NCBI GenBank assembly: GCA_964023205.1
Contig: OZ026833.1
Location: forward strand, 32,576,830-32,640,829
Length of the DNA stretch: 64,000 bases
DNA from: Lutraria lutraria
Lineage: Eukaryota > Mollusca > Bivalvia > Venerida > Mactridae
Direction of reading: 5' to 3'
Shown: piece after piece, positions 1-64,000 of the stretch
How the letters are laid out: the number at the start of each line of letters is the position of its first letter
Position numbering within the stretch: position 1 is the stretch's first letter
The notes under the pieces: model-generated
What the model was told of the DNA's origin: nothing
Databases searched by the model: none
What the model saw: the letters and a program-made list of their open reading frames with translations, nothing else
Program-made: the position numbers and the translations under genes

Positions 1-5
1 TTTCT

Positions 6-377
6 TCATAGCTTTTTCACCAGTGTGGCAACACCTCCACTGAGTGCTCCTGCAGCAACAGCTTTAGCAATGATTGGAGCAAGAGCTAGTAATGGAAATA
101 ATCCTCCTTTTTGATTCAACACACGTTTCTTTTTTTGAATGGATACTCTTTTATCTGCTAAAGTGCGGAGATGTTGACGCTTGGACTTCAACCTTTGCTT
201 TTGAGAGGGGGATAAGGCAACATTGCCTTTTAAAACATTCTGACAGCATTCTGCCACACATTGAATCATTTCTTTAGATGCTCCATGTATCATCTTTCTT
301 CTTAACCCATCTGGGGCTTGAGTTAAACCCAAAACCAGATGTCCGTATTTATGCAGGAGTGGTCGCTTTGGTGCCAT
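6..377 (-). CDS. Small basic core-type protein of the viral element (123 aa)
   Basis: ATG at 377, stop at 6-8. The protein is rich in Lys, Arg and Gln, and its last ~33 residues are hydrophobic and glycine-rich after an NQKGG motif. Residues ~26-95 align by eye with residues ~22-95 of the next gene upstream: both have a basic start, a KEM helix, a Q/K-rich helix, then a K-R-x-L-x-x-x-GG turn. The two are therefore paralogous. The layout resembles small DNA-binding or membrane-active core proteins of adenovirus, Polinton and adintovirus type, but that function is inferred. A TATAAAAG box on the minus strand at 413-420 lies ~36 bp upstream of the ATG and almost touches the stop codon of the upstream gene, so it probably has its own promoter. 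Its 3' signals lie outside the window. Confidence 0.75.
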   Translation of the reverse strand: MAPKRPLLHKYGHLVLGLTQAPDGLRRKMIHGASKEMIQCVAECCQNVLKGNVALSPSQKQRLKSKRQHLRTLADKRVSIQKKKRVLNQKGGLFPLLALAPIIAKAVAAGALSGGVATLVKKL

Positions 378-412
378 TATGTCAAATAATACCTGTTTTT
401 ACTTCTTCACAG

Positions 413-420
413 CTTTTATA
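413..420 (-). promoter_or_regulatory. TATA box for the 123-aa core gene
   Basis: TATAAAAG on the minus strand, 36-43 bp before the ATG at 377. It gives a predicted start of transcription near 388. It adjoins or overlaps the stop codon region of the upstream gene (416-418). Confidence 0.5.
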
Positions 421-1654
421 CTAAAGCATCAAAGGCTTGTCTTGAAGCTTGATTCATAGGGCCCTGTCTCATCAGGTGAATACGATGTCTCAAAAGGGGT
501 TTCAAGACAGCCTGTCTTGATAAGGTAGACAAGGATAGGGGTGAAAAACGGCACAATGGAGTGTCTGGTGAACTTCTTGAACTGGGAGATGATCTACTGG
601 ATGAACTTCTAGAACTGTGAGATGATCTACTGGATGAACTCCTAGATGAATTTCTTGAAGAACTCAAACTACTTGACCCACTGCTTGAAGAACTACTTGG
701 TGAACTTCTAGAATAACTTCTAGATAAACTGCTTGGCCCACTGCTTGAATAACTCAAACTACTTGGCGAACTTCTAGATAAACTGCTTGAATAACTCAAA
801 CTGCTTGGTCCACTTCTTGATAAACTTCTTGAACTTCTAGATGAACTGCTTGGTCCACTTCTAGATAAACTGCTTGAATAACTCAAACTGCTTGGTCCAC
901 TTCTTGATAAACTTCTTGAACTTCTAGATGAACTGCTTGGTCCACTTCTAGATAAACTTCTAGATGAACTTCTTAAACTTTTAGGTGTGCTAAAACTGTT
1001 TGATCCACTTCTAGAAGAATTTTGAGATGAGCTTTTAGATGAATTTCTAGATGAGCTAAAGCTCAAACTACTCACAGGACTGATAGGAGACCATTGTAAC
1101 TTACTGATTGGAGTTACAGCCATAGAGGGTGTTGAAGTGGTTTGCTTTCGACGACGGAGAGTAATAAAACGTTCATTGATCTTGGCAGGCGATTTTCTAG
1201 CTTTTTTAGCTGGAGCTTTTCTAGGTTTTCTAGCAGGCGATTTTCTAGCTTTTTTAGCTGGAGCTTTTCTAGGTTTTCTAGCAGGCGCTTTTCTGGCTTT
1301 TTTAGCTGGAGATTTTACAAATTTACGAATCGTCTTTTGACCATTCCATCGGAGTAAACTTCGTATCATGACTCCACCAAGAAATCCACCTCCTCCTGGT
1401 TTCAATATGAGTTGACGTTTAGTATCCATGTCCACTTGATCATCTCCCAGCTGCTCTAATTCATGCTGATGTTTTTGCATAAAGTTTTGTGTTTGTTTAG
1501 GTAGCACAATTTTCTTTTTTAAAATCACCTTTGCTGCTAAGGTGAACCACTTGAGCATTTCTTTTAATCCAGACCTTAGCATTTGCTCCCGTACAGTAGG
1601 GTCTCGTTCCTGACCCAAATGTTCTAACGATTGAGCTATGGCTGTGGCTGACAT
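416..1654 (-). CDS. Core/packaging-type protein with histone-H1-like and Ser/Arg-rich repeats (412 aa)
   Basis: ATG at 1654. Three parts are visible. Residues 20-100 are a helical domain shared with the 123-aa neighbour, ending in a GGGGFLGG turn. Residues ~112-160 are a Lys/Pro/Ala repeat of the PAKKARK/PARKPRK kind, coded by a 48-bp tandem repeat (about 2.6 copies near 1190-1315), very like histone H1 tails or sperm-type basic proteins. Residues ~190-385 are low-complexity Ser/Arg with SRSS, SRSGPSS and SSLS blocks. A DNA-condensing virion core protein, functionally like adenovirus core proteins, is the best inference. The long SR tail suggests phosphorylation-controlled binding to DNA or RNA. 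A TATATATAAA box lies ~35 bp upstream, inside the end of the ATPase gene. Low-complexity regions make homology calls unreliable; the reading frame itself is intact. Confidence 0.75.
   Translation of the reverse strand: MSATAIAQSLEHLGQERDPTVREQMLRSGLKEMLKWFTLAAKVILKKKIVLPKQTQNFMQKHQHELEQLGDDQVDMDTKRQLILKPGGGGFLGGVMIRSLLRWNGQKTIRKFVKSPAKKARKAPARKPRKAPAKKARKSPARKPRKAPAKKARKSPAKINERFITLRRRKQTTSTPSMAVTPISKLQWSPISPVSSLSFSSSRNSSKSSSQNSSRSGSNSFSTPKSLRSSSRSLSRSGPSSSSRSSRSLSRSGPSSLSYSSSLSRSGPSSSSRSSRSLSRSGPSSLSYSSSLSRSSPSSLSYSSSGPSSLSRSYSRSSPSSSSSSGSSSLSSSRNSSRSSSSRSSHSSRSSSSRSSPSSRSSPDTPLCRFSPLSLSTLSRQAVLKPLLRHRIHLMRQGPMNQASRQAFDALV
1189..1315 (-). repeat. 48-bp tandem repeat coding a 16-residue Lys/Pro/Ala unit
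   Basis: Two full copies and a partial third of a 48-bp unit (first unit starts GGCGATTTTCTAGC on the plus strand). The unit length is a multiple of three, so the repeat stays in frame and expands the H1-like basic segment. Confidence 0.8.
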
Positions 1655-1687
1655 GATGACTGAATGATCTTATATGAGTAAACGATG

Positions 1688-1697
1688 TTTATATATA
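1688..1697 (-). promoter_or_regulatory. TATA box for the 412-aa core gene
   Basis: A TATATATAAA sequence read on the minus strand, about 35-43 bp upstream of the ATG at 1654 and overlapping the last codons of the ATPase gene. Confidence 0.45.
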
Positions 1698-2336
1698 CAC
1701 AACTGGCCCACGTTTTTCTCCAGTGATCCAGTGATGAAAAATATCTGTTCTTAACCGATAACTGTCTGGTGTTTGAGGGTGAAAGTCAATCACTAAATAC
1801 CCATGAGGTGTAGAGATAGCATCTTGATAAGCGGGTAACAAGTGTGGCAATTGAATTTGATTCGCCAACACTTTGATTTGTCCTTTATCTCTTGTGTTTT
1901 GAAATAAGATCATGTAATGTGCATTTAAACTCAGGGTACGACTGGCTTTCGATTGTTGAAACATGTTTTGTGTAATGTAGATCACACTAGCATTACGATG
2001 GTGACCTTTTCGTGTAAACCATAATTTGATTTTCTCTTCATCTTTATCACCAAGCATGTCATCAAATATAATTAAATGAGGAATGGATGTATCCTCTACT
2101 ATCTCTTCATCCTCGTCAGGTATCCCCTGTATGAACCGAATACTAGGTTCTTGTTCTTGTAATTGTGCATAGGCTACTTGCCATTCTTTGTAACACCATA
2201 CAATACGCTCTGGTACTACTTGAAACAAATCTGATTTGTATTCCAACACCTTTTTTACAAATTGTGTTTTACCAGAGCCACTAGGGCCTGAGATAAACAT
2301 ATTGCAAGGATGCTTAAAAAGTAAACTGGACTCCAT
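1689..2336 (-). CDS. A32/FtsK-HerA-like genome-packaging ATPase (215 aa)
   Basis: ATG at 2336. Walker A GPSGSGKT is at residues 17-24, right after a short hydrophobic strand. Walker B LIIFDDM is at 88-94, and a YITQN sensor strand at 120-124 follows the RKGHHRN segment. This order and the ~215-residue length match the packaging ATPases of Polintons, adintoviruses and relatives of poxvirus A32, which pump genome DNA into preformed capsids using ATP. It sits between the DNA polymerase gene block and the core-protein genes on the same strand, as expected for such an element. No frame breaks or missing motif residues were seen, suggesting recent function. The family is clear; the exact lineage is not, because capsid genes lie outside the window. 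Confidence 0.9.
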   Translation of the reverse strand: MESSLLFKHPCNMFISGPSGSGKTQFVKKVLEYKSDLFQVVPERIVWCYKEWQVAYAQLQEQEPSIRFIQGIPDEDEEIVEDTSIPHLIIFDDMLGDKDEEKIKLWFTRKGHHRNASVIYITQNMFQQSKASRTLSLNAHYMILFQNTRDKGQIKVLANQIQLPHLLPAYQDAISTPHGYLVIDFHPQTPDSYRLRTDIFHHWITGEKRGPVVYI

Positions 2337-2376
2337 GACGTGAAAATCACAACTAACACTATTGGAAGAAAAACAT

Positions 2377-2386
2377 TTTATTTATT
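2377..2386 (-). terminator. Polyadenylation signal after the minus-strand polymerase block
   Basis: AATAAATAAA on the minus strand, beginning 13 bases beyond the stop of the 120-aa gene and ahead of the ATPase ATG. It probably ends transcripts of the polymerase and small genes by normal polyadenylation, unlike the histone-type ends in the right arm. Confidence 0.5.
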
Positions 2387-2398
2387 TGTGTAACAAGT

Positions 2399-2761
2399 TT
2401 ATGTATGAGTACAAGAATAATCACAACAAGAACAACACATGTCATGTAATGGTAACAACAGTTTGTCAGAAAATTCAAACACACATTCTGAATGTCCAAA
2501 TTGACTCAGAAATGTTAACACAGAGTCATTGTTCACCACCTGTTTGAACCAATCCGTTTCACTCAAGTCCATGGGTACTGATTGTTTATAAAATGAATTC
2601 ATCACATGAAGTCCATGTTTCATTTCTTCAAACATGTCTGGTGTACTCAACTGTTGTCGAATCCATTCCAGAGAATGATGACCTTCAGGTATCTTCATAC
2701 GATAAGCAAATACCAATGCTTTTCTCAACAGGGTATGGTTCATAATATCAAACTGTTCCAT
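2399..2761 (-). CDS. Unrecognised small protein of the viral element (120 aa)
   Basis: ATG at 2761, stop at 2399-2401. It overlaps the end of the upstream 95-aa gene by 22 bases in another frame, as in compact viral genomes. The sequence is mixed helical and moderately acidic, with a Cys cluster (CCSCCDYSC) at the C-terminus that may bind metal. I do not recognise a family. A polyadenylation signal follows at once. The overlap and the lack of stops support a real gene, but the function is unknown. Confidence 0.6.
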   Translation of the reverse strand: MEQFDIMNHTLLRKALVFAYRMKIPEGHHSLEWIRQQLSTPDMFEEMKHGLHVMNSFYKQSVPMDLSETDWFKQVVNNDSVLTFLSQFGHSECVFEFSDKLLLPLHDMCCSCCDYSCTHT

Positions 2762-3027
2762 TCTTGAATCGTGTGAATCACTCTATCGTTACATACATAA
2801 GTATTCCAATCGTCTCGATGGATAGCTTTCAAGTCTAAGTGTGCACTAATCATAGCATCACGAATCATCTGTCTAAATAGTTCAAACGTGTGAGGGTTCA
2901 GAATCCACGCGCGAATGTCCTTGACCTTGACAAGGTCATCTTGTACAATACTGTATAACGTATCCGTATACAGCTCAAAATCCAAAATGTAATATAAACT
3001 TATAAATCGTCTAGATGGTTTAACCAT
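2740..3027 (-). CDS. Unrecognised small protein of the viral element (95 aa)
   Basis: The open frame extends to 3048 without an ATG there; the first ATG is at 3027, starting MVKPSRRF, giving 95 residues. It overlaps the upstream gene by 28 bases and the downstream gene by 22 bases, so three consecutive genes overlap in alternating frames. A 17-bp palindrome, TGACCTTGACAAGGTCA, lies inside it at 2922-2938. No family recognised. Confidence 0.55.
   Translation of the reverse strand: MVKPSRRFISLYYILDFELYTDTLYSIVQDDLVKVKDIRAWILNPHTFELFRQMIRDAMISAHLDLKAIHRDDWNTYVCNDRVIHTIQEWNSLIL
2922..2938. promoter_or_regulatory. 17-bp palindrome of two nuclear-receptor half-sites
   Basis: TGACCTTGACAAGGTCA, a perfect inverted pair of CAAGGTCA half-sites inside coding sequence. 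CAAGGTCA is the extended half-site used by NR5A/ERR-type receptors. It may be chance codon usage, but the same half-site recurs at several promoters of the element. Confidence 0.3.
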
Positions 3028-3542
3028 AATTGAATATTTCCTGAACAAATCACTATTCTAGGTCGATTCGCATGAACGGCTTCAATCTCGTCTTTGACTT
3101 CTCTTAAGCGATGCCTTAATTTATAGAACACGGCACGATACTGTAGAATATGAATAACATGAGTGAACGGTACCTGTCTCTTAAATACCATGATACCACG
3201 TATTTTAAACTGTGAATACGGACGCCATCCGGGGTGAGATCTCCCATTGTCCTCTTCAGCCATACTGAACCATATCACATTGGGGGTAGAACGAAAATTG
3301 TTAGCTAAGGCAGATACGTCGCTCAAATTAGCATCGTGGATTAAAAAATCCCATGTCGTAGATAACATACGATCTAAGCTTTGTTGTACCACATTCAGTT
3401 TTCGTAGAATCGGTAATTTTTGGTTGAATGACAAGTCCTGGCGATCACCTACATCCTTCAACAGTCTCTCTATCCGTCGATGATTTGTATGTTGTAAGCT
3501 ATGTATAGCATTATGAGTAGCCCATGTGTGCACTAACTCCAT
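3000..3542 (-). CDS. Unrecognised protein of the viral element (180 aa, start uncertain)
   Basis: The frame is open back to 3626 but has no ATG before 3542 (MELVHTW), which gives 180 residues. A second ATG at 3622 opens a short overlapping frame whose first residues look like an F-box start (Leu-Pro-x-Glu-Leu). It lies one base out of register with the main frame, so a one-base indel, or an unseen upstream exon, may separate the true 5' end. The main frame is helical with many Arg/His and no recognised motif. It lies directly after the DNA polymerase gene on the same strand. Confidence 0.55.
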   Translation of the reverse strand: MELVHTWATHNAIHSLQHTNHRRIERLLKDVGDRQDLSFNQKLPILRKLNVVQQSLDRMLSTTWDFLIHDANLSDVSALANNFRSTPNVIWFSMAEEDNGRSHPGWRPYSQFKIRGIMVFKRQVPFTHVIHILQYRAVFYKLRHRLREVKDEIEAVHANRPRIVICSGNIQLWLNHLDDL

Positions 3543-3682
3543 CTTCCATGTTTTAGCGTTAGCCCATATGACATAACGATAAATTTTCTCAGCTCTATCG
3601 GTAGTAAGGGTATCCAATCCATGTCTTTATGAATAATGAATTTTAGATGACTTGTTCTAGGCCTCTAGCTCAAAGGTCAAGG

Positions 3683-6600
3683 TCAGTCATGTAGATAACC
3701 ATAAGGCACAGTCATATGATTCTCGACCACAATACGTTTGGTATATACCGAACGAAATGTTTTGACTTGTTTCTCACTGGTCACGGTTCTGTCCTTATGA
3801 CGTTTAATCCGAGAAGCATATTCAACTACGGTCGAATAATGATGTCTGTCTTTCACACAATCCACCATCGTATTGAAATTCACTTGTTGAGTGGCATTGT
3901 AGTCTAACGTAATGCCTTTCACTTTGCATTTTTGATGGAGTTCACCGTTTTCAATGTATTCATAGCCATAGTTCTTTGGACCTAAAGCGACATATCTCAC
4001 AATACGACCCTTTGGTACCTCATCTGTCCATTTTCCCAATCGACTGGAGATAATAGGAACATTATAGCCATCAGGGTCATGAATGTACATACAACTGTCT
4101 GTGTCAAAATACAGTACTCTCTTTCCTAGAGGTTCAAGCACTTTGTACAGTTCTAATCGAGCATAAGCCGTCACAAATGAAGCCACCACAGGATTGGCTG
4201 ATGAATGAGGGTCTGCTTTGTCCGATTCATCAGTATAATTCATTAACATGAATTCATCATGATCAAAACACTCTGCATATTTCACAGACTTTTTAGGATC
4301 GTTCAGTATTCCGTAGAACTGGTCCAATCGATGAACATACTCTGTTTTAGGCAAGAGGTTAGTTTGAGCATTTTTACCCCAGAGACAATTCAGCATGGTT
4401 TTGGCAAAAGCTCGTTTTCCTGGATTTTTCTCCACCTGTTGCAAACGAATTCCTTCTGCTTCAAAATAATCCTGTTTAAATTTATCTTGAGCCTCTTCCG
4501 TATCCACCCCTGGAGGATATCCACTAGCCTCTTGTTTCATTTTCAAGTATTTATCAATGTATTGCCGATAGACGTCCGTACTCCATTCATCCCAGTGCCA
4601 TACATGATACACTTTTGATACTTGATAGCCTAAAGCAATAGCTTTAGCCAATTCAACATGAGTCCATGTGCCATACAAGAACCGTTCATACGGGGAATGT
4701 GTACAATAATCCATCTCCTTCTCAGCACAGGTACGGCATAGCGTAAACACCATTTTACTATTACAGTGTATGGGTAAGACAGGCATCCATAAATCTTGCG
4801 GGGGTAGAACACGACATTTAATCAGTCCTTTGTATTTCTCAATATGCTGTTGATCAATTTGTTCTTGACTCATGATCACTGGATGACCTATCGGATAAGC
4901 CCTGTACTTGTTCACATACGGATAGAGAGAACAAATATCCACATATTTGATTTCTTGGTCGTTGTCTACTTCATGATACAGTCGGACGGCATTCGTACGA
5001 CCTCCGAACAAAGCTTCCCTGGGTTGAATCGGGCCTTGACCATGATAGAATCGTTCCACTCTTGTCTTATAGGCAGGATCCTTTTGACAACGCTGATCAA
5101 ATTCACATTCCCACATGACCACAACAGGATACCCCTGTTCTTTCAAAGACTCCAGTCGCTTATACGTATCGTGATAGGCCTGTTGCATGGTTCTCAAAGT
5201 ATACGGATTGATGGTACTTCGGTTAGGAAAACAGGTGGGGCATCCATGGTACCAACATCCCATGAATTCATACACGGTGTTGGTCTCTTGACAATAGCCA
5301 TCCACGTAATAAGGTCCAATTTTGACTTCGCCTTTGTTATTCAAGGCATGCCGAATATGTATCTCTTCGGTGACAGCCATCATTTGTAGCCAACGTATGC
5401 CTTTCATGGAATACCGGGTTTTATTGGGATACCCGGCATCCGAAATCACGGCTAAACTATGAGGTGGCATGGAACTTTTGCGCCAGGCTTTGTTACACAC
5501 TTGAGCTAATGTGGTAGCTTCAGTAAATGGATCTATTTGATCACTTTCCAATAATTGTTGACGAAATTCTCCACACCCGCGTCTTAAAATGTCCACATCC
5601 GATTGACAGTATTTCTCCATTTCCTTTTGAAAATCAAATACGTCACCTTTTCTTTCATTGTACCAGGTTAAAAACTCTTCACGTCGCTCTGGTTTCATAC
5701 TATCCGGTTTGTAAAAGTGTAGCGGTAAATAAGGTCCCACATAATCTTGATACGTCAAGGTGTTTGCATAGAATGGAAACCATCCTTTGGCTAACTCGGT
5801 CAGTCCAAATGCATTGGGAAAATAGGAGAGAGGCATACTCAGGAAACTGAGGGAGTCAATCATGCGTATTCCATGCACTCTCAATTGAATGATTTTACTA
5901 CCATTCATAATCAACTGGGGTTTCGCCGTCCCCTGAGTAACCACATATCTAAGAATAAACTGAGCGTCATAGCCTTGAGCATTGTGGGCTATCACTGTCG
6001 ATCCTCGATGGGTAGGGAGGAATAGCCAAGTACAGAATTGTTGTAACGTATTTTCACCACGGAATGTCATTTGTCTGGCTTCATTCACCTCTTCACAATA
6101 CTCACATGGAGCTTTCACTGACTTACACATACAGTCACCACAAGCACGTTGAGCCACACAAAAATTAGGGATATGTTCTCCAGAATCAAAACGACATTCA
6201 AAATCAAAAAAGATGAATGGTACTGCTGGTTGTTTTCTATTGGGTGGTTCATACGTTGGAATGTAACAGTCATGATCTGGTCCTACTATGGCTTTACAAC
6301 ACCTGCATTTCTTTGTCCCTGGGCAAACGTGACTCCGTTTCGTTTCAATCACCTTTTGCCCACATTTCTTACAATTCCATACGGATTCACAAATGGTTTT
6401 ACGTCGTTTTCCCGTTTTTGTTTTATGATTGTCAAAACATGCCTGACTCTGGAATAGGCGACGACAATCCGGACATCTTATAGATTGTCCTGCTGGGCAC
6501 AGGGTGTGAGCATAACACTGACAAATATGGCTACACTGGTGTCCTTCACGGTGATCATAACCGACATCACACCATTCACAATAATAACTCCGTCCGAGAA

Positions 6601-7474
6601 ATCCGGTAATGGATACGATACAGTCATAATGATTATCATGGTGAAAGATATGAATCACACGACTTTTTTCAGTCATAGCAGGTGGTTTGAATAACAATTC
6701 ACTTCCATAATGTTGTGGATGGATTTTAATCACATAGCCTGGATAGAGATAGTCCTGTAGTTTTTGGTATTCTTCTATACCACACGACTGATCCGATGAA
6801 ATACCCACTTGCTTCAACAATGCTTCAGCTTCGTATTTTTGAAGATTTTTCTTAGAGTGACGTATAAGACCCCATCGTTTTTTCCATTCTGGGGTTTGAT
6901 TTTCATGTACTTTACACCGTCCTACCACAATCGATCTAGCTAAACACATAGAGTCTTTACTATTGTCAATACACACAACACTTGTCTTTGACTTCCGCAT
7001 ACTGGATAAGTTTGGTGCTTTAAACGTTTTCTTTCCGGATCCCTGTGGCATAGCAATATGCGTAATTTCCATCTGTGCCGCCCCATCATGAATTTTAAAT
7101 TGACGGTTACTTTGTGCCACACGTTCAATTTCATCCAATAATGTATCTCCACTAATACGAGATGCCCTATTAAACGGAACATGTATCCCAAAGTCCAAAT
7201 CAGGATGTAGAATAGATACTCGAACTCGATCATTCGATCTCACTTCACATCTCTTGTAGAGTTGGTCCATCATATCATTAAACAACCGGTTTGTAAATTC
7301 AAACGATTGATTATACGGTTGAAATGTCACATCATATACTCTAGATTGTGTCTTGAATTTCCTTGACTTTCTTTCCATGCGTGACTGTATGTCATAATAG
7401 TCGCGCACAGGCTCAAACTTACTTCGTTTAGTTGGAGGTTCATCCTCACCACTAGTACTGTCGGTATCTGACAT
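3683..7474 (-). CDS. polB: Protein-primed family B DNA polymerase, Polinton/adintovirus type (1263 aa)
   Basis: This enzyme would replicate the element. I start it at the ATG at 7474: the open frame runs to 7540 but begins without ATG, and a minus-strand TATA box at 7502-7510 would put transcription start just before 7474. In this numbering, residues ~170-290 have an OTU-like pattern (Cys177 in DSMCLARSI, His282 in DNHYD). Residues ~298-405 are a multi-Cys/His zinc-binding stretch. Exo I is at D424/E426, Exo II around N498 and D503, Exo III around D626. Pol A is DICSLYP (846-852), pol B KTMLNCLWG (1025-1033), pol C DTDS (1124-1127). Residues ~725-791 carry the Vsr-like insert (ETNTVYEF, GCWYHGCPTC, MWECEF) seen in Polinton-type polymerases. 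All catalytic residues are present and there are no stops. Confidence 0.92.
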   Translation of the reverse strand: MSDTDSTSGEDEPPTKRSKFEPVRDYYDIQSRMERKSRKFKTQSRVYDVTFQPYNQSFEFTNRLFNDMMDQLYKRCEVRSNDRVRVSILHPDLDFGIHVPFNRASRISGDTLLDEIERVAQSNRQFKIHDGAAQMEITHIAMPQGSGKKTFKAPNLSSMRKSKTSVVCIDNSKDSMCLARSIVVGRCKVHENQTPEWKKRWGLIRHSKKNLQKYEAEALLKQVGISSDQSCGIEEYQKLQDYLYPGYVIKIHPQHYGSELLFKPPAMTEKSRVIHIFHHDNHYDCIVSITGFLGRSYYCEWCDVGYDHREGHQCSHICQCYAHTLCPAGQSIRCPDCRRLFQSQACFDNHKTKTGKRRKTICESVWNCKKCGQKVIETKRSHVCPGTKKCRCCKAIVGPDHDCYIPTYEPPNRKQPAVPFIFFDFECRFDSGEHIPNFCVAQRACGDCMCKSVKAPCEYCEEVNEARQMTFRGENTLQQFCTWLFLPTHRGSTVIAHNAQGYDAQFILRYVVTQGTAKPQLIMNGSKIIQLRVHGIRMIDSLSFLSMPLSYFPNAFGLTELAKGWFPFYANTLTYQDYVGPYLPLHFYKPDSMKPERREEFLTWYNERKGDVFDFQKEMEKYCQSDVDILRRGCGEFRQQLLESDQIDPFTEATTLAQVCNKAWRKSSMPPHSLAVISDAGYPNKTRYSMKGIRWLQMMAVTEEIHIRHALNNKGEVKIGPYYVDGYCQETNTVYEFMGCWYHGCPTCFPNRSTINPYTLRTMQQAYHDTYKRLESLKEQGYPVVVMWECEFDQRCQKDPAYKTRVERFYHGQGPIQPREALFGGRTNAVRLYHEVDNDQEIKYVDICSLYPYVNKYRAYPIGHPVIMSQEQIDQQHIEKYKGLIKCRVLPPQDLWMPVLPIHCNSKMVFTLCRTCAEKEMDYCTHSPYERFLYGTWTHVELAKAIALGYQVSKVYHVWHWDEWSTDVYRQYIDKYLKMKQEASGYPPGVDTEEAQDKFKQDYFEAEGIRLQQVEKNPGKRAFAKTMLNCLWGKNAQTNLLPKTEYVHRLDQFYGILNDPKKSVKYAECFDHDEFMLMNYTDESDKADPHSSANPVVASFVTAYARLELYKVLEPLGKRVLYFDTDSCMYIHDPDGYNVPIISSRLGKWTDEVPKGRIVRYVALGPKNYGYEYIENGELHQKCKVKGITLDYNATQQVNFNTMVDCVKDRHHYSTVVEYASRIKRHKDRTVTSEKQVKTFRSVYTKRIVVENHMTVPYGYLHD

Positions 7475-7501
7475 GATTATGATCTTAAAACTTCTCCGCC
7501 G

Positions 7502-7510
7502 TTTTTTATA
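7502..7510 (-). promoter_or_regulatory. TATA box of the polymerase gene
   Basis: TATAAAAAA on the minus strand, ~28-36 bases before the ATG at 7474. It excludes the upstream non-ATG extension of the polymerase frame and fixes the start. Confidence 0.55.
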
Positions 7511-7518
7511 CTTCGGGT

Positions 7519-7527
7519 TCAAGGTCA
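7519..7527 (+). promoter_or_regulatory. TCAAGGTCA half-site between divergent promoters
   Basis: A perfect extended nuclear-receptor half-site lying between the TATA box of the polymerase and the TATA box of the zinc-knuckle gene. Related copies occur at 3677-3685, 8572-8580, 9406-9414 and 9509-9517. Confidence 0.3.
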
Positions 7528-7542
7528 CAACGCGTGACACTC

Positions 7543-7550
7543 TATAAAAG
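7543..7550 (+). promoter_or_regulatory. TATA box of the zinc-knuckle gene
   Basis: TATAAAAG, 34-41 bases before the ATG at 7584. With the minus-strand TATA box at 7502-7510 it forms a compact divergent promoter. Confidence 0.55.
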
Positions 7551-7583
7551 ACGTACGCTCCGTCCGTTTTTTATCATTTCAAC

Positions 7584-7934
7584 ATGAGCGATCCTAAAAT
7601 GAACCAAGTTGAAGAGAACCGAGATCAAACTTTGATGTATTCATTAAAGAAGAAAATTAAAGAGCTTAACAACTTAGCGGATCAGCTCTGTGGACAGAAA
7701 AATGTAACATGGGATCATATCAAGTGTTATCGTTGTGGAAAGAAAGGACATTATTCTACAAGCTGTACGGAACCCTTCAACAATGAATGTTTTTATTGTC
7801 ATGAACAAGGACATTTCATCGCAGACTGTCCTAAGAAACAAGGTGAACAGGTCGATCTACAGGACGCAGAACAGAGTAAGAAAAAACGTAAATACAAAAA
7901 GAATCCAACAAAAACTGTGAGTGACTTTGTGTAA
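7584..7934 (+). CDS. Two-knuckle CCHC zinc protein (116 aa)
   Basis: ATG at 7584. Residues ~50-63 (CYRCGKKGHYSTSC) and ~68-81 (CFYCHEQGHFIADC) are exact C-x2-C-x4-H-x4-C zinc knuckles. A helical N-terminus precedes them, and a Lys-rich tail (KKKRKYKKN) that can act as a nuclear signal follows. Such knuckles bind single-stranded nucleic acid in CNBP-like proteins and retroviral nucleocapsids. Here the gene shares a divergent promoter with the DNA polymerase, so a role as single-strand binding or replication accessory protein is a fair inference. A normal AATAAA signal follows at 8056. Capture from a host or retroelement gene is possible. Confidence 0.8.
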   Translation: MSDPKMNQVEENRDQTLMYSLKKKIKELNNLADQLCGQKNVTWDHIKCYRCGKKGHYSTSCTEPFNNECFYCHEQGHFIADCPKKQGEQVDLQDAEQSKKKRKYKKNPTKTVSDFV

Positions 7935-7940
7935 TCCAGA

Positions 7941-7980
7941 CAATGTGTTGGACAATGTGTTGGACAATGTGTTGGACAAT
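7941..7980 (+). repeat. 12-bp tandem repeat in a 3' UTR
   Basis: GACAATGTGTTG is repeated three times, with a fourth partial copy, directly after the zinc-knuckle stop codon. It is a short 3' UTR minisatellite. Confidence 0.7.
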
Positions 7981-8055
7981 TGTGTATAGACTTAAATTGG
8001 AGACTAAGTGAGTTGTATTGTGTTGTACTTTGTTGTACTTTAGAATGTTTTCAAA

Positions 8056-8061
8056 AATAAA
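8056..8061 (+). terminator. Polyadenylation signal of the zinc-knuckle gene
   Basis: AATAAA 122 bases after the stop codon of the CCHC gene. This gene uses the polyadenylation route, unlike the three accessory genes to its right. Confidence 0.55.
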
Positions 8062-8126
8062 ATGATAGACAATGTAATATGCTTTTGTCTTTGCTTGAGA
8101 AACAAAACGAATCTAACACATATGGT

Positions 8127-8142
8127 GGCCCTAATAAGGGCC
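8127..8142 (-). terminator. Histone-type 3' stem-loop of the 75-aa gene
   Basis: On the minus strand GGCCCTTATTAGGGCC, a 6-bp stem with a UAUU loop, 11 bases after the stop codon. It is flanked by CCCAAC on the 5' side and ACCA on the 3' side. It fits the metazoan histone consensus GGYYYUUHUHARRRCC at every position. A purine element resembling the histone downstream element (CAAGCAAAGA) follows at 8097-8088, farther off than the usual 13-17 bases. Confidence 0.7.
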
Positions 8143-8152
8143 GTTGGGTAAT

Positions 8153-8380
8153 TTATTGCATTTCTGCAAGAAATAGGTATCGCCAATAGTTGGCTCTCAA
8201 ATCCTCATCATAAAAGATGGCAAGGTCAGGGTATAAATTACCCATCTTGATATCCATCTTGACAACACTAACATCTTGAAATTCAGACAAGTCTGGGTAC
8301 AAATTACCCATCTTGACCACCCAAACATCTTCTTGTAACTCATCAGGTTCATCAGAAGTACTTTTCAAGCAGTTGCCCAT
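8153..8380 (-). CDS. Predicted myristoylated small protein with twin LYPDL motifs (75 aa)
   Basis: ATG at 8380. The N-terminus MGNCLKST is a good N-myristoylation signal (Gly2, Ser/Thr near position 7) with Cys4 available for palmitoylation, so membrane anchoring is likely. A block of ~22 residues is duplicated, placing the motif GNLYPDL twice (tyrosines at 28 and 50). LYPxnL-type motifs are known ligands of the ESCRT adaptor ALIX and act as late-budding domains in enveloped viruses; two spaced YxxL motifs can also bind adaptor or SH2 proteins. The sequence is acidic overall and has no membrane span. It is divergent from the 107-aa gene, sharing the CCAAT array, and it ends in a histone-type stem-loop. 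Function is inferred; I know no named homologue. Confidence 0.7.
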   Translation of the reverse strand: MGNCLKSTSDEPDELQEDVWVVKMGNLYPDLSEFQDVSVVKMDIKMGNLYPDLAIFYDEDLRANYWRYLFLAEMQ

Positions 8381-8442
8381 GTTGAATCATGAAACATAAA
8401 TGAGCTATGGAACATGAAAAAAAAACACTGACCTAGAACAGA

Positions 8443-8543
8443 CCAATGAAATGCCAGTAAAATAGACCAATGAAATACCGTTAAAATGGACCAATGAAAT
8501 ACCGTTAAAATGGACCAATGAAATACCGTTAAAATGGACCAAT
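8443..8543. promoter_or_regulatory. Five CCAAT boxes with exact 24-bp spacing
   Basis: CCAAT at 8443, 8467, 8491, 8515 and 8539, within a 24-bp tandem repeat (ACCAATGAAATACCGTTAAA). The last is ACCAATCAGAG, close to the best NF-Y site. The array lies between two divergent genes whose mRNAs both end in histone-type stem-loops. Divergent histone gene pairs are also driven by CCAAT boxes, so the parallel is striking. Confidence 0.65.
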
Positions 8544-8607
8544 CAGAGTCCTTGTATCATATGAGAGTCAGTGACCTTGCCTTGATCTAATTTCATTCTG
8601 TATCAAG

Positions 8608-8931
8608 ATGTCTCAACGTACAGTCAACATTATTAAGAGAAAATATGCCGCCTTAGGGCGGTATATTGAACAGCTGGAAATGCAGTTGGAAGAGCTGAGG
8701 CTAGAGGTCAAGACCCTGAGAGAGGGAAAGCAGTTTGTAGAGGAGGTCGTGGTCAGCTCTGGGGAAGAGGACTGGGGGGATACCCCTCAAGAATCAACCC
8801 CAGAGAACTGGGAAGATGAGTTAATAGAGGTTCCTTCGAACCTCTACCAGCCTACACCGGACCCCAAGGATGTCCAGAAATGGGACAAGTGGTGTCCCGC
8901 TTGTATGGGGAGATGCGGTCAACGCCATTAA
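8608..8931 (+). CDS. Coiled-coil acidic protein of the viral element (107 aa)
   Basis: ATG at 8608. Residues ~5-45 form a clear heptad coiled coil (YIEQLEMQLEELRLEVKTL). Residues ~50-70 are acidic with SSGEEDWGD and TPENWEDE, good casein kinase 2 sites. The C-terminus has CPAC and RCGQRH, a possible zinc or disulfide pair. No family recognised. An oligomeric regulator or adaptor is plausible. The gene is divergent from the 75-aa gene over the CCAAT array and is followed by two tandem histone-type stem-loops and a purine downstream element. GC content is higher than in the flanking DNA. Confidence 0.7.
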   Translation: MSQRTVNIIKRKYAALGRYIEQLEMQLEELRLEVKTLREGKQFVEEVVVSSGEEDWGDTPQESTPENWEDELIEVPSNLYQPTPDPKDVQKWDKWCPACMGRCGQRH

Positions 8932-8950
8932 TTCCCATACAAGCACCAAC

Positions 8951-8966
8951 GGTCCTTTTCAGGACC
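8951..8966 (+). terminator. Histone-type 3' stem-loop, first of a tandem pair
   Basis: GGTCCTTTTCAGGACC, a 6-bp stem and TTTC loop, 20 bases after the stop of the 107-aa gene. It is preceded by CACCAAC and followed by ACCA. It matches the histone consensus at every position. Confidence 0.75.
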
Positions 8967-8972
8967 ACCAAC

Positions 8973-9007
8973 GGCCCTTTTCAGGGCCCCCATACAATTC
9001 AGAAAGA
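8973..9007 (+). terminator. Histone-type 3' stem-loop plus downstream element, second of the pair
   Basis: GGCCCTTTTCAGGGCC at 8973-8988 also fits the consensus. AGAAAGA at 9001-9007 lies 13 bases farther on, the position of the U7 snRNA-binding histone downstream element. Together they form a complete histone pre-mRNA processing signal, with cleavage expected near 8993. Confidence 0.75.
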
Positions 9008-9079
9008 ATCATTCTCATATTGTCAATATTTACAGTCCTATCTGATAACACCAAATACAAATATACGGTGTGAGGTAAG

Positions 9080-9385
9080 TTTTCTATAAACATTTCCTAC
9101 AAATATAAGTGATAGTATGATGTGTACAATCATTTTCAACAAATGTATACAAAGTGCTGTGATTGTATGAAGAACAAAGTATTTCCCCCACAAATATAAG
9201 TGTTAGTATGTGATGTACAATCATTTTCAACAAATGTATACAGTGTTCAAATTGCTGTGATAGTATAATGTGTACAGTATTCAAATTGCTGTGATAGTAT
9301 TAAGTGTACAGTGTTCAAATTGCTGTGATAGTATATATTAAGTGTACAGTGTTCAAATTGCTGTGATAGTATAATGTGTACAAAG
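9080..9385 (+). repeat. AT-rich tandem repeats between accessory genes
   Basis: Degenerate tandem copies of a ~35-40-bp unit containing TTCAAATTGCTGTGATAGTAT and AATGTGTACA (at least four), preceded by two longer copies with ACAAATATAAGTG and TCATTTTCAACAAATGTATACA. No gene is visible here. The location between two accessory genes would suit an enhancer or replication element; that is speculation. Confidence 0.6.
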
Positions 9386-9400
9386 CATATCTACAATATA

Positions 9401-9520
9401 ACCTTGACCTTGACGTGTCAAACACTTGTTCAAAAAAAACTTGAAGTGTCACACTTATTTTAAAAAAACTTGAAGTGTCACATGTATTCAAAAAAAACTT
9501 CTCACAATTGACCTTGACCT
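9401..9520 (+). promoter_or_regulatory. Upstream repeats and TGACCTTGA sites of the repeat-rich gene
   Basis: TGACCTTGA at 9406-9414 and 9509-9517 flank three copies of a ~33-bp unit containing AAAAAAACTTGAAGTGTCAC. The second site lies about 34 bases before the TATA box at 9551. Confidence 0.35.
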
Positions 9521-9550
9521 AATAGAACACTGGCGCGTGCAGGCAAAAAG

Positions 9551-9558
9551 TATAAATA
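9551..9558 (+). promoter_or_regulatory. TATA box of the 238-aa gene
   Basis: TATAAATA 36-43 bases before the ATG at 9594. It rules out the upstream non-ATG extension of the reading frame. Confidence 0.55.
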
Positions 9559-9593
9559 CCCCCGGCGCAGACACTATTTTTTCATTATCTAGC

Positions 9594-10310
9594 ATGGAGT
9601 CCTTCAACATGCCATACGATATATTGAGAGAAGCACTAGAATCATCTGAGTTAATAGACCCGAATGCGGGTATGCATTACAACCAGCCGAAGTACAACCA
9701 GCCAAAGTACGGTCAACTACAGTATAGGCAGCCACAGTACAGCCAATACAGTCAACCACTGTACAGCCAATACAGTCAACAGTCCATGGTAGATGTACAA
9801 CCCCCCATGGTAGATGTACAGCCGATACAACCCATGGTAGATGTACAACCCACTATGACGAATACACAGCCTATGGTAGATGTACAACCCACTATGACGA
9901 ATACACAGCCTATGGTAGATGTACAACCCACTATGACGAATACACAGCCTATGGTAGATGTACAACCCACTATGACGAATACACAGCCCCCTATGGCGAA
10001 AACACAGTCTAATACAAAGCCTACAACGGGATTGTCTGTTCTACAAGGTATCAAGGAAGAAATGGTACAGATGAATCAAGTCATGCAAGAGATGGTCAGA
10101 CTCATGAAAAATCAAGAAGTACGGTTTAAGCCACAAGAAATGATTGTACCTGTACAGTTTATGTATGATTCAAAGAAACGAAAGCATGAGCATGAGAAAA
10201 AGAAACCGGAGCATGACAAAAAGAAACCGGAGATGACAGAAACGAAGAAACGAAAACATGACCTTGAGAAACAACCTCGGGGCAAGTATGGTAAAGAAAT
10301 AAAGAAATGA
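9594..10310 (+). CDS. Repeat-rich protein with coiled coil and basic nuclear tail (238 aa)
   Basis: ATG at 9594, chosen because it follows the TATA box. A Tyr/Gln-rich segment (YNQPKY, YSQYSQ) is at residues ~28-62. A 13-residue repeat (MVDVQPTMTNTQP) occurs about four times, coded by a 39-bp tandem repeat. A short coiled coil (KEEMVQMNQVMQEMVRLM) follows, then a strongly basic tail with KKRKHEHEKKK-type nuclear signals. Most of it is expected to be disordered and to act by multivalent binding, perhaps in a nuclear replication or assembly focus; this is inference. A histone-type stem-loop and purine element follow the stop. No family recognised. Confidence 0.7.
   Translation: MESFNMPYDILREALESSELIDPNAGMHYNQPKYNQPKYGQLQYRQPQYSQYSQPLYSQYSQQSMVDVQPPMVDVQPIQPMVDVQPTMTNTQPMVDVQPTMTNTQPMVDVQPTMTNTQPMVDVQPTMTNTQPPMAKTQSNTKPTTGLSVLQGIKEEMVQMNQVMQEMVRLMKNQEVRFKPQEMIVPVQFMYDSKKRKHEHEKKKPEHDKKKPEMTETKKRKHDLEKQPRGKYGKEIKK
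9786..9990 (+). repeat. 39-bp in-frame tandem repeat
   Basis: ATGGTAGATGTACAACCC plus ACTATGACGAATACACAG form a 39-bp unit repeated four times almost without change, after two shorter partial copies. It codes the 13-residue repeat. Near identity suggests recent expansion. Confidence 0.85.
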
Positions 10311-10336
10311 AGATCCGACTAACAGCCACAACCAAC

Positions 10337-10375
10337 GGTCCTTTTCAGGACCACCAACGGTCTTTTCGAAAGAAA
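10337..10375 (+). terminator. Histone-type 3' stem-loop plus downstream element of the 238-aa gene
   Basis: GGTCCTTTTCAGGACC at 10337-10352, 26 bases after the stop codon, preceded by ACCAAC and followed by ACCA. AAAGAAA at 10369-10375 lies 16 bases downstream, in the window for a U7-binding element. The 30-bp core is almost identical to the one after the 107-aa gene, so it was probably duplicated with the accessory genes. Confidence 0.75.
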
Positions 10376-10379
10376 ATTC

Positions 10380-10590
10380 TCTCATTGTCTTAGTCTATAC
10401 ACACACAAAACAATGGTCCCAGAACATTCCTAAAATTCAATTCATACTATTTTGGGGTACAACATTGATTTCCAATTTGTCCTAATTTGTCACAATTTTG
10501 TTTACTTTGGGGACCAAAATGGGTGCAAATGGTCCCAGGGTACCGCCATACACTACTTATGTGTCAACAGGACTCAACTTTTTTCTAATT
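10380..10590. other. Probable right edge zone of the viral element
   Basis: No gene. The sequence changes here from element-like to AT-rich host-like. AATGGTCCCAG occurs twice as a direct repeat (near 10411 and 10528). The exact terminus and its inverted repeat cannot be fixed because the left end of the element is outside the window. Confidence 0.35.
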
Positions 10591-10594
10591 TGAA

Positions 10595-10835
10595 TTAACA
10601 TAATGTCATCTTGACCCAACATTATGTCAAATTGGCTCAACATAATGACAACATGACCAAACCTAATATTAAATTGACTCAACTACATGTCAACAAGACT
10701 CAACATTATATCAGTTGGAGAAATCAAAATGTCAACTTGACTCAACTCAATGTCAAACTGACTCAATCTAATGCCACTTTAACCCAGAACAATGCTAACT
10801 TGACTGGACTCAGTCTATTTCACATTTAACCCAAC
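10595..10835 (+). repeat. ~22-bp minisatellite, first array
   Basis: About ten diverged copies of a ~22-bp unit (AATGTCAACTTGACTCAACT). The same family occurs inverted at 23,560-24,070 and direct at 24,470-24,905. It adjoins the viral element and lies in what should be intron 1 of oxidase copy 1. Confidence 0.7.
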
Positions 10836-11009
10836 GTGATGACAATTAAATCGAGATGTTGCCAGCTTTATTTAACCTAATTTCAACTAGTAACCAAATA
10901 TACCAGTTTCTCTTAACAAAGGGCACTTTTGGCGTTCCATACTAATGATTTATTCTCAGTTTTTAAATTAAATATTTGAACTTACTTATTGTTTTATTAT
11001 TTTTGTCTT

Positions 11010-11436
11010 ATACATTTTAATATCTTGTTTTCGACCATCCTTAATTTTCGATCATCTGCAAACTTACTACATGTAGTATATATCGTTTTTGAGGGTACTA
11101 ATATATTTTGAAGAAATATGCGATCGCTATCCAGCTAAAATTGACAAAAAGACAATAAGGGAAACACCTCGAAGCATACATGGCAATATGAATCTGGTTA
11201 TGGTAATATCAAATGCATATAAAGCAGGGTTTTGATTAGTTGACAAGGGTATGCAAGTGTTGTTGTAAGATAAAATACAAATTACTAATCGTTCTATCAT
11301 TAAGTATTCAATTATGTATCATATGGCAATCACACTTCGATAAGCGCAAATCTAGCATTTCGTTTGAAAAGAATATTATTTCCACTATGATCCGTTGGAT
11401 TAAAATTCAGTACGAACTTCATTATTTCTAATTCAG
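11010..11436 (+). other. Remnant of intron 1 of oxidase copy 1
   Basis: From about 11,010-11,170 onward the sequence aligns with the end of intron 1 of oxidase copy 3 (27,540-27,887), ending in a pyrimidine stretch and the CAG acceptor at 11,434-11,436. No exon 1 is visible upstream before the viral element. Confidence 0.5.
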
Positions 11437-12908
11437 ATGATGATTCAAAGGACACCAAGGTTCTCGTTTTGGGTGCTGGAATGGCTGGTATGAGTGCCGC
11501 AACAACCCTATTTGAGACTGGTTACAATAATATACAGATTATTGAAGGAACTGATCGAATTGGTGGTCGTGTCAAAGAGGCTAAACTAGGCGATTACACG
11601 GTTGAATTAGGACCAATGTGGGTGTATGGAAAAGGTACTAATCCAGTGTATAATATGGCCAACAAATTCAACTTGTCTTTGACTGACAATTATTTTGATT
11701 CTTGGACCGTTAGAAATAGTGCCGGGCAAAACCTTACGGAGATTGCTGATGAACTGTACGACACGTTTGATGAAATCCTGATTAGACTTAGCGATTTTGC
11801 CAAAAGGTCCGATGAAGATTTTAATTTGGCAGGTGCTTTAAGATATTTCAATTGGACAAGCAAAGCCAATCTCGACACAACTGTTGAAGCTTTCTTTCTT
11901 GATTTTGAGTTAGGAGTACTACCAAATGCCCATTCAGGAAAGTATGTGCATTTGGAAGAAGTATATGAAGATTTTGGAAGTTTCGATTCACTTGTGAGTA
12001 ATCATAAAAACGGTTTAGTAAACTTGGTAGAACGAATGAGTGAAGACGTAACCACGAGCGACGACAACCGAGTGTTGTTTAACACAGTAGTCACTGAAAT
12101 TGAATACGATGATGATTCTGTTTTGGTCCACACTACGGATGGTCAAACATTCAAAGCTGATTTTGCAATAGTAACATTCAGCCTTGGAGTCCTCCAACAA
12201 CGCAAAGTAGAATTCAGTCCACCATTACCGTTGCAGAAACAATTTGCTGTGGATACATTTGGTTTTGCTTCGTACACTCAGCTATATTTGCAATTCAACG
12301 AAGCTTTTTGGGACGACACGATGTATATACTCTACGCTGGTCCACTCAGAAGTATGAATGCCTTCTTTTTGAATATGAATTCCATTTATTCTGGGTCGAA
12401 CATACTGCAGATTTCTCTTTTGGACACGGTGTCTGACTGGGTTGAAAACACAAATGAGAGTGATGTCATTTCGGAAATTGTTGACGCTTTGCAGAAAATG
12501 TATCCAAATTCAATAATCCCAAATCCAATCGATTACGTTATATCCAGATGGAACCAAGACCCGTTCACGTTTGGTGCTTGGAGTTATTGGCCTCCTAGTT
12601 TCACTGAAGAAGACATGCAGAACCTCATAGCTCCTGTCGGTCGTTTACATTTTGCAGGGGAGTATGCTCACGAATTACACTACAGTTTTCTTCATGGTGC
12701 CTACCTCTCAGGTGATGGAGTTGCCAAGAAGATCATAGAATGTATTGAAGATCCACTGACTTGCAGCACGGCACAGGACTGGAAAGATCGTTACCAAAAC
12801 GTATATCGACTTTCTTCCGGTTCAAAGAGTGGATTTACAATCAATGCAGCAAGTTTTGCAATCTCGAGCATGCTTTTGATAAAGAATATTATGTATTCGT
12901 CTTGTTGA
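11437..12908 (+). CDS. Flavin polyamine-oxidase-like protein, copy 1, exon 2
   Basis: The exon starts after the acceptor AG at 11,435-11,436 with two bases that complete a split codon, as in copy 3. It codes ~489 residues. An ADP-binding Rossmann motif (LGAGMAGMSAATTL) and GGRV are at the start, and the FAD-closing motif (RLHFAGEYAHELHYSFLHGAYLSG in the sequence) is near the C-terminus. It resembles extracellular plant-type polyamine oxidases, which oxidise spermine or spermidine and release hydrogen peroxide. A hydrophobic C-terminal stretch after SSGSKSG suggests a GPI anchor. Gln replaces the usual Lys in the SYTQLYLQF strand. The signal-peptide exon expected ~2 kb upstream is absent, and the viral element occupies that place, so expression is doubtful. 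Confidence 0.85.
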
Positions 12909-15257
12909 TTAACAATAACACAAATTGCTCAACAACTGGAATAGTGCGACTATAAAATATGGCAGGTTCCTAATACAAACCATAACGTAATATCAACATG
13001 TGAAGTTGTTTTTTTCTCATTTTTTTGGTGGATGTTCGAACCCCTGTCTTCACCGAGTAAGATTTCTGCAATTTCATAAAAGCCATGTTCATTTGAGTGC
13101 GTTGAAGAATTCATTTAAATTGACAATTAATAGACAAGTACATTTTTCTGCAATGTATTGTATGAAAGTGTTTTCAACAAGTTTCAACCATTTAGTACGA
13201 GGCTTGGTCGGTAAATTCATAGAATGATTCGAAATTACGAAATGACTGAAATGAATGAATAAAAACGATACGAATAAAATATGATATTTTATTGACATCA
13301 TCATAAATGTCATAGAATAAAAGTTTTATACTTGACTCATAATTCAGTACTAATGGATACCAGATTCGTGTTTCTTAACGAGATTATTTTTTTCCAGCTG
13401 TAAATGGAGCGAATGACCATTTGAGGGTCAGGGAGTAAATCGACATTTTGTACTGTTATTACTATTTAAACTTACACGTGAGCCAATAAATTATAGATCT
13501 TTATCAAGCTTTGGTTTTGTTCATTTTGTTATCTTTACAAACATCGTAATAAAAGAAAGTATGAACAATTAAGCTCTAGAAAAAAATTGCTTGAAAATTT
13601 CCAAGCGTCAAGGGTAACCGTAATAAAAATAAACTGGCAATACCGTTTTAATGACAATGTCATTTTAGTAGCATTTAGCATAAACGTCAAAATGTCTATG
13701 TTGTGGATTCCGATACAATACCTTATGGAAACAAGTTTGTATCGCCTCAGTCTGAACTAATCTGGTTATCGTTGACTTCTCTGCTCAAAAGCATTGGTAC
13801 ACTGCAACATGAAATGGGATCCAGTTTAAGTCTGAAATACAGTCTTAATTACCTCCCTTGATTTCTGTAATATTGATCAGAAAGAAACGTTCAGCATCGG
13901 TTTTAATGTACGCAAATCTAAACTGAATGGTTATGATTTGTAAATAAACTTAATGTTTCAAAAAAAAAGGAATCAATAATAACTACTTTTGTGAATCATA
14001 ATAGTTAAACAACTCATTATTAAATAGTAATAACTACACGTGTAGATTTTTATGCTCGAATCACACACCCTATTTACACAGTGCAGCTTCCTATAATAAT
14101 ACTATTTGCTTTCAACGAAACACGTGTCAATAACTCATGAAATATATGCGATTTATGGCTTTAACCTGAGTGCTTATTTCGAATTAAATTTTTTTTGTCA
14201 AGGAATTTCTTTTAAATGGCTAATCCTTATCATTTTGCATATCCAGAAATTATTGACAAATAGAAAAAGTTGTCCCCTTTCCATATGCACTATTTACGTC
14301 ATGCTCAGTATATTTGTTACACCAACATTATCGTACTTCTCAATATATCATATCCACTTTTCATTACATACAAAGTATAATCACATTTCAGGCATAAGTT
14401 ATTTAGTCATAATTCATTTAGTGGGATGTCATAACGATTACATAGTATTAAGTCATTAACTATCTTTTGATACGAAAATATCACCTTACGTACGCCCCAC
14501 AATTACTAACACCACACCCATTTTGGCAGTCTTTGATTCGAAGGCATACTTTCTTCATTATTCAATTTATTCTGGATTCAGAAATACGGACAACCTCCAA
14601 GGCCAGGAGTGCGGATATAATTTGTACTACCAAAGTACATGCGTACACATGTCTTGACATTTATTCTAACTCATTTCTCTCCTTTCATTAGAATAACTTA
14701 AGTGTGATTTCTGCCATTTCATGCCTTCGTGTCTTCGCCCTCAAAAGCAGAGGACACGACGACCCGAACACACGATAAACTGAAAGGCAAAGATACGACA
14801 AAAAGCAGTTTATCCTGTGTTTATGTTTTCGTCTTTTGGGACGGAGACACGATAAACAGGCCAATTATCGCGTCTTCATCGTTCACCTTTCCAGGCGAGG
14901 AATCGTCACTTATAGGACACCCATACGACGATTTTATACCCGCCAACACGATAACTGAATAAGCATTATGCATGTATAATATGTTTTAAAGAGATTATAC
15001 GTAACTTAACACTGAACACTACTTAGTGTCAGTCAATAATAAACTTACTGAAACATATTTTAGTACCATTTCAAAGATTTGCTTTCATATATATAATTAA
15101 ACAATTTTATAGGCGCCAAAATACCGTGCGACTCACGCAGATCCAATTATGATAAATGTAAAAAAAAAGTGGATATTTTCGTGATTATTCAATTGAATCG
15201 AGTTGAATACCTACGTGCATCAATATGCGGACGTTGCTCTTTTCATAAACATAATTA
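12909..15257. other. Intergenic stretch, no gene seen
   Basis: AT-rich 3' flank of oxidase copy 1 and spacer to copy 2. Short open frames have no codon bias or family match. The part at 14,700-14,960 is more GC-rich, with repeated ACACGATAAAC and CGTCTTC words, and may be an old repeat remnant. Confidence 0.5.
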
Positions 15258-15437
15258 TTACAGTACAACCTCTCCAGCGGCCCTCTGTAGAGCAACAACC
15301 TCTTTATAACAACACCTTCACAATTTCCCTCAGCTGATATTTACTATCAATTTAACTTCTGTACAGCAACAACCTCTAAAAAACAGCCAATATTTGAAGT
15401 TTCCACAGGGTGTTGCTCTACAGAGGTTGTACTGTAA
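15258..15437. mobile_element. 180-bp MITE with 16-bp perfect inverted ends
   Basis: TTACAGTACAACCTCT at the left (15,258-15,273) and its exact inverse complement at the right (15,422-15,437). The inside repeats AGCAACAACCTCT words. It is non-coding. A second 180-bp copy lies at 42,558-42,737, and diverged copies near 39,279 and 43,428. Confidence 0.75.
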
Positions 15438-15588
15438 GTTATAAAGCAAAACGGATAATACTTCGACCATTGTCGATTGACAAATATGACATATGGATAT
15501 ATATTTACGGAGGCATTCCTGCTTATTCATGTATTATTGTGTCTTATGTTGCATGAATGTTACGGAGCAGGGTCACGACGGAGTGTGC

Positions 15589-17620
15589 GTAAGTATTTTA
15601 AGAATTTTAGAATGTATTATTTGAAAAACTTGGTCACATGTTTATTTCGAAATGGACTGACTTGCATTAATAACAAGCAATATTTGTTATCATACACTAT
15701 AAAAGAAGACTAAAGTAAATTCCTTGCGGACCGAACAATTATTTCATTGTTTCACAATTTACTATACCTATAAAACAATGAAAGAAAGGACTTTTTTGAA
15801 GATAATATACATTATTCATTCTTTCCGATTCACCACTGTGCCCAAGTTAACTATAACCTTATCTTACAGTCCAGTGATTTAATTTCATGCACATGTTGAA
15901 TTAGAGATGAAGCATTCATGTACTTTTCTATGATTTTGCATCAATAATTATTATTATAGCATTTAGCACACAGCCGTTGTATTCAACAGTTTGTTCGTGT
16001 GTGCATACAATAACGTTCATAAATTGATTTAAATTATGATGAACTGGCTAAATTTTGTTAACAAATCACACACGGTAAGATTCAATAAGATACATTTTAG
16101 CTTGGGACTCAAACTCCTTGCAACCCCTTGTCGGTAAACAAAACATGTTTTATCCTGGTGCTTGCTTTTAATGGGGTCTATTATCAGCTGTTAAAGGTAA
16201 TTATCTGAAGTTTACACCATCAACAATGTATACACAGTCAAACCTGTGAATAAATGCCATTATGGGAAAGACAAAATGTGGCAAATACGATTGCGAGCCA
16301 CTGGAATGTTTTATGATTCACCCCTTAAATGAAAAAAAAACATTTCCAAAGGATACGACCCCGTTCAACTTGATCATATACTATAGAAATTATGCCATTC
16401 GAGAAAGTGGTGAGCATTCGCCGGTATGGGGAAATAAACATTTTTCTATAGTATATACATTTGAAATGAACAAAGTCGTATTCTTTGATAAATTATTTTT
16501 TTCATTTTAGGTTAATTTTAAGGTTAAGTCTTACCGTATTGAAAAATAATTTATTACAACCTCACCCTCGCTTGTCCGACACTTACTGCTGCCCCTGGTA
16601 TAATGCAACTGTCAAGAACACGCTTCAGTTACTATACGCCTCGCGATATTATTGCACGGTACAATAAGCACAACATCTACATACCAACATAATGCAATGT
16701 GATATGTTTATGAAACAGTAAAAATATCGTTGTCAACTGAAATATAGTTCAATTTTCTTATAGCCAACGAAGGTAGAATATTGGACGATACCATTGTAAA
16801 GGTAATAACTGTAAATTGATTGCCAAAGTCATTTTAAACCCGTAGTAGAGTGTCATGCTCGTGACTCAGAGTCATGGTGTATTGGATAAGGTGCATAGCA
16901 TATACATACATGACATTTTTACAAAATGAAGCTGGTGTGTGAACTCAGTCAATGACACTTTAGTTTATTATAATTATACTTTTATTTTTTATAATTTATT
17001 TATTGAAATATTTTTGTTCTTGTTACATGTATGTATACACCCTGAATAGCACCTTTTTTATTCAAAAGTGAGAAAGGAAAGAAAAAATCTCTGATGTATT
17101 CTTCTATTTTATTTCTGGTATACATTTTATCGCTGAAATCGGGAATACAAATTTATGTAATTTCAAATACTATAAAAAAAATACTAAACACCTTAACCGG
17201 TTTCTACTAATTATATTATTACTCTACAATTGGAATATGTAAATCCTAATTACCCGTGTGAGGTTGTTATATCTTTGTTAATTTAACGGAACAATTTAAA
17301 TATCAAAAACCTATTAAACATTATTTTCTTAGAGATATATATAAAGTTAACTTTTATTAAAAATAAAAAAGTAGAAAAAAAAATTGACGTCCAACATCAG
17401 ACGCAATCATCAAAATTCACTGTCAATACACAAACTTGCTTAAAGTAATATAGCATAGAACTAACTTATTGTGGATACAAAAAGAGTAAACCAGTATAAC
17501 GATAAAATAGCTACATATCACATTGATATACGATCCTAAATAACTGCATCATAATATGTTTATGACAATCACACCTCGAAAAACATAAGTCTAGCATATA
17601 TTTCAGAAATGTTGCGTTTG
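15589..17620 (+). other. Intron 1 region of oxidase copy 2
   Basis: AT-rich, no gene. The block at 17,541-17,610 (ATGACAATCACACCTCGA and GTCTAGCAT words) aligns with the last ~100 bases of intron 1 of copies 1 and 3. This gives an original intron of ~2.1 kb, the same as copy 3. Confidence 0.5.
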
Positions 17621-17629
17621 GCCTGGTGC

Positions 17630-20600
17630 ACACATTATGGTGCATTTCGGTAGCATCAAGGCCAAAAAATAAAGCTTAGAATTTTCAGTTTCTTCCCAGT
17701 TTTTAAGTTAGTCTAGACCATCTGGAAACACAACTTAGCTATGAAAAGATAACTTTCAGCCTGGTTTTCTAGACGAATTATACTTAGGAGTATTAGTTTA
17801 TTATTATAGCTGTTTGCGAGTTTAATTATAGTGTAGTGTTTATTACTAGTTCGGCTAATCCTGGCCATTTGATTGGCTAATGGTGAATCTATTAATAGCT
17901 GACAGGTAAGTAAATCATGAAGGTATTGCCTAGAAATTGGTGAATTCGTTAACATTTAGACTTGATTCTATTTGATTAATTTAGGGTATGATATTACCAT
18001 GTGCTTATGAACTATATTCATGAATGTATTCATTTGTCAAATACTCATGATTGTCATTATAATGTGTATGACTCATATCATATAAATATTTTATACTCTC
18101 GTTAATGGAGGATTGAATAAAATATACAATCAATATCCTTTATGAAAAAATACATAAACCAATATGCTTCTTGTAATTCGTCTACCTATAACGTTTTGTT
18201 TTAGTTGTTCTTGTTATTTCTCGGACGTTCATTAGGTAGATTGAAGACGGACATTGCAGAATGGAGCATTACACATTTTTAAAATGTATAAGCAGAAAAC
18301 AAAGAAAGGTTAAAATGTCTTTAATTCATTTCATTTGCTATTTTTTTTTGCTTTTCCATTAAAATCATCATATAATGAGAAATATGGCGCAGTTGAAAAT
18401 AACACATGAATAGTAAAAAGTATTAGATCAAATGATGTAATTATGGACATTGTAGCATTAACAAGAAGTAATCAACTGAAGTAACATATAATATAATAGA
18501 GACATAAACCATAAACTAGTATATGTACACATAACAACTCGATCTCACTAATATTAAAATATGGTAAATACGTCACAGTCTTATATGCTTTATTCAGGAA
18601 AGCTCTGCCTACTGTATTTGATAGGTACATGTCACCACAATAATGTTCTGGCCGGATTAACAACCGAGATGCAAGAAACAGTTGTAGAAGACTTTGGTAA
18701 TTTACACAGAATATCATATTCGGTTTGCCAGGATATATCTGACTCATCAGGATATTGACAGAACATTCTGTATTTTCCCTCTTTTCTTCATCATTTGTTT
18801 CCTTTTCAGTAAGTTTCAGAATTTTCTTGACACTATTTAGACAGCCATTGCAGTATCAACTGAGAAGTCATATTTCAACTGCAGCCATATTCAAGTAATT
18901 TTCCAGAACCCAACAAGGTTTTCACATTTGTTGTACCTGAACGATCGCTTTCCGCAAATAATTTGGAAGTGCGAGAACTTGCTGCATAATTATTCTGCCT
19001 TTAATTAGAGCTTGATTCTCCCACAGTTTTCAAGTTTTTTTTTCACAAAAGCTGTGCATGTTCCTGGAATCTGTGACATGAACATTACTCGGCTGAAGTA
19101 CAGAATTTGTAACCTTTCTTTTGATTATTCCACCAAGCCCATCACAAGGTCCTTTACCATGTCCTGTTTCAAAGAAATTTCTGATGACCTTCGCTTTGTT
19201 TTTACTCTCTGCAAGTCTGATTACAACAATACTGTGCCATTCTTTGTATTGAGTAGCTCAACCATCAATGGTCTCGCATTTGCTGAATTGCTGACTTCTC
19301 AAACTCGGCCACTGTAGAGGCATCATGTTATAGATCGTCAGTTATCGCAATGTAACATTCCTTTTCCAGCAGCTCTCCGTCTTTGATATAGACTAGTATA
19401 GCAACATTGGATGCAATTTAACCTGGCGTTGATTCCAGTGCAAAGACTGTACTTCCCTTCCATGGCGACAAGTGCCGTTCTCCTTGAAGTCCATACACAT
19501 AATTATTTCTCCATCCTTCAGACTATTTATGTTCTCTCTGAACTGATCATACTGCCAGCTAGAACGAAACTTGTGCTATGCATGGGATTGAAGATCAATA
19601 CAGAATTTGTCAATAGAATCATGAAAATTGTTTTCTTTAGTCTGAAGGGCTACACGTGTGACATTTCTTTCAGCATCTAGAGTGACAGTTTATTTTTTCC
19701 ATTCCTTCCTGCAATCAGGCTTATCAGCTGAAACACCCTTAATTTTATCTTTCAGCAGTTTAGTTCCACGCTGTTCGTGGTTTCTTCTTATACACTCTAT
19801 AGAGTGGTATGGGTCTGACTTTGGACAGAGGGTGGTATCAAGGACATGTGAACTTGACTTAAATTGTAATGTGGTTTGACTTCGGAGAGCTTGGGTATGC
19901 AGTCAGATGTTCTCACAGTACATTGTATGTACAACAACACACAATACTGGCTGAAACAGATGTTCTTCTAACCTGAACTGGTTTTAAAGAATCAAACTTT
20001 GTTTTGTTCACTTTAACATTGGAATTATTCACTTTGAACTTCTTAAAGGCTTCCTCTTGAGTCATTTCCATAAGATGCTTTTGAATAAGTTCCTTCTTAT
20101 CATAAATTTTATCTCTAATAATGATTACGTCCCTCTTATTTGGCATCTGTCGACTTGCTTCCTGTCTCGATGTAGAAATGTTCGACGGCAGACGTTACTT
20201 CACTTGATTATGCGTTATTTTGCACTTTTTCTCAATCCATTTGACTAGCTGTTTCTTCTTGACAGTACTTCGATCCAGACCTATTACTTAAGTAGCGTTG
20301 GAGAATGTGACTGATCTTTTTACTAAGGTATTTGTAACATATTTTAATGAAGATTTCACCGATTTGTCTTGGTTTAATTCAGACAGGCATAAAGCAACAG
20401 TTCCTGGAGTGTCCTAGTCTTCAGTTAGTGTGCGTTTTGTAGGGTAGCTGAGAACTTTCATAATATCCATACTTTCAACAAAAAACCTCTTAGATCTTAT
20501 TGTTGTGTGACGAACATTTTTTTCAACAATCCGCTCTTTTTTCTGGTGTTTTAGGCATTTCTCCATTACTTGGTTGTACGCCCTTGTGTCACTGCTCTTA

Positions 20601-21484
20601 TGCTAAGAGTTTCGATCTGCATGTGTGGTTGATGACTGCTTATTTTTTTCTATAGAATAATTATCAGTGACTCAAAGTCTAAAGTCATTTACATGCCGAC
20701 GGTTTCATTCTCTCTTTCAACTTCCCTTTGTTCGGCTATTCTGGTACGTTTATCTTCTTGAACACATCGGCATTTTTTGAGGATGGATTTTGTTTGTATT
20801 TTGGGATGAATTAACCCGTTCATTCTGTTTCTTTTCGCGAAATCTGTTCACTCTTTTTTTATTAATAATGTTATTTGTTCTACCATAGTTTTGTATTTTC
20901 TGGCTCCTTCTTCTTTCTAAGTATTAGTATATTTAAAGACAGAATGATACAAATACGGTAACTATTGCAATATTTACAACATAAAAAACATAAAACAAGC
21001 GAGGCCGATGAACATCAAACCATAGATAAATAAAATACTGTAATATCCGTCTCCATTTTTGTAACGTCTGTAAGGGATTTTAAATTTTTAAGGAGCAACA
21101 ATTGATGCTCATATAAATAGAAAATCTTCATTGTAGCTTACAGATTTTACAGGAAAATATATTTGTTACATTAAATTCATGTTTATTCAATTACAGTCTA
21201 TATTTTAACACACATTTTTAATGTGCTGAAATATATGCATGAAATAAAAACAAATTTATTTATTTCTAATTGAATTTAGGTGAAACAAACATCTTTGCTC
21301 CCATAATGTCATATAAGATAACATTAAATTTATTATAAAATCGCTATTGAAATAACGGACATAACAAATAACTTTATGTTGCTCCAATGTTTGTTAATTT
21401 TGTAATTTACATTCGGGCAAATACTGTTAATTCACCATCATGGTGCTTAAGGGTATATTGTAACCTACATGTATTTTAAAAGGC
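17630..21484. mobile_element. 3.9-kb insertion inside oxidase copy 2
   Basis: The boundaries are inferred by comparing copy 2 with copies 1 and 3: the intron end is recognisable to ~17,620 and exon 2 resumes at ~21,485. The insert holds a decayed minus-strand ORF. No terminal repeats were identified by eye, so the element class is open and more than one insertion event is possible. Confidence 0.4.
18800..20480 (-). pseudogene. Decayed copy of a multi-copy metazoan ORF of uncertain (transposon-like) origin
   Basis: Minus-strand translation, broken by several stops and frameshifts, gives landmarks of a family I remember as repeated in cnidarian and mollusc genomes. These are SRQMPNKRDVI, a TQEEAFKKFK helix, KFDSLKPVQV, then W-x-YDQFREHI, LKDGEIIMCMDF, a C-R-H-x-x-EVQSLHW region, an ATQYKEWHS region, and ETGHGKGPCDGLGG. 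The longest clean piece is 19,913-20,146. The dispersed nature of the family suggests a transposon protein, but I cannot name the class. It is clearly non-functional here. Confidence 0.55.
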
Positions 21485-22787
21485 TTAACTAGGCAATTTC
21501 ACAGTTGAATTAGAACTCATGTAGGTGTATGGAAAAGGCACTAATCCAATATATCATACGGCTAATAAATTCAATATCTCTTTGACAGACGATTCTTTAG
21601 ATTCTTGGACCGTAAGGAATATTGCCGGGCAAAATCGTACAGAGAGGGCTGACGAACGCTACGATAAGCTTGATAAAACTTTGATCAAAATAAGCGATTT
21701 TGCCAAAAGACTCGTTGAAGATTTCAATTTGGCAGGCGCTTTGAGATATTTTAACTGGACAAGCAATACCAACCTCAATGCAGCGGTTAAGGTTATTTTC
21801 TTGATTTCGAGTTTGGAGTATCACCAAATGCCCTTTCGGGAAAATTCTTGCATTCGAAAGAAATATATGAAGATTTTGGAAGTTTCGATACACTTCTAAG
21901 TAATCATGAAAACGGTTTAGTAAACTTAATAGAACGTATGAGCGAAAACATAACAGCAAGCGACGAAAACCGAGTGTGAAATTGAATACGACGATGATTC
22001 TGTTATAGTCCACACTCTGGACGGTCAACTATTCGAAGCTGATTTTGCAATTGTAACATTCAGCCTGGGTGTCCTACAACAACGCAAAGTAAAATTCAAT
22101 CCACAATTACCAGTTCAGAAACAATTTGCTGTGGATACATTTGGTTTCAATTCGTTCACCCATAAATATGTTCAATTCATTGAAGCCTTTTGGGACGACA
22201 CGATGTATATACTTAACACTAGTCCACTCAGAAGTATGAATGCCTTCTTTTTGAATATGAATTTAATTTATTCGGGATCGAACATACTTCAGATTTCTCT
22301 CTTGGACACGGTATCTGACTGGATGGAAAACACAGATGAGGATGATGTAATCTTAGAAATTGTTGACGCTTTGCAGAAAATGTATCCTAATTCAATAATC
22401 CCAAATCTAATCGATTACGTTATATCCAGGTGGAATCAAGACCCGTTCACGAATGGCGCTTGGAGTTACTGGCCTCCTAGTTTCACTAAAGAAGACATGC
22501 AGAACCTCATGGCTCCTGTCGGCCGGTTACATTTTGCAAGGGAGTATGCTCACGAGTTACACTACAGTTTTCTTCATGGTGCCTATCTCTCAGGTGATGG
22601 AGTTGCCAATAAGATCATAGAATGTATTGAAGATTCGCTGACTTGCAGTATGGTGCATGATTGGAATGATCGTAACCAAGACGTAGATCGATGTTCTTCC
22701 GGTTCGGCTGTTGTATTCATTATCAATGCAGCAAGTCTTGTGGTTTCGAGCATGCTTTTGATGATGAGTATGTATTCGTTTTGTTGA

Positions 22788-23559
22788 TTAACAATACCAC
22801 AAATTTGTTTACCACTGGAATAGCACAACAATAAAATGTAATTGTTCCTAACACAAATGATAACGTTAAATTAGCAAGCAGCTATTTTTTCCGTTTTCGA
22901 TCCGATCTCGTCACAGAGGAATACTTTGGAAATTTCGTAAATCCAGATTCTCTTGAGCGCATTGAATTATTCATTTAAACTGACAATCGATTATAATAGT
23001 TTACTGTATTGCATTACTAATATATGAACAGATGTCAACAGATTTCAACCATTTAGTAAGCGTATTGCTCGTAGATATGATATTTTGTTGATAATCTAAA
23101 AAATACGGCTATTTTATACTTGTCTCATAATGCATCACTTGTAAGTACAGCATTTATGGGCCTTGAAGAAATAATTTTCTAGTAGAAAAAGGAGACAGTG
23201 ACCATTAGATTGTGCTGAATACTACAATGGCTGAGATTTTAGTGTCAGGTCGCGAATCGACATTTTCATTGTTCAAGAAGATGAAAATACTCATATAAAC
23301 ATAAAGGTAAACCAATTAATCATAAATCATAATCTTGCTTTGGTTTTGTTCATTGTGTTATCTTTACAGACATCTTAAAAATGAAAATGCGAACTAGAAA
23401 ACTATTATCAAAGAAATAACGAAAAATTTGCAATCCTATTTTTATGATATTGACATTTAGTAGCATTTAGCATAAACCATGGAACGCCACATCTGCCTTT
23501 AGTGAAGCGAAACTGATTTATTTGCTTTGGTTGAATATATAAAGCAGGTACATGTATTG
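22788..23559. other. 3' flank of oxidase copy 2
   Basis: AT-rich, no gene. It resembles in part the 3' flank of copy 1 (for example TTTCAACCATTTAGTA and GCTTTGGTTTTGTTCATT words), which supports a tandem segmental duplication that includes flanking DNA. Confidence 0.5.
22830..22835 (+). terminator. Polyadenylation signal of oxidase copy 2
   Basis: AATAAA 43 bases after the stop codon of the degraded copy. Confidence 0.4.
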
Positions 23560-24070
23560 TGTTATGTTGACATTATGTTGGGTCAAATGTGCATAATTTC
23601 AAATCCAGTTTCCATTACGTTGAGTCAACTTGGAATTGGGTTTAGTCAGGTTAGCATTGAGTTGAGTCTAACTGACATAAGATCGAGTCAAATTGACATA
23701 TAACTTAGTCAAGTAAGTATTTTAATAGGTCAAACTGACACAAGGTGGAGTCCAAATGATATAAGGCTGAGTCTAGTCGGAATTTGGTCGATTCAATGTG
23801 TTATTATCAATTGGATCTTATCTTGAGTCAATTTGAAATCATGCTTAGTAAAGATGTCAGTATGTTTAGTCAATACTGTATTAAGTTGAGTCGAACTAGC
23901 ATACTAGTAATGTTAAGTTCAGTTGGCACGTGATTGAGTCTATTTAGCATTAAGTTGAGCTAAGATGACATTAGGTTGAGTCAAGTTGGCGATGTGTGGG
24001 GTCTAAAATCAATTTTGTCGAGTTAAGTTGTCATTTTCTTGGGTCTCATCGACATTGGACTGAGTTAAGT
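23560..24070 (-). repeat. ~22-bp minisatellite, inverted array
   Basis: About 20 diverged copies of the ~22-bp unit read on the minus strand (on the plus strand: GTTGAGTCAAGTTGGCAT words). It faces the direct array at 24,470-24,905 across a ~400-bp spacer. Confidence 0.7.
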
Positions 24071-24469
24071 TGGTATTATGTCAAACCAAAGTATGACATG
24101 TTTGATGGTATTTATCCATGTCAAGTTAATGTATTTTGATGTAACAGTTGTTTGTTCAGTTCCAAAACCTTTGGCCAATAAAATGCACTGTTGAGTGGCA
24201 TGTGCCTTATGTTCGATTTATAGAATAAACAGGCAAGTGATAAAGCAATTGCCTTCAGTTAACATGATTTGTTTTTGGGGTTAATAGGCATTATATCAAC
24301 TTATTATTAATGAATGTTTTGTCTCTCTTTCATTTTGTTTAGTCACATAAAGTAAACTGAAGAAAACATCTTTATCCAGTGAACCACAGACAATAGCCAA
24401 GACGTTTTACTGACAGGAGATTCTTTTACAGAAACACAACATCAAACGTTTTATTTAACATTCTGCCGG
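24071..24469. other. Spacer between inverted minisatellite arrays
   Basis: No gene or repeat recognised. It forms the loop of a large imperfect inverted repeat. Confidence 0.4.
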
Positions 24470-24905
24470 AATGACTCACTTTATTGCCAACTTAACCCAA
24501 CTTAATATCAATTTGACTAAACATAATGAAAAGTTGACTCGACCCAAAGCGAACTTGACGAAACCTTGTATCTACTTGACCCAGTATAGTGCAAATTTGA
24601 CTAAGGCTAATACCAACTTGACTTTACATAATGAATACTGGACTAAAACTTGACCAAACATATTGAAAATCTGACGCATCATCATGTGACTTTGACCAAA
24701 TAAATCGCCACTTTGACTCGACTCATGTGAACTTAACTCTACCTATACTATAACCTTACCCAATATAAGGCCTACTTGATTCAGCCAAATTGCTTTTTGA
24801 CCCAACAGAATGCAAACTAGACCAAACCTTGTGCCATTTTTTTTGACGCCAACTTATTCCATTTTGGCCAAACAGAACTCCACCTTGAATCAACCAGATG
24901 TCATC
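24470..24905 (+). repeat. ~22-bp minisatellite, direct array
   Basis: Diverged copies of AACTTGACTCAACATAATGC-type units. The sequence just after it (CAGTTTCTTTTAACGA) resembles that after the first array (CAGTTTCTCTTAACAA, ~10,905), so the arrays are parts of a larger repeated unit. Confidence 0.7.
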
Positions 24906-25624
24906 TTCAGATTTACTCAACCAAACTTACCAAGACTATCAGTTTCTTTTAACGATAAGTATAATCGCAATCACCGTATTTCTGCTCATCATCGATCATC
25001 AACAACATTTTTTGAGGCCCCAATAGGTTTTTCTCCCCGTTATATTTCTACATATTGGTTAATAATGTCTTTAACAAATATGAATCATTTATCTTGTATA
25101 GTTTGCATGAAACAATATTTTCCTGCGAGCAAGATGCGGTTATAAACCAATGTCATAAGTACCACTTGTTCTACATGATATATACACAATTGATCGTGTT
25201 GATCAAATAAGATGTTAAATAACTTGATTGTTTAAAAAAATAAGTTTTTCGTGTAAACTGATGACAAATGTAATATATTATTTGTCAGCGTCATTTTACT
25301 GTGACCTTTTGCGTGTGACATATTCGTTTTGGTGTGCGTATAAAAAATTGAGCAACACGAATGGATCACATTTTAGTATACCTTATTCATGTGATGCCCT
25401 TGTAATTTTCGACCGAATGATATCGATCTTTCACTCGTGTAACATTTTCGACCTGCGACGTTTACGGTTCAACAGCATCAACTATGAAACATTGACAAAC
25501 ACATATACGCACTGTATATGTAAATTTTATCTAATGATTAGTGAACTGAATCAAGTTGAATACATACAAGCTTAAATACACTCACAATATTCTCTTTAAT
25601 ATCATAGAAAGTTTTAAACTTAAC
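24906..25624 (+). other. Upstream region of oxidase copy 3
   Basis: No gene. Presumed promoter; no convincing TATA box or CpG-rich segment was seen. Confidence 0.35.
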
Positions 25625-28600
25625 ATGGCTGTACTTGGGCGAAGGTCGAATGAAACGATGGTGCATGTACAAGGATATTTACTTATGGAGACATTCATGC
25701 TAATGTTATTGTTTCTTATATTGCCTGAATGTTATGGAGGGAAATCACGACGGAGTGCGAGTAAGTATTTTAAAGATTGTTTTGTTTTTTAATATCTTAG
25801 TCACATCCTTTAGTTTTATTGATAGTAATCAGTTCTATGTATAATGCTCAAGCAAGAACCTTTGTTACAAATGAACCTGAAGCCACTGCAAAATTTTAAC
25901 GAAATTCCCGGAATGACGAGTTATACAACTTTCTACCGTTCACATAATTATTTGAATCGAAGGGGGTTGTATTCTTTTTTTTATTTATGTATTCACTGGT
26001 GTGATTCTAAATGCTGTGGTTTTAATTCAACCTATCTCAACACAATTTTCATATACGCCTCGCCGTGACCACTGTGCCATACAATAAACATGACTTTTAT
26101 GCACCACCATAATTAAATCTTTAAAAAAAACATTGAAACCTATATACCCTGGCTTTGTAAAGAAAAATAATTGTTTTTCACGGGTGACAAAATATAAAAT
26201 TGTCGCTGTCGATATATGTGTACCTGTGTAAACAAATGAGTTAATTCAACCTAAATGGGTACATGCATAATGAAATCAGATTACAGGTTAAACGGTTATA
26301 ATGACAGGCAACCGTTCCTTGGTCTTAAGTTATGATGTTTAGACACTTATGGCCTGTAAATATATTCACAGCATGTGCGTAAAACTGAAAATGACTGAAA
26401 ATCATCAGATGTAACAATGTAAAAATAGGGCGTGCTTGATTACTGCTGAGTTATACATATGGAAGCTCCACGCACCGGATCAAAAATGAATATTTACTAA
26501 GAGACACTTTCATCCTGACCTTGGCGCAAATTCGAGCAGAGACCTAGTTATAGATGTTGTTAAGCACGGTTCTATGCCGATTATGGAAGTAACTCTCTTT
26601 CCGAACTTTATCAATATTGTGAAAATTCGGAATCTTAATGACTGTGTTAATGATAATATCTTAACACCGAACAATGTAAACTATTTATGTAATTATAAAT
26701 AAATAAATCACGATCACTCTTATGGACCTTATTGACTGCGACAATTAAAAGTAAGTTACAGCTGAAAATAAAAGCAAAATTCAATTATTTGTTTTATAAA
26801 TAGCAAAACAAAAACAGGGATATTTCTTTGGCAGGGGTTATCAAATTCTAAATGAACATATTGAACTCTTGAGCATTGCTCATGAACTAATATAATTTAT
26901 TAGGTACACGTTTATTTTATCTTTAAGTTAATTATATTATAACTTTAACTGTTCAAGACACATAGTCACTTAAAGTAATATTATGGAGTGATCGATGGTC
27001 ATGTGATAAGGCCCTGTATTGCGTGATTTGGATTCCCGCTTGTGCCTTTCGTATTTCTCAGGGACGCTTTTCAGTGTCACCATCCAAATTACCGAGCCAG
27101 GTACTGTGTCTTGAAAACCACACGCAAAAAAGGGAGGCATGTGTCGGTTCTTCACAAAGGGTAATATTTCGATAAAGAACTAGAAAATACTATCCGAAAA
27201 GAGTAGGGATATATATGCTCGGTCCTGGAGTATCTTATCTATCCTCCCTCAAGGGCGGCTCTGAAATGACCATAAGTGTCAAATGGCCCGCTAAACGACA
27301 GATAAAAAAGTAATATGTTGTAGCTGACGCAGAGTAAGGGTACGACAGCAATAAACGATAAACAAGTTTAAGCCATTTTAATGGTGTACTTATTAAATAA
27401 GATTTCTAACTTCAAGTATTGATTTAGAAAGCCCATCTAGTAAACAATTGAGTCTCAATTTCTATGCTACAACACATAAAAAGATAATAATTAATGAAAT
27501 AGAACATATGTATCAAATGTTTGTTTTATCTATTTATTTTGTTTTCGACCATCAATTATGCTGCTTACATGTTTTTGATGGCACAGTGCTCACATTCTCT
27601 CTAACATCCGTGCTGGATGAAAACAAGACCGAATTGTGAACTGAATTTGGTTATAGTATTATCAAAACTAATGCTTATTTATCAGGGATTTTATTGGTTG
27701 ATCAGGATATGAAAGCGGTAAATTCATTATAAGATAAAATAACAATTACCAAACATTATATCTTAAATTATTACATAATGTATTTATGGCAACCAAATTT
27801 TCATAATCGCAATTCTAGCAAAGAATGCATGTGCACTATGGTCCGTCGGATTAAGTTTCAGTAAGAACTTTATTATTTCTATTTCAGAGGATGATTCAAA
27901 GGACGCCAAGATTCTCATATTGGGAGCTGGAATGGCTGGGATGAGTGCCGCAACAACCCTAATTGAGGCTGGTTACAATGATGTTCAGATTCTTGAAGGA
28001 ACTGATCGAATTGGTGGTCGTGTTAAAACGGCTAAACTTGGCGATTACACGGTTGAATTAGGACCCATGTGGGTGTATGGAAAAGGTACCAATCCATTAT
28101 ATCATATGGCTAACAAATTCAACATTTCTTTAATTGACAATTATATGGATGACTGGACGGTAAGAAAAAGCAACGGGCAAAACGTTACGGAGAGAGCTGA
28201 CGAACTTTACGATAGGTTCGATGAAATTCTGATTGAAATAAACGATTTTGCTAAGACATCCGATCAAGATTTCAATTTGGCAGGTGGTTTGAGATATTTT
28301 AATTGGACAAGCAAAGCCGACCTCGACACAGCTGTTGAAGCGTTTTTTCTTGATTTTGAGTTAGGAATACTACCAAATGCCCAATCAGGAAAGTATGCGC
28401 TCTTGCGAGAAACATATGAAGATTTTGGCAGTTTCGATTCGCTTGTGAGTAATCATGAAAACGGCTTCGTAAACTTAATAGAACGACTGAGCGAAAACGT
28501 TACAGAAAGCGACGAAAACCGAGTGTTGTTTAACACAGTAGTCACTGAAATTGAATACGGTGATGATTCTGTTTTGGTCCACACTACGGATGGTCAAACA

Positions 28601-29248
28601 TTCGAAGCTGATTTTGCTATAGTAACATTCAGCCTTGGAGTCCTCCAACAACGCAAAGTAAAATTCAGTCCACAATTACCAGTTCAGAAACAATTTGCTG
28701 TGGATACATTCGGTTTTACTTCGTACACTCAGCTATATTTGCAATTCAACGAAGCCTTTTGGGACGACACGATGTATATACTCTACGCTGGTCCAATCAG
28801 AAGTATGAATACCTTCTTTTTGAATATGAATTCTATTTATTCTGGGTCGAACATACTGCAGCTTTCTCTTTTGGACACGTTGTCAGACTGGGTGGAGAAC
28901 ACAGATGAGAGTGATGTTATTTCCGAAATTGTTGACGCTTTGCAGAAAATGTATCCTAATGCAATTATCCCAAATCCAATCGATTACGTTATATCCAGAT
29001 GGAACAAAGACCCGTTCACGTTTGGAGCTTGGAGTTATTGGCCTCCTAGTTTCACCAAAGAAGACATGCAGAACCTCATAGCTCCTGTCGGCCGTTTACA
29101 TTTTGCAGGGGAGTATGCTCACGAGTTACACTACAGTTTTCTTCATGGTGCCTACCTCTCAGGTGATGGAGTTGCCAAGAAGATCATAGAATGTAGTGAA
29201 GATCCGCTAACTTGCAGTATTGACAAGACTGGGAAGATCGCAACCTAG
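25625..29248 (+). CDS. Flavin polyamine-oxidase-like gene, copy 3, two exons, C-terminal frameshift
   Basis: Exon 1 is 25,625-25,760 (ATG chosen as the first in frame; later Mets at MVHVQ or METF are possible). It has a signal peptide (METFMLMLLFLILP) and CYGGKSRRSA, ending at GTAAGT. Exon 2 is 27,888-29,248 after TTTCAG, and the split codon joins in phase. It carries LGAGMAGMSAATTL, GGRV and the C-terminal FAD motif (LHFAGEYAHELHYSFLHG). Compared with copy 1, one base is missing near 29,218, so translation stops at 29,248. The old frame stays open to a stop at 29,353 and codes the hydrophobic GPI-like tail. The product would be a secreted soluble oxidase if the shift is real. As in copy 1, Gln replaces the usual Lys in SYTQLYLQF. 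An AATAAA lies at 29,399. Confidence 0.8.
25761..27887 (+). other. Intron 1 of oxidase copy 3
   Basis: GTAAGT at 25,761 to TTTCAG at 27,887; 2.1 kb, AT-rich, no gene seen. Confidence 0.7.
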
Positions 29249-29398
29249 ACGTAGACCGATGTACTTCCGGTTCGGCTGGTGGATTTATTATCAATGCAGC
29301 AGGTTTCGCGGTTTCAAGCATGCTTTTGATAAAGAATATGCATTCGTTTTGTTGATTGACAATAACACAAATTCGTTCACAACTTTAATAGTACGACT

Positions 29399-29404
29399 AA
29401 TAAA
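29399..29404 (+). terminator. Polyadenylation signal of oxidase copy 3
   Basis: AATAAA 44 bases after the ancestral stop at 29,353-29,355. Confidence 0.4.
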
Positions 29405-29573
29405 TTATACTTTGTTCCTAACACAACATGCATTTAATATCAACATGTAACCAAGTCTTTGTCCGATTTGTTGAGATATCCGAAAATTACGCTTCACCGA
29501 GGAAGATCTTAAGTTATTAAAGTCTCATGATGGGTATTCATTTAAATTCTACTACTGATGTATGTATGATATA

Positions 29574-29656
29574 AACTGGTTCCCGTTGAGGCTGTCTGAA
29601 CAATATTTTATATACATTGTACTGCAACATCGAACGAGAACCAGTGACATCAATGA
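29574..29656. mobile_element. Small palindromic repeat, copy A
   Basis: ACTGGTTCCCGTTGA at one end and CGAGAACCAGT at the other, ~80 bp in all, with TACTGCAACATCGAACGAGA inside. A similar unit lies at 33,210-33,276, so it is a short MITE-like family. Confidence 0.5.
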
Positions 29657-31347
29657 GCTAGTTCGATAAGCAACTAAAGAACAACCTTAGTAGCTCTCCG
29701 GAAGTTAAACTGCGCATGCCTTTAATCGAACTGAGTCTAGTCGTACTATGGTAAAACAAAACAGAAGCGAGTCTTTTCGACTCAGACACTTTTCGACCCC
29801 AAGCCAAATATCAAGACTTTTTGATCCCAGGATGTAAAACACTATGTATTCGTGTTCATTCAAATGAATGATGTTTGAATAATATTTCAGTGACTAGTGG
29901 CAATGTTTACGTTGAATCGCGAATATGATAAATACTTCCTAACTAGGTAACATTCAATTATGTTGGTCAAAACATGCTTACATAACCCTAAATCTAACGA
30001 TCTTTTGCACTTTTACAGCATCATGATATTAATTAAAGAAATACGATGTATTCAAATGAAATACGTCATTAATAACTTATAAATATCCTATAGCCGCCAT
30101 TTTGGAACGAGATAAACTAGCGTATTATCGTAGGTAGAACAATAGTAGCTAGACTAACCATTAGGGTTGGTTCGATCTATGTTTAGTTGAACTATTGTAA
30201 CTATAGTTATTATTCGAACTCGCTCAATATAAGCAATAAAGGGAGACAATTTTGTTCACAAAATTGTTTTTAATAAATAGACTTAGCATTATACATTACC
30301 TATGAAGCTGGTGTATTGACACATTATGTTGGTTATTATATCATTGTTTCTTAGTGAACATCATAATTATTAGGTTCACCACATGTGGTTTAATTAATTA
30401 ATATAATGTATTACATACCTAATGTTGTATTTTACTGATATATCTACTCAATGCTAAATAAAATGTTTATATTCCAAAAATAATTATAGCCCAATTATCA
30501 ACATTTCTTTGATTTGAACAATTTGCAAGAGCTGATGCCCTTGTTGAAAAAAGATCTGTGGATATTGCATAGTGACCTTTATTTGTCTTTATCAAATTAA
30601 ATTGATGCTATGTTATTGCATCTTTTTTTCCACGACTTTTCATTGATTCAGAAATCAATGTTTTTTTTTAATAATCTCTGAAAAATTCCACTCCCATTGT
30701 CTTTAATGCAAACACAATGGGTAAATAACTCAGTAACAACTCAGGAATATCATAGTTTTTTTAATGTCACGGTAAATCATTTCTATCATGGAAACCTACA
30801 AAAATCATAAAGGTTTTTAAAATCTCACCACCAAATTTTAAGACAGATTTTTGGGCATAAGGCATCTAATACCTTAACATAATACATATGCACGAATTCA
30901 ATGCAGTATGTTCTAGAATGACAGAAAATTACAACGGTACTTAATGGTACGTGTCTAGATGACATGCTAACATGAGCGCGTCTAATTTAGCAACATCGTG
31001 AAATTTCGAAATCATTACTGTGGTTGGAAATGAGATACTTAATGACTTTACGACCTCAAGAAAATTAATAAATAAACAGAAAAAACAGTGTACAGGCACT
31101 ATCAGCTTGTGGTAGTTTTTGTTCGATTCTTTTCAAACTTCGTTGTTTCCATGAATTTGTTAGCAAAACCAAACAATTTAACTTCCAGATTTTGTATTAT
31201 TATTCTTCTCAATTTGTCTAATTCTTCAAAAGCAAAACGACGGTTGGATTTAGTTTATTTTTAGAATACGAGGGTTATCCCTTAAGTGTTCAGACTTTCT
31301 CTTCTTTGTAAATGTATAAATGAAACCTTTTTGAGCTTTGATCCGCG
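29657..31347. other. Intergenic stretch between oxidase copy 3 and the channel gene
   Basis: AT-rich, no gene seen on either strand. It includes the 3' flank of the channel gene at its right end. Confidence 0.5.
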
Positions 31348-34300
31348 TTATCTTTCCTCAGGCTTTGTCTCCCATGTATAATAGTATGTCCAGTAGAATA
31401 TGTTGAACAAAATAAATGCTAGGGGAAACATAAAACGAGATAGTTTATCTATACGTCTGCCTGGAGAAATGTCGGTAAGAAAACACCAATATGATTTTTT
31501 CTTTGTTTCCGTTGTATTGACAACCTGGAATAAAAACAACACGTTTTTGGTATGTTTGTTTCGATTGGTTTACCGCCGTTTTCAACGATATTTCAGTTTT
31601 GTATGCGGCAGCCAGTTCATTTAACTAGTTTTTATTGGCTGTATTGTAACAAGTACTAACTTTACCCTTCCAGAATTAGCCGGCAACTTCTCCACATATG
31701 GAGGGAAGCCGTTTTTTAAAGAAGGGTATGGCCTGTCCCGGCCGGGATTCGAAACACGATCGCCAGGCAACAAGTATAGCGCGCTTAACACCGAACCGCG
31801 GCCTCGACCCCAAAGTTTTAGAAGGTCAAGCACAAACGAGTGAAGGTACTTAGGCAACAGGCTCATGAAAATTTCCGCATAATTATCCATTTTTTTTCTG
31901 TTTTAAGAAACTTTTATTGTGTTTTTCATTTCACGTTTTCGGCTTAAGTACAATATAATTATGACCATTATATTAAAGAAAAATGCCTACATCCTGTTAA
32001 ACATATCGAGGGTTCAACGCAACAGTGTCATAACTCATATTGAAGTAAGAACAGGTTACGTCATTGCTGCGCTGAGCCCTCGATATATACAACTAGCACT
32101 TTAAAGCATATATCCATGTCGCGAGTAAATGATTATGTGAACCGGACAATAACAGCAATCTATTTCGTTATAACATTGAATGATGTTTTTTTTCATACAG
32201 TCTACATCATGCAATACAGTAGTACATAGTTATAATGAACTCCCGGAGAACCGAATTTTAACGTCATTATAGCTTTATTCGACTACATTGAAATAAAGTA
32301 GGGCATGACACGGAGAATACTTACTTTATATGGTTTGTGTATTTAAAGGTCCGTTCGCATGTTGAATTTATTAATGCAGAACGTTAGATTAAATGATAGT
32401 AAAATATAAGAAACATATTTTATTTGTTCTGAAACAATATTTAGATAATGCCTTTCTTTAGCCACATCTCGTATAAATGTTGTCAGTTGCATTTTTCTTA
32501 TTTTTTCCTATATCATTGAAAACATACTGTTCAACATTACTGTATGTACTTCGTGATTGAAAAAGAACATTTCGGAATTTTGATTGCAAAGAAAAGTCAG
32601 TTTCATTGATATGACATCTTTCTAGGTAAAATTAGACTTACTCAAATTTTAACATCCAAGAAGCTAATGGGGTTTGAATACGTGTGCATGATTCAACAAA
32701 AATAATAACTAAGCTTACGGATTAAATTCAAACTAATTAAATCTACCTACCTAAGTTAAACTAATGCTATCGGGATGTATTTTCAACAGTATGTTTCCAG
32801 TTAACCTCTTAAACATTAGATACTATAATTAAATCACCCTGTCTTGAATATACATGTAATAGTTCTACAACACGCGGATTTTTTCTACGAAATAACACTC
32901 ACATGTTTTGGTCTATCTATCCCGTAGAATTGTCTTTTAATGGATTCGTCCTCATCATCATCATTACTTTTGTCTAGTTCAGTTGTTCCTTGTCTACGTA
33001 TTTCAACACGAGTGAGGACGTTCACATATGCAAACTCTACCAAACCAAGAAACACAAATGCGAGACAGGCCGCCATATAAACATCTATAGCCTGAAATAG
33101 GTAATTTTATTAAGCAAGGAATACAGTCGGGCTAAAGTTTTATCTATTACGTTTGAACAAAAGCCAGTAAAAGAGCAATACGTTATCGTCATCATACATT
33201 TAATCAAAGTGGTTCCCGATGACTCTGTTCTTATTACACTGCACTGCAACATTGAACTAGAACCAGTTTTACATTATGTCCTATGATATTAACGTACGAA
33301 CTAAGCTGCTGCACACGAAGATAATAAAACTGCACACAAAGACCGTAGTTCTTCTCTCCCTTAAACTACTTGACTGTCGAATATCGATTTAAATGAATAT
33401 TTATAATTATCGTAAAGTAACAAACACGATTAAATAGGTTATTTTAGCCATTTTATAATAATTATGAACTTTCCGTAAAATACTATAGTGTAATCTTAAC
33501 CGATGAATTTGACACCAATATCTAAATTAGTTAGTTTTTTAATTACTTGTAATCCATCGTAAAGACATAACTGCTTTTTGCAATATGATAAAAGAGAAAC
33601 GTAGATGTATAGGATCTAAGACTTTTAATATTCAAGGAGTACAGAAGAAATGAATTATTTTCATAAGAATGAATCCAAATTTCAGACAATGGTAATTTAA
33701 TGATCTTTTTCATCTCATTTCTATGCATGGTCGGGGAATTTAAATGGTAGTAGGGTCAAACCCCACCCTTGAATACTCACTTTAACGTACGACACACGTG
33801 GTAAATTCGCTCGTGCTCCCGAGCTCTGTGTAGTCATTGTGAGTACAGTTAACAATCCGAGAGATATTCTAGCAGGTGTAGCCGTACAATCTAGCCAGAA
33901 ATTCACCCAGGATAGTATAACGATGAGTATACTTGGTACGTAGATCTGTATGATATGATAGGCGTACTTCCTCTCAATAACAAACGTCACACCGATACAG
34001 GGAAAGGTAACTCCAATAGAAGAAAGTATTACATTAAGTAAATAACCTTTGAACCTTTGAAGTACTGTTATTGTATTGGAGAGGCACATCGTTTTAACTT
34101 ATATAGTGTTGTTTTATGTTCATTAAATCATGGAATGCCGGATTACCACGGAAGTATTTTACGGTCCTGATTACCACCGCATTAAGTTTCCGGCAGTAAG
34201 CCTTGTAGTATTGTTATTTCAACAAAGAGGCTTTAAAGCCTCATCAAAAAGGCTGATTACTTCAGAAATACGACATATGGCATCATATTCGTTTTTAGAA

Positions 34301-37300
34301 TATAAAGAGTTACTCCCCTTGTCAAGGGGAATGAAGGTGGTTTTAATTTAGCGCTCAGGGAAAGATCATCAATCATGACGGCGCCTAATAAAAAATAAAA
34401 AGCAGGCAAAAGAGCCGGCAAAATATATCGCCGGTAGATTATATTTCTTTATACAGTTTCTGTTTTAATAGTGAGTGGAGGATTATCTTTTACTTTGATG
34501 AATTATCCCTGATCTTTTAATTTTAATTAATTTGTATATTCTTTATAAGCTCATATGAACTATGGTATGTTTGGAGGCCATTTAGCCTGCTTGCATTTGT
34601 TGTGAATCTTATATAGATCTAACAATTATCAGACGAGCAATTACATACTGATAAATATTCAATTTGATAAATGCTTGAAAGCATAATTAATTCCTCGTGG
34701 TTATATTAAAACAATCAAGCATGGTGTCTTGACAGGAACATAATATGACACAGACAAACATATTGACATTATTGCCTATATATAATAGACATAACTACGT
34801 TGAGATCTTTCACGTGAGACGTTTTAAATTAAACCTATCTTAAAATTAATAAATATAAATTTTGAAATCTCGTTTATGCTTTTGGCTTCATTTCAAAATA
34901 CATATTAGAAAATTGCACATGACTTCCTGTTGCTTACTGATAGAATCTAAATGCTTCTTCGTGAATTGTATAATCGAAACAGAAAAGGATGCGTTTAGGG
35001 AAAATAAATACATCACTATATCGGATTCTCTGATATTTTCGAGTTCACTATAACTGTGATTTACTGTATAAAACAAGAACGATGTATACTAACTTCCATA
35101 GTAACTTTTGTCGCATCCGTAATGTTTTACATGTGTGAGAGTAAATTGAGGGAATTCTATATTGTTGGCGGTGGTTACTGCATTATCAGTCCAAACTAGC
35201 TTCATCGTCTCAGTGCTGTGTCCATCTGAAAATACAATGTTTACATTAGTATGGTTGTTTTATATGACGCTACAAAATGTATTCTATACAACTAATACCC
35301 CACCGGCGGCAACGCATTCTGATCAAGATTTTTTTCTAAAGGGAGTAACATTGGATATTAATTAAGTGAGTACGTTTTCGAGAACTAGATAAAACATGTT
35401 TTAGCGGCCACCTCCGATATTAAGGTCACCCTGTGTACAAAGACCATTCTTTAAAAAAACTGACATTGACTATTTAGAAGAAAATGACCTCCAATTAAAG
35501 GTAAACTGACAATAACGGTCACATTATATATTTCGCATCGGTGGCTTTGTTCAAAGATTTCACTGTACATGTACTAATATATGGTTGACAAAGTCACATA
35601 AACCCCCCACAATTCACCAATGACCAGCTCTTCTTCCCTTAGTTTAAACTTTATTTCAAATTATATTTTCAAACTTACACACATACATACATGAATTGTG
35701 ATAGTTACTAAGATAGGATATTTTGGATTGGAAAACAAGGATAACTTATATAAATTCCTCTCCATGTGAAAGAATGCTATGAGTCATGAAAAATACATGG
35801 TCAGTGATAGATTTTTAATAATTCATAACTGTAAAAATAATGTTAGATGTTTGAAAACAGATTGTTTGAGAAAAAAAATACTAAAAATTGTGGTTTCATG
35901 TTCACGGCACGCGGTCAGTCAGGAACAGGGAGATCGGCCTACTCAAGTCGTTTGGTTGCTATAATGTAACGCTGGACGTCAAGAAACAAAGATTCGTTTT
36001 CTTCCCTTAAATAGAACATTGGTACTGAATACTGCGTCACTTTAATTCTAAAAGCTTATAACTATATTATTGTAAAGAAATGAATTTGGTATCATTTGAT
36101 TCGCCTTAAAGTGTTCTACAACTTGCACTAACTTATCTGTTTGTAGCTCTTAATCCCGGTGCTACAAACGTGTAACTTACACATTTTCTATCTCACATTC
36201 TTGCAATCTTTAAAATCTCAATTCACGCAAAATGGATTATATAGCGACTTCTTGCTAAGTGAGAATTGATTGAACTGTCAGAAAGAAGATCTTATATCGT
36301 TTTTTTACTGATTATTAAGCGCTAAAATATAAACTTACAACTCTCGACAGCAAAGTCGCACGTTTGTGAATCAAAAGGATATTTTTGTAATTGCATTCGG
36401 CAAGTGAATTTTCCGGTAACTCTGCAAGAAATAACAAAATAACGTATTTGAACTATTAATTTAAAAGTGAAAGACGAGAAATCAATCGAACATAATTGTA
36501 ACCGAAAGGAACGTAATGTTAGAATTATGATACCAAATGGATTACTACAATTAGTTTAAATGCACTTTGAAAACAATTTTCAAACTCCTAACCGCATAAA
36601 ATATCCGTCTTTTACACGGTACAATACTATGTATTTCATATAAAAGTGAGTGCATTTCAAAAGAGGTTTTGTTAAAGATCAATAAAAGTCAATGAATAAC
36701 GATGTTAGTTTAACAACTAATGTATTGTTTCACTGGCCAGGATATCATAATAACATAATAATAACAATAGCTATACCCCCTGGAGATAAATATTAGTTAT
36801 CATCAAATATTTCGACATTAGGACGCATAAATACATTATTTGCATTGGCTTTCTTCGAAATTCCATCGTTTACGATATAAATTGAACAGATAGATATAGA
36901 TCTACCAACCTAGCGCTGTATTGGACGGTGCCATCTGGATATACATGTATAAGCTTATTTGGTACCATGACTTCATGATAATCAGACGATTTTTCTGTCA
37001 GTATGAAAACATCAGGCATCCACACCTTCTCAAACAAGGACGAATCTAGTATCAGTCTTGTCATATTTAATGTATCTACGTAGGCTAAACGCGTGTCAAT
37101 CCATCGCTCACGTAGAAAAATGCTCATTGAATATTCCTGCGACAAATCAATTCATGAAAATCATAATCAATATAACAATGAAAGATTTCTCATTTGGTGA
37201 CCTTTTTGGAAACATCGATAGTTCAGCTTTAGATAGCCGATCCTCGTTTGGTGCACATAAATGTAGCAACATGATGAAACCGTTTTAGCGTCACTAATCG

Positions 37301-40300
37301 GTTACTTCAATATGAAAACGATTGTCAATTTTAAGAAAGATTTTAAACTAGCTTTATGAGATCATTATATCGACTATTCACGTAGTGCTGATGATTTCAT
37401 ATCATATTTAAACACTCCTGGGATTAATTTCATTGATTATCAAATATGCTTTATTTTCATTTACATTCGAGGATGTCCTGTTTGTTAACTGCGGCAAGAA
37501 GTCTGAATGTGTTTAACGAGTAAAATAGCCCTAAAGTATTGACATTGGAGTCAATTCATAATAATGCAATGCGTTGTTTTATACTAATATGGTATCAATA
37601 TTCCGCAGTACATGAACTATAAATTGGTCGTATTTGATGTACAATAAAAACAGCGTGGTTTACATACAATATTATCCATGATAAAAAATTGATTTAAAAT
37701 AGTTTATATACAGTAAAAATCATAACTGTTTTATATAATCTGATCTACCGAAAAATGGTATGTGTATACTTTTAGCATTAAACACAGGATTTTCTTATGG
37801 CCTTAACTGATTGTACGCTCGAAAAGGTCACATAAAGGTCATGTAAAGCATATTTTCAGTCCATTTGAATACATGAGATAATCTTCTGTGTTTTCTAAGA
37901 ACTAATTTGCTACTGTATACACGCCGATTATCTTTTCAAAAGATAAGCATTGTCTATTATTTAAAGTAATATTGGATTGAATTACACTAGTTTTGTATAA
38001 TTTTATATGATTTATCACAATTGTTGTCATAATAACTCTGTTATTATTGCCTATGTATAGGTGCGTTGGTTTGCGTGAGGATCGAGTTTGGAATACTTTG
38101 CAACGAATCAGTCAGAGCAACGAATGCATAACTAGAGCATTGGTTATTTCTTTGTTCTGAATTTTGTACAGCGTCTTTATTAACATGAAGCCGGTCATGT
38201 TCTCCAAACAGTTAATATGGGGCTATGTTTTTATTCCATTTATATAGTTGTTGACGTACTACGCATCAACATGCTTTGATAGCAGGCGAGGGAGTACATA
38301 CATTCAGCGCAATAAAATTATTCAGTCTCTCAAAACATCAGCGGAGTCAGTAACCTTTGACATCTCGATTAACAGTCAATTCAATTAACCAGGCTGAATT
38401 ACTTACTATAAATCGTCTTGCTTTTAAATACTTGACTGAATTTTCACAAACATCTGCAAGAACTCGTGACTTAATGGAACGATCTGTATAATGCTGTTTT
38501 CTAAATGAATGGAAACTGTAACCTTAATTAGAAACCCCTTTGAGTATCAAACACGAGCACGCAGGTACTTATGTAGGTACTTACCATTTTAGCTTCATTT
38601 ACTTCAAACATGGAATTCACAAACATTTCAACATTAACAAGAACTTGACTATCATACCCGGCTGAAAATAAAACAATTAAGATATAACACATTGGAAAGG
38701 TATACTGAACCTAAAAAGAAACGACCTTTTTAGGATAATCTTTGTTGCATCTGGTTGGTTATTAAACGTGCGAAATACTAAGTATTATATAATTTCGTTC
38801 ATATTGTGCTTAGACAATATGTACTCATCGCTGAATATAAATTTTCTGTTGATGAATATTTCAACATATTACTAAGAGTAAAAACTATGGTTTAGATATT
38901 TGAGTTTTCAAAAAAATCAGTGGGTCTCTTTTGCCGTGCAACGTAAAACTGTTTGGATAAACTATATCTTAATACTAAGTAGTTAGTTAAAAATATATGC
39001 TAAAGTTATAGGATTGTTTGATGTAAAATCGCAAGAGTTAAGTGAATAAATGCCCTTTGATTTTATCAATTTACGATCTTAAAGTGATTTCTCTGCGATG
39101 AATACATATAGGTGTTTACTAACAAAATCGGCCTGAATCAATAGCATAGCCATTGGTATACATAAATATGGATTATGTTTCATTATATTTACATTACTAT
39201 GTCTTCATGGACACACGACATTATGGTAAATTTCAGAGTTACATCATTTTCGTAACACAGGCAACTTTTCAAAGAAAGTACAACCTCTCCAAAGTAACAT
39301 TATTTTGGAGTAGCAAAATTATGTTGTTGTTAAGAGGTTGTTACTCTAGAGAACTTAAGTTAATAGTTAAATCGTGCAGTGGGAGAAAATTATACTGTTG
39401 TTGAAGGGAGGTTGCTGCTCAAAATAGCTGGCCGCTCTAGAGAGGTTACATCTGTATTCATAATTGCTTATTGTATCAAAATTTACTATTAATATAAATA
39501 CAACTTGGCTTTATTTGACATCACATACATTAACAAAGGGGTATGGTAAAGGTTGAAACTTACTTTCGTTCCATTTCGGTGGCAGCTTTTTATCATAATC
39601 TCTGAACATATCTTCGAGAATCGAAGACCTGCAGATAAAGGTTAGAACATGATTGATATATCAAAATATTTTAGATTTATTTACTAATACATGTATATTT
39701 AATTACATAACATTAATTATTGGCTAATACCAATTTTTGTGACGCTGGAATAAATAATAATCTAAACAATATTACCAAAAACCCAGCTGGTCAGCTTCCT
39801 CGCGTAAGAACTGTTTGATTTAGCTAAAAACGGCAAAGGGCTTCCAATTTCTAGTCAGAAAGTACAAAGATCCTAATGTCTCGATTACGGATGTCCCTGC
39901 TTTTGAAATATTGATCAAGGCCAAGTGAAGTCTGCACTATTAGTAGTCAAGTTAGTATTTTGTTAGACAGTTTTATCCATTTCGATATCGTTTTACCCTC
40001 CTTTCTGATCAATAGTGTATGAAAGCTTTGTAAATTTAATCTTTTAAACAGATGTGATATCTTGGTCTCAAAATTACAGTTCGAAAATCTCGGAGTTCTA
40101 AAATAATGGCTTTCATACACTAACTCTTTAGTCTGAGCCTCTACTGTTCGATACTTTCTATCTAAGGCGCAAACATGCTTGTTTCTGCTTACATGCTTGT
40201 TAAAAGGGGGCCAGTACGTATAACTTTTTTGTTTTGGCTTTAGAAAGTTTGTGTGAAGTTTCCAAGGATAGAACGTAAATGTACCGTTGCTTTTACAAAA

Positions 40301-42433
40301 TCTTTGGATATTGGGAAAAATAGAGTAGGTACGGAAACAAGAAACAAACATTGTTTAAGCCTAATATTGACGCTAAAATCATGACGTTTTTCAAGTTTCT
40401 AATGCGTAGGTTAAACTAAAGACTTGCTGTTGTTCCCAAAACGGGTGTTCTTATATTAGGAGTACTATTAAACCCATGCAAATCCAACTTCTTGAAAGGC
40501 ATTATGCTAAAGGGAATGGATTTCTTATCTTAAAGTGATTTACTGCATCATCAAGGATATCAGTTTTCTAAACCTTAGCTGATTTTACTTTAGCCTTAGA
40601 GGATTGTAAGTGTATAATTTCAATTAGATATTCAATCTAACTTATCAAATACGTTGGCTTAAAAGGTATTCTTTATCAAAAGAAGCCTAAACGAATCGTA
40701 TTAACCAAGATATCGATTGGTGGATGGTTATGTATTATTTAAGTAAACTTGCGAGTGCAATTAGAGAATCTTTGTTGATAGTAATAGTGTATGTTGCTGG
40801 AAAACTGTTTAAGCAATTTTAATGGACTTTATGTGAGTTTTTAATTGATTATTGACGCAAAGTTCAGGATTGTTTAGTATATGAATGCTGCCACTTTTTA
40901 ATGAGTTGTCATCGTGAAACAACACATATGGTTGACATTTTATTTATTATTATCACTAATCTTTTTTTTCTTCCCAGGAATGATGCTTAGGTGAACTGTC
41001 CGCCTCATATGATTCTGACTGTTGAAAAGGGGCGTAAAACTCGATATAAGCAAACAATCAAACAGACATGTCACAAATTTACTATTAAAGTAATATCGGT
41101 TATTTTTTTAGAATAAACAGTAATATTGCCATATATGATTTCTGACATTTACCAATCGACGCCATAAATGTTAATGTAAATTTGTATTATTAAGCATTCA
41201 ATTAAAATGGAATCTGTTGACTGCTTCGGCTGTCTTTAAGTAAATGACTCTGGCACGAACTACTTCCGTTTTCAGTAAATTGCTCATTTATTGTAAAATA
41301 TCAGTATCACGTTATTTGCTCAGCTTGTCATGGAAAATTAATTATTCGTATTTCTTTGCCACCATCTGCGTTATTACAAGAAGGAACACGCTTTGATGTA
41401 TTAATATACGTGTTTAATTAACACTTAATGTGACACCATGTCGAATTTCTAAAACCAATTTTTGTAAGTGTTATCTTTACGTTTAGTATTAAATAGATAT
41501 TTGAAATTAATTATTCGCTTATACAGATGTCATCATGTACATTGTATTTTATACATGATCACATATTATTGCCAGATTTCAGTTGCAAACTTGTTATGCA
41601 GACCTAAAGAATTGGCCGGATTTAAGAGAACCTCAAAAGTATAAAAATGCTCGAAAAAAGCATTTGCGGCTTTACTTTTATGTCAAGTAACCTTAACTCG
41701 ACTATGTTCTTGGGCTTATCAAGTAGTATCTGTGGTTTGGTTCCCTGTCTTCTAGTCCTGTATTGTGGCGTCAGAGGCAGGTTACTCCAGACTAGTAAAT
41801 CTATCGAGTAAATATCGGAAACCAGTCTGGACATAAATGGTCGTTAATGAGAAGTTGTTTTTGTATTGTAGTGTGGTCACTAAGTGAAGTTTTACCGCTG
41901 ATTATATGAAGTTAATCCTTTTTTGGCGATCTTATTGACAACCTACATAGTGACTGTATTTTCAGATTAATGCTGCTTTGAATCTTACATAGATTTTGGT
42001 GTGTCAATATTTTACTTTAATCATTGTTTAGGCCAACATCCCCTCTGGGTAATCGAATCTGTACATATAAATAAATGTCTATTTATCTACCATAATATTA
42101 TATGATCACAAACGTGTTATCAGTGATGGATATTAGAAAGAGGAATAAAAAAGTGATTTTCAGCTATTTAAAAAAAGAACTCATATACAGAAAAGAACGG
42201 ACATTTTTTACGTATATATAAAGAATAGTGTCATACAAATGACATTATATAGAGATGAAAACATGTAATATTATACGGGAATGAACATAAACAAACGTAT
42301 CAAAAAGCCACGCATACATACATGCTAACATACACAGTGGAAGTAATTATACTTACATTGTTATATTTACGTGACTGTTTGTAGAGGCAGGTGATACACA
42401 TTGACACATCAAAAATATACACACCACGATCAT
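31348..42433 (-). CDS. Cys-loop ligand-gated anion channel, glycine/GABA-receptor-like (418 aa, nine exons)
   Basis: Exons in order: 42433-42357, 39628-39564, 38661-38585, 37136-36910, 36421-36339, 35225-35094, 34010-33781, 33091-32903, 31524-31348. All have GT-AG ends and matching phases, and the total (1257 bases) divides by three. Exon 1 codes a signal peptide ([17 protein letters not shown]). The ligand-binding domain has RERWID, the Cys-loop [15 protein letters not shown] and a loop C disulfide pair ([13 protein letters not shown]) as in glycine receptors. M1 is [22 protein letters not shown] before M2 ([19 protein letters not shown]) predicts chloride selectivity. M3 is [17 protein letters not shown], with a short acidic M3-M4 loop and M4 [21 protein letters not shown]. 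It is a plasma-membrane pentameric receptor subunit; the ligand (glycine, GABA or another) is not decided by sequence reading. Confidence 0.9.
31560..31825 (-). mobile_element. tRNA-headed SINE, copy 1
   Basis: Read on the minus strand it starts with a tRNA-like head containing a pol III B-box (GTTTCGAATCCC, 31,744-31,755). The body follows, with CCTCCATATGTGGAGAAG and GAAAACGGCGGTAAACC words. The body is shared with 46,295-46,540. It lies in the last intron of the channel gene. Bivalve SINEs of this kind are known; the exact family name is not certain from memory. Confidence 0.6.
33210..33276. mobile_element. Small palindromic repeat, copy B
   Basis: GTGGTTCCCGATGA to CTAGAACCAGT with CACTGCAACATTGAAC inside, matching the unit at 29,574-29,656. 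It lies in a channel-gene intron. Confidence 0.45.
39279..39456. mobile_element. Diverged MITE, related to the 15,258 element
   Basis: GTACAACCTCTCC at the left and CTAGAGAGGTTACAT at the right, with inner words TTGTTGTTAAGAGGTTGTTACTC. It lies in an intron of the channel gene. Confidence 0.5.
39629..42356 (-). other. Intron 1 of the channel gene
   Basis: 2.7 kb, AT-rich. A 134-codon open frame at 39,947-40,351 (minus) has no recognisable motif and is not called a gene. Confidence 0.6.
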
Positions 42434-42557
42434 ATCTTATGTTAGGTTGGTCTGCGAACAAAAATGATAAATTATACATATATTTGCAATGGATAAGAAA
42501 AACATTAAGCCGTGAAAATCCGAGTATCAAAGAAAATGTTCGAGATATCTAACTAAC

Positions 42558-42737
42558 TACAGTGTAACCTTCCTAGAGCGACCCTCTCTTAAGCAACAAC
42601 CTCCCTTCAACAATAACATGATTTTTCCAAAATATAAGATTTATTTATAGTTTCAACCTCCCTAGAGCAAAACCTCTCAACAACAACACAGTTTTGCTTT
42701 TCCCAGAGGGTGTTGCTTTGTAGAGGTTGCACTGTAA
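42558..42737. mobile_element. 180-bp MITE, second full copy
   Basis: Starts CTACAGTGTAACCTTCC and ends TAGAGGTTGCACTGTAA, with inner AGCAACAACCTC words. It has the same length as the element at 15,258-15,437 and lies just upstream of the channel gene's first exon. Confidence 0.65.
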
Positions 42738-43427
42738 TTGAAAATAACAGTCACCCCCGTATATAGACCACCCTATAAATAAGGGTCTTTCTTTTAAAAA
42801 ACGTAAATATATTGCTTCGGTCAAAATGACCCCGGATAAGGCCACCTATCAAGAAATGCCATATAATTATTTTCCAAAGGGTGGCCTTTGTTCACAGGTT
42901 TGATGGTTTTTTATTTTACTTTGAACACAACGTACAATTACAGGAAGCTTTCAAGAATATGTTTGTTGTTAATGTTATTTATCAACTAGATTGTTTGTAT
43001 CGTAAATTTCAAAAAAATATTGCAGTACAAAATATATATAATGCAAATAATTTAAAAAAATGAAACAAAATGTAATTTTATGTTACTTTGAATATTACTT
43101 AAGATTATAATCTAAAATAAAAAAGTACAAAAACTTACCCAGGCAACTAATAACAAATTATGCTATAAAAAGTCACGGTCAATCCTAGTAATACACAGGT
43201 TTTCCATGTAACCAATAATTCCCTGGTCAATGTAGCACTACATACTGATCTACACTTTACTTGAACAAGTAGACCTTAAAAAAAAATCGATGACTCTTAA
43301 TGATGATAATTTCTAATATCGGAGGAAACCGCAACGATTCTAGAAAATAACCATTTTATTAGACTGATTGGATAATGATGTATGCCACTTACATCATAAT
43401 ATTTAAGGGCGCCAACTTTGCTAATAT

Positions 43428-43590
43428 ATCAGTGCAACATCTCCAAAGCAACAACCTTTGGGAGAAGCAAAATCATGTTGTTGTTAAGAAGTTGTTGCTC
43501 TAGAGAGGCCAGCTTAATAGTTAAATAGTGCAGTAGGAAATAATTATGCTGCTGTTTAAGGGAAGTTATTGCTCAGGAGAAAGGCGCACA
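43428..43590. mobile_element. Truncated MITE of the same family
   Basis: CAGTGCAACATCTCCAAAGC at the left, and inner words shared with the 39,279 copy (GTTGTTGCTCTAGAGAGG, TAATAGTTAAATAGTGCAGT). The right end is lost. Confidence 0.5.
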
Positions 43591-45250
43591 ACTAAGAAAC
43601 AACATCAACAAACAAAAAACTCCGGATATTTAACGCAGACCTTTAACTTAAAGTTAAGGTCTTATCTTTATGTCAATACTTTGACCATTGTTAATAGAAT
43701 ATCATTTCCAATGTTTTATCAGAAGCCATTAATCATCCATTTGTTCATTGAATGTTCTGTTGTACTGTAATCTCGATAGACTGGCTAGTACAAATGGTTA
43801 TTTATAATGTTTGTAGACATGTATGCAATCCCCTATTCAATGGAAATCGAGACTACATTTATCAATACAAATCAAAGTACTTAATGTACTGATGTTCCGT
43901 GGCTGCCTACGGCGCCTAATGTTAACGGACGACCAATAACCCAGTGATCGGGGGTAATTTGTGAAAGTCGGTTGAATATGTATAGTTTCAGACTAAAAAA
44001 CCTTTACCTTTATGAAAGGCGATTGTATAATTATCTCAACCTTTAACTCATCACTTTTTTTCGTCTTGCCTTGAGTATTGCCAGTTGGAACATACTGACC
44101 ATGGTAAATATAGTATACTTAGTAGTCAGCGCGGTGCTAATAAGTTTTGTATATATTTATAAGAATATATATCTGTACAATTTACTTCTCACGCGAAGAA
44201 CTCTATCTTTTCGGGAAAATAGGTCATTCTAAAATGTACATAATTGGACGTTTATTTAATAATAATGATATTATCTTTATTTCCTCCAACGAGGGGGATT
44301 ATACAAGTCCGCACTTAAAAGTATGTTAGCGAACAAATAAAATATGTTATAAAACGTCAAAGCAATGATTTCTTTTCGAAATACTGTTAAGAACCGATAC
44401 ACGCTTGTACCTTTCTCCTGTGATTTTCGTTCGGAAGTTTGGAAAGGAATACTGAAAAATGATATTTAGAATGCACTCAGAAACTAAGCAAGATAAGAAG
44501 TTAAGGTATCTGGCTTGGATATCAGGTCAAATCAAGTTTCACCAAACTATAGTTTTAAAAACTAAACCATAAGTTTATACTAAAATAAACCCAATTTATA
44601 AAGTGCATTGCAAGAAATTTGAAACAAATATTACCTTTGATTGTCACCAATATCGCACGTAATTAACACATTTTTGAACAACGATAACTACTCTGTATAT
44701 AGGAATATATTACAACAAGTAGTCTTAAAATGACTATAAATGTATAAAGCAGGGTACCGTGCCTTTTGATAAAGCCTTCCGTTCGTTAGACACTTAACTT
44801 TAAAGAAATTCCGTACCCAGAACCCCACTGTTTATTACGTAATACGCCATAGATAACAAATGAAAACATGTATAAAAATTCTGAGGCTCGGTTCCTAGAT
44901 TAACATTTTTGCTACACTTGACCGCTTTTAAATCCGTCATCAAATAAGACGACAATGTTAATTCGAAAATGACACATACTGTGTGTTTTTAAGCTGAGCA
45001 ATTAACAATTAAAGTGTCGGATCATTATCGTTTCATGAAATCAACGAATTTGATGCACACCATTTAATTTTGATAGCCAATCAAAATCGCTTATATTTCA
45101 GTTCAATCATTATAACCCAAATGTCTCTATATGATATGTTCACCACAACAATAATATACTTTCAAGTGCAAATTATGCAACAGAAGACATATTCACAATC
45201 TAATTTGTCCTTATTAGTTGTTTATGCTTCGCAATTATGTAATTATAATA
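43591..45250. other. Intergenic stretch, no gene seen
   Basis: AT-rich; short open frames only, none with a family match. Confidence 0.5.
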
Positions 45251-45257
45251 TTTAATG

Positions 45258-46085
45258 TCATTATGTCCCCTTTCGAAGAAAATGGGTATATTGCTGTGTC
45301 CATGTCGATCGGTCGGAGGGTCGGTGAGTAGGTTCGTCCTAACAAACATTGTCCGACGAATAATTTGAAAACGATTTGGCCTAATTACGATTAGGCTCTT
45401 CAGATTTGGTTGGGAGGCTCGTCATCAAATGTAGATGATCCCTATTGATTTCCAGGTCAATACATCAAAGGTCAAGGTCACAGTGACCTTCAGCTAAAAA
45501 ACCTTGTCCGACCAATAACCAGAGACCGATTTGGCCTAGGCCCTTCATATTTGGTTGGGAGGTGATTGGTCATCACATGTAGATGACCCTTATTGATTTT
45601 TGAGGACAGTATGTCAAAGGTCAAGATCACAGTGACCTTTAGCTAAACAATATCCGTCCAGTAACTTAATCAGAGAACGATTTGTCCTAGGTTCTTCAGA
45701 TTTAGTTGGGAGATTGGTCATCATATATCGATATCGAGGTAAGTATTTTAAAGGACAAGGTCACAGTGACCTTCTGCCCAAAACTCTTGTCCGACCAATA
45801 ACTAAATAATTCTTTGGCCTAGTCTCTTCAGACTTGCTTATGAGGATGGCCATTGCATGAAAATGACCCCTATTGATTTTCAGGCCAGTACATCAAATGT
45901 CAAGGTCATACTGACCTTCTGCACAAAAACCTTGTCCGACCAGTTACTAGAGTACATTTTGACATTGGCTCTTCAGATTTGGTTTGGAGTTTGGTCATCG
46001 TATGTAGGTGACCTCTGATGGTTTTGAGGTCTGTATGTCACAGGTAAAAAATACAGTGACCTTCTGTAGAAAAACTTCAGTACGG
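45258..46085 (+). repeat. ~145-bp tandem repeat with palindromic AGGTCA sites
   Basis: It begins with TGTCCCCTTTCGAAGAA, then about five copies of a unit containing CTTGTCCGACCAATAAC, GATTTGGCCTAGG, TTGGTCATCA and GTCAAGGTCACAGTGACC. The match to AGGTCAnnnTGACCT is perfect at 45,475-45,489, 45,758-45,772 and 45,903-45,917, with one mismatch at 45,624-45,638. I recognise this as a repeat type common in bivalve genomes. Confidence 0.75.
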
Positions 46086-46294
46086 TATTTTTTTGCAATA
46101 AGTTAATCAATTGCCTTCCAGACACCCTATAAAAGTCGGAATCAAATTGATAAAAACTGTAGGAAAGTAGTAGGATTTTTGTTTAAAAAAAAAGAATTTT
46201 AATACAAAAAAGTAAACAAGTTTCTTAATCTATCAAATAATTTCATTTACCATTCCATGATCATGGATCTTTGCTGAAAGTGACAGTATCACTT

Positions 46295-46540
46295 TTTTTC
46301 GTTTGGTTAAACGCCGTTTTCAACATTTTCCCATTATTGTTGGCGGTCGGTTAATCTAGCAACCGGTTTTCCTGGGCTGTATTCTAACCAGTTCTAATGT
46401 TCCCTGTCATAAGGAGCCGGAAACATCTCGACATATGGAGAAAAATCGACATTTGCCCAATTTTCATTGAAAGGAATGACCGGCCCTAACCGAGATTCGT
46501 ACTCGAATTGCCAGGTAACCGCGTGGCGCGTATATCAAGT
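46295..46540 (-). mobile_element. tRNA-headed SINE, copy 2
   Basis: Shares with copy 1 the words TTAAACGCCGTTTTCAACAT, CTGGGCTGTATTCTAACCAG and CGACATATGGAG on the plus strand. The head has a degraded B-box (GAGATTCGTACTCGAATTGC region). Diverged. Confidence 0.5.
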
Positions 46541-46559
46541 CTTATCATACCTTACTCTT

Positions 46560-48110
46560 CAGACCTACATGGTAATGATCTGTATTGGGTTGGCAGGTTG
46601 ATCTAACAAACTCCCGCAGCGGTTACTTCCCCTGATCAGCACAATTTGATAATTAATCGAAATTCGTTGACTTCATTAGACGATACTGACCTGACACTAT
46701 TATTGCTAATTACTCGCTTAAAAACACAGTAGACGTCAATTTCGAATTAAGAATACCGCCTTATTTGATGATGGATTTCAAAGCGGTTTTCTTTATGCTG
46801 TAGTATAAGGGAACCATATCTCAGATGTTTTATAGCTGATTTGTTATTGATATGTGGAGTATTACGTAAATTCTGGCGCTTGTGATGGGCTAAAATACCT
46901 TTGAAATCAAATATCTCGTAAAACCTACTAAAATTTTAAGACACGAGCAATATCATTACGCTAAAGTTCATGAAAAAAATAAACTAAAAAACGCTGTTAA
47001 AATGTTTTGCAATTTACGTGCAATATGGGTTTTTATCACAAACTTTGGCCGTCCCATATCTTTTTTTTCGGCACGGCCAAAACGGCACGTGCATATAATA
47101 CATATAATAATATTAATTAATGCATCCCGCTTAATTTGATAGCCAATCAAAATCGTTAATCGTTTACGGTTTAATAATTGTAACCACGTCCGGTTAGATG
47201 TATAGTAAGATATTTAATAACGAATTATTGTCTTTAATGAGTATAGCTAGTACTTAATTTTCTGAATTATACTGAAAATTGACATATACCACATGAGGGT
47301 CATGGGTTCAATAAAAAAAATAAACGTCTTTGTCCCGCCGGTCAACTTAGTGTTTAATGTGTGTTTCTTTCAGGCTCTGAGAGATTTTCAAGATTTGTTA
47401 AGATTACTTTCCCCCCAAGGTTTTATTTGTTTCGGAAGCAGAGAGATGCCCACCATTACTTGATCTACTTTGACATATCATCTATTATATGTAATTAAAA
47501 TATGGGACATTTTTATTTAGTTCTTATATATAAAACCTGAATAATTTCATTGAGTCAGATATACGTAGGTAATTCATTACTCATAGAATTTAATGACACA
47601 CCAGACTTACATATTTCTTCAACGTACGAGAGAGTACACCCGGTACTTATCATTCTCACAACAAGTATAGGAATCTGAGCGTGTGTACTCTGGACTCGAA
47701 ATAAAAGTCGGACATGCGATTATCAAAACTTTATCAATCAACAAATTCACTAGATCAATTATGCTTCGCCGATAAACCAATTCCTCTCATAACGGTCATA
47801 ATAAAATTATTGTTTAGCTGCTCAACATCTTTACTCACGTAGATTTTGTTTGTCTTCATATGTTTCAGCAATATCATTCGGAACGCACATTCTTCTTTGA
47901 CTTAATAATTGGTTTTACACGTGATAAACGCATTTGTGGTGTATGAAACCCAAGACACAGCAGATCCTGGGCATGCCCCTTTAATTAGTTATCAAATGAT
48001 ACTTACTTATGCAGATATATCTGAAAATGCCTCTATAAAACTTCTCCAAGTCGATGAAATCAGAATAAAATGAATGACAAATAGCCATAAAAGAAACATA
48101 CGTTAATAGA
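46560..48110. other. Intergenic stretch, no gene seen
   Basis: AT-rich; nothing recognised on either strand. Confidence 0.45.
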
Positions 48111-48116
48111 GCACGA

Positions 48117-48258
48117 TGACTCTATTTAAAAGTGATATGAACAATTAAAACGTATTCTTAATTGTTACAAAACGCTGTAAATATGTAATATTGCTACTTT
48201 TATCAAATAACTAATTGCGCACAGAAGAACTTTATTGAAATCTAGTTCAATAATGAAA
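48117..48258 (+). repeat. ~140-bp direct duplication, copy A
   Basis: GACTCTATTTAAAAGTGATA to ATCTAGTTCAATAATGAAA. Nearly identical to 48,802-48,941, 685 bases downstream. Confidence 0.8.
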
Positions 48259-48801
48259 CTATAGTCAAATGTTTGTCTTTATATGTTTCAGCAGTATCGC
48301 TCATGCGGTCATTCAGTCGATTTCTATTAAAGGCCTATCGAGATCAATTTGGTGCCTTTTTTCCACGATGACTCAATTGCTTCTTTTGCAGTTTTGGGAA
48401 AACTTTTTTATGTTTTAATGAAAATTAATTATTTAACATTGGACTGTGTGTTTGGACTGATTGTACAAATCTTAAAATAGTACATTCCTTTACCTTATGT
48501 GACTTTCGAAAATGTCGAGATTTATGTACCACACTGACAGGTATAATTTGTATTATCAAAAGGCAAAATAACAAAGTTACTTGAATTCAGCATAAATATC
48601 AAATACAACAGAGATTGGCTAGCTGAAATAATAAAACAAAATGGTTATGTTACACAATAACTTTATCACCGCCAGTAAGTGTTCATGTCGAATAAATTAG
48701 GAAACTTGTTGTCAAAGATTGTGAGTCATTAGAGAAGCATTTTTGTTCATCTGAAAGTTTTAATAATAAGTACATGGTGCTCAGCAGGCTAATGACAAAT
48801 G

Positions 48802-48941
48802 GACTCTTTTTAAAAGTGATATGAACAATTAAAACGTATTCTTAATTGTTATAAAACGCTGTAAATATGTAATATTGCTACTTTTAACAAATAACTAATT
48901 GCGCACAGAAGAACTTTATTGAAATCTAGTTCAATAATGAA
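48802..48941 (+). repeat. ~140-bp direct duplication, copy B
   Basis: GACTCTTTTTAAAAGTGATA to ATCTAGTTCAATAATGAAA, only ~200 bp upstream of the 7TM receptor start codon. It could be a duplicated promoter segment or a pair of small repeat elements. Confidence 0.8.
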
Positions 48942-49148
48942 AACTGAAATTACTAGTTACAAAGATTTGCCAAGTTTATATTAAATACTAGTAATGTTGA
49001 TTAAGATATTTTTTAACTAATGAGGACCTTTCGTGTCGTATAAAAACTATTGGCCGGGTAAATTCCACGTCTATTACATAAAATGTTCAGCTCAAATAGT
49101 TCTTAAAAGAAGATATGTTCTTTATTTAGTGATCTGTGCACAGTTAAA

Positions 49149-52100
49149 ATGACAATTCAAGTGTGTTATATACTTATTTTATTGTTATGTTGTTTGCTCG
49201 GTTTTGGACAGGCACATCAAAATGACGTCGACGATATTATTTCTAGGAATGTATTGGATATGGAAAATGCTTCATTTAGTGAATTGTGGTCGGAATATAT
49301 CAAAGTTTGTCCGATTGATATGTGCACAGATGATGCTAACGATCACATGGGAATGCATTGGAATGTGTCCGTGATCAGTGACTGCGTAAGCCCTTGCAGT
49401 TGTCACCCTAACTGTGTGATGTATAAATTATGTTGCCCTGGAGCGTTGTACGGATATTTGAATTACGATTGCGTATCAACTACTATTTTTGGAATAGCAG
49501 ACGAATGGTTTAATATGATAAGTGATTGCCCAGTTCGCGTTGCCACTGCAAGCAACGCAACCAAGCCTGTAACATCGAAAAGAACTGGTTTGACCTATAA
49601 AAATATACATATTGCCCAGTGTAATGGAGAGTCTGGAGAGCTTATTATGTGGATTCTTTCACTAGTCTGCTTTGACAGCAATTCATACTTTGATATTTTT
49701 CGGGTCAAAGTCTTTAGTGATATATATGAAGGCTTGCAGACAGGGCTTTGTGCCGTTCGTTATGTTATACCAGAGAGTAAGCTCGATCTTTTACCAGCTT
49801 TCTGTGCCGGAAAGGAATATCAGCGAATTCAGTTCTTATATTCGTTACCAAATTTGACGTCACTAATCGGATCTTGTAATGTCAGTGGTACATGGCAATT
49901 TTACGACAACGCAATTGATTCCGCATGTCAAAGGCTTAATTTTCAGTTTCGTCAATTTAAAAATGCATTTTGTCATATATGCAATCCCGGACTTTCGGTT
50001 TCGTATTACGGTCATACTGCTTTGGTTACTGAATGTAATATTACTGGTGGTTGGTACACATTTAACAAAGAAATATATGATGGTTGTCTGTATGGTCCTG
50101 AGACGTCCATTTATTTACCATTCAAGAACGTATTCTGTAGACTATGTAACGGTGGTCCTGGTTTAAAAATTGAGCAGCCACGCCCTTATGAAATTTGGAT
50201 AGACACGGAATTATTCCCAACATCACTTATCACTGATACATTTCGTACATTACATCTGCCAAAGACATTTAATGATGAAATCAACAATGTTGAAAGATCT
50301 GACATGACACCGAGTATAACGCGTAGCAATGTTCTGCCTAAAAATGACAATACAAACGTCAGTGCTTTCTGGTTACCAGTTCGAGCATCTTCACGTAATG
50401 GAAATATGAGTTTTCTGACGTTTAACTGGGACATGGATTATCATAGAAATTATGAACAATGCGAACTAACTATCGATATTGATTATGTAAGATGTAACAT
50501 GTCAAAGCTGGAATGCAACCAATTTACTGATATAGCCTCTTGTGTAACAGAAGATTTTCGTCTTGTCGAAGCACCGATGTATGACTGTCCAAAGTATTTC
50601 GAAGACTATAAAGCAGTTCATAAGAACGATTTAAAGGCTTTAAGATACGCTCAGAACATAACATCGCAAATGACGGGAGCTTATTTGATTGGCTATTATT
50701 TTTGCAGTCACTCCATTATTCTAAATGAACATTGTAATCTTTGGTCAGCCCCCCAAAAATGTCTAGACGAGGAAGCAATCGAAGTTAATCGGAATTCAAG
50801 CCATTCATCTTTTCTGTGTCTTTTCTGCAGAAGCTTTCACGTGTTTTCGTTTAATATCAGAATAAAATGCAAACAACCCATTGATTACTGGCTTTTTGTC
50901 GATGTAATTACACTTCTTGAAGCTTCAAAGAACTGTGAGGTGGAGTTTGTACCGTCCGGCCTATTTGATGCACGTAGCATGCAGGTGGATGAATGCATAG
51001 ATTTTCCGTGGTTAGAATTAACATGTGGTGATTTGTTTGGACAGTTTACTTTTGGAACTTATCGAAAATTGTTTTCGATAGCTGAGGGATCATGGAATTC
51101 AATCGTTGAGCAGGAAACCATGGAAACATCAAAAGCTGATATTTGTGAAGGAATGATCCAGAATTCTACAACTATGGAAACTGATGTAAGTATATTTCAG
51201 TCATATCATTATTATTATATTATTACGGGAAGGTAGCATTTTGGGGCAGTTGTGATGTTTAGTATGTCTTGTTGTACATGAATGGTTCGCTTATACACGA
51301 ATATGCATATCATATGTAACACAACAATGACAAATACATGCTGCAATTTTAATAAAACTTTCTGTGATAATTATTTTAACAAATAAACATCACGCCTTTC
51401 TTGAAACATTGTATATTTTATATAATTTATGTATATACATTCGTATATATAACAACAGTAGCCAACATATTTTTAAACCGTAATTTCGATCCTGTTAGTA
51501 ATTCATATTTGCCATGTAATAGCCAAAATTTAAAAAAGAAAAGCAATGACGATTATTCCACACTGAAAGATATTACTAACATAACACCTGCGTTTTAGTG
51601 GGTTATGAAGGAAGCGTTATCATTGAAATCGGCAAAAGAGATAAATAAAACCTCAGAAATTTTATCTGGAAATTGTATTTGCGTCATTTAACAAACAAAT
51701 ATTAAATCTATCATAAATCAAACATAACAGGAAATTCGTAATAAACAGGTTTTAACGATATGAAACGATTCTTTATGATATGAACATAACACTTATGCAT
51801 ATGCATAATGACGATTCTTTGAAGGTTTGGGCTAGTATGTCGCTATATACCAAGACCGACTTGATCATCGTTCGAGGAATTCTGAACGATGTGATACATC
51901 AGCAGGACAGTCTTATTCCTGCAACGATTCTCTACATAGGAGCTAGTGAATGGGATATGATCCTTATGCAGGGTGGCGCACGGACAAACATACACTACTT
52001 GCAACACGACACCTACATTAAAATATTCAGCAGCTTTCCTGACACTTTTAATCTCCATGGAGATTTGAACGTTATTGAACTTCTATTGGACGAGTAATTA

Positions 52101-54369
52101 GTAAATAGGCGTGTACACAAGCGAGCGTTGTATCCGCGAAACCTCATTGAATAGCGCAGGTCCTGATAATTATACGAATTGAGGAACATTCCATTGAGAT
52201 TTGTATGCGACGTTTATAACACAAATATGTGCGGAAAAAAACACGTTCTAAGGGAGGGCGCATTTGATACTGAACTTATCATTTAAGATTTCTATGATAA
52301 ATGTTGTGATAAAATAATTGTTTCATATCGTTTATTTAACATTATGCTATTTATTGTCTTTCAGGCTTCTTTTGATTTCTGTTAGATTTTGTGATTTTTG
52401 TTAATTGAATGAAATGAAATTGAGAGATAACTATAAAACTTCTCTTAAAACCCGAACACTCTAAATAACGCAGATTTTTAGTTAGGTATGTCTTTCAGTG
52501 TATTTGATGTTCATCCGAAATAATTCACACCACAGCGTGTAAACGGCTAAACGTAACGGCGATGCCATATTTGATATCCATTTCATTTGTCCGTCCGGCA
52601 AATATATGAACATAAATACATCCGATACCGAAGGGCAAAACGTCATTCATCTGATATTATTTTACTATTTTATATATATTTATATTTATTTATATTTAAG
52701 ATTATTTTTCATAAATCACCGAACTTAATTACAGTGTAGTAATAACCAAAATGTAGATTGCGGTTTTATTTTTCAGGAGAACTGCCGAGTCCTTTCTTGT
52801 TCAAGATATCACGTTCTGGTAAATGGTTCATGTGTCAATAACTATAGCACGTATGGTTATTTGCTTTATCTGACAGAATACACATTTGTAGTTACTGGAC
52901 ATGAAACAGTAGGTCATTCTTTTCATGACATTCAGTCAACAACATTGAAGACAATTGGAGAATTTGTGGTAAATGCGCTAATTGTGAATTTATCTACGTT
53001 CGCTACCGTAGGAGTGCACAAGCTATCAGTCAATGCTGAAGTGCCTTGTGGAAATGAAACAGACGATATTCAACTGCCAGATGGTTCTAAACTTCACATG
53101 GAATTTTCGATCGTCATTTACTTTACAAACAATGTTACTAAAGTAGAAGACTATTTGGTTAATACATTAGGAACAATTCACACAATACATTCAGCTAACC
53201 GCGTTCTTACGTTAACTCCTTCAGACGATGCATTTGGTCTTCAAAATTCTTCAGAATGTTTCTATCAAAACATAGAACGTATTGATAGGCCATTTCGAAT
53301 TGAAGATGCGGAGTTTGAAATCTTGTTGAAAGTAATTGAGGTCAACAAATTTTTATTATGTCCCTTGATTAAGCTAAAAAGATCAGAATTTGAACGGATA
53401 AACGAAACAAGAAATATTTTAATTACAAAAAACAATTTGATAGTTTCTGAAAATATGTTTATGGAATCTGAAGACAGAATTTTACTTTGTTATACTGACT
53501 ACATGTTGTTCATCAGATCAAAGGTCGTGGAGGTATCGGAAATATATGTTTTGCAAATTGTTTACAAAATTGCTGATCATATTTTCACGATACTTTCGTT
53601 GATATGTCTAGGTATTTCCTTTCTCGTGTATTGCTTATTTCGTGATTTGAGAACTGCTCCGGGCATAAATAATATGAACTTGATATTCTGCCTTTTCGGT
53701 GCTCAGCTTACCCTTAAACTTGGTATTTGGCAACCTACCATATCAATCCTGTGTCCGATATTTGGTATTGTAATTCACTTCTTTTGGATCGCCACATTCT
53801 GCGCAATGAATATATGTTCTTATCACATGTATCACGTCTTTCGTTGGCGTAATGTATCTTTAAATATTATGACATTCAAAAGGAAATGTCTTTATTATAT
53901 GTATATATACGTGACACCGTTGTTTTGCATAACGGTAACGGTATGTTGCCATCTTCTTTTGTCAAATGGAAAATATATCGGTTATGGAGAAACAATTTGC
54001 TTTTTAACCGATCAGACAACGACAATATTTGCTTTTATCACACCTTCTGTTGTTATTTTCCTTGCGAACGGCGTCATGTTCACAATGACATACATCTCCA
54101 TCAAGAAAACCTTGAGTATCACTCGTTCGGTGCGATCTGCTGAAAGGCAATCGTTTTTTATCTACGTGCGCATGTGGTCCTTACTTGGAGTCACTTGGCC
54201 CCTTCTGATTATTGACTCCATCTTCGAAATGACTGTATTTTCATTTCTAGCTCTTGCTTTCAGTACCTTGCAAGGCGTTTTCCTGTTCATTTCCTTTGTC
54301 CTAAATCGTAGAGTACTTATTCTGATAAGAAATCGTTTAAGTTACAATGGCGGTCGAACCACCCCCTGA
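49149..54369 (+). CDS. Methuselah/adhesion-like 7TM receptor, two exons (~1209 aa)
   Basis: Exon 1 is 49,149-51,185 and exon 2 is 52,777-54,369; GTAAGT and TTTTTCAG flank them and both join in phase 0. A signal peptide (VCYILILLLCCLLGFGQA) comes first. A Cys-rich somatomedin-B-like stretch (CVSPCSCHPNCVMYKLCCPG) is near residues 80-100, then a large ectodomain with many Cys pairs and N-x-S/T sites. Exon 2 adds more ectodomain and seven membrane helices from about residue 940. Family marks are DLRTAPGINNMNL after helix 1, a Cys at the top of helix 3 (ILCPIFG) paired with ICFLTD in loop 2, and the GVTWPLLIID helix 6. No clear GPS cleavage motif is seen, as in Methuselah-like receptors. Ligand unknown. 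Reading through the intron would give a 695-residue secreted form ending at 51,236. Confidence 0.85.
51186..52776 (+). other. Intron of the 7TM receptor gene
   Basis: 1.6 kb. It holds an ATG-started frame of 105 codons at 51,780-52,097 (plus strand) with no recognised family. This could be chance or a remnant exon; I do not call it a gene. Confidence 0.6.
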
Positions 54370-56360
54370 AGCTTATGTCAAAGGTTATTCTTTTTTATTT
54401 TGTGTCTTGTGTTCAATATTAGGAATGATATTAACCACCGTGACGGTACAAATGAGTGTTAGGGAGTTTGGGTGATATATTTTCATCGTCGTTGCAATTG
54501 TTGGTGTTGTTGTTGTTATCTTATTGAAAAGAAAAATTCATGTAAAACTTTTGTATATTTATTTTATATCATCGGTCATTATAACTATTCCAGCTAGGCT
54601 GCACCACTGACAATTGTAAATATGCGCTTTAAATAATTATCGAGCCTGTTGTTTATGCCCCGATTTCTGTATGTCTGTGTTTAATCTACTGTACCAGTAC
54701 ATAGCTTGATTTCCAAACGATTGCTTCGGGATCCTTCTAGTGTTTACCGTTTAATCTATTGTCCTTCATTGGCTACATGTAACTGTCAACTTGGCAGACT
54801 GTTTTACTTGTTGCAAACTTACAAATGTTTGCTCACTGAAATAATTCAAATTGAATACTAATGATGTCTGTACACTTTTTATCAGTATAGTAGTGTTGTC
54901 ACTTACACAGTTGGAACCAAATTATGGAATAAGTTGCCTGCACATCTTAAAGTTTTACGTTGGAATAATTAGTAGATTTTTTTTTAAACGTGGTTGTATA
55001 GATTATTTTGAAATCGAAGTATATGGAGTTCACTTGTAGAACCGAAAGCTACCCATTGTAAAACTCTTTGTTTTCATTATTGTGGCTTTAAAATGTCAGT
55101 GTCTGGAGATGTTTTTAAGGGAAAAAACATGTTTAGAGTTGTTCCACTTTTCTATACATTGACCGATTCGGATTTTTATATTATATAATCTGTGTTTATA
55201 TGTTCCAATATAAATGTTTGACTTCGTGTTTTATCATTTAATTAATGTTTACGTTTTACGTGTTTTATATAAACTGTGTTGTGTTTTGAATATAATGTCA
55301 TGAAGTGTTTCATTAAAGTGAATTGAAATCATCAAGGTAGATGCATCTTTTATCTTAGTTTATGGAATTATCATTGGATTTAGAAAACACACATTTAACA
55401 ATATGTTTTAAATCAAACAAAAGGTTACAAAAGTAACTCCAACCTATGCTACTCTATTTCTCGGATTTTTAGAAGACAAAATACTTGAGAGTCTTAAACA
55501 GGGAAAAAATAAATATATTGTCAACTATGTTAAAAAATAATGGTAAAGGTATTTCGATTTTATCGGCAAGGATCTCTTGTTGAATTAAATCATTTTGAAA
55601 AGAAGTTAAATGGTTTACACGGAAATAAAATTAAAGAAAAAAGATCGATAAAGCAGTGAAATATTACCATTTCTAGATATAATGATAATCAAAACGGGAA
55701 CATGTATAAATACTGATATTTATTTTGAAAGTACACCCAGATTCTTAACAGTATCTTGACCTTAAATCATGTTATCCAAAACACACAAACTAACATCCAT
55801 TTAGATTGGTATGTAGAATGTCCACTGTCTTCTAGTAAAGTTACTTAAAAAAAGTTTACTAGAACTGGCCAATATTTTAAGCAAAAGAAAATATACAGCT
55901 GAAGTTATTAAAACTGGAATTAAAAAAAAGATTCCTAGCAGTGATTTATTAAACGTCAAAGAAATCAGGAAGAAGGCTGAACGCCATTTATTTTAACACA
56001 TAAGACAAAGAGTAGAGAGGTATTCGGAATCCTTAGACATAATATAACAATTTTCAATACTGATGAATCTATTAGAAATGAACAATAAAAAAGTTATCAA
56101 AAGTAAATGTCGAGTGCCAAATCTAAAACGTTTACGAGATAATTAAAATCTAAATTTAAAACCATAACTCACCAACAGTTCGTGATATAATGAGCCACGT
56201 TTTGGATTATTCATATTTATCATAATTTAAAGGTCTGTATTAAGAATGAAAAATAATAAACAAGTTCGTGTAAAAGAAACCATGGGCTGCACTGTGTAAA
56301 ATGTGCTGTATATTATTGTATGCAATAGATGTAGAGAATTTTAAATAGGCAATACAGGCA
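54370..56360. other. 3' flank of the 7TM receptor and intergenic DNA
   Basis: AT-rich; no gene, no strong repeat. Short open frames without family matches. Confidence 0.5.
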
Positions 56361-56362
56361 TA

Positions 56363-56602
56363 TTGCGCAATAGAAGGACTGTGCATGATCAGCAAATCAG
56401 AGACCCGTCAACAAGTAATCATATCGAAAAGTGTTCTAAATCAGAGCTTGATGAATATTCTGTTGTTCCGTTTTATAAATTTCACAGTAATTCGACGCCG
56501 AAGTGCTTTAACGGCTTAAGGCAGAAGGATCGTAATGCAACTCAGCTAAATCGTGCGATGTCGGTATATTCCGTAGCGAGATCGGTAAATGTCGCCGTAT
56601 AA
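56363..56602 (+). pseudogene. GIY-YIG-type retroelement fragment
   Basis: A 79-codon open frame with RNRRTVHDQQIRDPSTSNHI and VVPFYKFHSNS. These words recall the second half of a GIY-YIG-like domain that I know as scattered in marine invertebrate genomes. The catalytic first half is missing and the C-terminus is altered, so it is a remnant. The family assignment is from memory and weak. Confidence 0.35.
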
Positions 56603-56609
56603 CGGCTCG

Positions 56610-58510
56610 TCTCCGTATGGCTATATTTTTTTTACAATAAACGTTTATTTTCGCTTAAAAAACTGTCGTATAGTCCAACATCATGATTACCTGCGGCCCC
56701 GAAGCCGAAGGTATACTAGAATGCGTTTAATGATTTTCTTATGGTTATTTGTCTGTATTTCGTGTTTAAGCTATTGAAAGTAGCATTTTGTAAGAATGTC
56801 GAGAACCAGACTAAAACAACTAGTCTGGTTACCGTGTTCATTAATCTTTAGTACGCTTCTGTAAGAATGAAGAGAACCAAACTAACGCAATACATCGAAG
56901 CAATTGAGAACAATTTTTTAAGTATGGATTCTATTTGAGATATATTTTTCATGAAAAGGAGTACCTTGTATATCTTATCTAATTTATAATTCCTTAACAA
57001 ATCAAAGTACTGAAAGTACTGTCGGACTTGATTTTTTGCCATACGAAGCAAAAGAGAGAAATGTGTACCCACATCGTCCGTGCCCATACAAATATCTTTA
57101 ACATTTACACTTACGGACAGATTTTTCATTCATATTGTAATGCAGGTTATATGCATGTACGGTATATGACATACGCTAGTGCTTTTCTAGTCCCTTTGCT
57201 AAAATTTTAGAATGACAAAAATGGAAAGTTTAATGTTTAACACATTAATTGAAGACAATTTAATTGCAATACAACTCTTTATTGTACACAAACTAGTGAC
57301 CAACACTTCAGTAACAGTAAATACCAACATTGAATCTTCTGGTTTTAACACAACAGAACATCATCGCATTGAACACAATCAGGGTCACTCAAATAAAAAA
57401 GGTCCTGGCACAGTAGAGTAAGACCTATCTGAACTATCGAACGAAAACCGAAAGTAGCACTACTTTTACGGCAAGTATTTTACAGTGGATACCCGGTTTT
57501 AATTCTACGCATTTGAATATCTCATGTATCTACTGACAAGCACTTATTTAGATACATGAATCTTTCCATGTAGTTACAATGAAATGGTTTGAAATATATT
57601 CAGATCCGACACACTTAATTGGGGAACGATTCCAGATACTTCTATATAATCACACTACTAAAAAAAGTATTTAGTTGTGTACTATTTCTTTTATGCGGCA
57701 TTCTTTAACCAAGCTGTTATGGAGTCCAGCGACAAAAATTTGGTCACCGATTACAACGGCTTTGATTGATAAATTCCAAAAAAAAGATTCACTGCTCGGA
57801 GGTCTATTTTTAGACTTCCATCTTGTCTAATTTTGGACTTGATGTACTCTGCAGGAAACCACACGCGGAAAAGAAATAACACCGTAGAATACCATTGTAC
57901 ATTTATAAACTGTTACATACAGATTTCAAGTAGAGTTGGTTAGGGTAAATAAACCGGTAGTATACACGATTTCCGATGATAAAGAAGTAGTTTGAATAAA
58001 TGCCGTTGTGGACATATGCATTTGTGAATGTATATGCAATATACATCAACTGGAGCATAAAATTGATGGTATCGCACCATATATTTTTAGCGAGCACCAG
58101 TTTTATTTCGGTGTACGTTAATTTGTTCCCAACAGATTTCGACGGGGACTACATAGCCAAAGGGTGAAACTTTTCCGCCACTATAACTTTGATCCTGTAT
58201 TTGAACTCGTGAAACGGTTATCGCCAAGTCTAAATTGTTTCAATTCATCTGTAGAGTACGATAATTATTATTTCAGATATTAATAATATTATACCCATGT
58301 TTACCATACGTACCTGAATAATTTGGACTAATAAACATACACCGGAATAAATTTTATCAGCATCTAAACTGCTGAAAAATACACCCTTAACAATACTGGT
58401 CTGTACATTATCTGGCCGCAGAAAACTTTTTGACTTGTATTAAGTTTGAATATATTTTACATTCCAAATATATTCCATTTTCTGAAAAAGTCTTATTCAA
58501 TAATTTCGGG
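56610..58510. other. Intergenic stretch, no gene seen
   Basis: AT-rich. An inverted pair AGAACCAGACTAA and AACTAGTCTGGTT near 56,800 forms a small hairpin. Nothing else stands out. Confidence 0.45.
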
Positions 58511-58523
58511 ATTTCCCATTGCG

Positions 58524-58531
58524 TGACGTCA
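58524..58531. promoter_or_regulatory. CRE palindrome in a CpG-containing patch
   Basis: TGACGTCA in GCGTGACGTCAGC, with several CpGs just downstream (GTTCGCGACCGCCACGG). It could be a promoter of an unrecognised transcript running toward 60 kb. Confidence 0.3.
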
Positions 58532-59639
58532 GCTCGTAAACAAACATGCATGTTCGCGACCGCCACGGTCAGATTTTGTACGTTCGTAGAAGAAAAAAGG
58601 AACAGTTTAGATGCAATAATGATTATTATTTATCACAATTACTCCATTCTCATTTTCTGACGGAAAAGCGTGAACAATTTCCTCGGTGAAATTAGTAGTA
58701 CTAGAAATTAGTGCAAGATTCGATCGATGGAGAGTGGGGAGACGTTTGGTTGAGTTCAAATGGTGTTTTGCCCGAAAACTTGAAGTACTGTCTTTTTGTA
58801 AATAAGGTCCTGGGCCTCTGGCTGGCTACACTATCGATTGATAATTACAGAAAGTCCTATCTTGATATTTACATTTGTGACTCAGAATATTAATTGGAAG
58901 TTCGTCAACAGAGTTGTCAACACAAAACTTGGCAAAGGTAATTTTTTTTTGTCTTAATAATATTATCAGTAATCATAAGTCTGTTGTTCAAACTTGCAGA
59001 AATTACATGTATTAACTCAATGGATACACTGTACTACAGTGAACAAATTGTATGTCAAACAGCCTACATTGCATGTGCATATTGACACCCATGCGTATTG
59101 TCTTCACAGCTTTTGAGGTTACTTATTTGAACTTTACATGGCTGTATAATTATAATTATATATAATTATTATTCAAATGACCTGACTTATTGTTAACATC
59201 TGCATGACAGAAACATGTCAAAGTGGAATAGGTTTTTTAAGTAGCACTTGTATTGCTCATATGATGATACTGCAGAAAATATGCATTTTATTTTAGGTTC
59301 TCCTGGATGCGGTATATAACAAGTATACACACGATGAGTACATTAGTGTAAACACTACCAGTAACTTAGAAACTGTGTGATTATTTCAGCTATGAGTGAC
59401 TGTGTTGATGGTCAGGTTCAAGTTAACAACTTTTTTGCAATACCTAATGTTAAAGTTTAAACCCAGAAATCACAAAAAGATGGAAGAGCATGCAGGCTAG
59501 ACTATATATATTGACTAATTGAGACCCATACTGTTGAATCAACACGCAAAGCATCTCAGGGTGCATTCGTGAAGGAAATGTACATTTGTTCTTTCAGCAA
59601 TTTAGCCATGTACTAGTCTATTTACCTATATATATATTA

Positions 59640-59662
59640 AATATATATATATATATTAAATG
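59640..59662. repeat. TA-rich simple repeat
   Basis: Short AT dinucleotide runs interrupted by TTAAA. Confidence 0.7.
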
Positions 59663-59791
59663 GAATTTTGATTATTTTTCATATAATTATATGCAATATA
59701 TTTATAATATGATACACATGTAATCAGTTGTTTCACCAGATTCATCTTAAGTATAGACAGGGAAGTTTAACATTATCGTTGTCATTTGCAG

Positions 59792-60296
59792 ACTTATTAA
59801 TGGAAAATGGTTCTATCACCTGGAGATAATCAGACAAGTGCAAGAAGTCGCCAACATGAACAGCTAAATCAAAGACCTTCTTGGAAATGTAACACAGACT
59901 GATACTAAACAACTTCATGTCACAAAACAAGGGACTTTGACAGCACTGGAAGGAATATCATACAAGACAGGTATGATTTTGTTTGTTGGAAACTTCTATG
60001 CTAACTAAATATTTATCTATATGACAGCTGTATTTGCAATATCTTTTATTGTCTTGGTCTTGACTTGGCAATTTACTACTAACGGTTTCACCAAATAATT
60101 CTAGTTATTTTGTTGATCATCAGATGTTTGTAGTATACTGTTTAAAGAAAGGTTTCTTTAAAAACATGTTTGCATTACAGGAGTTGATCATTCAAAAGTG
60201 TTGATAAAGAAAACCTGCATAATACAGTCCCTCGAGGACATATCAATCATGTCAATATTAAAAAATGGAGAGCCAACTTTCATTTCCACTGACCAG
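59792..60296 (+). pseudogene. Two candidate exons of an unrecognised gene or pseudogene
   Basis: 59,792-59,970 is flanked by GCAG and GTATGA; 60,181-60,296 by ACAG and GTAAGT. The split codon joins in phase, giving ALEGISYKTG into VDHSKVLIKKT and ending GEPTFISTDQ. An in-frame TAA at 59,865 interrupts the first exon, so this is a pseudogene, a non-coding transcript or a partly misjudged exon. On the opposite strand 59,742-59,930 is open and contains VFDLAVHVGDFLHL, which resembles a metallophosphatase core; both readings are weak. Confidence 0.25.
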
Positions 60297-63200
60297 GTAA
60301 GTAAGAAGTAACAAATTGATGAAGTTTACCATGCTTGTAATGCTATGATTTTTGCATTCAGACAAGTATTAATTATTCATTATGACTGGGAGATACTGGA
60401 ATTCATAAGCGGGCAACTGCAGAAATCATTACAGACTCATGATTGAATATTGAGTATCAAATTATATTAAGACAATCTAATGTAGATGAACTAATTTTTA
60501 GATTTTTACTGTCCTAAATATTGATGGGTTTCCATTGGTAACAAATGTGATTTGTTTTTAGGACATTACAATAGTAATTAGCCAGTACTTCGGATCAAAA
60601 GCTACTAAATAGCTTCAAGGCGAATGACATTTTGTTATTATGCATTTATATTTTATAGTGCTTGAGATGCATTGTTTATATTTTCAGTTTGATTTATTAA
60701 TTGCAATAGCTTTAAAATAAGAGATAAGTGATACCTGCAGAATAAATTGAAATATTATAATTAGTATATGTTATTCAATAAGATATGCACTGAACATAGT
60801 TGCTAAATAAATTCAATACTTTATTCATTGCATATGAATAAAATTACATGTTTGTTTACTTAAGAAATGTAAAGTGTAACTCAAACAATCATATCATTGT
60901 ATCACTTGATAATTAACTTCTTTCTTACAACAAATAAGCAATACATCAGTAACTGTGTGCTTTCCCTATAACATGTTCAGTGTGTCAGATTTTGGTAGTA
61001 TTATTTAAATTTGTACATCTTTAGTTACAGACGGTAAAAGATTTTCTTCTTTTGATATCTTATTCCAGATATGTAGTAGATTGAAAAGGTGTGAGTTATT
61101 TCATTTGCCCTTCTTTTTTTAAGATTAAAAAATGTAAGTTTTGAACAAACAGATTTTCCGAAATGCAGGAGAATTATTGTTGGATTTTTAATAGCTCCTA
61201 GTCACATTATTACATATACATCCATGTTAAAGGATTTTGATGTTGTATTGATTCTTTTTCGTTATTTACTTAATGTATGTAGAATGATTTGAAACCATTC
61301 ACAAGAAAAAAATCTGAAAATTGAGTACTTTATTGTTATTTTTCCAACCATATCCCTGATTCAGTTTTTCGGAATTTTGAGGTCAGGGGGTGACTGTTAT
61401 AAAATCATCATATGTTTTTCGGGACGGTAAAAGTTTATAATACTTTGCAAACAAATTTGTACATGTTTGTAGATTATAAGAAATAGTAAAAAATAGAAGT
61501 TTGAAAACTTCATTACGATCCCACTACTTTAGGTGGTACTTACACCCTTTTTACCAAAGCGCAGTTTTAAAGTAAAGGCTTTCTGCGCATGTGCTGTCAA
61601 AATTTCAGCTCCATATTGTTAATATTGACGTCATAACTAAACATTTACTGTAGGTCGTAAGTGCACGGGGTCAATATGCAACCAAATAAAAGGTATCTAC
61701 AACATCATTGTAGTTTTAACTGCCAGTTACGACCTTTTAATATCATGTTTTCTAAAAAAACGGAAAGGGGCTTAAATGGCAGATAATACCTTTTAGAACT
61801 AGACTTCACTAGGAAGTAATATTACCAGAGTAGGGGGTTTCTGCCGTTTAAGATACTATTGATTGATTGCTAGTGTATATAGGTATTCTCTTTTTCATTA
61901 CTCTCAGTACTTTCTTTTGCCATTTTCACTTATTATTGTTAACAAACAAAAATCCAGAGAAAAATTCACTTTTTGTTGATAAATAAGTTAGACAATGTTA
62001 TGAATCTTCAGTTTTCACCAAAAAGTCCTACAACATTGCTCGTAATAACGCGGTTATTATGCCTTTGTTGTAATTGATGGAACATCAAGAACGCCTCGAG
62101 AAAGACTGGGTTCTCGTTATATTGGTGCACATTATAAAGGCATTTTACTCTATTATGTAGTACAGTACTTGCACAAGGATTTTACTTTGATGCAACAATT
62201 ATGGACCTTTGCAAAATCAAACTATTAAAACCTATTTCAGATACAAAGGAAATTATTTGAAATAAATGTAACGGTTAGAATGCAATTTTATTTAACACAA
62301 AAAATAATCATGCCTATTGACAAACTCGTACATTTTCAAACAAGGGATGTTAACTAAGTCTTTCGATTGACTAAAATTGACATACATATAATTTAATCAG
62401 TAATGCAGTCATTGCACTTTTCATTAGATATGTTACTTGAAAATGTTAATGCAAATAAAATAATCATTATGTATACATGAAGCATGTGAACGGTAAGAAC
62501 TACCAATATTTGTCGGATACTACATCTAGAATGAGCAAGATATGTTACTAATCTAGACTGAGTTTTAAATGACTTAAAAGATAAACAAGATCGAATAACA
62601 AAATAGGATTATAAGGAATACATTATTGTGCTGATATAATGAAATACAAGTACATTTTAATAATGGATAACTCGAGAAAACAATATGATTCAGATGACAC
62701 TTTACCACTATGTGAACTGATAACGAAAATGCAGCCTTACATCAAACAAATGCATATTCAACAAAAACAATAACACTGTAACACTGGACATATTATACTT
62801 ATACATGCATGTCTACCTAACAAATCAGGAAAGTTCGAGTTTTGCATTATATGATAAAATGACAATGTTTTAACAAGGGTAAGTTGTGAAGGTATAATCC
62901 GAAGGAACCGAAACGGAGTATTAACCAATGAAGGAATATTGCTTGCATCACAGATTGACTTGACTGAAACAACAGAGTAAGCGACAGGACTAGAAGTTGT
63001 TTATTGTACACAGTTATCAAATTTAGGTTTTTCCATCGAAAGTGAAAAAGAAATTAGTTTGTTCGAAAATGATGATGAATCATTGTCTGTTACGGATGAG
63101 TAGGGTATTAAAGTTGGAAAAGGGGGAAACATCTGGATCAGAATATATACAATATGATAAAGACATGTCATACTCATCATCAGAAATACATTAAGATAGA

Positions 63201-63900
63201 TGTAAAAAAGATGAGGGGCACACAAAAGTTGAGGGCATAGACAGAGGAGTAGAAAAGTGAAATACAAGAGTTAGCAAAGACGATACTAGTAAACGGGAAA
63301 GCGAAAGAAAGATAGAAAAACATGGAACAGAACATCACAAAACGACTACGCCACCACGGCAAGGAATATGAAAATGCCAAAGGAATCTGAGTACCAATGG
63401 AAACCCCAGAATATACAATATTATGTAATTGTAAATGTACGTGTAATCTAAATTGTGATAGAGAAAAACGATAAAGTATATTGAATTAGACAATGAAAAC
63501 AAGAGAAGCTACATGTTAAAAAAGAGAAACATATTAGGAGAAGAAAGTATTCTTACGAATATTATTTTGCATCCGATCTTGAAGAGGAGAGGGTCCAAGT
63601 ATGCATGTAGTTTTTCCTTAACACATTGAATGATAGAAAATAGAAAAGGGGAGCAATACATAACAAAATATAAAAGATCGAGATACACACACGAAATACT
63701 TTTCCTGAACATCCAAGATACTTGATTAGACGACACATAAACAGTTTTCAACCATACATTCACAACACTGTAAGAAAAACACCAAAACGAAGATACCTTA
63801 AAAACAAACTGAGCGACAAACACACGCAATCTATATAGAAAAAAATACTTTTCCAAAAATAACCTAAATAGAAACTGTGGCTGTATGGTCCTTATTTTCT
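60297..63900. other. Intergenic stretch, no gene seen
   Basis: AT-rich on both strands. At 63,000-63,850 the minus strand has several open frames of 66-115 codons, but they are biased hydrophobic low-complexity readings with no motif. Confidence 0.45.
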
Positions 63901-63905
63901 TCTTT

Positions 63906-64000
63906 TTAGCTCACCTGGGACCGAGCAATGTCCGTCTTCGTCCGTCGTCAACACTTTCTTTAAACAACATCTCCTCCTAAATTCATTTAAACTTCACAGG
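63906..64000 (+). repeat. Start of a bivalve-type dispersed repeat
   Basis: TTTTTAGCTCACCTGGGACC followed by CCGTCGTCAACA. I know this head from dispersed elements in mollusc genomes. It runs off the window. Confidence 0.45.

Follow-up and report, generated by a model that had tools for sequence, protein, structure and literature searches.

Four small accessory genes of a Polinton/adintovirus-type provirus in the bivalve Lutraria lutraria probably carry authentic histone-type 3' end signals, which would yield mRNAs lacking poly(A); this is the best explanation we can offer for the patterns described below. The signal would comprise one or two SLBP-binding stem-loops just past the stop codon, plus, in three of the genes, a purine element resembling a U7 site. 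The window analyzed (one stretch of 64,000 nucleotides) begins within the element and includes its right part, with accessory genes A, B, and C; the fourth gene (orf153) is at the element's left end, outside the window in L017 (Table 1).

Table 1. Features of the element, its accessory genes, and their 3' ends (window positions unless another sequence is named)
Feature	Position	Strand	Details
Polinton/adintovirus-like insertion, right part	1..10557	.	TIR, TSD, core-gene matches
Element left part, outside window	L017:2445-9000 = G000:C1:32570274-32576829		
A32-like packaging ATPase	1689..2336	(-)	PF04665, E 3.9e-8
Protein-primed type B DNA polymerase	3683..7474	(-)	1263 aa; PF03175, E 3.5e-39
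Zinc-knuckle gene	7584..7934	(+)	PF00098; without stem-loop
Gene A stem-loop	8127..8142	(-)	+11 after stop; RF00032 31.0 bits (8147-8102 -)
Accessory gene A	8153..8380	(-)	75 aa, N-terminus MGNC; open frame
Five CCAAT boxes	8434..8553	(+)	24-bp period; separate the divergent genes A and B
Accessory gene B	8608..8931	(+)	107 aa; 107 aa in 20/20 copies
Gene B stem-loop 1	8951..8966	(+)	+20; RF00032 16 bits alone
Gene B stem-loop 2	8973..8988	(+)	+42; RF00032 32.1 bits (8968-9013 +)
Purine element AGAAAGAA, HDE-like	9001..9008	(+)	13 nt past gene B stem
Accessory gene C	9594..10310	(+)	238 aa; repetitive middle, basic C-terminus
Right terminal inverted repeat	10331..10557	.	227 bp, 97.4% identity vs L017:2445-2669
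Gene C stem-loop, inside right TIR	10337..10352	(+)	+27; RF00032 36.4 bits (10332-10377 +)
Purine element GAAAGAAAA, HDE-like	10368..10376	(+)	16 nt past gene C stem
Target-site duplication TATGTG	10558..10563 and L017:2439-2444	(+)	6 bp, read directly

The element and its accessory genes

Judged from its gene content and ends, the element is a Polinton/adintovirus-type provirus, in agreement with the initial annotation. A 6-bp target duplication is the rule for such elements. With Polinton/Maverick elements and adintoviruses it shares a protein-primed polymerase (pPolB), an A32-like ATPase, an rve integrase (PF00665, 3.4e-12) with a C-terminal chromodomain (PF00385, 1.4e-7; L017:7190-8263), terminal inverted repeats (TIRs), and a 6-bp target-site duplication (TSD). 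The ends are set by TIR and TSD, and the insertion length, by arithmetic from the coordinates, is 17.1 kb. There is also a candidate adenain-type protease (PF00770, E 0.044, below the cut-off) and a candidate capsid protein; the latter, a putative major capsid protein of the double jelly-roll type, has no convincing Pfam match and is 28.7% identical over 414 aa to its counterpart in L008, a deeply diverged Polinton-like contig (identities of 35% for the polymerase, 34% for the integrase, and 29% for the capsid protein). Relatives of the polymerase include that of the Rhodactis coral adintovirus (PolB), and at least 37 copies at 98-100% identity were scored in the provirus's own genome. An IMG/VR search returned no relative of the element polymerase, L008 polymerase, or capsid protein. 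According to the available text of PMC11071296, the definition of adintoviruses includes an integrase with chromodomain and an OTU-like N-terminal PolB domain.

The four stem-loop genes probably have an early/accessory role. Pfam offers no confident name for any of them, a PHROGs search named nothing for A, B, or C, and only two homologues of orf153 were found, both unnamed. The frame of gene A is open at 73-76 aa in all 20 other copies; gene B has a pN/pS of 0.10, with a mean difference of 26% at synonymous sites (14 distinct sequences from 21 copies), and the neighboring zinc-knuckle gene has a pN/pS of 0.11 (19 of 21 copies used). The CCAAT array between A and B is a probable promoter common to both. 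ATF-type sites (TGACGTCA) occur upstream of orf153 (two) and of the L008 zinc-finger gene (three). Adenovirus early units likewise consist of small early genes with ATF-type sites; adenovirus early mRNAs are, however, polyadenylated, unlike what is proposed here.

Stem-loops past the stop codons

Searching the window with the strict stem-loop pattern GGYYYTTHTHARRRCC (histone consensus GGYYYUUHUHARRRCC) gave exactly four matches, compared with none in 100 dinucleotide shuffles, and so recovered all four of the 16-base sites that the initial annotation had listed. As described there, they lie on both strands, 11-42 bases past the stops of three genes (offsets of 11 for A, 20 and 42 for B, and 27 for C). 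These three genes stand, but the count was incomplete, as orf153 adds a fourth with two stem-loops. In the element as a whole, each of the six strict sites is on the strand that encodes the accessory gene it follows and begins 11-42 nt past the stop. There are no other strict sites elsewhere in the element, and no stem-loop follows the integrase, capsid, protease, ATPase, or polymerase genes. A second stem-loop of gene C lies in 20 bp that are missing from this copy; it is present in all 20 other copies compared, with the strict consensus in 19.

The gathering score of RF00032 is 34 bits; three window sites score 31-36 bits, and within the window only the gene C stem-loop exceeds it. At the left element end there is a match of 35.8 bits. 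The bases after the last stem are ACCA in A, C, and orf153, and CCCA after the second stem of B. When the four 3' regions were folded and compared with shuffles, the whole-region fold hardly differed for C (z -1.3) and A (z -1.8), whereas it did for B (z -4.1) and L008 (z -2.8).

One stem-loop of orf153, like that of gene C, is inside a TIR, and several sites have flanks in common. Both observations would be expected if the hairpins were DNA-level parts of the TIR (for replication, packaging, or integration) that had been copied inwards, their likeness to histone stem-loops being due to descent or chance. We consider this improbable, because those of A and B lie inside the element, at a distance of 1.3-2.2 kb from the edge of the TIR; because each of the six sites is on the coding strand of the gene directly upstream; and because loop and flanks match a strand-specific model (RF00032). 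In addition, the two stems of gene B differ by a compensatory U-A/C-G pair, with pairing kept, and the L008 site, which may or may not be in a TIR, follows an unrelated gene.

The stem-loops of A (+11) and B (+20 and +42) recur at exactly these offsets in 20 of 20 other copies. A stem-loop also follows gene C in every copy whose C frame was located (10 of 20). Gene A has its stem-loop at all 30 polymerase loci, and the orf153 homologues at two other loci have stem-loops as well. Relatives that keep the genes and lack the stem-loops, which the initial annotation had named as evidence against its proposal, were not seen among the copies with a located gene. It should be noted that conservation among copies was not accepted as proof by itself: of 1184 noncoding 16-nt windows, 10.7-19.8% are equally conserved (20 copies). 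Genome-wide, the stem-loop pattern has 2381 matches, versus six for the reversed control, and 99 of the 100 first-listed matches fall in 17 clusters of 16.6-17.0 kb, in outward orientation, as in the layout of the element. The RF00032 search of the same genome gave 44 matches, 37 of them over the cut-off (75 scored among 131,090 candidates), and half of the 44 (22) form 11 minus/plus pairs that are 16.7-17.8 kb apart. Control searches with this model gave sub-cut-off matches in one of 14 control genomes. In a polymerase family of 51% identity on C6, the 1.4 kb chosen by guess as the accessory end has no stem-loop.

Could the stem-loops be functionless relics of 3' ends that were captured with host genes? 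A non-histone tandem-array gene in the host genome has a similar stem-loop, so non-histone donors may exist, and the failure of Pfam to name the four genes is compatible with such an origin. Nevertheless, we find this very hard to credit, given that the stem-loops are near-invariant while gene B shows the synonymous divergence noted above, that they occur at four genes and are mostly double, and that one is present even in the deeply diverged L008.

Downstream elements, poly(A) signals, and host machinery

The purine runs first reported 13 and 16 bases past two of the stems were seen at B and C, and orf153 also has a purine downstream element. In the 60 nt past the gene A stem-loop there is no purine run of six or more. 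The element of gene C can pair with the preceding U run, possibly forming a small hairpin.

Two neighboring matches to PF15247 (60.9 and 34.5 bits; 0 of 14 control genomes) indicate that the host encodes SLBP. A U7 candidate at C18:11176273-11176321 scores 29.2 bits, against a cut-off of 34 (E 0.07); the search at the same loose threshold was also positive in six of 14 prokaryotic control genomes, and pairing of the candidate with the purine elements was no better than with shuffles (p 0.055-0.9). Host PF00125 matches cluster mainly at C6:24990598-25100771. An array on C12 was rejected as the host histone genes, because its product is not a histone and the histone genes cluster on C6. Searching the host genome for GGYTCTTTTHAGARCCAMC gave no match, so the host has no histone stem-loops that combine this form with this flank.

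As the initial annotation noted, the zinc-knuckle gene has a normal AATAAA, 122 nt past its stop. In this copy, the hexamer also occurs at the gene A stop and just ahead of the gene C stop; in L008 it is found at +115. Taken with the lack of a purine element at gene A, its presence suggests another reading, in which the mRNAs are mostly polyadenylated and the stem-loops either add SLBP-dependent 3' UTR regulation (of translation, stability, or export) or serve a minority of transcripts. However, an AATAAA at or ahead of the stop would usually direct cleavage at or before the stem-loop, the AATAAA of gene A is found in one of 20 other copies (versus 20 of 20 for its stem-loop), and gene B has neither AATAAA nor ATTAAA within 300 nt past its stop. 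On this evidence we regard predominant polyadenylation as unlikely, and return to histone-type 3' ends as the preferred reading.

Relatives, known systems, and implications

Among nine Polinton-like contigs from other sources, the stem-loop was found in one, L008, where it scores 35.8 bits, starts 29 nt past a zinc-finger gene that is unrelated to the accessory genes of the element, and is followed by a purine run 13 nt past the stem. The other eight have no stem-loop, and such genes may lie outside these contigs. When all nine were scanned with relaxed hairpin criteria, the L008 stem-loop was recovered, and the single other hit, in L005, was a dissimilar hairpin. The pattern and its flanks occur together in four IMG/VR contigs, all of which score below the RF00032 gathering threshold; these matches were taken as chance (L004, the only one with listed frames, looks phage-like by eye).

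With the 3' ends of metazoan replication-dependent histone mRNAs (SLBP/U7; RF00032) the element shares the 16-nt consensus stem-loop, its short distance from the stop, ACCA past the last stem (A, C, and orf153), the presence of host SLBP, and, in three of four genes, a purine element 13-16 nt on. Unlike them, it has tandem double stem-loops 6 nt apart and a signal that is partly in the TIR, and, unlike histone genes, none of its four proteins is a histone (PF00125 has no match in A, B, C, or orf153). To our knowledge, histone mRNAs are regarded as the sole animal mRNA class ending in such a stem-loop. The initial annotation knew of no histone-type 3' ends in Polinton/adintovirus elements, and we likewise found no description of them in the literature on Polinton/Maverick elements and adintoviruses; the available text of PMC11071296 has no mention of "stem-loop" or "polyadenyl". 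Nor does a viral histone stem-loop appear in the available parts of PMC8602818 or PMC12898040. A match to RF00032 has been reported for coronavirus genomes as a computer prediction (PMC7786107), but, as far as the accessible part of that source goes, it scores 14.7 bits, far under the cut-off of 34, and falls within the coding sequence for nsp3, in an RNA virus, rather than past a stop. It does not change the likelihood of histone-type ends in the element.

If the four genes do end in this way, host SLBP and the U7 snRNP would cut their transcripts right after the last stem-loop, and the products would be capped mRNAs that end in the stem-loop and lack poly(A). Such mRNAs would be exported, translated, and destroyed together with histone mRNAs, and the accessory proteins would peak during host DNA replication, when the element could replicate too. 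Cleavage, absence of poly(A), SLBP binding, and S-phase timing are what we infer from the arrangement of the signals. As the signal is about 60 nt in all, it fits within the TIRs, where two genes end facing outwards.

The element may thereby couple its gene expression to DNA replication. A broader proposal, which could as readily prove wrong as right, is that an animal Polinton/adintovirus lineage uses SLBP/U7 for its regulatory genes, giving poly(A)-less mRNAs in S phase only, that the tandem stem-loops in the TIRs represent a new class of viral 3' end, and that, in this genome, the stem-loops of the element probably far outnumber those of histone genes. Use of this ending by a virus/transposon for non-histone genes would offer a natural tool for studying regulation by SLBP apart from histones. 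RNA-seq with poly(A) selection would overlook the transcripts, so that elements of this kind may seem silent while being expressed. Such use would also account for the way in which Polintons might track the cell cycle of their host.

The insertion and its stem-loops

The window begins within a provirus, and a further series of minus-strand frames lies in L017, the 9 kb directly to its left. Inverted repeats (227 bp, 97.4% identical) with TATGTG flanks on both sides place the insertion at C1:32570274-32587386, which by arithmetic is 17,113 bp. PMC11071296 takes three features as defining adintoviruses: a PolB with an OTU-like domain, a hexon, and an integrase with a chromodomain; this element matches the third. 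Of 713 polymerase relatives, 120 were listed; among these, the nearest with a named host come from bivalves, with beetles, corals, and others lower, which makes a bivalve the probable host.

The initial annotation had described four sites fitting the 16-base histone stem-loop consensus (strict sites), and exactly four are present in the window, placed as described (0 of 100 shuffles). When 4227 Rfam families were searched against the 64 kb, RF00032 (the histone 3' UTR stem-loop; gathering score 34 bits) alone reached its cut-off, at one site (Table); the first stem-loop of the tandem pair behind gene B scores 16 bits. Overall, the element carries six strict sites behind four genes, and no further ones were found within it. 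Every one starts +11 to +42 nt past the stop codon, on the coding strand. The fourth gene, orf153, lies at the far end of the element; its two stem-loops begin at +13 and +35, and the latter reaches 35.8 bits. The gene C site and the inner orf153 site both fall within the aligned terminal inverted repeat, so the outward-facing ends of both terminal genes lie in or at the repeats. No stem-loop was found within 300 nt past the zinc-knuckle, polymerase, ATPase, integrase, capsid, or protease genes.

Table. Features of the element, its relatives, and neighboring sequence
Feature	Location	Strand	Remarks
pPolB	window	minus	PF03175
A32-like ATPase	window	minus	
rve integrase with chromodomain	L017	minus	
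Protease, weakly adenain-like	L017	minus	E 0.044
Putative major capsid protein	L017	minus	28.7% identity to corresponding L008 protein
orf153	L017:2698-3159	minus	
Gene A	window 8153-8380	minus	N-terminus MGNC, possible N-myristoylation/palmitoylation signal; motif KMGNLYPDL repeated (by eye)
Gene B	window 8608-8931	plus	
Gene C	window 9594-10310	plus	
RF00032 match	window 8147-8102	minus	31.0 bits
RF00032 match	window 8968-9013	plus	32.1 bits
RF00032 match	window 10332-10377	plus	36.4 bits
Five CCAAT boxes, 24-bp tandem repeat	window 8434-8553		between divergent genes A and B
Several short tandem repeats	window 9096-9500		in the interval from B to C; differ from copy to copy
Host frame adjoining insertion	window 11481-12908		resembles flavin amine oxidase (by eye)
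Two TGACGTCA	L017:3159-3300		upstream of orf153
Three TGACGTCA	L008:7860-7970		upstream of zinc-finger gene, as is one reversed CCAAT
Five tandem polymerase genes	G000:C6:15785688-15834593		~12 kb apart; 51% identical to that of L008
Non-histone gene with stem-loop (L069)	G000:C12:22876750-22877200		
Further RF00032 matches near L069	C12:22878584, 22880099, 22886179, 22915381		

Recurrence and selection among host copies

A polymerase search of the host genome scored at least 37 copies (566 candidates), all 98-100% identical, and we compared the window copy with 20 others over their right arms. Gene A is open in all 20, with its site at +11, and gene B, 107 aa in every one, has its sites at +20 and at +42. 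Gene C was located via its start motif in 10 of the 20 arms (one site +27 to +38 past the stop, the other +49 to +60); the C-end stem-loops also occur in the other 10, where its frame was not located. Two strict C sites are found in 19 arms, the remaining one (L048) having one strict and one degenerate site, and the window copy is without 20 bp containing the second C stem-loop. The A site is present at 30/30 polymerase loci, a set that includes the window copy and those of the 20 arms.

Genome-wide, the pattern GGYYYTTHTHARRRCCAMC has 2381 matches in 728.5 Mb vs. six for the reversed control. The 100 matches listed all lie on contig C1; 99 of them make up 17 clusters of 16.6-17.0 kb, each with three minus sites and then plus sites (three clusters have five sites, not six). 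At six sites per copy, the 2381 matches would mean ~400 copies in the genome, extrapolated from part of C1. When the genome was searched with RF00032, at least 44 matches were kept (75 scored of 131,090 candidates), 37 of them above the cut-off. Half of the 44 (22) fall into 11 minus/plus pairs, with 16.7-17.8 kb between the members of a pair; among 14 control genomes, one had a match, below the cut-off. Homologues of orf153 at two more loci (80-82% identical) likewise terminate in stem-loops, one having its frame interrupted by a stop at 94 aa.

The 14 distinct gene B sequences among 21 copies have a mean pS of 0.263 and a pN of 0.027, and the gene's stem-loop pair shows a single base change, in 1/20 copies, from A-U to G-U pairing. 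The pN/pS ratio is 0.54 for gene A (10 of 21 copies, those exactly 75 aa) and 0.11 for the zinc-knuckle gene (19 of 21). Stem-loop identity across copies (99.4-100%) is by itself weak evidence, because 10.7-19.8% of 1184 noncoding windows are equally conserved. An AATAAA at the gene A stop is missing from 19/20 copies; the stem-loop is kept in 20/20.

Stem-loops in a deep relative and on C12

A scan of prokaryote assemblies yielded nine Polinton-like contigs, presumably contaminants. One of these, L008, is 35%, 34%, and 29% identical to the window element in polymerase, integrase, and capsid protein, respectively, and has an RF00032 match of 35.8 bits starting +29 past an 89-aa C2H2 zinc-finger gene, for which no relation to A, B, C, or orf153 was detected. 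The other eight, which may or may not span the accessory end, have no RF00032 match. In whole-assembly searches of the eight source genomes, the L008 site was the only match (1/8 genomes; controls, 1/14, below the cut-off). On C6, the run of five polymerase genes resembles another Polinton family arranged as a concatemer or tandem array.

A small non-histone gene on C12, L069, carries at its end a stem-loop of the histone type that has a single C.A mismatch. Its product matches no Pfam family and has many homologues of 106-110 aa, including in Mya arenaria and Dreissena. The spacing of the nearby RF00032 matches suggests a tandem array, and L069 may be a non-histone gene of the host that uses the stem-loop.

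Processing signals and proposed mechanism

Histone 3' ends need two elements, the stem-loop and a purine downstream element (HDE), and as of 2009 SLBP was without implication in regulating other genes (PMC2781718, available part). Purine elements had been claimed 13 and 16 bases past two of the stem-loops, and runs do begin 13-16 nt 3' of the stem in B and C, as well as in orf153, L008 (at 13 nt), and two other loci; the run is weak at locus L070 and absent after the gene A stem. Immediately 3' of the last stem is ACCA in A, C, and orf153, ACCC in L008, and CCCA in B. Each of the four regions folded is predicted to form hairpins with a 6-bp stem and 4-nt loop; relative to shuffles, the z-scores of the regions are -4.1 (B), -2.8 (L008), -1.8 (A), and -1.3 (C).

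The host encodes SLBP. A single U7 candidate in the host genome carries an Sm site of the U7 type; it scores below the cut-off (6/14 controls matched at the same limit) and pairs with the purine elements no better than shuffles.

We found no paper linking the histone stem-loop or histone mRNA with adintoviruses or Polintons, or adintoviruses with polyadenylation, in the open-licence literature, and description elsewhere is possible. A coronavirus RF00032 match of 14.7 bits, far below the family cut-off, lies within a coding region (PMC7786107, available part), and the available parts of PMC2781718, PMC8602818, and PMC12898040 contain no viral histone stem-loop.

The signals, their placement and recurrence, and the host SLBP are established. 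From these, the stem-loops would be bound by SLBP, U7 snRNP and the cleavage complex would cut past the last of them, and the resulting poly(A)-less mRNAs would come under histone mRNA regulation. Upstream of a stem-loop gene, both elements carry TGACGTCA (CRE/ATF-type), which together with the CCAAT boxes we take to resemble cell-cycle-linked or early promoters. The confinement of the stem-loop signal to accessory genes suggests S-phase timing of the element's regulatory proteins.
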